Source: Candidatus Gastranaerophilales bacterium (lineage in GTDB: Bacteria > Cyanobacteriota > Vampirovibrionia > Gastranaerophilales > Gastranaerophilaceae). From it: DNA of 41,037 nt. Position 1 is the first letter of the stretch, and every line of letters begins with the position of its first letter. This document shows, in pieces, positions 1-41,037 of this stretch. The DNA lies in NCBI GenBank assembly GCA_944323285.1, contig CALURV010000012.1, positions 1-41,037 on the forward strand, given 5' to 3'. The notes beneath the pieces were generated by a model. The model did no database searches and was not told the DNA's origin. It worked only from the letters and a program-made list of their open reading frames with translations. The position numbers and the translations under genes were made by a program.

Positions 1-6
1 TTAAAA

Positions 7-83
7 TGGGGCGGACAGTGGGATTCGAACCCACGTATATCGGAACCACAATCCGAGGCCTTAACCACTTGGCGATGCCCGCC
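7..83 (-). tRNA. tRNA-His (GTG)
   Basis: On the minus strand the acceptor GCGGGCA pairs with TGTCCGC, and the T arm is GTGGG-TTCGAAT-CCCAC. The anticodon loop TTGTGGT gives anticodon GTG. An extra G at position -1 faces C73, which is the tRNA-His identity signature. CCA is encoded at 7-9. Confidence 0.96.
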
Positions 84-140
84 ATTTGTAATTCAACTTT
101 AATATAAACATACCTTTTTTTCAACTGTTTTATTTATTAA

Positions 141-180
141 AAGAAAGGAGCCATAAATTATGGCTCCTTTTCTTATTTTT
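141..180. terminator. intrinsic terminator downstream of glnA
   Basis: A perfect 12-bp stem (144-155 with 159-170, core GGAGCC/GGCTCC) has a 3-base loop and is followed by a T-rich run on the plus strand. It lies just past the glnA stop, between glnA and tRNA-His. In the glnA direction the tail is AT-rich but less purely T. Confidence 0.8.
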
Positions 181-189
181 ATTGAAGAA

Positions 190-1539
190 TTAGTATCTTT
201 CCAAATACATATCAAGCTCGTATTTTGTAACCGCTGTTCTATAGCCATCCCATTCTTTTAATTTGGCTTGCATAAATTCTTTAAATATATGCTCTCCTAA
301 TGCAGATTTTACAATCGCACTTTTCTTCATTAACAATAATGCTTCATATAAACTGCTTGGAAGTGTTTCTATTTTTGCACGTTTACGTTCTTTATCATCC
401 ATTTTGAATATGTTTTTATCAATATCTAATGGCGGTTTAGTTTTCTTTTCAACACCATCTAAAATAGATTCTAATATTACAGCTAAAGCTAAATATGGAT
501 TACAAGATGGATCTGGCGACCTTAACTCAACTCTTGTTGCATTTCCTCTTTTAGCAGGAACTCTTATTAAAGCAGAACGGTTTGCTAATGACCATGCTAA
601 ATATACCGGAGCTTCAAACCCGGGAACAATTCTCTTATAACTGTTTACTGTCGGATTTGTTATTGCTGTAAAGCTTTTTACATGGTCTAATAACCCGCCT
701 ATTGCATACAATGCTGTTTCAGATAACTGATGAGCTCTTTTTGCATCATAAAAAGTATTCTTCCCGTTCTTAAATAATGACAAGTTGCAGTGCATACCAG
801 AACCGTTTATTCCATATATCGGTTTAGGCATAAAAGTTGCATGTACGCCCATTTTATTTGCAACTGCTTTTACTGCATATCTGAATGTAATGATATTATC
901 AGCACTTGTTAGTGCATCTTCATATTTAAAGTCAATTTCATGCTGACCTTCTGATACCTCGTGATGACTTGCTTCAACTTCAAAACCCATTGCTGTTATT
1001 GTTCTTACAATTTCTTTTCTTATATTTTCACCCATATCATCAGGAGCTGTATCATAATAACTTGCTCTATCATGTGTATTTGTTGTAGGAAAACCATTTT
1101 CATCTCTCTTAAATAAGAAAAACTCGGCTTCCGGTCCTACATTCATTTCATAACCCATATCTTTTGCTCGTTTTATAACTCTTTTTAAATTTGAACGAGG
1201 GCAGCCTTCAAATGGTGTACCATCAGGGTTATGAATATCACAAATTAATCTCGCAACATTTGTTCCTGCGGCTTTATCTTCTCGAAATGGAAGCAGGGTA
1301 AATGTTGATAAATCAGGATAAAAATACATATCTGATGTTTCAATATTTCTAAATCCTTTTATTGATGATCCATCAAGCATACATTCATTATTTAATATTT
1401 TATCCAACTGTGAACTTGGTAATGACATATTTTTTACTTGCCCATTAATATCACAGAATTGTAACTTGATAAACTCAACTTTTTTATCTTTTACTACTTT
1501 CTTAATTTCTTCAGCTGTGTACTGTTTTCTTTCCGACAT
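190..1539 (-). CDS. glnA: glutamine synthetase type I (GSI-alpha like)
   Basis: Catalyses ATP-dependent ligation of ammonia to glutamate in the cytoplasm, the main entry of ammonium into organic nitrogen. At 449 residues it matches the short GSI-alpha class (about 444 in Bacillus subtilis). Landmarks are DGSSIKGF (56-63), the metal-binding GPEAEFFLF, EGQHEIDF, NGSGMHCNLSLF, the conserved RxxxNRSAL-type segment and the C-terminal ERY. I see no adenylylation loop of the GSI-beta type. The position matching the B. subtilis feedback-inhibition arginine (R62) appears to be Asn65, with an Arg next to it, so regulation may differ. The start is supported by GAAAGG about 9 bases upstream. It is monocistronic, divergent from nadE, and ends at a strong hairpin. 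Confidence 0.97.
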   Translation of the reverse strand: MSERKQYTAEEIKKVVKDKKVEFIKLQFCDINGQVKNMSLPSSQLDKILNNECMLDGSSIKGFRNIETSDMYFYPDLSTFTLLPFREDKAAGTNVARLICDIHNPDGTPFEGCPRSNLKRVIKRAKDMGYEMNVGPEAEFFLFKRDENGFPTTNTHDRASYYDTAPDDMGENIRKEIVRTITAMGFEVEASHHEVSEGQHEIDFKYEDALTSADNIITFRYAVKAVANKMGVHATFMPKPIYGINGSGMHCNLSLFKNGKNTFYDAKRAHQLSETALYAIGGLLDHVKSFTAITNPTVNSYKRIVPGFEAPVYLAWSLANRSALIRVPAKRGNATRVELRSPDPSCNPYLALAVILESILDGVEKKTKPPLDIDKNIFKMDDKERKRAKIETLPSSLYEALLLMKKSAIVKSALGEHIFKEFMQAKLKEWDGYRTAVTKYELDMYLERY

Positions 1540-1579
1540 AAAATGTTACCTTTCTTTTTCAAAAACTTATAATGTTCTT

Positions 1580-1607
1580 ATTATAATACTCCTTGGAAAA
1601 AATACAA
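1580..1607 (-). promoter_or_regulatory. sigma70-type promoter of glnA
   Basis: On the minus strand there is TTGTAT (1602-1607), a 16-base spacer and TATAAT (1580-1585). This would give a leader of roughly 35 bases, too short for a riboswitch. I did not find a clear NtcA palindrome (GTA-N8-TAC) around it. Confidence 0.65.
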
Positions 1608-1752
1608 GTAAAAAATTGCGTTTTAGCAAAAATTGCACAAAAAAATTAACAAAAATGTCATTTTTTTAATGCAAGTTGCGTTATTTTTAATGTTTTTTTG
1701 CTTAACTTAACACTTTTTACAAAAAATGCAATTTTTTTATTTTTTAAAATCT

Positions 1753-1780
1753 TTGACTATTTTTTTTGACATAAGATAAT
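1753..1780 (+). promoter_or_regulatory. promoter of nadE, possibly leaderless
   Basis: TTGACT (1753-1758), a 16-base spacer and GATAAT (1775-1780). The expected start of transcription falls at or within a few bases of the ATG at 1787, and no Shine-Dalgarno precedes that ATG. Confidence 0.6.
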
Positions 1781-1786
1781 AAAGAT

Positions 1787-3556
1787 ATGAATAAAATTGT
1801 TTTAGCACAAATAGATACAATAGCAGGAAACATTGAATATAATGCGGAAAAGATTATAAACTGTATTACTAAAGCGAAAGAAAATAATGCTGACTTGATA
1901 ATTTTTCCGGAACTCGTTCTTATAGGATACCCTTTTGGTGATATCATTATGAGACATAAATCTATTATAAAAAAACAATTATCTGCTCTGGAAAATATTA
2001 CAGCTAACACACAAAATATTACTGCTCTTGTTGGATTTGCAGAACCAACAAATGTCGCTGACAAAAAACCTTTTTATAATTCTGTTGCCGTCGTTCAAAA
2101 CGGGAAGGTAATTAATATTGTAAGAAAAAGATTACTCCCTAATTACGGAGAATTCAATGATTATAGATACTTCGAACCATCAAAAGAAGTTCCTGAATTA
2201 CTTGAAATAAATGGCGAAAAATACGGAATTTTAATTTGTGAAGATAGCTTTAATGACAAATCTTTCTTTAAAGATGAATGTATTTATAATGTTGATCCGG
2301 TTGCTGAACTTATGAAAAAACATCCGACAACATTGATAAATTGTTCATGTTCTCCATCAAGAACAGGAAAAGAATTTATGAAAAATTCTCTTTTCTCTTC
2401 AATTGCTAAAAAATACCAAGTAAATTATATTTACGTCAACAAAGCCGGTTATGCCGATAATTTAAGTTTTGACGGAACTTCAAGAATATATAATAAAAAT
2501 GGTGAGTTAACTCTGCGTGCAAAATCTTTTGAAGAAGATTTCATTATAACTGACGATTTGTCAGGGACAATTAATACCCTTCCTATCGGTATGGATAAAG
2601 AAATTAAACAAAACAAGTTTGATTTGGACTATACATATGATTTAGACAGAACATATAAAAGTATAGTTTTTGGCATAAAAGAATATTTTAAAAAGAATGG
2701 TTTTAAAAAAGCTGTTTTGGGTCTATCAGGCGGGCTTGATTCAACTATCAGCTGCGTGCTTCTTGTCGATGCTTTAGGAAAAGAAAATGTATTTGGCGTT
2801 TCCATGCCAAGCAGAATTACTTCAAAAGCAAGCAAAAATGATGCTAAAATTCTTGCTAAAAATCTTGGTATTAACTTTATTGAAATTCCTTTAGCAGAAA
2901 GTATCGATGCTACAAAAAGTATGCTCAATTATGCTTTTGATAATATAAATACAGAAAAATATGAAAAATCTACTACCATAGAAAATCTTCAAGCTAGAAC
3001 AAGGGCAACTCTGTTATGGAGCATCGCAAATGAACATAAAAATATGCTTCCTATTGCAACCAGCGATAAATCAGAAGCGTATATAGGCTATGCTACAGTA
3101 AATGGAGATATGTCAGGCGGTTTTGCACCTATCGCAGATGTAACCAAAACGAAACTATTTGCATTGGGTGATTTCTTGAATAAAAATAGAGAACAAAAAT
3201 ATGCAATCCCGCAAGCTATATTAGAAAAACCACCGGGAGCAGAGTTAAAAATTAACCCTAAAACCGGAAAAACAGTTTGTGCTGAAGAAGACAATATGCC
3301 ATATACTTTTTTAGATGAAATTATTTGGTATGTAGAAAACTTTGGTTTTGGCTATAATAATTTGATTAATCACAAATTCTTCTATGAAAAGAATAATTCT
3401 ATTTCACAAGAACAAAAAGAAGAATGGATTAAAAAGTTTTTCTGGAAACAGCATTGTGCTGTGTTCAAATGGCATATAATTCCGCCTTCGGTTGTTGTAG
3501 ATATACACTCTATTAATTCTGTTGAATATAGACAGCCGATTATTTCAAATATTTAA
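1787..3556 (+). CDS. nadE: glutamine-dependent NAD+ synthetase
   Basis: Makes NAD+ from deamido-NAD+ with ATP, using ammonia released from glutamine by its own amidase domain. The N-terminal carbon-nitrogen hydrolase domain (about 1-265) shows the catalytic triad context: Glu42 in FPELVLIGYP, a Lys in the RKRLLPNYGEF segment, and Cys in GILICEDSF. The C-terminal synthetase domain (about 290-589) carries the pyrophosphate-binding loop SGGLDST and the conserved ATSDKSE segment. The length of 589 residues is normal for the two-domain enzyme. The ATG has no Shine-Dalgarno and sits at the predicted transcript start. The stop codon TAA coincides with the first bases of a dispersed repeat copy. It may act with the PnuC transporter at 24.0 kb in pyridine nucleotide supply. 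Confidence 0.96.
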   Translation: MNKIVLAQIDTIAGNIEYNAEKIINCITKAKENNADLIIFPELVLIGYPFGDIIMRHKSIIKKQLSALENITANTQNITALVGFAEPTNVADKKPFYNSVAVVQNGKVINIVRKRLLPNYGEFNDYRYFEPSKEVPELLEINGEKYGILICEDSFNDKSFFKDECIYNVDPVAELMKKHPTTLINCSCSPSRTGKEFMKNSLFSSIAKKYQVNYIYVNKAGYADNLSFDGTSRIYNKNGELTLRAKSFEEDFIITDDLSGTINTLPIGMDKEIKQNKFDLDYTYDLDRTYKSIVFGIKEYFKKNGFKKAVLGLSGGLDSTISCVLLVDALGKENVFGVSMPSRITSKASKNDAKILAKNLGINFIEIPLAESIDATKSMLNYAFDNINTEKYEKSTTIENLQARTRATLLWSIANEHKNMLPIATSDKSEAYIGYATVNGDMSGGFAPIADVTKTKLFALGDFLNKNREQKYAIPQAILEKPPGAELKINPKTGKTVCAEEDNMPYTFLDEIIWYVENFGFGYNNLINHKFFYEKNNSISQEQKEEWIKKFFWKQHCAVFKWHIIPPSVVVDIHSINSVEYRQPIISNI

Positions 3557-3674
3557 TCTAGTATCACACTTTGTTACCGAGTCATCCTCGCTAACAAAGT
3601 ACTCATCTTTTAAAAACGGCACTCAAAAAAATTCACTCATTTTTTCAGCTTATCGTGAATTTTTTCTCGGACAT
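3553..3674. repeat. dispersed two-hairpin repeat, copy A
   Basis: About 120 bp with two inverted repeats. Hairpin 1 pairs ACTTTGTTACCGAG with CTCGCTAACAAAGT (one mismatch) around a TCATC loop. Hairpin 2 pairs AAAAAATTCAC with GTGAATTTTTT. The element ends in CTCGGACAT. Near-identical copies lie at 8564-8685 and 15360-15481, with diverged ones at 4521-4690 and 32570-32604. On the minus strand it can encode a peptide beginning MSEFF, interrupted here by a TGA. It starts on the nadE stop codon. Confidence 0.85.
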
Positions 3675-3686
3675 CTTTGTTCAACT

Positions 3687-3730
3687 AAAATAAAACAGAA
3701 TATTAAAAAATATTCTGTTTTATTTTTTAC
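3687..3730. terminator. bidirectional terminator between convergent genes
   Basis: A perfect 18-bp stem (3687-3704 with 3709-3726) has an AAAA loop and T-rich tails on both strands. It separates nadE (plus) from the EF-hand-like gene (minus). Confidence 0.85.
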
Positions 3731-3746
3731 TTTTTAATTTCTTTGA

Positions 3747-4409
3747 TTATTTTATCAATGGTATACTTGTTTTAAATGTATCTTCCGCACCTGTTTCTTT
3801 ATCAAAATGTTTAGCTGATATTACATTTCCATCTTTGTCATATTCAATTATGGTTTCAATTTTTTTCAAAGAAGGATCATAATACCTAACTTCTCTCATA
3901 ACATAACCTTTTGGTGAATAGTATCTATAACCAATTGGATTCCCGTTTATATCTGTCATTAATTCTCCCCCCAATTTTCCAGCTGCTCCAACATTAGCTG
4001 TAGGAGCTTTTATTTCAGAAGCTGTTGGCATTTTTAAATCAGAAACAGTAATATCATCATCAACATCTAAATTATTTAGTTTTACACTTGAGAATTCAGA
4101 ATTATGAACAATTTCAGTCATAGATTCAAGCATAGCTTGTTTTACTTCCATATCAACATAACTAGCACCAATTTCATTTAAATATGCACTTATAGCACTT
4201 TTATTAGCCGAATACCAATTATCAAATTCAGATGCTGTAATTTCTCCATCAGCAGTAGTATTAATATGAGAATTAGAGAAAAATATGGATATTTCTTGAT
4301 CTGACAATACTCCATCTTCACTATTTGTTCCAGGCGTTACTCCTTCTTCAGTAAGCCATTTTTCATTTCTTAAAAGATAGTCACCGAAATTTACACTATC
4401 AGCACACAT
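3747..4409 (-). CDS. EF-hand-like hypothetical protein
   Basis: A cytosolic-looking protein of about 220 residues that I do not recognise as a named family. I chose the start MCADSVNFGD because AAAGGAAA lies about 7 bases before it. A longer frame to 4460 exists but lacks a ribosome site. Two calcium-loop-like segments follow each other in the first third: TNSEDGVLSDQE (Asp5, Gly6, hydrophobic 8, Glu12) and NTTADGEITASE with the same pattern. Both are degenerate at positions 1 and 3. The C-terminal third is rich in Tyr and beta-prone, with GYRYYSPKGYV and repeated YD motifs resembling wall-associated or RHS-like strands. There is no signal peptide. It is flanked by a bidirectional terminator and dispersed repeat copy B. 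The calcium-binding role is inference. Confidence 0.7.
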   Translation of the reverse strand: MCADSVNFGDYLLRNEKWLTEEGVTPGTNSEDGVLSDQEISIFFSNSHINTTADGEITASEFDNWYSANKSAISAYLNEIGASYVDMEVKQAMLESMTEIVHNSEFSSVKLNNLDVDDDITVSDLKMPTASEIKAPTANVGAAGKLGGELMTDINGNPIGYRYYSPKGYVMREVRYYDPSLKKIETIIEYDKDGNVISAKHFDKETGAEDTFKTSIPLIK

Positions 4410-4520
4410 ATCATTTCCTTTCTTCATTTTTAATACTTTTATATTCGGCATAAAAAGCAATATACTAAAGTTTACAAAAAATTTTTTTACAAAATTTAAT
4501 AAAATATAATATAATCAATT

Positions 4521-4690
4521 CCAGTATCATACTTTGTTAACGATTTATACTCATTAACAAAGTACCCAACTTATGAAAACATCTGCTTATCTTTGTTTCA
4601 ATAATTATACAAACTCTATCAAAAACAATGTTTTTAGTTCGTTTTGTAAGAAAATTCACTCATTTTTTCAGTTTATCATGAATTTTTTCT
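4521..4690. repeat. dispersed two-hairpin repeat, copy B (expanded, overlaps a gene end)
   Basis: Hairpin 1 at 4531-4562 (ACTTTGTTAACG/ATTAACAAAGT) and hairpin 2 at about 4652-4690 match the family. They are separated by about 90 bp instead of about 25, so the copy carries an internal insertion or has decayed. Hairpin 2 encodes the last residues (EKIHDKLKK) and TGA stop of the amino acid permease on the minus strand. Confidence 0.7.
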
Positions 4691-6225
4691 TTACTAGTTT
4701 CCTCATTTAAACGCGTAATACTTAAACTTTCATATTTATTATTATTTTGATAACCATATAAGAAATATATAACAATACCAATTACAACCCACAAAGGAAA
4801 TAACATAGCAGAAGTCTTAACTTCTCTTAATGCTACAAACATAAGTCCTGAACAAAATATAATACCAAATATTGGAAACCAAGGACAACAAGGAACTTTA
4901 AAAGGTCTTTGTCTATCAGGTTCTGTTTTTCTCAAAATTAATATGCCAATACATACTATTACAAAAGAAGTAAAAGTACCAAAAATAGCTAATTCAGCAG
5001 CAACTTGCATATTTATAAATAAAGAACCAATCAACATTAAAATTGTAGATAAAATTGTTATAACCCAAGGTGTCTTAAACTTAGGATGTATTTCTTTCAT
5101 CACTGAAGGTAATAGTCCATCACGAGCCATAGCTAACAATATTCTTGTTGTTCCAAATTGAAGAACTAATAATACTGAAGTTAATCCAGCCAAAGCTCCT
5201 ATCGCAATAGCACCAGCGAACCAATCTTGTCCGACAAAACTCATCGCATGGGCTATCGGAGCTTTTAAATCTATTTGACTCATTGGAAGCATACCTGTTA
5301 AAACGACCGTAACAAAACAATATATTAAAGAACAAACAATCAAAGAACCGATTAAACCAATAGGTAAATTCTTCTGAGGATTTTTAGTTTCTTCTGCCGC
5401 TGTTGATATTGCATCAAAGCCTATATATGCATAAAACATTGCAAATGCACCCATTAAAATACCTTTTATTCCCATTGGACAAAACGGTGTCCAATTTTCT
5501 GGTTTTATATAAAAAGCACCTACACAAATAAAAAGCCCTATTACAAGTATTTTTACCAAAACCATTATTTTTGCAAAATTTGCAGATTCTTTTATTCCCT
5601 TTAATAATACTAAAGCAATTATTGTAATTATTATCATTGAAGGTAAATTCATACAAATAGGTATACCTAAAATATGAGGGATACTTTCACCACTATTCAT
5701 TGCTGTTTGATAATCATTTACAAGCCAAACGGGAGGATTTCTCATAATATCTGGAAGAAAAGGAAATCCCTCCAAAAATTTAACAAGATAACCTGACCAG
5801 CTTGATGCAACAGCAATAGTTCCTATTGCATACTCTAACATCAAAACCCAGCCCATCATCCAAGCTGCAAATTCTCCCATTGTTGCATATGTATATATAT
5901 ATGCACTTCCTGATACCGGTATCATTGATGCAAATTCAGCATAACATAATGCAGGAAATATACAAGCTAAAGCAACTAAAAATATTGAAATTACTAATGC
6001 AGGACCTGCTCCAACCCTTTCTGTTGTGCCTATTACCGCAGAACCTATCATTACAAATATTCCAGCACCAATAATTGCACTTATTCCTAATATTATTAAA
6101 TCAAAAGCATTTAATGTCTTTTTTAATCCGCCTTTTTTAGATTGCTCCAAAAATTCATCAGGATTTTTCTTCCTTAATAAACTTGATATAAATTTACCCA
6201 TTCTTTGTTCTTCTGGAGTCGACAT
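4660..6225 (-). CDS. APC-family cationic amino acid permease (YfnA/CAT-like)
   Basis: An inner-membrane amino acid transporter of 521 residues. A cytosolic N-terminus of about 35 residues precedes the APC signature LIILGISAIIGAGIFVMIG (TM1). About twelve to fourteen hydrophobic segments follow. Other CAT/YfnA features are AFMFYAYIGFDAISTAAEET after TM6 and TRILLAMARDGLLP. The most likely substrates are cationic or neutral amino acids; the exact one cannot be read. It follows glyQ by 15 bases in the same direction with an AAAAGGA ribosome site, so the two are probably cotranscribed. The last nine codons and the stop come from dispersed repeat copy B, so the natural C-terminus may have been replaced or extended. 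Confidence 0.9.
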   Translation of the reverse strand: MSTPEEQRMGKFISSLLRKKNPDEFLEQSKKGGLKKTLNAFDLIILGISAIIGAGIFVMIGSAVIGTTERVGAGPALVISIFLVALACIFPALCYAEFASMIPVSGSAYIYTYATMGEFAAWMMGWVLMLEYAIGTIAVASSWSGYLVKFLEGFPFLPDIMRNPPVWLVNDYQTAMNSGESIPHILGIPICMNLPSMIIITIIALVLLKGIKESANFAKIMVLVKILVIGLFICVGAFYIKPENWTPFCPMGIKGILMGAFAMFYAYIGFDAISTAAEETKNPQKNLPIGLIGSLIVCSLIYCFVTVVLTGMLPMSQIDLKAPIAHAMSFVGQDWFAGAIAIGALAGLTSVLLVLQFGTTRILLAMARDGLLPSVMKEIHPKFKTPWVITILSTILMLIGSLFINMQVAAELAIFGTFTSFVIVCIGILILRKTEPDRQRPFKVPCCPWFPIFGIIFCSGLMFVALREVKTSAMLFPLWVVIGIVIYFLYGYQNNNKYESLSITRLNEETSKEKIHDKLKK

Positions 6226-6240
6226 TCTTTTATTCCTTTT

Positions 6241-7131
6241 CTATAACTTACAAGTCTGTTTTTTTAATAATGGAAAACCAAGTTCCCTACGTTGTTCAAC
6301 ATATAACTCTGCAACCATAGCAGCTATTCTTCTTACTCTATTTATATAATTAATTCTCTCATCTCTGCTTATTACACCCCTTGCATCAAGTAAATTAAAT
6401 GTATGTGAACACTTAAGTACATAATCATAAGCAGGTAATACAATTTTTGCTTCTATACAAGATTCAACTTCAGCTTGAAATAAATCAAACATCTTAAATA
6501 ATCTTTCTGCATTTGAATATTCAAAATTATATTTAGATTGTTCTATTTCATTTTGCAGATATATTTCTCCATATTTTAATTCTTTATTCCACATTACATC
6601 AAATACAGAATCAACATTTTGAAGGTACATCGCAATTCTTTCAAGCCCATAGGTTATCTCAAGAGCAACGGGTCTTATTTCAAGACCGCCCACCTGTTGA
6701 AAATAAGTAAATTGGGTAATTTCCATACCATCAAGCCATACTTCCCAGCCAACTCCTGCCGCCCCTAATGTTGGCGATTCCCAATTATCTTCAACAAATC
6801 TTACATCATGCTTAGATAAATCAATTCCCATTGCCTCTAAACTCTTCAAATATAACTCTTGTGAATCTTCAGGAGACGGTTTTAAAATTACTTGATATTG
6901 GAAATAATGTCCCAACCTATTTGGATTCTCTCCATATCTTGCATCTGTCGGTCTTCTACAAGGCTCTACCATTGCTGTATTCCAAGGCTCAGGACCCAAT
7001 GAACGCAAAAATGTTGCCGGATTCATTGTACTTGCACCTTTTTCTATATCATATGGCTGTTGTATTATACAACCATAATCTGACCAAAATTTTGATAAAT
7101 TTAAAATTAATTCCTGAAATGTTAAACCCAC
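6241..7131 (-). CDS. glyQ: glycyl-tRNA synthetase alpha subunit
   Basis: The catalytic subunit of the tetrameric bacterial-type glycyl-tRNA synthetase, charging tRNA-Gly with glycine. It has 296 residues, the usual length. Recognisable blocks are [43 protein letters not shown] and [19 protein letters not shown]. The start is GTG at 7129-7131 with AGAGGA nine bases upstream. The beta subunit gene glyS is not adjacent: the next gene downstream is an amino acid permease. Separated glyQ and glyS are usual in cyanobacteria, whereas many bacteria keep them together. A possible extended -10 (TGGTATACA) lies shortly upstream. Confidence 0.97.
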
Positions 7132-7421
7132 GATTAATAGTCCTCTTTATATTAGCTTTAATATTGTATACCAAGCAAAAAAAAATTTAAAGAAAATTGT
7201 TGTATTTTGTACACTTCTTGTTTTGCCTTTTTTGTATTTTTTTGTTTATTTTTTTTATTTTGTCAAAAATATTTTTAAAAAATTCCAAATAAATAAATAA
7301 AAAACTATAAAATTAAATTTTTTATTTTATTTTTTTTAATTTTTATCTAAAAAAATTTTTTCTTCTTTTGTTAAGTACTGTTAAGTTTTAACTTATTTTC
7401 ATATTTAAAATTTTTCTACAA
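7132..7421. other. AT-rich intergenic stretch, no gene seen
   Basis: About 290 bases upstream of glyQ up to the gap terminator, with long A and T runs. Apart from the glyQ ribosome site and a putative extended -10 near 7165, I see no coding frame, RNA gene or clear repeat. Confidence 0.6.
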
Positions 7422-7456
7422 TATAAAAAGACTGCCTAATAGGCAGTCTTTTTATA
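7422..7456. terminator. intrinsic terminator of gap
   Basis: A perfect 16-bp stem (7422-7437 with 7441-7456, core GACTGCCT/AGGCAGTC) with a 3-base loop and T-runs on both strands, 16 bases past the gap stop. Confidence 0.85.
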
Positions 7457-7471
7457 TTAAACTAATTTAAA

Positions 7472-8509
<1,038 letters not shown>

Positions 8510-8526
8510 TTACTGTCTATGTGTTA

Positions 8527-8555
8527 GTTATAAATTAAACATAAAGTTTAATCAA
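8527..8555 (-). promoter_or_regulatory. sigma70-type promoter of gap
   Basis: On the minus strand TTGATT (8550-8555), a 17-base spacer and TATAAC (8527-8532), giving a leader of about 45 bases. Repeat copy C begins only about 9 bases upstream of the -35. Confidence 0.65.
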
Positions 8556-8563
8556 GTAAAAAA

Positions 8564-8685
8564 TTAATCTGGTATCGCACTTTGTTAGCGAGTCATCCTT
8601 GCTAACAAATTACTTACCTTTTGAAAACGCCATACCAAAAAATTTACTCACACTTTCATCTTATTGTGAATTTTTTCTCGGACAT
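8564..8685. repeat. dispersed two-hairpin repeat, copy C
   Basis: Same layout as copy A. Hairpin 1 pairs ACTTTGTTAGCGAG with CTTGCTAACAAATT (two mismatches). Hairpin 2 pairs AAAAAATTTAC with GTGAATTTTTT (one G-T wobble). It ends in CTCGGACAT. Its minus-strand reading frame has a GTG start and one internal TAA. It lies between divergent gap and plsC. Confidence 0.82.
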
Positions 8686-8710
8686 GCTTAATTATAATAT
8701 TTTTTCTTTT

Positions 8711-8719
8711 TGTTATAAT
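8711..8719 (+). promoter_or_regulatory. extended -10 promoter of the plsC pair
   Basis: TGTTATAAT, a perfect TGnTATAAT extended -10, lies about 32 bases before the ATG at 8751, which has AGAAGG as ribosome site. Confidence 0.6.
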
Positions 8720-8750
8720 AATTTATATATCAAAGTATTAGAAGGCATTT

Positions 8751-9386
8751 ATGACAACTAAATTTTCAACAAAAACATCTAAAAGTTTTAATATATGGAG
8801 AAAAATTTTCCAATATATTACTTGCAATGTCGTTATTAAAAACGTACTTAGATTGAAATACAACCTAAAAGTAGAAGGAAAAGAAAACATTGACAAAAAA
8901 AAGAAATATATTGTAGCAAGCAACCATGTTACAGGTTATGATCCTTTTATCGTTGCAGCTCAATTAAATTTAACCATTTCATATATGGCAAAAAAACAAC
9001 TTTTTGAAACATTTTGGTCAATGGTCTTAATGGATTGGTGTGGAGCTTTTGCTGTAGATAGAGATAAAGTTGATGTTTCCACTATTAAAACTGCTTTATC
9101 TATTCAAAATACAAATTGGCATCTAGGTCTTTTCCCACAAGGAACAAGGTGTAATAATGGGAAAATAGAAAATATTACAAAAGGGTTTGCTTCTATTTCT
9201 AAAAAAATTAAAGCAGAAGTTTTACCTGTTGCAATTATAGTTAAAGATAATCCAAACTCAAAAAAACAAGATTTTATTATTAAAATTGGAAAGTCTATTT
9301 CTTATGATAATAATGTTGATGAGATGGTTAAAAATTGGGCTGAAGCTATTAGTAGTTTATCAGGCTTAAAATATATTCATAACTAA
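8751..9386 (+). CDS. plsC: 1-acylglycerol-3-phosphate acyltransferase family protein (first of pair)
   Basis: Likely transfers an acyl group to the sn-2 position of lysophosphatidic acid to make phosphatidic acid at the cytoplasmic face of the membrane. It has 211 residues. The PlsC/LPLAT catalytic block NHVTGYDPF (the H-x4-D motif) is near residue 62, and the glycerophosphate-binding FPQGTR block near residue 130. FPQGTR departs from the classical FPEGTR by Gln for Glu, a change seen in many family members. There is only weak N-terminal hydrophobicity. A paralogue follows 20 bases downstream, so the two form an operon with overlapping or divided acyl preferences. The ribosome site AGAAGG decides the start. 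Confidence 0.9.
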   Translation: MTTKFSTKTSKSFNIWRKIFQYITCNVVIKNVLRLKYNLKVEGKENIDKKKKYIVASNHVTGYDPFIVAAQLNLTISYMAKKQLFETFWSMVLMDWCGAFAVDRDKVDVSTIKTALSIQNTNWHLGLFPQGTRCNNGKIENITKGFASISKKIKAEVLPVAIIVKDNPNSKKQDFIIKIGKSISYDNNVDEMVKNWAEAISSLSGLKYIHN

Positions 9387-9406
9387 CAGACAGAAAGATT
9401 ATTTTA

Positions 9407-10111
9407 ATGGACAAAAAGAAATCAAACTATACAAAAAGAGATGTATCTGATTTTACTGAAGGAAAATTTCATTTTCAACTATTTGGAAGATGGCTTGTTG
9501 CAAGAACAATAATTCCTTTTTTCTATAAAGTTGAACTTATTGGTACAGAAAATATTCCTACCGATAGAAATTTTATTGTTGCTCCAAATCATATTTCTTA
9601 TTTTGACCCATTTATTGCAGGTGAAGCAGTTAAAAAACCCATTGCTTTTATGGGTAAAAAAGAATTATTCACAAATAAAGTTCTTGCTTTTCTGCTTGAT
9701 AATTTAGCTTGCTTTGCTGTAAATAGAGAAAAACTTGAAGTTTCTACAATTAAAACAGCTATAAATGTTTTTAAAACTCAAAAATGGATGCTCGGTATTT
9801 TTCCTCAAGGCGGGATAAGAAGAAATAAAAGAATTGAAAAAATTAACAAAGGCTTTGCTGTTATTGCTAATCAAATGAAAACTGATATCCTTCCAATTGG
9901 CATAACGGGCTGCGAACAATATAATTGGATTCCTTTTAAAGGTAAATTAAAAATAGCTATTGGTAGACCCATTTCTTATAACCAAGATATTGATAAAATT
10001 ATTGATCAATGGGGACAACAAATTTCTCAACTTATTGATTATTCATATATTAAAAATGATTCTGATGTTGAAGAAAAAGAAAACTCTCAACTTTTGAAAA
10101 ATAAACTATAA
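9407..10111 (+). CDS. 1-acylglycerol-3-phosphate acyltransferase family protein (second of pair)
   Basis: A paralogue of the preceding gene and of similar size (234 residues). It keeps the acyltransferase motif NHISYFDPF. In the second motif it reads FPQGGIRR instead of FPQGTR, so the Thr that normally precedes the phosphate-binding Arg is replaced by Gly-Ile. The shared phrase on vSTIKTA between motifs shows a tandem duplication. The C-terminal tail is charged and slightly longer. The stop codon overlaps that of the convergent cheA-like gene by 6 bases, with no terminator between them. The role is membrane phospholipid synthesis by family; substrate divergence from the first copy is inferred. 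Confidence 0.87.
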   Translation: MDKKKSNYTKRDVSDFTEGKFHFQLFGRWLVARTIIPFFYKVELIGTENIPTDRNFIVAPNHISYFDPFIAGEAVKKPIAFMGKKELFTNKVLAFLLDNLACFAVNREKLEVSTIKTAINVFKTQKWMLGIFPQGGIRRNKRIEKINKGFAVIANQMKTDILPIGITGCEQYNWIPFKGKLKIAIGRPISYNQDIDKIIDQWGQQISQLIDYSYIKNDSDVEEKENSQLLKNKL

Positions 10112-13100
10112 TTTGTCTTTTATTTTTTCTAAGAAGGTTTTTTTATTATAATCATTTATTTTTATATATAAATCAGGTTTTATATCCTCTAATATATTTA
10201 ATACTTCTATTATTGTTAAATCAGAAAATATTACTATTTGTATCTTACTTACATTTTCATCATTCTTTATATATTTTATAAGCTTTATTAATTCTTTATC
10301 GGTTTCCTCATTATTAAATTTACATATAAAAATATCTGTTTCATTTTTTTGAATATAATCATAAACTGAATAAATATTATTGAAAAAAATAATATTTTTA
10401 TATTCTTCTTCAATATCTTTCTTTATATATTCAAAATTGTTATCTCCATATATTACAAATCTTTTTTCAGTGGAAATTTCTTCATCTTTATTACTAATTT
10501 GTTTTATATCGAAAGAAGGTAAATAATTTGTTAATATAGTATTTCTTATTAATTCATAAGGATTTATTATAAGACATACCTCTCCTGTGGAAAGAGTTGT
10601 AAATCCACTAATATTTTTTATTTTTATTATTGGTGACTCCAATTTCTTATGAAAAACCTCTTGATCACCTAATAACTTATCTATAATAAAAGCAGCTTGT
10701 CTTTCCTGATTTTCTATTATTATTACTGTCAATTGTTTTTCAGTTAATAAAGCTTCTGATTTTTCACCTAATACTTCCGATAATGAATATATTGGAATAG
10801 AATGTTCATCGTATATAATATAATTCTTTCCATTTTTATCAAAAATTTCATCTTTTTTTATTCTTTTTACAAATTTTATTGCATTAACAGGTATTGCATA
10901 CTTTTGTTCATTTACCATTATTATAAATGTCTTTATCGTTGACATTGATACTGGCAGCTTAATAGTAACTTGGCAACCTTCATTCAATACAGAATCAATA
11001 TAAATATCACCATTTAAATTATTTATTTTTGTCTTAACTATATCAAGACCAATACCTCTTCCTGATATTTCTGTTACTGATTCTTCAGTTGAAAATCCCG
11101 GCAAAAACAATAACTTCATTAATTGATCATTAGTAATATTTTCTATTTCTTCTTCTGTAAGGATTCCTTTTCTTATTGCACTTTTCTTAACTTTTTCAAG
11201 ATTAATTCCATATCCGTCATCTTCTATTGTTATTATTACATTATTTTCAGCCTGTTTTGCACTTAATTTTACAATTCCTATTTCTTTTTTACCATTTTTA
11301 ATTCTTTCTTCCGGAACTTCTATACCATGAGAAACAGCATTCCTTAAAATATGAATTAATGGCATTTTAATTTCTTCTATCAATTTTTTATCAACTGTTG
11401 TATCACTTCCTGATACAATAAAATCTACCTTCTTTTTATTTTCTATTGCAATATCTCTTATCATTCTAGGAAATGAATGAAATATTGTAGCCAATGGAAG
11501 TACTCTTATACCTTTTGCTATTGACTCTATTTCCATGGCCGTTTGATGCAATTTATTATCATCTTCAGATATAATATTGTATAATTTCCCAAAATCTTTT
11601 TGAATATCCGTTATCATATCAGCATTATTCCAAAAGAAATTTTGTGCCTTCTTATAAAATATATATGCGGAATCATCTGTTCCATCATTAAAAATTCCCT
11701 TTTTCTCTAAATATTTTAGATAATTTATTATCTTCTTACTTACACTATTCCATTGTATTAACTTTAAGTTTATATTTGATAATTCAAAAAGATGTTCTCT
11801 TGTTTTTATACCATTTACTAATAACTCCCCTGTTTGGGATATTAAATTATCTAACTTAGTTGTATCTACTCTCAATGTTTTTATTTCTTGAAGTTCAAAA
11901 GAATTCATATTATTTTTGATTGCTTCTACATCTATTACAGAAGTTATATTTTGTGATTGTTTTTTTATTTCATTAGTCGACGATTTCTTTTCTTTTAAAC
12001 TTGTTACTTTGAACATGTCTTCTACTACGTTTAATCTTTGAATTAAAAAATTCAAATTATTTAAATTTTCTTCTTTTTCATTTAAAGACATCCTTTTTGC
12101 TAAATATATACTTTGCAAAATTACCATATAACATTCGTTATCTATTAAAATGTCTTGATTTTGAAATAAATTTAATATATTTAATGTTTTAGATATTATT
12201 AATTCAGTTTGCTTATTATTTGATAAAATAATCAATGACTTAAGTTCTTCATTAATTTCATTTATATAATTCTTTTCATATTTTATTTTAGGTAGGTTTT
12301 TTAATAATAAATCAAATTTTTCTTCAATATTTGCTTTTATTTTAGGCTGTTCTTGTTCTTGGTTTTTTTCATTACTTTGTTCTTTATTTTTTGTCCTTAT
12401 ATATGAAACATTTATATTTAAATCCTTAAAAATAATATATATCTCATTTTTTAACGATTTTATTTCTTCTCTTAATATTAATAAAGAATTACTTTTATCG
12501 TCATCATTTGTTAATTTATCTAATATTTGTTTTATATGATTTTTAATATTCTCAAACTTTGTTTCTTTAAATATGTCATATAATAAATTTATATTATCAC
12601 TAGCAACTAACAATATTTCATCAATATCTTCTAAATACTCTTCTTTACTAAGAACAAAGATTAACTCCAATATAATTGCATCAATATCTTTACTTTTTTC
12701 AATTAAATAATCTTCTTTTCTATCCGCTTTTTCTGATTTGTCGATTAGATTATCCTTTAAAATATAATTATCAAGTTTATTAACAAGAACAGTTACATTT
12801 TTATCATAATAATTTGATTTCATCTGAACAGATTTTATAATAAGTTCATTAAGCAAGTCACAAACTTCATAAATTATCTGAAAAGAATTTTTATCAACTA
12901 TTATTTCATCATTTTTCCAATAAGATAGAATATCTTCTAATTTATGAGAAAGATCTTGAATACTGTTAAACCCAAGCATTCTAGATGCACCTTTTAAAGA
13001 ATGAACTAATTGAAACAATTTTTTTAAAGGTGTTTTATCTTTAGGATTTTTTTCAAATTCAAGAAATCCGTCATTCAATTCTTGAATTATTTCTTCACTC

Positions 13101-13153
13101 TCTGCCTTGTATATATTTAATATTTCATCTAATTCTTCGGGATTGTATTGCAT
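10106..13153 (-). CDS. cheA: CheA-like chemotaxis histidine kinase with C-terminal pseudo-receiver
   Basis: A soluble kinase of 1015 residues that would autophosphorylate in response to the transducer encoded just upstream. An N-terminal Hpt domain carries the phospho-accepting His51 in LVHSLKGASRML. A long helical, Lys/Asn/Glu-rich linker (about 130-410) has no recognisable P2 domain. Next come the dimerisation helices (about 425-520), the ATPase domain with N-box HILRNAVSHGIE (near 600), DDGYGIN and GRGIGLDIVK (near 700), and a CheW-like P5 domain (about 725-880). The last 120 residues fold like a receiver, but the phospho-acceptor position in DIFICKF is Lys where Asp is expected, so it is probably not phosphorylated. 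It lies 11 bases after the transducer gene. No cheY, cheB or cheR is seen nearby. Confidence 0.92.
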   Translation of the reverse strand: MQYNPEELDEILNIYKAESEEIIQELNDGFLEFEKNPKDKTPLKKLFQLVHSLKGASRMLGFNSIQDLSHKLEDILSYWKNDEIIVDKNSFQIIYEVCDLLNELIIKSVQMKSNYYDKNVTVLVNKLDNYILKDNLIDKSEKADRKEDYLIEKSKDIDAIILELIFVLSKEEYLEDIDEILLVASDNINLLYDIFKETKFENIKNHIKQILDKLTNDDDKSNSLLILREEIKSLKNEIYIIFKDLNINVSYIRTKNKEQSNEKNQEQEQPKIKANIEEKFDLLLKNLPKIKYEKNYINEINEELKSLIILSNNKQTELIISKTLNILNLFQNQDILIDNECYMVILQSIYLAKRMSLNEKEENLNNLNFLIQRLNVVEDMFKVTSLKEKKSSTNEIKKQSQNITSVIDVEAIKNNMNSFELQEIKTLRVDTTKLDNLISQTGELLVNGIKTREHLFELSNINLKLIQWNSVSKKIINYLKYLEKKGIFNDGTDDSAYIFYKKAQNFFWNNADMITDIQKDFGKLYNIISEDDNKLHQTAMEIESIAKGIRVLPLATIFHSFPRMIRDIAIENKKKVDFIVSGSDTTVDKKLIEEIKMPLIHILRNAVSHGIEVPEERIKNGKKEIGIVKLSAKQAENNVIITIEDDGYGINLEKVKKSAIRKGILTEEEIENITNDQLMKLLFLPGFSTEESVTEISGRGIGLDIVKTKINNLNGDIYIDSVLNEGCQVTIKLPVSMSTIKTFIIMVNEQKYAIPVNAIKFVKRIKKDEIFDKNGKNYIIYDEHSIPIYSLSEVLGEKSEALLTEKQLTVIIIENQERQAAFIIDKLLGDQEVFHKKLESPIIKIKNISGFTTLSTGEVCLIINPYELIRNTILTNYLPSFDIKQISNKDEEISTEKRFVIYGDNNFEYIKKDIEEEYKNIIFFNNIYSVYDYIQKNETDIFICKFNNEETDKELIKLIKYIKNDENVSKIQIVIFSDLTIIEVLNILEDIKPDLYIKINDYNKKTFLEKIKDKL

Positions 13154-13164
13154 ATAAAAACCTA

Positions 13165-14202
13165 TTAATTAGCAATATTATCTTTAATGTTTGTTGAAAT
13201 TTCTGAAAATGCTCTTATATTTTCAATATTTTCTTCCAAAGTATTTATTGATTCAGAAATACCTTTTTGCATATTTTCAACAGCTTCTAATACATCATTA
13301 GTTATTGATTGCTGTTCTACAGAAGATGTTAAAATATCATTTATATTCATACTTAATTCTTTTATGCTATTTACAAGATTAGATATATTAGCACTGATAT
13401 TAGTAGCATTTCTTACTCCATTTTCAATTTCTTTAGCCCCATCTTCTGTTGCCATAATTGTAGATGAAGTTGTTTGCTCTATTTCAGAAACAAGAGTTGT
13501 AATTTTGTTAGTTGCCTGTTTAGATTCATCAGCAAGTTTTCTAATTTCACCTGCAACAACAGCAAAACCTTTACCGTATTCACCTGCTCTAGCAGCTTCT
13601 ACTGCTGCATTTAGCGCAAGCATATTTGTTTGTTCCGATATATTTTCTACTATATTTACTGTTGAACCAATCTGTTTAATATAATCTGTTAATTCTATAA
13701 TCAACTCTGCAATTACTTGAACTTTATGTTTCAAATTCTGCATCGTTGATATATTTTCTTCCAAAGATTTAGATTCCCTTCCTGAAGTATCATAAGTTTC
13801 TTGAACTTTTCCAGAAAGACCTTGTGTTCTTTCTTTTGTTTTTAAAGCACTACTTTTAAATAATTTTGTTGTTTGAACTACATTATTTAACATCTCTGTA
13901 TATTTATGAGTTAATTGACGCTGTTTTTCACTTAATTGTAATACTTTTACAGATATTTTTTGAAATTCTTTTAATTCGTTGTCTATCAACTTATCAATTG
14001 ATTTTATCAATTCATTTCTTGATAATTGATACTGTATAAAATAAAATAAAAGTGTTGCAACTGTTGAACAAACCATTATTGTTTTGTTTTCAACAAACAG
14101 AATAATTGCAACAATTAAAATGGTTACTAATCCTAATATTACTGTATCTTTTATATTTTTCTTTGCTAATCTGTTTATTAAACTTATATCTCTTCCTGCC
14201 AT
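13165..14202 (-). CDS. methyl-accepting chemotaxis protein without periplasmic sensor
   Basis: A transducer of 345 residues that would control the CheA encoded 11 bases downstream. Two close transmembrane helices (about 20-38 and 43-57), separated by a few residues only, leave no room for an extracytoplasmic ligand domain. A helical stretch and the methyl-accepting signalling domain follow. Its conserved hairpin tip reads [18 protein letters not shown] then [16 protein letters not shown]. Such receptors sense membrane or cytoplasmic state, or partner proteins. The ribosome site AGAGGAG decides the start. It is divergent from the double-CheW gene over 93 bases. Whether methylation occurs is unclear, since cheR and cheB are absent from the window. 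Confidence 0.93.
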
Positions 14203-14240
14203 TTTATACTCCTCTTAATATGTTAATTATAGTCTATTTC

Positions 14241-14268
14241 TTGGATTTTATAATCATTAATTTATAGT
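14241..14268 (+). promoter_or_regulatory. promoter of the double-CheW gene
   Basis: TTGGAT (14241-14246), a 16-base spacer and TATAGT (14263-14268). On the opposite strand TATAAT at 14226-14231 is a likely -10 for the transducer gene, so the two promoters lie back to back. Confidence 0.5.
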
Positions 14269-14295
14269 ATACTTATTATAAAGGTTTAACTAAAA

Positions 14296-15321
14296 ATGAA
14301 CAATAACTATTCACTAACTACTGTAAATACAAAAGAAGCATCTGAATATTATATTGTGTTTTTCTTAAAAGAAAAACAATATGCCATAAATATAAAAGAT
14401 GTAATTGAAATTATAAATATACCTGTTATCGATATACCTCAAATTGCACCAGAAGGAATTATAGGTATCTTCAATTATAAAGGACTAATGATTAAAGTTG
14501 TTGATATTTGCCCTGTATTAGGATTTAAAACTTCTGAATTTACAATAAACAATCAGCTAATTATTGTATGTATTGAAGGAAATTGTTTTGCTGTACACAC
14601 AGAAAATATTTCAAATATTATTCATATTAATAAATCTGAATTGCAGCCAATTCCTTTTGCTTCTAAAAACTCTATTCTAAAAGATGTCTATAAAATTAAT
14701 AATACATCTATAAGCATTATAAATACTAAAGCATTGGATAAAATAGTATCAAATGTTAATGCAAATGAAAGTAAAATTAATTATTTAGAATTGTTTCCTC
14801 AAGATGAAAAATCAAAACAAATTTTAGAATTAAGAAGCATACAAAATATACAAAAACAAGAAGTTTTTTCTTTTGAACTAAATACAACAAACCAATATGT
14901 ATTGTTTACTCTTGAAAATCACAACTACTACCTTGATTTAAAATATATTAAAGAATTTACATCCATTAAAAGATTAAATATTACAAAACTTCCCTATACT
15001 AAAAAATATATAAAAGGAATTATTAATTTAAGGGGTGAGTTTTTAGTCGTTATTGATTTAAAATTATTCTTAAACAGTACTAATAATTCAAATATAACAA
15101 GTAATAAAATTATTATAATTGAAGGTAAAAATTATAACCTTGCTTTATTAGTTGATGATATTAAATATATAAAAAATTTAAAAAACATTCAACCTTCAGT
15201 ATTTACTGATGATAATTCTAAATACATTTATGCAGAATTTATGGAAGATAATAAACTCTATAGTATTTTAAATATTGAAAAAATAATAAATGATGAAAGA
15301 TTATATATAAATATTGACTAA
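14296..15321 (+). CDS. tandem CheW-domain protein
   Basis: A chemosensory scaffold protein of 341 residues made of two CheW-like beta-barrel domains, about 15-150 and 195-335. Each shows the pattern YYIVFFLKEKQYAI / QYVLFTLENHNYYL, then the turn GIFNYKG / GIINLRG and an IxVVD-type strand (VKVVDICP, LVVIDLKL). CheW couples receptors to CheA. A double CheW could bridge neighbouring arrays or bind both transducer and kinase. It lies divergent from the transducer-cheA operon and ends at a strong terminator. It lacks any receiver domain, so it is not a CheV. Function is assigned by domain family and context. Confidence 0.88.
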   Translation: MNNNYSLTTVNTKEASEYYIVFFLKEKQYAINIKDVIEIINIPVIDIPQIAPEGIIGIFNYKGLMIKVVDICPVLGFKTSEFTINNQLIIVCIEGNCFAVHTENISNIIHINKSELQPIPFASKNSILKDVYKINNTSISIINTKALDKIVSNVNANESKINYLELFPQDEKSKQILELRSIQNIQKQEVFSFELNTTNQYVLFTLENHNYYLDLKYIKEFTSIKRLNITKLPYTKKYIKGIINLRGEFLVVIDLKLFLNSTNNSNITSNKIIIIEGKNYNLALLVDDIKYIKNLKNIQPSVFTDDNSKYIYAEFMEDNKLYSILNIEKIINDERLYINID

Positions 15322-15352
15322 AAAAGGAGTGATTAAAATCACTCCTTTTTAC
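15321..15352 (+). terminator. intrinsic terminator after the double-CheW gene
   Basis: A perfect stem AAAAAGGAGTGATT (15321-15334) with its complement at 15337-15350, starting on the stop codon and ending in a T-run. Confidence 0.88.
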
Positions 15353-15359
15353 ATGTTTA

Positions 15360-15481
15360 TTTAATCTAGTATCGCACTTTGTTACCTTCTCATCCTCGCT
15401 AACAAAGTACTCACCTTTTAAAAATGTCCCTCGAAAAAATTCACTCACAATTTCTGCTTATCGTGAATTTTTTCTCGGACA
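15360..15481. repeat. dispersed two-hairpin repeat, copy D
   Basis: Same layout as copy A. Hairpin 1 (ACTTTGTTAC / GCTAACAAAGT) has a less well paired top. Hairpin 2 is a perfect 12-bp stem, GAAAAAATTCAC with its complement. Here the minus-strand small frame is intact from ATG, running MSEFFRGTFLKGEYF and onward to TKCDTRLN, and beyond the repeat edge to 15239. It lies between convergent genes. Confidence 0.85.
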
Positions 15482-15491
15482 AATTAATATA

Positions 15492-18137
15492 TTAAGCATT
15501 TTCAACAACAGCTTGAGCTGCAGCTAATCTTGCTTGTGGAATTCTAAATGGAGAACAAGAAACATAGTCTAATCCTATTTTATGACAGAATTTAACACTA
15601 TCAGGATCACCTCCGTGTTCGCCGCAAACTCCGCCAACTAGTTTCGGATTAACTTTCTTACCTTTTTCCATAGACATTTCTATTAACTGCCCTACACCTT
15701 TGGTATCTAATGTAGCAAAAGGATTAGAAGGAAGTATTTTTTGTTCTACATATTTGTTTAAAAACTTACCTTCAGCATCATCTCTTGAAAAACCAAATGT
15801 CATTTGTGTTAAGTCATTTGTACCAAAAGAGAAAAATTCAGCATATTCTGCAATTTCATCAGCAGTTAAAGCAGCACGAGGAATTTCAATCATAGTACCA
15901 AACTTATAGTCAACTTCAACTCCTTTTTCAGCCATAACATCTTTTGCTACGCGAATTAATATTTCTTTAGCAACTTTAAGTTCGTTAACGTGCCCAATTA
16001 AAGGAATCATAACCCAAGGTTGAACTGCATGACCTTCTTTTTTCAAATCACAGCAAGCTTCGAAAATAGCTCTTACTTGCATTTCATTTATTTCAGGATA
16101 TGTTAAACCCAAACGGCAACCTCTTAACCCCATCATAGGATTTGCTTCTGATAAACTTTCTACAACATGAAGCAGTTCTTCTTTTTCTTTTGAATCTTTG
16201 CCTTGTGCTTTTAATGTAGCTACTTCTGCAATTAAATCTTCTTTAGAAGGTAAGAATTCATGTAATGGCGGATCTAAAAGACGTACTGTTAAAGGTTTAT
16301 CACCTAATGCTTTAAACATTGCATAAAAATCATCATATTGCATTGGAAGAAGTTTATCTAAAGCTTCTTTTCTTGCTTCTGGAGTTCCGGCTATAATCAT
16401 TTTTTGAACCCAGGGAAGTCTATCGGGATCCATAAACATATGTTCGGTTCTACATAGACCAACACCTTCAGCCCCAAATTTAAGTGCATTTTCAATGTCT
16501 TTTGGAGTATCAGCATTTGCTTCTACATGCAATTTTTTAATTTCATTTACCCAGCTAAAGAATTTATTCCAGTTTTCATCAATTCTAGCTTCAACAAGTT
16601 TAACACTGCCTTCCATAACAATACCTTTTCCACCGTCAAGTGAAATAATATCGTCTTTATGGTAAACTGTTCCGTCAGCCCCTGTTAAAGTTTCATTAGC
16701 AAGGTCTATTTTCATATCCTCACAACCTGAAACGCAAGGTTTACCCATGCCTTTAGCAACAACAGCAGCATGTGATGTAGCTCCGCCACGAAGTGTTAAA
16801 ACACCTTGAGATACTGCCATACCATGAATATCATCAGGACATGTTTCAACTCTTACAAGTATAACTTTTTCACCGGCCTCACCTCTTTTTGCTGCTTCTT
16901 CAGTATCAAATACAATTTTTCCGACAGCAGCACCGGGTGATGCATTTACACCATGAGCTATTTTATGTGCTTCTTCCATTGCTTTTGTATCAAAACAAGG
17001 TAATAATATTTGATTTACAGTATAAGGATCTACAAGCTGGATAGCTCTTTCTTTTGTTATTATACCTTCTTCACACATATCAACGGCTATCTTAACAGCA
17101 GCTGCAGCAGTTCTTTTACCGTTTCTTGTTTGAAGAATATATAATTTACCTTTTTCTATAGTAAATTCCATGTCTTGAACATCTTTATAACCAAGCTCTA
17201 ATTTTTTAGCAATATCAACATATTGTTTATATAAATCAGGCATTTCTGTTTCTAACATTGCAATTGGTTTTGGAGTTCTTATACCGGCAACAACATCTTC
17301 ACCTTGTGCATTTGTTAAATATTCACCGTAAAATTTATTTTCACCTGTTGCAGGATTGCGGGTAAACGAAACTCCAGTTGCACAATCATCTCCCATGTTA
17401 CCAAATACCATTGTTTGAACATTTACAGCAGTACCAAAATTATGGTCAATTTTATTCATATTTCTATATGCTACAGCACGCGGAATATTCCAAGATCTAA
17501 ATACTGCTTCCACCGCTTCTTGTAATTGTACAAAAGGATCTTGAGGGAATTCTTTTCCTGTTACTTCTTTTATTACTTTTTTGTATATTGGAATTAATGA
17601 CTTCCATCCATCTGCAGATACTTCAGTATCAGATTTAACTCCTTCTTTTTCTTTTACTTTTTCAACTTCAGATTCAAAATATTTTTGTCTGTCCATTTCC
17701 CAAGCAACAGAACCAAACATTGTTAAGAAACGGCGATAGCTGTCATAACAAAATCTCGGATTATTTGTTAATTTAACCATAGCTTCGACTGTTTCGTCAT
17801 TTAACCCTAAGTTTAAAATGGTTTCCATCATACCTGGCATAGAAACTCTTGCGCCAGAGCGAACAGAAACTAATAATGGATTAGTTTTATCGCCAAATTT
17901 TTTTCCTGCTTGAACTTCAACTTCTTTTAATTTCGCTTTTACTTCATCCATTAAACCTTCCGGCATTTTATTTCCGTTATTTATATAATCCATACAAGTT
18001 TCAGTAGTAATTGTTAAACCAGGAGGAACAGGAAGCCCTAAATTTGTCATTTCTGCCAAATTGGCACCTTTTCCGCCTAATAGATTTCTCATTGAAGCGT
18101 TACCCTCTTTGAATAACCATACTCGTTTTTCTGTCAT
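15492..18137 (-). CDS. ppdK: pyruvate, phosphate dikinase
   Basis: Reversibly converts pyruvate, ATP and phosphate to phosphoenolpyruvate, AMP and pyrophosphate, as a glycolytic or gluconeogenic step in anaerobes. It has 881 residues, the standard length. The nucleotide-binding N-terminus has KGANLAEMTNLGLPVPPG. The swivelling domain carries the phosphorylated His near 455 in GGATSHAAVVAKGMGKPCVSG. The C-terminal pyruvate/PEP barrel has FGTNDLTQMTFGFSRDD and the catalytic Cys near 831 in GGVCGEHGGDP. GGAGAG precedes the ATG. It is monocistronic. No regulatory kinase/phosphorylase gene of the DUF299 type is seen beside it. Repeat copy D sits 10 bases past the stop. Confidence 0.98.
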   Translation of the reverse strand: MTEKRVWLFKEGNASMRNLLGGKGANLAEMTNLGLPVPPGLTITTETCMDYINNGNKMPEGLMDEVKAKLKEVEVQAGKKFGDKTNPLLVSVRSGARVSMPGMMETILNLGLNDETVEAMVKLTNNPRFCYDSYRRFLTMFGSVAWEMDRQKYFESEVEKVKEKEGVKSDTEVSADGWKSLIPIYKKVIKEVTGKEFPQDPFVQLQEAVEAVFRSWNIPRAVAYRNMNKIDHNFGTAVNVQTMVFGNMGDDCATGVSFTRNPATGENKFYGEYLTNAQGEDVVAGIRTPKPIAMLETEMPDLYKQYVDIAKKLELGYKDVQDMEFTIEKGKLYILQTRNGKRTAAAAVKIAVDMCEEGIITKERAIQLVDPYTVNQILLPCFDTKAMEEAHKIAHGVNASPGAAVGKIVFDTEEAAKRGEAGEKVILVRVETCPDDIHGMAVSQGVLTLRGGATSHAAVVAKGMGKPCVSGCEDMKIDLANETLTGADGTVYHKDDIISLDGGKGIVMEGSVKLVEARIDENWNKFFSWVNEIKKLHVEANADTPKDIENALKFGAEGVGLCRTEHMFMDPDRLPWVQKMIIAGTPEARKEALDKLLPMQYDDFYAMFKALGDKPLTVRLLDPPLHEFLPSKEDLIAEVATLKAQGKDSKEKEELLHVVESLSEANPMMGLRGCRLGLTYPEINEMQVRAIFEACCDLKKEGHAVQPWVMIPLIGHVNELKVAKEILIRVAKDVMAEKGVEVDYKFGTMIEIPRAALTADEIAEYAEFFSFGTNDLTQMTFGFSRDDAEGKFLNKYVEQKILPSNPFATLDTKGVGQLIEMSMEKGKKVNPKLVGGVCGEHGGDPDSVKFCHKIGLDYVSCSPFRIPQARLAAAQAVVENA

Positions 18138-18209
18138 TCTTCTCTCCTTAACTAATAATTTATTTTTTATTGTTATATTAAACTATCATAAACATTTCTT
18201 TTTCTCAAA

Positions 18210-18848
18210 TTAAAAACGTCCTCCTAAAAGATAATATTCGCTGCAATATAACCCATTTCCAATAGGAGAACAATTAGTTTTTAATATACTATGTATTCTA
18301 TCCTCTCCTAAAGCTTTTATATTATCTCTAAATATACTTATAATAAATATATCTTGTCCAATTCTATTTGGCTTTTTTATTCCATTTATATCAACAAACA
18401 TATAATATAAAGGTTGATTTTTATTTATTTTCTTTACGGAATTTTGTTTTATACCTATTAAAACAGAATCTTTTTGTTCTATAAATTTATCAAAATAATA
18501 TTGGGAAGATTTTATTACAGGACTGCCATTCATTTTTCTATAGCCAAATTTATATGGATTAAGAATAATATTATTAGACTTTACATTAAAATATGGAGCA
18601 AACCTCTGTAAAATATACTCTTCCGTAATTATTTTACCAACTTCTTTTTCTGTAGGAATAAGGCAACCTTCATGCAACTTTACAAGTTCAAAAGAATATT
18701 TTAATTTTTCATATGTAGATTTCCATTTAGCAATTCTTTGAGCTTGCTCCATATTTATTAAATTAAAAGGAAATAATATCAATAAAATTATTATCGTAAT
18801 CAATATTATTGAACCTATATTAAATATACTGAATGAAAATTTCTTCAC
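18210..18848 (-). CDS. pilin-like single-pass membrane protein
   Basis: A 212-residue protein with one strong N-terminal hydrophobic helix (about 10-29) followed by a long amphipathic helix and a globular C-terminal half. The arrangement, and the late phrase YMFVDINGIKKPNRIGQDIF, resemble minor pilins or pseudopilins of the type II/type IV family, which commonly carry a DxNG-x-PN-x-xGxD segment. However, the canonical prepilin peptidase site (G followed by FTLxE) is absent, so it may be an uncleaved relative. Two Cys near the C-terminus (in TNCSPIGNGLYC) could form a disulphide. The GTG start overlaps the stop of the upstream PHP gene (GTGA), indicating translational coupling as the last gene of the rny operon. 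The pilin assignment is tentative. Confidence 0.65.
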   Translation of the reverse strand: MKKFSFSIFNIGSIILITIIILLILFPFNLINMEQAQRIAKWKSTYEKLKYSFELVKLHEGCLIPTEKEVGKIITEEYILQRFAPYFNVKSNNIILNPYKFGYRKMNGSPVIKSSQYYFDKFIEQKDSVLIGIKQNSVKKINKNQPLYYMFVDINGIKKPNRIGQDIFIISIFRDNIKALGEDRIHSILKTNCSPIGNGLYCSEYYLLGGRF

Positions 18849-19690
18849 TTTGCAAGTTCCATTCTTCTTTTTTCTTTTATAAGTTCATCGTAAATCCATT
18901 CAGGTACAAAATTTTTACCTAGAATTATATTTCCATTCATTGGATTTGGGGCATGAAAATCAGATCCGCCAGTAATAATCAAACCATATTTTTCAGCCAA
19001 AGTTGAAAAATATTCAATTATGGCAGGCGAATGTTTTCTGTGATATGCTTCAATACCTCTTAATCCAAAATTCATCATCTCTTTTGTAAGCTGATCAGCT
19101 ATATCAACGTCAAAGGGATGTGCGAAAACAGGAATTCCGCCGGCATCATAAATAACTTCTACAGCATCAAATGGAGTTACTGTTTTTCTTTGTACATAAA
19201 CATTTGATGAATCATTTATATATTTATTATAAGCTTCTATAACACTTGCCGTACCGCCTGCATTTGTTATTGCTTTAGCAATATGAGGTCTTCCTATACT
19301 TCCGCCTTGTGCAACTTGTTTTATTATACTTTCATAAGTTATTTTTATTCCTGCTTTTTTGGATAATAACGTTATTATTTCCTTTGTTTGTTTTACACGT
19401 GCTTGTTGTTGAAATTTTATTAACTTATGAAAATCATTATTTTTTAAGTCCATAAAATACCCAAGAATGTGTACTTCATATCCTTTATATATTGTATTAA
19501 TTTCAACACCGGGTATAATTTCAATAGACTTATCTTTTGCATATTCTTGAGCTAAATCGTAAGATAACACATTATCATGATCAGTAATAGCTATCGCACC
19601 AAGCCCTGCATCTATTGCGGTATCAACAATTTTTTCGGGTGAAAAAACGCCATCCGAATATGATGTGTGGATATGTAAATCGACTTTCAC
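18845..19690 (-). CDS. PHP-domain phosphoesterase (RNase AM / TrpH-like)
   Basis: A metal-dependent phosphoesterase of 281 residues. It opens with the PHP motif DLHIHTSYSDG, then AITDHDN, a conserved H in VHILGY, FAHPFDV and the late GGSDFHAP, which together form the trinuclear metal site. The insert after residue 60, and GRPHIAKAI, match the YciV/TrpH family, known to hydrolyse 3',5'-nucleoside bisphosphates and to trim RNA 5' ends. The GTG start has GAGGAA just before it, within the tail of ymdB four bases away. Position in an operon with RNase Y and YmdB fits a role in RNA decay or nucleotide recycling. Substrate is by family. Confidence 0.88.
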   Translation of the reverse strand: MKVDLHIHTSYSDGVFSPEKIVDTAIDAGLGAIAITDHDNVLSYDLAQEYAKDKSIEIIPGVEINTIYKGYEVHILGYFMDLKNNDFHKLIKFQQQARVKQTKEIITLLSKKAGIKITYESIIKQVAQGGSIGRPHIAKAITNAGGTASVIEAYNKYINDSSNVYVQRKTVTPFDAVEVIYDAGGIPVFAHPFDVDIADQLTKEMMNFGLRGIEAYHRKHSPAIIEYFSTLAEKYGLIITGGSDFHAPNPMNGNIILGKNFVPEWIYDELIKEKRRMELAK

Positions 19691-19694
19691 TTCC

Positions 19695-20519
19695 TCATCC
19701 TTTCATAATACTATTTTCCTCTTTAATTATTATTTCTTCATTAATTCTTTTTATTGCTCCTGCTTTTCCGCTAATAGTATCAACAGAGATAATAACTCCA
19801 TTAATTTGCGATTCTCCGGAAGCTGCGACATCTAATCTGTCAGGCATTGCACTTATTAATCTTTTAACGGATATTTCATAATCCATTCCAATGACACCAT
19901 TTTTATCACCGCAAAAGCCTACATCAGTTATATAAGCACAACAATCTTCATAAATTTTCTCATCTGCAGTTTGTACATGTGTATGCGTTCCTAAAACAGC
20001 TGTAACTCCATATTGTGCAAAATATTTCCCAATACAAATTTTTTCAGCACTGGCCTCAGCATGTATATCTATTACTACTATAGGCGTTTCTTTTTTTATT
20101 TCCTTTATAGCCTCTTCTAGCACATTCCAAGGGGATTCCACTAGTCCCATAAATGTCCTTCCAAGTACATTTATTACCCCTATTTTTACATCATCTTTTT
20201 CTATTATTCTATAGCCAACCCCAAGAGTCCCTTTTGGATAATTAATTGGTCTTATTAATCTGTCTGCCTCTTTTATATATTGAAATATTTCTCTTTTATC
20301 CCATATATGATTTCCTGAAGTAAAACAATCGATACCATAAGATAATAATTCATTATAATTTTTTTGGGTTAAACCAAAACCATGCGAAGCATTTTCAACA
20401 TTCGCAATTATAAAATCAGGTCTATTAGAGTTTATTGAAGCAATATATCTTCTAACAGCCTCTCTACCTGGTTTTCCGACTATATCGCCTAAGAACATTA
20501 TATCTATTTTATTTTTCAT
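19695..20519 (-). CDS. ymdB: YmdB-type metallophosphoesterase (2',3'-cyclic nucleotide phosphodiesterase)
   Basis: A 274-residue calcineurin-like phosphoesterase of the YmdB family (TIGR00282 type). Metal-binding motifs in order are FLGDIVGKPGR (1), ANVENASHGFG (2), SGNHIWDKRE (3), DIHAEASAEK (4) and GTHTHVQTAD (5), all intact. In Bacillus YmdB hydrolyses 2',3'-cyclic mononucleotides and influences biofilm and motility decisions; its gene lies directly downstream of rny there too. Here it starts six bases after the rny stop, preserving that linkage. There is no clear Shine-Dalgarno, so it may depend on coupling to rny translation. Its tail encodes the ribosome site of the next gene. Confidence 0.94.
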   Translation of the reverse strand: MKNKIDIMFLGDIVGKPGREAVRRYIASINSNRPDFIIANVENASHGFGLTQKNYNELLSYGIDCFTSGNHIWDKREIFQYIKEADRLIRPINYPKGTLGVGYRIIEKDDVKIGVINVLGRTFMGLVESPWNVLEEAIKEIKKETPIVVIDIHAEASAEKICIGKYFAQYGVTAVLGTHTHVQTADEKIYEDCCAYITDVGFCGDKNGVIGMDYEISVKRLISAMPDRLDVAASGESQINGVIISVDTISGKAGAIKRINEEIIIKEENSIMKG

Positions 20520-20525
20520 AATTGA

Positions 20526-22076
20526 TTACTTTGCGATTTCAGTAGTTCTGATTTCTCTAACAACAGTAACCCTTATTTGTCCGGGATAATCTAATTCTTC
20601 TTCTATTCGTCTTGCAATATCTCTTGCTAATCTAGCCGTAGTAACATCATCAAACTTTTCAGGTTGAACAATAACTCTTATCTCCCTACCTGCTTGAACA
20701 GCAAAAGATTGCTTTATACCTTCATAACTTAAAGCTATTTCTTCAAGTTTTTGCAATCTCTTAATATAGATTTCAAGAGTATCCCTTCTTGAACCGGGTC
20801 TTCCAGCAGAAACAGCATCAGCTAATTTCACCAATACCGCTTCAATCGTATTTGCAGTTACATCATCATGATGTGCTTCTATTGCATGAATAACTTCTTC
20901 TTTCTCTCCATATTTTCTTGCAAGTTCAACACCAAGTTCAATATGAGTACCTTCTTGAGTCTGGTCAACTGCTTTACCTATATCATGCAATAAACCTGCC
21001 CTTTTTGCTATCTTAACATTAGCACCTATTTCTGCAGCAATCATGCCTGCAATATGCCCAACTTCTAATGAATGCTGCAATACATTTTGTCCATAACTTG
21101 TTCTATAATATAATCTTCCTAAAGTCTTTATTAACTCTTTATTAAGGTTCATTATGCCCATTTCCATTGCAGCATTTTCACCTTCTTTTTTAATTTTTTG
21201 TTCAATTTCAACTCTGGCTTTTTCAACCATTTCTTCTATTCGAACAGGGTGTATTCTACCGTCTGCAACTAACTTTTCTAATGCAAGTTTTGCTATTTCT
21301 CTTCTAACAGGGTCAAAACAAGATAAAACAACTGCTTCAGGTGTATCATCTATAATTAAATCAACACCTGTAAGAGTTTCCAATGTTCTTATGTTTCTTC
21401 CTTCACGTCCTATTATTCTTCCTTTCATTTCATCAGACGGCAGACTTACAGAAGCAACAGTAGATTCTACAACTTGATCTATAACACATCTTTGCATAAC
21501 TGTTGTAAGTATCTCTCTTGCTTTTTCTTCTGAAACTTCTCTAATATGATTTTCATTTTCTCTTATAAGATTATTAGCTTCCTGCTGTAAATCTATTTTT
21601 AATTGTTCTAGTAACAAGTTTTTTGCTTCTTCAGATGAAAGACCTGAAATTCTTTCTAATTCTTGTATTTGCTTTTGAACTAATTCTGCAAGACAATCTT
21701 CTTTATCTAATACTTCATCCATTTTTTTCTGAAGTTCAGCTTCTTTATTTGAAATTTGAATTTCCTTATCTTCAAGAATTTCTTCACGCTTAGAAAGTTT
21801 GGTCTCGAGTCTTGATAGTTCTTGTCTTCTTTCTTTTGTTTCTTCCTGAAATTTTTCAATGTCTTTTTGAACAGCTTCTTTGGCAGCAATTAAAGCTTCT
21901 TTTTTATATAAGCTGCTCTTTTCTTCCATATTTTGTAATAACTCTGATTTTTCTTTTTGCTCTTTTTTAGAATCTCTCCATAATAACCAGCATGCTAAAA
22001 GTAGAACTGCAAAAAGTATAATTAAAGTATTAAAATCAATATTAATTTTCCTATACCTCGTTCTTCCTATGTACAC
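20526..22076 (-). CDS. rny: ribonuclease Y
   Basis: A membrane-anchored endoribonuclease that initiates mRNA decay. It has 516 residues: an N-terminal transmembrane helix (about 17-35), a long Glu/Lys coiled coil to about 190, a KH RNA-binding domain (about 205-270, with [11 protein letters not shown]) and an HD hydrolase domain with [10 protein letters not shown] near 363. The start used is GTG at 22074-22076, with no convincing ribosome site. The residues before the membrane helix ([12 protein letters not shown]) are unusual for the family, so initiation slightly downstream remains possible. It is the first gene of the operon rny-ymdB-PHP-pilin-like. Confidence 0.95.
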
Positions 22077-22252
22077 TACTAAATAATAATGTACTTTTAC
22101 TTATTTATATATACTAAAATAGTTTATTATTTGCTCATTTTAATTATAAATTTTTACTATTACTTATAGTAGTAATAATATCATAATTTAAAGCATTTTA
22201 ACAACTTTTTTATTTTTTATGAATTTTATTTTAAAAAATTTATTTTTTTTTC

Positions 22253-22281
22253 TTTACATAATTTTTTTTTTATATTATATT
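22253..22281 (+). promoter_or_regulatory. promoter of tRNA-Leu
   Basis: TTTACA (22253-22258), a 17-base spacer and TATATT (22276-22281), about 14 bases before the tRNA. Confidence 0.55.
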
Positions 22282-22294
22282 ACATTTTGAACAA

Positions 22295-22380
22295 GCCTTG
22301 GTGGCGGAAGTGGTAGACGCGTTGGACTTAAAATCCAATTGGGGTCAAACCCAGTGCCGGTTCAAGTCCGGCCCAAGGCA
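22295..22380 (+). tRNA. tRNA-Leu (TAA)
   Basis: The acceptor GCCTTGG (22295-22301) pairs with CCAAGGC (22373-22379). The anticodon loop CTTAAAA gives TAA. A long variable arm (TGGGGTCAAACCCAG region) is typical of class II tRNA-Leu, and the T arm is GCCGG-TTCAAGT-CCGGC. CCA is not encoded. Its last 15 bases recur at 22539-22553. Confidence 0.96.
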
Positions 22381-22415
22381 AATTTTTAAGACTCCTTTCG
22401 GAGTCTTTTTTATTA
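22366..22415 (+). repeat. 50-bp direct repeat, left copy (tRNA 3' end plus terminator)
   Basis: Spans the last 15 bases of tRNA-Leu, a spacer and the terminator. It recurs at 22539-22588 with two mismatches. The pair resembles the att duplication left by integration at a tRNA 3' end. Confidence 0.85.
22388..22412 (+). terminator. intrinsic terminator of tRNA-Leu (first copy)
   Basis: Stem AAGACTCC/GGAGTCTT with loop TTTC and a T6 tail, 8 bases after the tRNA. Confidence 0.85.
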
Positions 22416-22538
22416 TCCGGACGCAGAACCCACAAAACGAAGTTTTGTAACCGGTTCAGCGCGAGTGAGCAGAGGCTGAAATGGCGGAGGCGTTGAGCCT
22501 TCGACATGCAATGCCGTTTATCGCGAACGAGCAAGATG
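22416..22538. mobile_element. GC-rich 123-bp insert between duplicated tRNA ends
   Basis: By hand count about 54% G+C against a background near 30%. It contains a perfect small hairpin ACAAAAC-GAA-GTTTTGT. A block TGGCGGA at 22482-22488 lies at roughly the same distance from the repeated tRNA end as in the real tRNA-Leu, so part of it may be a scrambled tRNA pseudogene. No integrase or long reading frame is present. It is either a very short non-autonomous element or the scar of a larger one; this is inference from the flanking duplication. Confidence 0.5.
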
Positions 22539-22588
22539 GTCCGGCCCAAGGCAAATATTTAAGACTCCTTTTGGAGTCTTTTTTATTA
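22539..22588 (+). repeat. 50-bp direct repeat, right copy
   Basis: GTCCGGCCCAAGGCA followed by the second terminator (stem 22561-22568 with 22573-22580, loop TTTT, T6 tail). It matches 22366-22415 except at one spacer base and one loop base. Confidence 0.85.
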
Positions 22589-22613
22589 AACAACTCAATT
22601 AATTTTAAAAATG

Positions 22614-23015
22614 TTATATTTTAATAAAATTCTCAAAAATTTTTATACCATTTTCTGTTAATATAGCTTCAGGATGAAATTGAACTCCATATATTTTTTT
22701 ATTTCTTACTTTTATTGCCATAGGTATATTATCAACTGTTTTTGCCTTAAGCTCTATAGGTTCTTTAATATCTGAAACCATAAGTGAATGATATCTTGTT
22801 GCTTCAAAACCTTGAGATAATCCATTGAAAAGCTCAAATTTTTCCTCAAAATATATCTTGGAGTTTTTCCCATGACAAGGTTCTTCCAGTTTTATAATCT
22901 TTGCTTTATAATATTCAGCAATACATTGCATACCAAGACAAACACCAAGAATCGGACATAAATCCTTATAGAAATCTATAATTTTCATTGTTACACCCGA
23001 GTTAGAAGGATTACC
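22614..23015 (-). pseudogene. pabA: pabA/trpG-type glutamine amidotransferase, N-terminus deleted
   Basis: The remaining frame encodes the C-terminal two thirds of a class I glutamine amidotransferase. An ATG gives 124 residues (22614-22988), against about 187 for the family. The nucleophile motif GVCLGMQ, HGK, ATRYHSLMV and the His-x-Glu dyad GVQFHPE are intact. Reading the same frame upstream of the ATG adds GNPSNSGVT, which is the usual continuation of the PGPG oxyanion motif of PabA/TrpG. Everything before that (NYDSFTYN and the first SPGP) is gone, and a TAA closes the frame near 23024. The upstream sequence belongs instead to pabB, so a deletion has fused the two genes out of frame. The product probably cannot form a normal amidase site. 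Confidence 0.85.
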
Positions 23016-23956
23016 CCACCCGAATTATAAATATATTTATTTTTGACTTTTTGTATAATTCTAATGGGAACACTAAATTCTGTAATATTGGGTGATAAAA
23101 AACCTATGGCACCACAATAAATGTTTCTGTTAAAAGGTTCAAGTTCTTTTATTATTTTCATTGTTGAGATTTTAGGTGCACCCGTAATTGAACCAAAAGG
23201 GAAAATAGCTTTGAATATATCATATAAATTTATTCCTTCACACAATTCAGACGAAATTTCTGAAGTCATCTGAAATAGTGTTCTGTGTTCTTCTATTTCA
23301 AATAACTTATCAACTTTTACACTTCCCGGTTTTGAAATTCTGCCTAAATCATTTCTAAGTAAATCAACAATCATAATATTTTCAGCACGATTTTTAATGT
23401 CATAATATAGAAAATCCTTATTTTTATCATCTTCTTCTTTTGTCTTTCCCCTTTCAATTGTACCTTTCATTGGTTTTGTCAGAATTTTATTGTCTTTAAG
23501 TCTAAAAAACAGCTCAGGAGAAAATGATAATAATGTATGCTTTTTATTTTGAATAAATACATTATATGGAGTTGTTTGTCTCTCCAATAATTTTTGATAT
23601 AGTTCAAATTCATTTAGATTTGTTTCTATTTTGTTTGGGTAGGTATAGTTTACTTCATAAGTTATACCTTGAGCGATATATTCTTTTATTTTCTTTATTG
23701 CTTCAAAATAATTTTCTTTGTTTATTAAGGGAGTTATTATAGTACCAAATGGTTTCGTGATTTTTTGAGGAATAAATTTTTCAAAATCTTGATAAACTTC
23801 AAAATATAATTCGTTGAAATCATAGTTTATATAACCTAATAGATAATATTGTTTTTTAAGTTCTTCTGTTTTGTCAAAGGCGAACTTTATTTCTTCATCT
23901 TTAGCTTCTATGATTTCTATAGGATTTTTAAAAAATTTGTTTGAATATATGGACAT
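22991..23956 (-). CDS. pabB: aminodeoxychorismate synthase component I, C-terminally truncated
   Basis: Belongs to the chorismate-binding family and would turn chorismate plus ammonia into 4-amino-4-deoxychorismate for folate. The motif KPMKGT carries the Lys used by PabB rather than the Ala typical of TrpE. LLRNDLGRIS, EEHRTLFQMTSEI and FPFGSITGAPKISTMKII are all present. The family normally ends with a GGGIVxDSxPExEW-type helix of about 30 residues. Here the frame runs to YNSGG and then reads VILLTRV and stops at the deletion junction with pabA. Loss of that segment removes part of the active-site floor, so activity is doubtful. It starts three bases after pnuC. At 321 residues it lacks the N-terminal extension of longer PabB proteins. 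Confidence 0.85.
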   Translation of the reverse strand: MSIYSNKFFKNPIEIIEAKDEEIKFAFDKTEELKKQYYLLGYINYDFNELYFEVYQDFEKFIPQKITKPFGTIITPLINKENYFEAIKKIKEYIAQGITYEVNYTYPNKIETNLNEFELYQKLLERQTTPYNVFIQNKKHTLLSFSPELFFRLKDNKILTKPMKGTIERGKTKEEDDKNKDFLYYDIKNRAENIMIVDLLRNDLGRISKPGSVKVDKLFEIEEHRTLFQMTSEISSELCEGINLYDIFKAIFPFGSITGAPKISTMKIIKELEPFNRNIYCGAIGFLSPNITEFSVPIRIIQKVKNKYIYNSGGVILLTRV

Positions 23957-23959
23957 AAA

Positions 23960-24658
23960 TTAATTATATAATGTTTTTTTCATATCTTTCTTCCAAGCTT
24001 GTAAAAAATATATAGATAGAATTAAATATACAAGCCACATAATAATAGTTGCAAAACAATTAGAACCATTAATATATGCAAAAATCCACATTATTAAAGA
24101 TATAAGATTAACAAAAAACCATATATACCATTGTTCAATACATCTTTTTACTGTTAGAATTTGACCAAAAATTGAGAATATTGTAGCCATAGCATCTAAA
24201 TATGGATTAAAATCTCCCATTAATCTTAAAACGAATGAAACAATAACAGATATTAATATCATTAATGTAAAATATATAAATCTTTCCTTATTATTAAGTT
24301 TCGTTTTTATAATTTCTCTTACATCTTTTTTTAAATGTTTTTTCCATTTAAAAATTCCTATTATCTCCATAGGAAGATAATAAAGCATATATAATACAAG
24401 ATTGCCGTAAAATTCGTTTATAAAGGCTAAATATGAATAGCAAAAAGTTCCTATCATACCTATAAAATAACAAGAAACCCTTCCTTTTCCTGCAAGAATA
24501 GTATAGCTAACTCCACAAACAGCAGAAACCAGAGCTATTTTATTATCTTTAATAATTATTGAAGTAATAATTATTACTAAAATTATCAACGGAAATAAAA
24601 AGCGTTCATACTTCTCAAAATTTTTAAATTCTTCTTTTATCAACTCAATTAGTTTCAT
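23960..24658 (-). CDS. pnuC: PnuC-type nicotinamide riboside (vitamin) transporter
   Basis: An integral membrane protein of 232 residues with about seven hydrophobic segments. The family feature EQWYIWFFVNLISLIMW near 175-192 matches the WxxW-x3-N substrate-site block of PnuC transporters, which take up nicotinamide riboside by facilitated diffusion. Relatives PnuT and PnuX carry thiamine and riboflavin, so the vitamin is not certain. It is the first gene of the operon pnuC-pabB-pabA'. TATAAT at 24666-24671 is so close to the ATG that the mRNA is probably leaderless. No riboswitch fits in the 73-base gap to the divergent gene. With nadE in the same window, nicotinamide riboside is the favoured substrate. 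Confidence 0.85.
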   Translation of the reverse strand: MKLIELIKEEFKNFEKYERFLFPLIILVIIITSIIIKDNKIALVSAVCGVSYTILAGKGRVSCYFIGMIGTFCYSYLAFINEFYGNLVLYMLYYLPMEIIGIFKWKKHLKKDVREIIKTKLNNKERFIYFTLMILISVIVSFVLRLMGDFNPYLDAMATIFSIFGQILTVKRCIEQWYIWFFVNLISLIMWIFAYINGSNCFATIIMWLVYLILSIYFLQAWKKDMKKTLYN

Positions 24659-24731
24659 AGAAAAAATTATAAAATAAAATAAAATTTAATAAATTATTTA
24701 AATTCTCTTGTGTTTGTTGTCTGCTGTTATT

Positions 24732-25892
24732 ATGAAAATAAGCAATAACCCTAATTTAAATAAACAAACCTATAAAGGATTATGGAATAACAAAGCTGTT
24801 CTAAAAGGGTTAGAAACAATTTCGGAACACTCTACAAGTTTTATTGCAGCTACAACTTTGGCAATGTCAGCAGGTGTAAGACCTGTTGCAATAGCGTTAA
24901 CTCCTAATACAGATAAGAAAACAAAACAATATGCAACCACAAATGCTATAGCATCAGGATTAATTAAATTTGCCCTTGTTGAAGCAATAGCTATTCCTAT
25001 AGAAAATGCTGTAAAGAAAATTGATAAAACTCCTGACAAGTATTTAACACCAAAAACAATCGAAACCTTAAAAGGCAGTGCAAAAAATCTAACTCAATCA
25101 AAAGATTATAAATTTATAACACAAGTATTAAAACAATGTTCAGGTTTAATTAGTGCTTTACCAAAAGCTATGTTAACCGTTGCATTAATTCCTGTTATAA
25201 TGAATTTCCTTTTCAATAAAAATAAAAAAAACACAAAAAAACAAAAATCTGCAACATTTTCTTCTTCCCAACATACATCTTTTTCAAAATACAACTCAAG
25301 TAAAAATAATTACATGACTTCCTATATTTATAAAGAAACCTTTACTGAAAATCTAAATAAAAGTTCAGATACTAATCCTTTTAACAAAAACAAAGCATTC
25401 TCTCCTTCTTTTAAAGGTGGTTTGTCTGATACAATTGCAAGAGGAATTGGCAGTTTGCTTAATAAAAATCAAATTCAAAATATTGCAAAAAAATTTAGCA
25501 GATGGGATTCTGATATTACTAAAAATATTTCAATTGCTACAGATTTATTATTAACTGCTTCTTTTATTCATCAAACAAATAAAAGTAAAAAAATCGACCC
25601 TGATAAAAAGAAACCTCTTATTTATAATAATCTTATTTCTACAGGAATTACATTAACAGGCGGATATTTTATAGACTCTGCAATAAAAAACAATACTCAA
25701 AAATTTATTGATAAATTTATTAAAATAAATAAAGACAACCCTAAACTCAACAAATATATAGAAGGTATAAATATTTTAAGACCAACTATAATTTTGGCAG
25801 CTTTATATTATGGAATTATGCCTGTAATATCTACATATCTGTCAGATAAAATTGATAAATCTCAACAAACTAAAATTAACTCTTCAAAATAA
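24732..25892 (+). CDS. lineage-specific membrane-associated protein with internal duplication
   Basis: 386 residues from MKISNNPNLN; an ATG 24 bases earlier is less likely, and neither has a Shine-Dalgarno. I do not recognise an enzyme fold. The protein has two halves of similar design, each with hydrophobic helical segments and joined by a Ser/Lys/Asn-rich linker (about 180-235) containing PSFKGG. In each half a GLIKFALVEAIAIPIENAV / GITLTGGYFIDSAIKN type helix is followed about 70 residues later by LIPVIMNFLF / YGIMPVISTYLS. Such Asn/Lys-rich proteins with FKG motifs recur in Gastranaerophilales by my recollection. Function unknown. It is convergent with the arsR gene, with a gap of only 7 bases. 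Confidence 0.75.
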   Translation: MKISNNPNLNKQTYKGLWNNKAVLKGLETISEHSTSFIAATTLAMSAGVRPVAIALTPNTDKKTKQYATTNAIASGLIKFALVEAIAIPIENAVKKIDKTPDKYLTPKTIETLKGSAKNLTQSKDYKFITQVLKQCSGLISALPKAMLTVALIPVIMNFLFNKNKKNTKKQKSATFSSSQHTSFSKYNSSKNNYMTSYIYKETFTENLNKSSDTNPFNKNKAFSPSFKGGLSDTIARGIGSLLNKNQIQNIAKKFSRWDSDITKNISIATDLLLTASFIHQTNKSKKIDPDKKKPLIYNNLISTGITLTGGYFIDSAIKNNTQKFIDKFIKINKDNPKLNKYIEGINILRPTIILAALYYGIMPVISTYLSDKIDKSQQTKINSSK

Positions 25893-25899
25893 ACAATAT

Positions 25900-26181
25900 T
25901 TATTCTGAAAGTTGTTTTAAAATTTTTATTACCTTTGGATTTTCAACTTTATAACATATCTGATTCCCATTACGGTGGCTTGTTAAAACTTTTGCATTTT
26001 TTAAAATCAATAAATGCTGAGATACTGTAGGCTGCGATATCCCTAAACACTCACTCATTCTATTTACATTACATTCTGATTTAAACATCAAATTATAGGC
26101 TATTGTAAGTCTTGTCGGGTGTGCCAATGCTTTAAAAATTAATGTATATTCTTCTATATCAATATTATCATCATTAATCAT
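25900..26181 (-). CDS. ArsR/SmtB-family transcriptional repressor
   Basis: A winged-helix DNA-binding protein of 93 residues from the ATG at 26179-26181. An upstream TTG at 26197 would add six residues but lies inside the operator and before the predicted transcript start. Family features are FKALAHPTRLTIAYNLM, CNVNRMSECLGISQPTVSQHLLILKNAKVL (the recognition helix) and the wing HRNGNQICYKV. There is a Cys in the segment where ArsR carries its CxC metal ligands, but only one, so the inducer is unclear. It is divergent from the QueD-like gene. Two copies of the palindrome ATATTCGAATAT sit in the shared region, one within each promoter, so it probably represses both itself and its neighbour. Confidence 0.9.
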   Translation of the reverse strand: MINDDNIDIEEYTLIFKALAHPTRLTIAYNLMFKSECNVNRMSECLGISQPTVSQHLLILKNAKVLTSHRNGNQICYKVENPKVIKILKQLSE

Positions 26182-26187
26182 ACTATT

Positions 26188-26216
26188 AAAATATTCCAAT
26201 ATTCGAATATTGTCAA
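26188..26216 (-). promoter_or_regulatory. arsR promoter with embedded operator O1
   Basis: On the minus strand TTGACA (26211-26216), a 17-base spacer and TATTTT (26188-26193). The perfect 16-base palindrome CAATATTCGAATATTG (26197-26212) fills the spacer. The expected transcript start falls on the ATG at 26181, so the mRNA would be leaderless. Confidence 0.7.
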
Positions 26217-26231
26217 ACTTTACTTTTAGTC

Positions 26232-26282
26232 TTGACTATCATTAATAATTTTGTTAATATAAATATTCTAATATTCGAATAT
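26232..26282 (+). promoter_or_regulatory. promoter of the QueD-like gene with operator O2
   Basis: TTGACT (26232-26237), a 17-base spacer and TAATAT (26255-26260). The palindrome ATATTCGAATAT (26271-26282) lies just after the expected start of transcription, and its centre is 72 bases from that of O1. Repressor bound here would block early elongation or open complex formation. Confidence 0.68.
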
Positions 26283-26370
26283 ATTAAATTTCTTTCATTT
26301 TTTTCAGAAAAACAATGTTAATTTATATTTAACCTCATTACAACATACTAAAATAAAAAAGGAGAAAATT

Positions 26371-26937
26371 ATGAAATCAGTAACAACATTTGATTTACAG
26401 TATGCACACAGATTTTACAATTTTAAAGGAGAAGCACAATATTTACACGGCCACACAGGAACATTAACAATTGAAGTAGAAGATTCTGTAAATATGGGTG
26501 TAAATATGGTATTTCCCTGTAATGAAATACAAAAAACAGCGTGGGATGTATTAAAGAACTTTGACCATGCAACAATTTTAAGAGAAGATGACCCATTATT
26601 GCCAGCCATATTAGAAGTTTATGAAAAGCAAGGTATAAGAAATGGTGCACCACAAAATACAATGAAAGGTGAAGCATTTAGGACAGAATTAGCTACTGCA
26701 TACCCTGACTGCCGAATTGTTGTTACAAAAGAAACAATGACAACAGAAGGCATGATAAAAATTGTTTATGATTTATTAAAAGACAAATTAAATATTTCTA
26801 AGATTACTTTTACAAGCGGAGTTAATGCTGCAACAGAAGATTATAAAGTAAATAAAACTATGGAACGCTGTCCATTATGCGGAATTGCTTTAAATAATGA
26901 GGATGTTTGTCCTAAATGCGGATATAGAAAACATTAA
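26371..26937 (+). CDS. QueD/6-pyruvoyltetrahydropterin synthase-like protein with C-terminal zinc ribbon
   Basis: A 188-residue T-fold protein. The zinc-binding histidines of the QueD family are present (His13, and His26 and His28 in LHGHTG). So are the Asp-His pair (Asp65-His66) and a Glu in TTEGM. The catalytic Cys expected four residues before the first His of HGH is Ala22, so the standard QueD or PTPS reaction is unlikely as such. A C-terminal extension carries CPLC (167-170) and CPKC (180-183), a rubredoxin-like zinc ribbon not found in ordinary QueD. AAAAAGGAG precedes the ATG. Control by an ArsR-type repressor recalls metal-controlled QueD paralogues (the QueD2 group in Zur regulons). 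Function is therefore best left as a metal-linked pterin or deazapurine enzyme relative. Confidence 0.82.
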   Translation: MKSVTTFDLQYAHRFYNFKGEAQYLHGHTGTLTIEVEDSVNMGVNMVFPCNEIQKTAWDVLKNFDHATILREDDPLLPAILEVYEKQGIRNGAPQNTMKGEAFRTELATAYPDCRIVVTKETMTTEGMIKIVYDLLKDKLNISKITFTSGVNAATEDYKVNKTMERCPLCGIALNNEDVCPKCGYRKH

Positions 26938-26958
26938 TAAATTATATTCAATAATTTT

Positions 26959-26997
26959 TACCCGACTTTTAATTTGAAAGCCGGGTATTTTTTATTA
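26959..26997 (+). terminator. intrinsic terminator after the QueD-like gene
   Basis: Stem TACCCGaCTTT / AAAGcCGGGTA with one internal mismatch, a 7-base loop and T6 tail. Confidence 0.82.
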
Positions 26998-27016
26998 TTT
27001 TTCAAATTTTTAAATA

Positions 27017-27523
27017 TTATTTTTTTTCGTTTTCTTTTATTTCTCTTGCAATAAGTGTTTTAATAATTCTACCGCCAATATACAAAGTAGTGCCGATAGC
27101 GATTACAGCTCCAGCGCTGCCCATAAATGATACGGCAATAGCACCAGCCAATGCTGCAGCTATAACTCCCACTTGAAAAGATGTAGATGCTTTATCTTGA
27201 AGTTTTGCTTCTTGCCTTGCAATTTCTGCCATATCAGGTTTTACTGCTTTTACCAATTGATCTTGGTTCATATTATTCATAGCTCCAAAAGTCGGAGCTT
27301 GTTTTGTTATATTTGTTTCAAATAACTTGGGAGCTAATTCTTCTAACTTTGCTACTTTACTTTTTACATCATATATATCTTTTGTTAATTGTCTATCTAA
27401 AGCAACTCTATCAGGACTTCTTCTATCTAAGCCTGATCTTCTATCTATTGCTACAGGGATATTTTGTTGTCTTCTATCCTGACTTCTTTGATATTGAGGA
27501 TATAAACTTGTTATTCTATGCAT
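27017..27523 (-). CDS. small hypothetical protein with DRR motifs and two C-terminal membrane helices
   Basis: 168 residues, no named family recognised. The N-terminal third is basic and repetitive (SQDRRQQN, AIDRRSGLDRRSPDR, ALDR). A predicted coiled coil (about 48-65) follows. The C-terminal part (about 112-150) is an Ala/Gly-rich hydrophobic hairpin (VGVIAAALAGAIAVSFMGSAGAVIAIG) and ends in a Lys/Glu tail. This suggests a protein anchored by its C-terminus with a cytosolic Arg-rich arm, possibly binding nucleic acid or phospholipid; that is inference. The ATG is preceded by GAAGAAA. It lies between the QueD terminator and the divergent M16 peptidase gene, as its own unit. Confidence 0.7.
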   Translation of the reverse strand: MHRITSLYPQYQRSQDRRQQNIPVAIDRRSGLDRRSPDRVALDRQLTKDIYDVKSKVAKLEELAPKLFETNITKQAPTFGAMNNMNQDQLVKAVKPDMAEIARQEAKLQDKASTSFQVGVIAAALAGAIAVSFMGSAGAVIAIGTTLYIGGRIIKTLIAREIKENEKK

Positions 27524-27684
27524 TATTTTCTTCTTTCATTAATTATAATGTTAAACATTATATTTTTTGCTATTATTTATTTTATTTTTTGTAAAAATTT
27601 ATAAAAATACTTTTTTATTATATCAATATTTTTTTATTTAAGCATTTTTATATTTATGTAATATTACAACTTAAAACTACAAAC

Positions 27685-30525
27685 ATGAATATCTCAACAA
27701 ATTTAATACAACAAATAACAAAACAACCCGTTCTAACAACAAAAAATAACGCTAAAGTACAGCAAAATGAAGATACTAACAAAGATTCTCAAATGCCAAG
27801 TAGCTATGCTTTAGGTAAATCTCTTGTTAATTCAAATCTGCCTATTGCTTATTCAAAAATAGGTGAAATTTCAATACCAGGGTTAAAAGACAAAGCAAGT
27901 ATATTCAAACTTGCAAATGGACAAAAAATTATAATTCTTCCTAAGAAAGGCCCTACTTATATTAAAACAACTTATAATGTCGGGGCTTTAAATGAAACTG
28001 AAGATATTAGGGGCATTAGCCACTATATTGAACATAATTTGTTCAATGGAAGTAAGGGATTAGACCCCAAAGAATATGACAAAAAGGTTGCAGATTTAGG
28101 CGGCAGTACAAATGCTTCAACGAGTTTTTCTAAAACAGATTATTACCTTTCTTTACAACTACTAAACGAAGACTCTCTTGAAAAAGCAATTCAGCTTAAC
28201 GCAATGCAAACCCAATTTCCTACTTTTCCTGTTGCACAATTAGAAAAAGAAAAGGAACCTGTTAAATCTGAAATCGATTTATATAAAGATGAACCAACTG
28301 ATGTTGCAACTGGTATAATGCTAAAAAATTTATTCAATATAGATACTAATTCCTCTAACTTTATTTTAGGAACTAAAGATAATATAAACTCCTTTACAAG
28401 GGAAAAAGTTTTAGATTATTTTAATACTTGGTATACTCCTGATAATGCTGTTACTGTTATTACAGGCGATGTCAATGTTGATGAAACAATTAATTTGGTT
28501 TCTAAATATTATAATAAACAACCTGATTTATCTAAAGTAAGTCAACGTCATTATGAACCAATAAAATATAATGATAAACCTATAAGAACAGATATTATTC
28601 AACAGAACGCTTCTTCAGCTTCTATAATAATGGGTTTTGCGATACCTGACGGTGCAACAAAAGAAGAACAAGACAAAATAATTGCATTAATGTCTTTATT
28701 AACTTCTTCTGATTCTAAACTATCTAAAGCTCTTGATAAATATGGATTAAACATTGATTTTTATATAGAATCAATGCAAAATAAACCTGATGGTGCTAAA
28801 GCTATAATTATTTATGCATCTCCTACTGAAGCTCAAATTGAAGATGTTTTAAGAATAATATATTCAGCTATTAATGATATTGCTAACAATCCACCATCTA
28901 ATGAAGATTTAGAAATATATAAACGGAAATCTATTATTGGAATAAATAATTTATCTGAAGAATCAGAAGCTATTAATTATACATTAACTACTATGGCAAT
29001 GGAAAATGATTATAATTATTTTAATGATAAAATAAGAAATTTACAAAATATGACTCCAATTGATATATCTGAAACAGCAAGAAAATTTTTAGATTTATCC
29101 AAAGTCTCATTATGCGTTTCTCATGAAAAAACTGCAACAATTGATTCTGTAAATAATAATTATTCTTCAGCTAATAACAATAGAATTGTTTCTTTTGGTT
29201 CTGCAGGTAATCCCAAAGAAACAATAGCCGAAGAAAAATCTAAAGTTAAAATGTACAAATTACCAAATAATATTGAAACAATGATAATTCCGTCTAACCC
29301 TGGAATTTCTTCAACTCTTAGTATCTACTTTGATACTAATGAATTAAATAATATTACCTCTCCAGCTTTCATGGTAATAAATGAACTATTAAACAGAGGC
29401 AGTTGTTTTAAAGATAACGATACTTATAATAAATTATTAAACTCACAAAATATAGGACTATCTTTCTCCGTAGGAGTTGATGGACTTTCTGTATCTTCTG
29501 TCTTTGAAGATGAAAATATGAATGACATAATGCAATTAATAAAAGAAGTTTTAACTTATCCTAATTTTTCCCAATCAGAATTTGAAAGAGCAAAACAAAT
29601 TGTTAAAGACTCAATCCTTTCTGAATATACATCGCCTATGGATAAACTATCACCAGAACTATTTCCCGGCTTAAAAAAATATGATTCTAAAGAAGAAAGA
29701 CTAAAACAACTTGATGCTTTAACAATTCAAGATATCCAAAATTTATATTCTACTATTTTTGCAACTTCACAAGTTAATGCAACATTAACAGCACCTATAG
29801 AAACAAAACCTTATTTGCAAAATATTTTTCATAATGAACTTTCAATAGGTTTCCCTGTTTTTAAACCATTTTCAAAAGAAAATAGCCCATCTTATAATAT
29901 ATATTCACCAAACACTGAATCAAAAGTTTTAAAAACAATAGAAGAAAAATCTCAAGCAGAAATTTATCAGGCATATAAATACAAAAAATCTAAAAATGTT
30001 GATGATATTGCAAAGATAGAGCTATTAAATATTATTCTGGGACAAGGTATGTCTTCACGTTTATTTACAGATTTACGTGAAAATGAAAAACTTGCTTACT
30101 CTGTTGGGTCTGAAATATCAATCGAAAAAGATACTGAAGCAATGATTCTTGCTATTGGGACAACCTCTGATAGCCCAAATCCAATGGAAGGTTCTCCGGA
30201 AAATGTTACAAAAGCTCTTGCCGGATTTAAAAGAAATGTAGACAAACTTAGAACTGAACCTGTTTCTCAAAAGGAACTTGATAATGCAAAGATTAAATAT
30301 AAAACTCAAATTCTAAATTATTTTGAAACAAATACAGGCAAAAATGGAGCTTTCTCTACTTTTAAATATTCACCTTATGATACTAATCACTATGAAGCAT
30401 TACTGGATGCAATTGATAGAGTTAGCATTGAGGATATAAAAGCTGCGGCAAATTATGTCTTTGCTAATCCACCGATTACATCTATTGTTGCCAGCAAAAA
30501 AACTTTTGATGCTTTAAATTTATAA
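27685..30525 (+). CDS. M16-family zinc metallopeptidase, two tandem modules
   Basis: A 946-residue peptidase of the pitrilysin/PqqL/processing-peptidase family. The first M16 module (about 60-470) has the inverted zinc motif HYIEH (113-117), with the third ligand in the Glu cluster 187-196 (segment EPVKSEIDLY). The second module (about 510-940) lacks the zinc motif and carries the substrate-binding segment LFTDLRENEKLAYSVGSE, as in full-length M16 enzymes where one half is catalytic. The first 55 residues are Asn/Gln-rich and disordered, with no signal peptide, so the enzyme looks cytoplasmic unless exported by another route. No Shine-Dalgarno precedes the ATG; a TAATAT -10 at 27659 would give a leader of about 14 bases. 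It probably degrades small peptides. Confidence 0.92.
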   Translation: MNISTNLIQQITKQPVLTTKNNAKVQQNEDTNKDSQMPSSYALGKSLVNSNLPIAYSKIGEISIPGLKDKASIFKLANGQKIIILPKKGPTYIKTTYNVGALNETEDIRGISHYIEHNLFNGSKGLDPKEYDKKVADLGGSTNASTSFSKTDYYLSLQLLNEDSLEKAIQLNAMQTQFPTFPVAQLEKEKEPVKSEIDLYKDEPTDVATGIMLKNLFNIDTNSSNFILGTKDNINSFTREKVLDYFNTWYTPDNAVTVITGDVNVDETINLVSKYYNKQPDLSKVSQRHYEPIKYNDKPIRTDIIQQNASSASIIMGFAIPDGATKEEQDKIIALMSLLTSSDSKLSKALDKYGLNIDFYIESMQNKPDGAKAIIIYASPTEAQIEDVLRIIYSAINDIANNPPSNEDLEIYKRKSIIGINNLSEESEAINYTLTTMAMENDYNYFNDKIRNLQNMTPIDISETARKFLDLSKVSLCVSHEKTATIDSVNNNYSSANNNRIVSFGSAGNPKETIAEEKSKVKMYKLPNNIETMIIPSNPGISSTLSIYFDTNELNNITSPAFMVINELLNRGSCFKDNDTYNKLLNSQNIGLSFSVGVDGLSVSSVFEDENMNDIMQLIKEVLTYPNFSQSEFERAKQIVKDSILSEYTSPMDKLSPELFPGLKKYDSKEERLKQLDALTIQDIQNLYSTIFATSQVNATLTAPIETKPYLQNIFHNELSIGFPVFKPFSKENSPSYNIYSPNTESKVLKTIEEKSQAEIYQAYKYKKSKNVDDIAKIELLNIILGQGMSSRLFTDLRENEKLAYSVGSEISIEKDTEAMILAIGTTSDSPNPMEGSPENVTKALAGFKRNVDKLRTEPVSQKELDNAKIKYKTQILNYFETNTGKNGAFSTFKYSPYDTNHYEALLDAIDRVSIEDIKAAANYVFANPPITSIVASKKTFDALNL

Positions 30526-30530
30526 TATTC

Positions 30531-30578
30531 AAAAATAAAAGAAGGAAATATTTATAAATATTTCCTTCTTTTATTTTT
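30531..30578. terminator. bidirectional terminator between M16 peptidase and ftsZ
   Basis: A perfect 23-bp stem (30531-30553 with 30556-30578) with a minimal loop, A-rich on one side and T-rich on the other, between convergent genes. Confidence 0.88.
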
Positions 30579-30589
30579 AATCTTTCTGC

Positions 30590-31756
30590 TTATTTTTTTA
30601 AAAATTCAGGAATATCTAAAATATTATTTGCAAATTCACTTGCTGATTTAGAAACCTTTGATGATGGATTATTAAAGTTTGAACTACCAAATAAATCCAT
30701 AGCTCCTAATGTTTTTTCATCTTGCTCTTGAGCAAATTTATCTACTTCATTTTTCTTTAATTCAAAACCCGTTGCAATAACAGTAATTTGAATTTCTCCC
30801 TGAATTCTGTCATCTATAACAGCACCAAAATGAACAGTTGCATCTTCTGATACCGCATCATGAATTACTTGAGCCGCATCTGTTACTTCATATAATGTCA
30901 TATCAGGTCCGCCTGTTACATTCATTATTATACCAGAGGCTCCATTTATTGATGTTTCAAGTAATGGTGAATTTATAGCTGATTTTGCTGCTTCTAATGC
31001 TCTTCCTTCACCGGTGCCTCTACCTATACCCATTAATGCAGAACCAGATGATTCCATTACACTTCTTACATCTGCAAAGTCTACATTTATCATGCCAGGT
31101 ACTGTAATGATATCTGATATACCTTGAACACCTCTTAAAAGAACTTCATCTACTACTTGGAAGGCTTCCCTCATTGTTGTTCTTCTGTCAACAACTTCTA
31201 ATAATTTATCATTTGGAATTACAATTAATGCATCAACTGTTTCTTTTAATTTTTCCAAGCCTTGAATTGCTTGATTCATTCTCTTTTTACCTTCAAAACT
31301 AAATGGTTTTGTTACAACCCCAATAGTTAAAGCACCAAGTTCTTTTGCTATTCTTGCAACAACAGGAGCAGCTCCAGTACCTGTACCGCCGCCCATGCCA
31401 GCCGTTACAAATACCATGTCGGCTTTTCCTATTGCATTTACTATTTCATCTCTTGTTTCTTCTGCTGATTTTTCACCTTTTTCAGGATTTCCGCCGGCAC
31501 CAAGTCCATTTGTTAATTTACTTCCAATTCTTATTTTATTTTCTGCCAATGACATTTCCAATACTTGTACATCTGTATTCATTGCCCAGAATTCTACACC
31601 GCCGAGTCCGGCTTTTATCATTCTATTAACGGCATTTCCACCACCGCCGCCTACTCCTATTACCTTTATATCTGCAGGTGTTCCACCTGTTTGCATTGAT
31701 GTTGTATTGTTAGAATTTTCTTTTTTCCCAAATATGTCCGGAACAAAATTTTCCAC
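30590..31756 (-). CDS. ftsZ: cell division protein FtsZ
   Basis: The tubulin-like GTPase that polymerises into the division ring. It has 388 residues. An N-terminal tail of about 28 residues precedes the GTPase domain [16 protein letters not shown]. The tubulin signature GGGTGTG is at 122-128, and the catalytic T7 loop lies in [13 protein letters not shown] short linker leads to the conserved C-terminal peptide DIPEFLKK, which binds FtsA or other tethers. The start is GTG at 31754-31756 with AGAGGG seven bases upstream. It stands alone here, with no ftsA, ftsQ or mur genes adjacent, as in many cyanobacteria. A weak promoter and paired dyad sites lie upstream. Confidence 0.97.
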
Positions 31757-31819
31757 TTATTAGCCCTCTTTTTTTTCTATTACTTGTATTTTTCTTCTCT
31801 GATTACTCCATATCATGAG

Positions 31820-31869
31820 AGTATAGAGAATTTCACTATTTACATAGTATTGTAAATTATTTAAATAGT
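31820..31869 (-). promoter_or_regulatory. candidate ftsZ promoter with two dyad sites
   Basis: TATACT on the minus strand (31820-31825) is a likely -10; the -35 is weak. Two related dyads, ACTATTTACATAGT (31835-31848) and ATTATTTAAATAGT (31856-31869), start 21 bases apart, two helical turns, across the -35 region. Regulator unknown. Confidence 0.4.
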
Positions 31870-31932
31870 AAAGAAAAAAACCTCAAAAATTTAATATATG
31901 TTTATGTTTTTTATTTTTTATTATTTTTTTAC

Positions 31933-32484
31933 TTATTTGTACTTTTTTTGGGCTTCTCCTATAATATTCGCAGCCGCAGTAAGATTTTTTGCTATATCAC
32001 TGTATAATTTTTTTTCTTCACCATATGGTATTGATGTATTCATTAGTTCATCTACATTTTGGCTTATATCACTTAATGTTTCAACTGCTTTCTGTATTTT
32101 TTCTTTTTTTTGTTTTAAGAAAAAATAATTTATCAATGGAGTATTTTCTATAAAAAAAGCAATTGTTTTTTTTATATTTTTTCTTATTTTATTACTCGGA
32201 GTATCTATGAAAAAATTATTTGTATCTTCTTTTTTCACATCATTATCTTCTATAACTTCATCCGGAAGATAATCTGTATCTATTGTATTTAACCGTTTAC
32301 TTCTTCTCTTTCTTTTTATCGTTTTGGATGTCTTTTTGTTTATTATTTGTTCGTTTATTTCCGCTGAAAAAACATTACTTTGATATAGATAATTTTCATT
32401 ATCTATTGCCATGTTTATTGTGTTACCAGTATTCTTTGTATAGAAAGATACCGGTTGATTTATATTATTGCTTGATATTTCCAT
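31933..32484 (-). CDS. hypothetical protein, basic with C-terminal helix bundle
   Basis: 183 residues; no family recognised. A polar Asn-rich N-terminus (1-45) is followed by a strongly basic stretch KTIKRKRRSKR (about 54-64), an acidic segment, and one moderately hydrophobic helix (KKTIAFFIENTPLINYFFLK, about 106-125). It ends in a helical region with heptad-like spacing (AVETLSDISQNVDELM, IAKNLTAAANIIGEAQK). A ribosome site AAGGGAAA precedes the ATG. It lies directly upstream of ftsZ in the same direction, with a 176-base gap holding the ftsZ promoter candidate. The basic patch suggests DNA, RNA or lipid contact, which is only an inference. Confidence 0.65.
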   Translation of the reverse strand: MEISSNNINQPVSFYTKNTGNTINMAIDNENYLYQSNVFSAEINEQIINKKTSKTIKRKRRSKRLNTIDTDYLPDEVIEDNDVKKEDTNNFFIDTPSNKIRKNIKKTIAFFIENTPLINYFFLKQKKEKIQKAVETLSDISQNVDELMNTSIPYGEEKKLYSDIAKNLTAAANIIGEAQKKYK

Positions 32485-32569
32485 ACATTTTCCCTTATTT
32501 TAAATTATACTATGTATGGATTTTTTTTTAACATTTATATATATGATTTATAAGTAAAATATACTCTCT

Positions 32570-32604
32570 GTTTTATCTTATCGTAAATCTTTTCTCGAAC
32601 ATTC
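32570..32604. repeat. remnant of dispersed repeat (copy E)
   Basis: Only the right half of hairpin 2 and the tail survive: CTTATCGTAAATCTTTTCTCGAACAT compared in pieces with CTTATCGTGAA and TTTTTTCTCGGACAT of copies A and D. Same orientation as the others. It ends 4 bases from the radical SAM stop codon. Confidence 0.5.
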
Positions 32605-32607
32605 TAT

Positions 32608-34395
32608 TTACATTGCTGTTTTTGTAATTACATATTCAAAATATTTATCAATTACTCTCTTTAATATATTATTTTTTGTATTTAAATAATAATATATTAT
32701 ACTTCTTATAATATTAAATTTTATCTTTCCATGTTTTGCAACATACAAATATTCCCATTGCGGATGTAAAAATATAAATGATATTGTCTTCATTATTTTG
32801 TCAATCTCTTTCGCTATTTCTTTTCTTTTTTCAACATATTCACTGCTATAATTTATCTGACTTTTATAATATTCATATTTTTCTCCCATAATTGAACTAT
32901 TGGGAAACTCAACTCTACCTATATTAATAACATTATCTATATTTTTACAATTTTCTTGTATAAATTTTAAATTCTCATACATATCCTCTATTGTTTCTGA
33001 TGGAAGTCCAAACATTAAATATATATTATTTAAAATTCCTGCTTTATTTGAATCTTTTAAAACTCTTTTTGCTGTTTCTATATTGATTCCTTTATTTATA
33101 TAATCAAGAAGCTTTTGTGAACAAGAATCTAAACCCCAATGTATTGCTATACAGCCTGATTTTTTTATCTTCTTTAACAACTCTAAACTAAATTCTTTTT
33201 CTAATCTTGCATAAAAATTATATTTTATATTAAGTTTCTTTTTTATCAATATATCTGCAACTCTACTTATATAATTTGGATGAATAGAATTATCCCAAAA
33301 AGCAAAATACTTTGTATTATATTTTTTCGATAAATATTCAATCTCATTTGTAAACCGCTCTACACTCATTAAACTATAGCGTCTTTCCCCACCAGAACAA
33401 TTACAATAAATACACTTCCCCCAATAACAGGAATTTGTCATTGAAGCTCTTACGGGAAGTATTAACTCGGGTATCAGATAATCTTCTTTTCTGCAATTAA
33501 CAAAGTTTTGATACGGCAATAAATTTATATTTTCTTTTTCTTTTTCTTGTTTAAATCGTAACTTATTATTTTCTACATACAATAAATTACAAATATCACT
33601 TATTGGAATTTCTCCTTTTTTATATCTTACTATATCTTTTACCGTTTTTGTGCTATCTCCAATACTTATTGAATCAAAAAAAACTCCAAATAATTCCTTT
33701 AAATTGTTTATTTTGACATACCTATCACTAAAATAACTTCCGCCTATATTTACATGTATATTTTTGTCTTTTTGTTTTATCATATAGGCAAACATTAAAC
33801 CAGATATTAATTCTGAATATTTTAGAATTTGTATCCCTACAACATTTGGGTTCTTATCTATTATTTCTTTAACTTTTTCTTCATAAAAATCTTTAAAATT
33901 GTTTATTTTACTATTAAATAAAAATAATATATCTTCTACATTTATTGAAAAAATTTTTTCCTCTTCTTCGTAAACTTTTGAACATAAATTTATTATATTT
34001 TCTTTTTTTATTATCAATGCTAGGGTTGTATAATAATAAAAATATACATAATTGTTTATTAATTTGTCATTCTTCAAAAATGTTTTGTATCTATCAAAGT
34101 TGTTAATATTTTTTCTTATCCAAAATAAATATTTTATAATTTCCTTACTACTGCTATATAAAATTTTTTGATATATTTTAGGATATTTCAAATATTCTTT
34201 ATTTTTATAAAAAATTTTTAACCTATTATTATATAATAAAACTTTTTCAGAATCTAAATATTCAAAATACTCTGCATCTAAATTTAAATATTCACATTCT
34301 ACACCTTCTCTCTCTAGTATACTTATTAATGATGAAATTCCTGGAATCGGTATAAAATAATATCTCATTATAGGAACTACAAAAATATATTTCAC
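32608..34395 (-). CDS. B12-binding-domain radical SAM enzyme
   Basis: 595 residues. The N-terminal half contains a cobalamin-binding-like Rossmann region (about 170-235, VVGIQILKYSELISGLMFAY then HVNIGGSYFS), although no DxHxxG motif is seen, so cobalamin may bind base-on-free or not at all. The radical SAM core begins with C323-YWGK-C328-IY-C331, a CX4CX2C cluster motif shared with B12-radical SAM proteins of the RiPP-maturation type. The following ERRYSLMSVERFTNEIEYL and FAFWDNSI also match that group. Later strands HWGLDS and YLMFGLPSET complete the barrel. Likely chemistry is C-methylation or C-C bond formation on a peptide or small molecule. The GTG start directly abuts the TAG of the PurD-like gene, so the two are translated together. 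Confidence 0.85.
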   Translation of the reverse strand: MKYIFVVPIMRYYFIPIPGISSLISILEREGVECEYLNLDAEYFEYLDSEKVLLYNNRLKIFYKNKEYLKYPKIYQKILYSSSKEIIKYLFWIRKNINNFDRYKTFLKNDKLINNYVYFYYYTTLALIIKKENIINLCSKVYEEEEKIFSINVEDILFLFNSKINNFKDFYEEKVKEIIDKNPNVVGIQILKYSELISGLMFAYMIKQKDKNIHVNIGGSYFSDRYVKINNLKELFGVFFDSISIGDSTKTVKDIVRYKKGEIPISDICNLLYVENNKLRFKQEKEKENINLLPYQNFVNCRKEDYLIPELILPVRASMTNSCYWGKCIYCNCSGGERRYSLMSVERFTNEIEYLSKKYNTKYFAFWDNSIHPNYISRVADILIKKKLNIKYNFYARLEKEFSLELLKKIKKSGCIAIHWGLDSCSQKLLDYINKGINIETAKRVLKDSNKAGILNNIYLMFGLPSETIEDMYENLKFIQENCKNIDNVINIGRVEFPNSSIMGEKYEYYKSQINYSSEYVEKRKEIAKEIDKIMKTISFIFLHPQWEYLYVAKHGKIKFNIIRSIIYYYLNTKNNILKRVIDKYFEYVITKTAM

Positions 34396-35652
34396 CTAAT
34401 TTTCACCTATATCTGTCCTGTAATAAATATTTTTATCTTTTATTCTGCTTATATATTCATATAAGTCTGGAAATGGATTCTTAGAGTCATTTTTCATTAT
34501 TACAAATATATTTATATTTGTATATATTTTAGCATTACCTTTTTCATCAATATCTTTAATATTAAAATTAATCACAATATCTTTACTTCCTTTTAGAAAG
34601 TTTTTGGGTATTTTAATCTTTCTTGTTTCTACAATATTGGGGAAATATTTGTAATCTTTATGTACTACATTTACTGCTCCTGTTATTCCTGGTTTATAAT
34701 TAATTTCTACACCTTCCAATTCTGAAACAGCTGTTTTATACATTATTTCAAGTAAATCACTATCTATATGCTCAATTAGCACCTCAAACTCTGGAGTACA
34801 AGGTCGCATGTTAAATTCTAAATTATATATATTTTCTTCTGTAAATATCAAATCTGATGCAAAAACTCCTGTGAAATTAGGTTTTACTTCTTGAAATACC
34901 TCCTCTAACTTCTTTACATATTTATTAATTAATGCTTTTTTTCCGTCAGTTAATTTTACCGGTACATAACTACCCATTGAACCTGTATTTATTCCTTCAT
35001 TATTATTCTTTAACCGTTTATAATCTCTAACTGGTTCCAATGGTATTAATATTTTTCCATCCCATAATGTATGAAGCGTTACTTCTTCTCCCTCTATATA
35101 TCTTTCTGCTATAAAAAAAGTATCTTCTTTTAATATTTTCTTTGCTTTTCTTAAACATTCTTTTTTTGTTCTACATATATATGTACCAAATCCAGCTTGT
35201 TGCTTATTATCTTTTATTATTATTGGATAACCATATTCTTCTATTGCTTCATCCAACTCTTTTTTATTTTTTACTATCATATATTCACTTGTTGGAATAT
35301 TATGTTTTGCCATAAATTCTTTTCCCAAACATTTTGAACATTCAAGTTCTAACCAACTTTTAGTTATTCCAAATGTCGGAATCCCCAGATTATATTTAAA
35401 ATAATTAACCAACCCCCTATTTACATATAATCCTGTTACTACTACAAAATTAATATTATTTTTTTTTACAAACTCATAACAATCTTTTATATTATCAAGA
35501 TTAACATATTCTATATTATCAGCTTTCTCATAAATACTTTTATAACTTCTTCGTATATATACTTTATTTAGATATATTGAACTGCTAAACTTTCTTACTA
35601 AAGAAATCCAAAGTAAATCTTCGCATAATAATAATATATTTATATTTTTCAT
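34396..35652 (-). CDS. PurD-like ATP-grasp ligase
   Basis: 418 residues with the architecture of glycinamide ribonucleotide synthetase. An N-terminal Rossmann-like domain (1-100) is followed by KCLGKEFMAKHNIPTSEY, the ATP-grasp lysine segment YPIIIKDNKQQAGFGTYICR, RYIEGEEVTLHTLWDG, then EPVRDYKRLKNNNEGINTGSMGSY and the metal-binding NLEFNMRP. The first domain does not keep the GGGGREHA loop of true PurD, and neighbours are not purine genes, so this is a paralogue recruited to form an amide between a carboxylate and an amine in a specialised pathway. It lies between the 59-residue peptide gene and the radical SAM gene, with zero spacing to the latter. A housekeeping PurD role is unlikely. The ribosome site is weak. 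Confidence 0.82.
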   Translation of the reverse strand: MKNINILLLCEDLLWISLVRKFSSSIYLNKVYIRRSYKSIYEKADNIEYVNLDNIKDCYEFVKKNNINFVVVTGLYVNRGLVNYFKYNLGIPTFGITKSWLELECSKCLGKEFMAKHNIPTSEYMIVKNKKELDEAIEEYGYPIIIKDNKQQAGFGTYICRTKKECLRKAKKILKEDTFFIAERYIEGEEVTLHTLWDGKILIPLEPVRDYKRLKNNNEGINTGSMGSYVPVKLTDGKKALINKYVKKLEEVFQEVKPNFTGVFASDLIFTEENIYNLEFNMRPCTPEFEVLIEHIDSDLLEIMYKTAVSELEGVEINYKPGITGAVNVVHKDYKYFPNIVETRKIKIPKNFLKGSKDIVINFNIKDIDEKGNAKIYTNINIFVIMKNDSKNPFPDLYEYISRIKDKNIYYRTDIGEN

Positions 35653-35870
35653 TTTATTACTTTCTATACTTTGACAATATATTTAATAATAAATTCGGCA
35701 TAATATTTACTCAATCTATTGAATCTCTGATTTGTTTTTATATAACTCAGTTACCTCTATTATTTTTTCAGTTAATACAAAAATAAAGTATAAACAAATT
35801 ATAAAAACAAATTAATTTATACTATACTAATTCTCTAATACTATCTATAGTTTAATTCTGTTTATTTCTA

Positions 35871-36050
35871 TTATCTAATGAGCGCACTCCATTGTTTCCC
35901 AACAACTACAGAATCTTCAGGATCAATAATCATATCATCAGGAAAGTCTACATTATTTCCATCATCTATATTTAACATTTGTTCTTGACTATCATTACCT
36001 GATAACTTTGAATTAAACATATTTTTAAAAGATTCAAAAAAATTTTTCAT
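35871..36050 (-). CDS. 59-residue peptide, candidate RiPP precursor
   Basis: A short frame with ATG at 36048-36050, AGGAAA 4-5 bases upstream, an extended -10 TGATATAAT about 30 bases upstream, and TAA at 35871-35873. The first 20 residues are amphipathic and basic (MKNFFESFKNMFNSKL). The middle is acidic (about 29-46, with DDGNNVDFPDDM and IDPED). The C-terminus is a sharply different neutral-to-basic tail SVVVGKQWSALIR (47-59). A polar leader plus a distinct short C-terminal core, on the same strand as an ATP-grasp ligase and a B12-type radical SAM enzyme, is the layout of a ribosomal peptide precursor. Trp54, Lys52 and Val48-50 are obvious candidate modification sites. It has no cysteine. 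Alternatively it could be a small regulatory protein; no homologue is recalled. Confidence 0.7.
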   Translation of the reverse strand: MKNFFESFKNMFNSKLSGNDSQEQMLNIDDGNNVDFPDDMIIDPEDSVVVGKQWSALIR

Positions 36051-36374
36051 ATATTTCCTATTCTTTTTATTATTTTATATTATATCACATATAATAAATT
36101 TTTAATATATTATATTTTCTATTATAAATGTTTTTATTATTTTTTGTAGAATCACCCTTTTTATATTATAGATTTAATAAAATATATTAGTATTTAATGC
36201 TTAGATTTTTTAGAATTATAATAAAGCAATGTATTTATATATTTTCCCAATAATATATTTTTTAATCATTTTTAAACAGAAATAATATATTTAACATAAT
36301 ATATTTAACATAATCTCTTTATAAATAATTTATTTTTTAATTATAACTAATATTTTTTTTAAATTCTGTAAATC
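36051..36374. other. AT-rich leader region of the peptide gene
   Basis: 324 bases between the TupA-like gene and the peptide gene. It holds the extended -10 TGATATAAT (minus strand, 36079-36087) and a 14-base tandem duplication of AATATATTTAACAT at 36284-36311. No coding frame or RNA gene is seen. Confidence 0.55.
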
Positions 36375-37271
36375 TTAAATTTTTAATAAATTTCCTAATT
36401 CCACATCAAATTTTTTGTTGCTAAAAGGAATTAATCCTGCAAATGGAGTAAATGTCATTTCCCAAATTATAACTCTTTCATCTGTACATGCAAAATCAAT
36501 TCTTACATAACTAAATCCCTTTGAAAGAATTTTTGCATACTCCAGCATTTCTTCTAAAAATAATGGTTTTTTAATTTCACTTTTCAACTCAGCACCTTTA
36601 TATGTATAAGGTAAAATTTTCCAATCAGTATCATAAAATTCCGACGATTTATCTGCTTTTAATACTTCTATCATTTGGGGGGCTTCATTAAAACAGTGTA
36701 TTTGTATATCTATACTAAATTTTATGTTTCTAATCATTTGTTCAATAAATATCTTACTATCTATATTTTTATATTGAGGTTCTAATGCAAATTGCAAATA
36801 ATTATTCCTAACTAAATATGTAACAATTTTTTCCAAGTCTTTTATCTTCTCTTTAATTTTTTCTTTATTATAAATAAAAATGTTCTTTTCCCAAGAATCA
36901 TTTATTTTAATTACAAATTTTTTAGGTAAATATGAAAAATCTATTTCTTTAAAATTATTCCAAATTCCATATATCTGAGCAATATGCCCCATCCCAATAT
37001 TCTCTGTTATATATGCTTTTACTTTTATTTTATCTGTAAGAATACTTTTTAAAGACAATTTTTCATTATATATTAACCACCTTATCTTTTCATTAAAAGT
37101 TTTCGGATTAAGATAATTATAGTCATATCCTAATATATCACTTGAATATTTATTTATATAATAATCTTTATATTTTTCAGGACAATATTTAAAAAAAGGA
37201 TATTGTCCTTTTGTCTTCTTATAATATTTATCTAATAAATATTTCATACTTGTGATTTTCCCTTTTTTCAT
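36375..37271 (-). CDS. TupA-like ATP-grasp protein
   Basis: 298 residues resembling the ATPgrasp_TupA family found in surface polysaccharide clusters; TupA takes part in teichuronopeptide synthesis in alkaliphilic Bacillus. Family marks are NPKTFNEKIRWLIYNEKL near the N-terminus, TDKIKVKAYITENIG, PKKFVIKIN, SKIFIEQMI, the late YVRIDFACTDERVIIWEMTFTPFAGLIPF and the C-terminal block. The family is thought to couple amino or acyl groups to glycan, but its reaction is poorly defined. An alternative start nine codons in (MKYLLDKY, 37247) has AAAAGGG upstream but at a long spacing of 12. It follows the coiled-coil glycosyltransferase by 26 bases. The peptide gene downstream invites the idea of a peptide-decorated glycan. 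Confidence 0.8.
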   Translation of the reverse strand: MKKGKITSMKYLLDKYYKKTKGQYPFFKYCPEKYKDYYINKYSSDILGYDYNYLNPKTFNEKIRWLIYNEKLSLKSILTDKIKVKAYITENIGMGHIAQIYGIWNNFKEIDFSYLPKKFVIKINDSWEKNIFIYNKEKIKEKIKDLEKIVTYLVRNNYLQFALEPQYKNIDSKIFIEQMIRNIKFSIDIQIHCFNEAPQMIEVLKADKSSEFYDTDWKILPYTYKGAELKSEIKKPLFLEEMLEYAKILSKGFSYVRIDFACTDERVIIWEMTFTPFAGLIPFSNKKFDVELGNLLKI

Positions 37272-37297
37272 TAAATAATAAGATTAATGTTTAAAAA

Positions 37298-38818
37298 TTA
37301 TCTTATTTCAAGCTCTTTCAATTGAGGGTATTTTTCATTAAGATTCTTTATTTCTTCTTCTGACAAATTTGTTTCCTTTATTGATTGAATCATATTTTGA
37401 TAATACTCTTCCTTAAATTCATCCTTTATCATGCTGTAATAATATAGAAGATTATGAATTTTATATGTAATAAAATCTTTTCTCAGAATATTATAAGTAT
37501 TTGTTTCTCTCATTAAATTCTCAACAATATTAAAAATCTCTATATGATCAATTAATCTCCTGTTATTATCAGTTAATACAGAACCTTCTCTATTGAATCT
37601 GTATACATATAATTTTTCTCTTATAAAAAATATTTTTTCTGCTGTTAATAGTGTTCCAAAAATAACTTTGTGATCTTCAAAATCAAGTCCTTCAGCAAAA
37701 TCTATATTATTCTTATCAAATAATTCTTTTGTATATAGTTTATTCCAAACACACATAGGATAACTAAATGGAGATAAATCTCTCCAATTAAATATCTTAT
37801 CATCAGGAATATTTTCAAAATTTGCATCAACAAAATAGGGAAACGGTGTACTTATCTGATTTTTTTCATCAAAACCATCCGGCATACACATTGCTATATC
37901 TAAATCTTTTTCTTTTATTAAATTATATAATCTTTCAAACATATTTGGTTTTACCCAATCATCGGGATCAACAAAACCAATACATTCTCCTGAAGCTATT
38001 CTTAATCCGTCATTTCTTGCAGCACCTGTCCCTTTATTTTCTTTATGAATTACTTTTATTCTTGAATCTTTTGATTTATATTCTTCTAAAATGTCATAAC
38101 TATCATCTGTTGATCCGTCATTTACACATATTATCTCTATTTCTTTTAAAGTTTGATTTATCAAACTGTCTAATGATTGTCTTAAATACTTTCCAACATT
38201 ATATACAGGTAATATTACAGAAACTTTTGGATTCTGATTTATACTTTCTTTCTCTTTTTGTTGCCTTACTTCGCTTAATATAATATTTTCTTTTTCTTTT
38301 TCTTTATTTTTTAATTTGTTTACTATTTTCTTTTTTAGTTTGATTAATTTTTTAAATGGTTTTATTTCTTTCTCAAAATACTCTCTCTGTTCTATTATGT
38401 GATTACTTAATGTTTCTTCTAAATTTTTATATCTGTCATCTTTTGCTTGAAGTTCTTCTTCATAATCTTTTTTTAGGTTATCCATTTGGTTTTTTAAATT
38501 ATTTATATGCCAGTCTTCAACTTCTTTACAGCGTCTTTTTATTTCTTTTTCATACCAATTTCTTTGTGATTCAAATTCTGAAATATAATATTGTTTTATC
38601 TTTTCTAAATCCTGTGTATTTTTTACATCAAAATTTTGTTCAAGTACTTTTTTCTCTTCATAACTTTTATTTTCACACTCAATTTTAACTTTTTCTATTT
38701 CATACTTATATTTTGATTTTAATAATTCTATTTCACTCTCATAATATCTTTTTTGCATTTCAAGAGATTCTTGATATTGTTTTTCCAATTCTATATAATT
38801 ATATTCTTTTTCTGCCAT
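37298..38818 (-). CDS. family 2 glycosyltransferase with N-terminal coiled coil
   Basis: 506 residues. Residues 1-175 are a long Glu/Lys coiled coil rich in Tyr and Trp (RYYESEIELLKSKY, RNWYEKEIKRR, VEDWHINNL). The GT-A domain begins near 197 with KVSVILPVYNVGKYL, then QTLKEIEIICVNDGSTDDS, ENKGTGAARNDG and the metal-binding DPDDW. MCVWNKLYTKELF and YRFNREGSV follow, as in capsule-type GT2 enzymes. The start has AGGG seven bases upstream. There is no membrane helix, so it acts at the cytosolic face, perhaps tethered through the coiled coil. It is in line with another GT2 whose coiled coil is at the opposite end. Donor and acceptor sugars cannot be read. Confidence 0.88.
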   Translation of the reverse strand: MAEKEYNYIELEKQYQESLEMQKRYYESEIELLKSKYKYEIEKVKIECENKSYEEKKVLEQNFDVKNTQDLEKIKQYYISEFESQRNWYEKEIKRRCKEVEDWHINNLKNQMDNLKKDYEEELQAKDDRYKNLEETLSNHIIEQREYFEKEIKPFKKLIKLKKKIVNKLKNKEKEKENIILSEVRQQKEKESINQNPKVSVILPVYNVGKYLRQSLDSLINQTLKEIEIICVNDGSTDDSYDILEEYKSKDSRIKVIHKENKGTGAARNDGLRIASGECIGFVDPDDWVKPNMFERLYNLIKEKDLDIAMCMPDGFDEKNQISTPFPYFVDANFENIPDDKIFNWRDLSPFSYPMCVWNKLYTKELFDKNNIDFAEGLDFEDHKVIFGTLLTAEKIFFIREKLYVYRFNREGSVLTDNNRRLIDHIEIFNIVENLMRETNTYNILRKDFITYKIHNLLYYYSMIKDEFKEEYYQNMIQSIKETNLSEEEIKNLNEKYPQLKELEIR

Positions 38819-38896
38819 TATATACCCTAGTTTTCTCTTTTTTCACTTAATAAACTTATTTTAATTGTTTTTATATAATTTTTCCAATTCTAAAAT

Positions 38897-40438
38897 CTAA
38901 AATATCCATATTTTCTTAATTTTATTTTTTGCTTTTTCAATTAATCTACATATTTTTAAAGTAATCCTAACTAATAAAAATTTCTTTTCATAATACTCTT
39001 TCTGTTCTTCTAATTGTTTTTTATAATCATTTTGTATTTCCTGACAATGTTTTTGCCACCAAAATTCAATTTCCTCTTGCTTTTTTTTAAAAAATTCTCT
39101 CTCTATCTCTATCGCTTTATTCTTCTCTTCCTCACTATGATTTTGCCACCAAGTCTCTACTTGCGCTTTTTCTTTGCTAAAATTTTCCCGTTCTATTTCT
39201 ATTACTTTATTTTTTTCTTCTTCACAATGATTTTGCCACCAGGTTTCTACTTGCACTTTTTCTTTACTAAAATTTTCCCGTTCTATTTCTATTACTTTAT
39301 TTTTTTCTTCTTCACAATGATTTTGCCACCAGGTCTCAATTCTCTCTTTTTCCTCTTTTGCCTCCTTCTTATATTGCTCAAGATAATCTTTTATTGCTAT
39401 TATATCTAAATTACATTTATGCTCTGCTGCTTTTATCCGTTTATTTGTACTTTTATATTTTTCTATTAAAAATGTCCAAAATTCATAATATGAACTTTTT
39501 AAAATTGCACAAAACTCTTCATAACAATAACTTGTTTTCAGTTTTTCTTTATCTTCTTCTGTCAAACTTATTTTCTTATATAATGCTTGCATCCTATTAT
39601 AATACTCTTCATAATATATATTATCCAATAAAGTATACCTATGAAAAATATCATCTATTATCCAGCTTATTATATCTATCTTTTTTTCTTCAAAAAATTC
39701 AGCTTGTTTTAATATTTCATAGGTTTTCTCAACCATAGGAATTCTGTCATATACTTTTTTATTACAATTCTGCATTGTGGAATATCTTCTATTTTCACGA
39801 TAATAATATAAACTCTCCCATAAAATATTTACTTTGTTGGCCTTTAAATAAGTTTCAAAAAAGAAAGGCAAATCTTCATAGATATATCCATCTGTAAATC
39901 TTACATTTATTCTTTTTAAAAAATCTTTTTTATATATTTTATTCCATAAAACTATATTTATTTTTAATATCTCGTTTTTTGTATCTTTAGGAGAAAATAC
40001 ATTTTCTCCGAATTTTTCAAGCTCTTTTAAATCGTAATAATCATTTGTATAACTTTGTTGGGTTTTATCATCATATAAATATGACTGACACATCGTAATA
40101 TCTGTATCGTCTATTTTTGCTCTATTATAGAGTTTCTCAAACATATTAAGTTCAACCCAGTCATCTGAATCAACAAAACCTATATATTCACCTTGCGCAA
40201 TTTCTAATCCTATATTTCTTGCACAAGATTGACCCGAATGCTTTTTTGTGTTTATTAATTTTATCCTTTTATCTTCTTTTGCATATTTTAAAACTATATC
40301 TTTTGAATTATCTGTTGATTCATCATCTATACATATAATTTCTATATCTTCTAAAGTTTGAGATATTAATGACTCTATACATTTCTCAATGTATCCTTCT
40401 ACATTATAAAAAGGAACTATTATTGATATCTTAGTCAT
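38897..40438 (-). CDS. family 2 glycosyltransferase with C-terminal tandem coiled-coil repeats
   Basis: 513 residues. The GT-A domain is at the N-terminus: KISIIVPFYNVEGYI, then LEDIEIICIDDESTDNS, KKHSGQSCARNIG and DSDDW near 95, with NIVLWNKIYKKDFL further on. From about residue 335 the protein becomes a charged helix containing four 30-residue repeats (about 366-465), each starting WWQNH or WWQKH and continuing EEEKNKVIEIERE-FSKEK. A basic C-terminal end (ICRLIEKAKNKIKKIW) may bind membrane. The start overlaps the stop of the preceding gene by 8 bases (ATGACTAA), showing coupling. It is a likely partner of the next GT2 through coiled-coil contacts. The acceptor is unknown. Confidence 0.88.
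   Translation of the reverse strand: MTKISIIVPFYNVEGYIEKCIESLISQTLEDIEIICIDDESTDNSKDIVLKYAKEDKRIKLINTKKHSGQSCARNIGLEIAQGEYIGFVDSDDWVELNMFEKLYNRAKIDDTDITMCQSYLYDDKTQQSYTNDYYDLKELEKFGENVFSPKDTKNEILKINIVLWNKIYKKDFLKRINVRFTDGYIYEDLPFFFETYLKANKVNILWESLYYYRENRRYSTMQNCNKKVYDRIPMVEKTYEILKQAEFFEEKKIDIISWIIDDIFHRYTLLDNIYYEEYYNRMQALYKKISLTEEDKEKLKTSYCYEEFCAILKSSYYEFWTFLIEKYKSTNKRIKAAEHKCNLDIIAIKDYLEQYKKEAKEEKERIETWWQNHCEEEKNKVIEIERENFSKEKVQVETWWQNHCEEEKNKVIEIERENFSKEKAQVETWWQNHSEEEKNKAIEIEREFFKKKQEEIEFWWQKHCQEIQNDYKKQLEEQKEYYEKKFLLVRITLKICRLIEKAKNKIKKIWIF
39051..39350 (-). repeat. 90-bp in-frame tandem repeat
   Basis: The plus-strand mark TTTTGCCACC occurs at 39051, 39141, 39231 and 39321, an exact 90-base period. 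The two central units are almost identical over their whole length. Each unit encodes 30 residues of the coiled coil. Confidence 0.9.
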
Positions 40439-41037
40439 TATTATTAAACTTCTCCAATTCAGAAAAATTAAAATTTATATTAAATTTTATTTTCTTTAAA
40501 ATTACTACATAGATTTTATCATTACAATAATATATATCTAAAATATTAGGATTCTTTTTTATTTTTATTTTTTTATTCTTACATTTTAAACAATAAGCAT
40601 TTTCTTCCTGATATAAAATTTCCATTATTTTATATCTTAATTTCATAGAATACTTTCTCTGCCAATATTTATAAATACTTCCTGTTTTTAATCCCTGAAA
40701 TAAATAATAATTATATAAAAAACCACCTTTTAAAATATTAGGAGTATAATATTTTTCATTAACTAAAGAACTTTTTCTTTTTAACTTTTTAGCAAATGCT
40801 CTTTGGTATTTTGGTTCTAAGTTTTCAAATCGAAATATAAAATCTTCTACTTTTTTTCTGCAAAATATTTCCTGTATATCTTTAGCATCATCTAACTGTT
40901 TAACTTTATCAAACATTAATTCTACAATATCTATTATGTCTAAAAATTGTTTCCCGCCTCGTTGTACTATAGACCCTTCTCTATTTACCCTGTAATAATA
41001 CAAATATTCCCTTACTATTGATACCCCTCGCGCTTTG
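40431..41037 (-). CDS. partial family 2 glycosyltransferase (3' end only)
   Basis: The reading frame is open to the window edge, so the gene begins outside. The visible part starts in the segment IVREYLYYYRVNREGSI, which in GT2 capsule enzymes follows the catalytic domain. It then gives about 180 residues of helical C-terminal region with many Lys, Tyr and Phe. A CLKCKNKKIKIKK stretch with two Cys follows, then a beta-prone tail (DIYYCNDKIYVVILKK). The stop overlaps the next glycosyltransferase gene by 8 bases. The catalytic motifs are not in the window, so the family call rests on this C-terminal similarity and the two sister genes. Confidence 0.72.
   Translation of the reverse strand, partial: KARGVSIVREYLYYYRVNREGSIVQRGGKQFLDIIDIVELMFDKVKQLDDAKDIQEIFCRKKVEDFIFRFENLEPKYQRAFAKKLKRKSSLVNEKYYTPNILKGGFLYNYYLFQGLKTGSIYKYWQRKYSMKLRYKIMEILYQEENAYCLKCKNKKIKIKKNPNILDIYYCNDKIYVVILKKIKFNINFNFSELEKFNNND

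Follow-up and report, generated by a model that had tools for sequence, protein, structure and literature searches.

A TupA-linked peptide locus of Gastranaerophilales that joins a small precursor to two ATP-grasp ligases and a radical SAM enzyme, probably a RiPP cluster

The analysed stretch of a Candidatus Gastranaerophilales genome (41,037 nucleotides, hereafter the window) carries four genes on the minus strand, transcribed in the order TupA-like ATP-grasp, small peptide, PurD-like ATP-grasp and radical SAM enzyme. We consider it likely that they form a RiPP cluster of a TupA-linked family, with stepwise chemistry as proposed below, and we are confident that the cluster modifies the peptide. 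The gene architecture is that of RiPP loci: a small precursor gene is conserved beside enzymes, with a leader that is kept and a core that varies. An earlier note on this DNA had read a RiPP pathway from the last three of these genes; that reading stands in so far as a small frame with a kept leader and a variable tail recurs beside orthologous enzymes, but it overlooked the recurrent partner, the TupA-like gene directly 5′ of the peptide. The TupA-like ATP-grasp is the class marker of the peptide family, with PurD-like and B12 radical SAM genes added in a single sub-lineage of that family.

The TupA-like gene (36375..37271, 298 aa) leads the cluster; its product (P0004) reaches 122 bits against the PF14305 (ATPgrasp_TupA) gathering score of 25 (E = 3.7e-35). 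It is followed by the gene for a 59-residue precursor peptide of what we call the FF type (35871..36050), with an AGGAAA ribosome-binding site (36054..36059) shortly 5′ of the ATG, by the PurD-like ligase (34396..35652, 418 aa) and by the B12-type radical SAM enzyme (32608..34395, 595 aa; Radical_SAM E = 4e-18), whose GTG start directly abuts the TAG stop of the PurD-like gene. The shared strand and the coordinates of these three genes, the ribosome site and the GTG–TAG junction were as the earlier note had described them. The extended −10 promoter that it assigned to the peptide gene found no backing, with 20 promoter-like sites in the window against 20.7 in shuffled sequence, that is, no excess. 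Two GT2 glycosyltransferase genes, also on the minus strand, flank the cluster (37298..38818, with an N-terminal coiled coil, and 38897..40438), and their membership in it is uncertain. No protease or exporter was identified at the window.

The 59-residue peptide is more than a chance open reading frame. A profile built from seven other family peptides, with the window peptide itself excluded, matched it at E = 3.7e-5 among 1,994 sequences, the best reversed control reaching E = 0.22. Two of eight such leave-one-out tests of FF-type peptides failed (the G028 peptide at E = 1.2, the G018 peptide not found), from which we take the FF-type family to be short and divergent. Searching with the 59-residue peptide as sole query, as the earlier note had suggested, returned no homologue in 57 relatives, and the peptide family was uncovered only through the gene neighbourhoods of the enzymes. 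There, short frames do lie beside ATP-grasp/radical SAM pairs in relatives, as that note had anticipated, and they are built alike, from a Phe-rich N terminus, an acidic stretch that contains a D[DE]-rich motif, and a tail that is short and variable; their alignment displays the conserved leader and variable core that it had predicted. In the window peptide, the presumed leader (residues 1–46; 35913..36050) is the part common to other FF-type peptides, a Phe-rich N-terminal helix and then an acidic segment containing PDDMIID. The presumed core (residues 47–59; 35874..35912), SVVVGKQWSALIR, lies at the variable end of the family and contains zero Asp or Glu and a single Lys; we infer the boundary between the two. 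Family libraries gave little for these peptides, with nothing better than E = 0.05 in Pfam and weak matches in NCBIfam (acyl carrier protein, E = 0.027; BH0509, E = 0.04).

The same genome holds a second pair of a TupA gene and an FF-type peptide, MKEFFNNFLNSFKNNN..., at G000:C16 (L085 7088–7282), in a neighbourhood of ftsH-like, uvrB-like and TPR-like genes, so named from sequence. In the relative G028, a syntenic FF-type peptide (L027 4550–4699) belongs to a compact, complete operon in which TupA, peptide, PurD-like and radical SAM genes are spaced by 17, 21 and −4 nt; the operon and the window cluster share one site beside ftsZ. In both G028 and G011, the PurD-like and radical SAM genes are kept as a translationally coupled pair. 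Where the neighbourhood of the second pair has its counterparts, G030 (C9) carries a radical SAM gene and a peptide, and G034 (C4) a TupA gene between two PurD-like genes. The ftsZ-side copy of G030 has decayed to broken genes, the start of its peptide still being recognisable. At G030:C1 and G006:C5, TupA and PurD-like genes co-occur with no peptide detected, and relatives of the window radical SAM enzyme are also found without peptides.

Small ORFs beside TupA genes that are more distant within the genus carry a second leader type, approximately NL(S/N)(D/E)EQI..LY(S/D)D(I/V)(I/V)E, ahead of a tail that is hypervariable (LYDD type). Of 997 small ORFs, 40 matched a profile of 26 LYDD leaders at E ≤ 0.002 (best reversed control, E = 1.3). 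Matches outside the seed include two peptides at G033:C85, one of which, MKNFFENFFNSGND...LTDEQINELYDDVYIDS..., bridges both leader types; the window peptide goes undetected by this profile directly and is connected to the larger family through FF-type peptides. Genus-wide, a family peptide adjoins 45 of 76 TupA ORFs, on the same strand and nearly always 0–30 nt downstream (38 of 69 once loci fetched via a peptide are set aside), and no reversed ORF passes. Several TupA genes without a peptide by profile do have one that the profile overlooked (L072, L076, L104, L042 and L080). Approached independently of TupA, 38 of 77 genome-wide leader matches sit 10–435 nt downstream of a TupA match, against 0.03 expected.

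As in the FF type, the leader of LYDD-type peptides is kept while the remainder varies: among 34 pairs with similar leaders, identity is 72% in leaders, 31% in tails and 23% in shuffled tails, and Cys accounts for 10.1% of tail residues against 0.1% of leader residues, with leader and core divided by a motif rule and not at a known cleavage site. Across the genus, family peptides pair an acidic leader that is conserved with a tail that is hypervariable and usually rich in Cys. Of the 41 genomes of the genus, 22 have the LYDD leader, with 51 matches in G022 and 41 in G009, which hold 48 and 47 TupA copies, respectively; sampled genomes from other genera, whether of the order or of the phylum, have none.

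TupA-like enzymes are otherwise associated with glycans. The characterised TupA-like ATP-grasp domain Cj1438C, which shares its Pfam family (PF14305) with the window enzyme, catalyses ATP-dependent amide formation on a uronic acid carboxylate, that of glucuronic acid in the capsule of C. jejuni (PMC11800379). The window could on this precedent be a surface-glycan decoration locus, in which the TupA-like and PurD-like ligases put amines or glycine on uronic acids, the GT2 genes lying beside them, and the peptide is incidental. GT2-like genes do lie upstream in the window and at the matching position in G028 and G030:C54, and TupA ORFs of other genera are often 552–763 aa in length, enough for fusion to a second domain, some having a glycosyltransferase-like start. 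We nevertheless consider such a locus unlikely: GT2-like genes are absent beside most other TupA copies, most TupA–peptide pairs being without glycosyltransferase neighbours, whereas the peptide linkage is far above chance. In a quick tree, moreover, all peptide-linked TupAs form one clade (SH-aLRT 97), inside which the window's group (7 members; 100) and the LYDD group (51 members; 99) are each a clade of their own; glycan-type TupAs are not part of the peptide-linked clade. Unlike the glycan type, the window enzyme belongs to this divergent clade, lacks a glycosyltransferase fusion and is paired with a small peptide gene. Other RiPP enzymes also adjoin TupAs of the peptide-linked clade and speak against a glycan role, namely YcaO proteins (L136 and L117) and SPASM radical SAM enzymes (L042, L073, L080, L104 and L117), some of these loci carrying short Cys-containing peptides such as MKKLYIKRMVKFSYIVAGGCCHFFCGNWGGTQTSHWDAN. 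We regard it as very probable that the TupA-like enzyme acts on the peptide.

Outside the genus, TupA is seldom present and for the most part scores as the classic glycan type; one distinct clade of TupAs from these other genera is immediately preceded by a small acidic peptide of its own (MST type; L195, L197, L199 and L203). Viral contigs hold only remote TupA relatives, at 24–43% identity. No PDB relative was found by sequence for the TupA protein.

The PurD-like protein (P0002) matches GARS_A (E = 3.2e-37) and resembles PurD over its full length. Aquifex PurD binds ATP through K103, K143, E185, E192 and K214 and glycine through D212, R287 and E292 (PMC8880213); by alignment mapping, P0002 has identical residues for ATP (K107, K147, E183, E190 and K212) and for glycine (D210, R283 and E288), and at least 10 of 11 PurD-like proteins retain them. 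In contrast, the motifs GxGxREH, NxG and GPExPL, conserved in the N-domain of true PurD, are almost wholly lost in the PurD-like proteins, in agreement with an earlier remark that the first domain departs from true PurD. This loss and a score of 203.7 bits, under the TIGR00877 cut-off of 288, set the enzyme outside PurD. A purine function of the gene was rejected; it has no adjoining purine genes, as had already been observed, and there is no true PurD elsewhere in the genome. When genome contigs were searched with the PurD-like protein, the only matches were true PurD of other phyla, and G030 additionally carries a genuine PurN–PurD fusion elsewhere.

Going by the family, the lost N-domain motifs would have a role in handling phosphoribosylamine; a PurD structure with this substrate bound is not known (PMC8880213). 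Because the ATP- and glycine-binding residues are kept and the N-domain motifs lost, the PurD-like enzyme may well activate an amino acid and hand it to an amine on the peptide, a reading of the sequence to which we give an even chance. The earlier proposal that the enzyme adds an amide is in keeping with the conserved residues, and the adjoining peptide is the natural candidate for the acceptor.

The radical SAM protein (P0001) contains the CX4CX2C motif reported before (C323, C328 and C331). Its best subfamily matches are rSAM_ocin_1/TIGR03975 (RiPP C-methyltransferase), PhpK, HpnJ and ApyD, all of them far under cut-off. Most of these are B12 radical SAM enzymes, which upholds the earlier assignment to the B12 type in part, but the match to the B12-binding domain is weak (PF02310, E = 0.005). 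RiPP systems with B12 radical SAM enzymes, the TIGR03975 C-methyltransferases and ApyD, provide the best or near-best family matches of P0001, from which the window differs in score (88.6 of 281.85 bits, the curated TIGR03975 cut-off, and 64.3 of 750 bits for ApyD) and in an unrelated precursor. No PDB relative was found by sequence. C-methylation, which the earlier note proposed beside crosslinking, is a known outcome among the nearest families, and we tentatively suggest, at somewhat less than even confidence, that the enzyme C-methylates the peptide core.

ATP-grasp enzymes beside a leader-bearing precursor are also the arrangement of graspetides, in which ATP-grasps form side-chain lactones or lactams from core Asp or Glu, and the window precursor, with its acidic middle, adjoins two such enzymes. 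That the cluster makes a graspetide is nonetheless highly improbable. The window enzymes match TupA and PurD in Pfam and NCBIfam and not the RimK/MdnC-type ligases, neither family is mentioned in the graspetide survey, and Asp and Glu are absent from the presumed tail, as delimited by the motif rule, in 6 of 9 peptides of the FF type and in 7 of 59 of the LYDD type. The locus falls outside the graspetides both by its type of ATP-grasp and by the many presumed tails that lack these two residues.

A PEARL-like scaffold, on which ATP-grasps add residues to the end of the peptide, the radical SAM enzyme alters them and a small molecule is released, would account for a radical SAM enzyme and two ATP-grasp ligases beside a single peptide, and the predicted PurD-type activation of a free amino acid would suit it. 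We think it quite doubtful: a scaffold should preserve its attachment end, whereas the tails are hypervariable and share no common C-terminal residue, and neither a PEARL-type tRNA ligase nor a release protease was seen.

For the RiPP cluster that we prefer, we infer substrates, order and chemistry as follows. The Phe-rich N terminus and acidic segment would act as leader and the C-terminal tail, approximately SVVVGKQWSALIR, as core. The TupA-like enzyme, present throughout the family, would make an amide on the peptide via an acyl-phosphate. The PurD-like enzyme would retain the first half-reaction of PurD, activating glycine or a similar amino acid, and pass it to a peptide amine (Lys52 or the N terminus) in place of phosphoribosylamine. 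The radical SAM enzyme would then alter a C–H bond in the core, with C-methylation as the likeliest change.

On balance we favour a new RiPP class marked by TupA-like ATP-grasps, found in one order of gut Melainabacteria as sampled, with up to about fifty precursor–enzyme pairs per genome and with a PurD repurposed from purine synthesis to pass glycine or another amino acid to a peptide. The TupA-linked peptide family is apparently undescribed; no paper joining TupA or PurD to RiPPs was found in a literature coverage that left many subscription papers and bioRxiv outside. Prochlorosins are RiPPs with one leader and many cores. The dozens of hypervariable cores per genome behind one conserved leader, as in G022 and G009, recall such families, which rely on one shared enzyme, whereas here almost every core has its own ATP-grasp copy (47–48 TupA).

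The family would open up a large store of predicted modified peptides, so far untouched, in uncultured gut bacteria, and would give peptides as substrates to two ATP-grasp families that until now were tied to glycans and purines. That PurD evolved into a peptide ligase, keeping the amino-acid half-reaction and losing its N-domain motifs, is a proposal open to direct test. In genomes with 47–48 TupA copies, most of which lie by a different hypervariable peptide, such diversity raises the question of whether these peptides serve competition, signalling or host interaction.

Two genomes of the genus, G022 (L145-L173) and G009, each carry 47-48 copies of TupA, the PF14305-type ATP-grasp that recurs as a partner of the peptide family, and 41-51 leader peptides, nearly every one of which has its own ATP-grasp gene. 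The tails of these peptides are Cys/Tyr/Gly-rich and differ wildly among themselves. In genome G013, nine matches to the leader profile were found, several of them inside ORFs similar in length to a 214-residue ORF (L204 2440-3084, G013:C2) in which four tandem leader-like repeats precede a single Cys/Tyr-rich tail.

Short Cys-containing peptides adjoining SPASM radical SAM and TupA genes (L042 4167-4286, L080 3764-3886 and L104 2863-3021), two of the three starting with MKKLYIK, are a predicted additional precursor type. Small acidic peptides beginning with MST form a family of their own in other genera, where their ORFs immediately precede TupA genes of a distinct clade (L195 2393-2644, L197 3438-3677, L199 2443-2658 and L203 2179-2394). 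Eight B12-type radical SAM genes lie in tandem in genome G002 (L041 4231-18293, G002:C5), and beyond the array come an ORF for a small acidic peptide, encoded on the opposite strand, and a YcaO gene.

The window's cluster also occurs in decayed form, its TupA, PurD-like and radical SAM genes broken, at L043 6264-9335 (G030:C54) and L030 7319-8940 (G011:C17); G030 keeps intact cluster parts, divided between two other loci. Duplication is seen at L038 (G021:C7:50000-69000), where a stretch of about 10.7 kb carrying radical SAM, glycosyltransferase-8 and TupA genes is present in two tandem copies.

In the window, a 183-residue ORF (31933-32484) separates ftsZ from the radical SAM gene; this ORF, which has a weak ZapB-like match, is conserved in G028 and G030 at the equivalent position. 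A recurrent partner gene adjoins several TupA/peptide loci (L037 9726-10850, L038 865-1578, L161 92-1237, L207 1544-2692 and L208 3992-5152). Its similarity to Peptidase_U32 is weak in the two copies tested, and its product is a candidate for a tailoring enzyme or for the protease that removes the leader.
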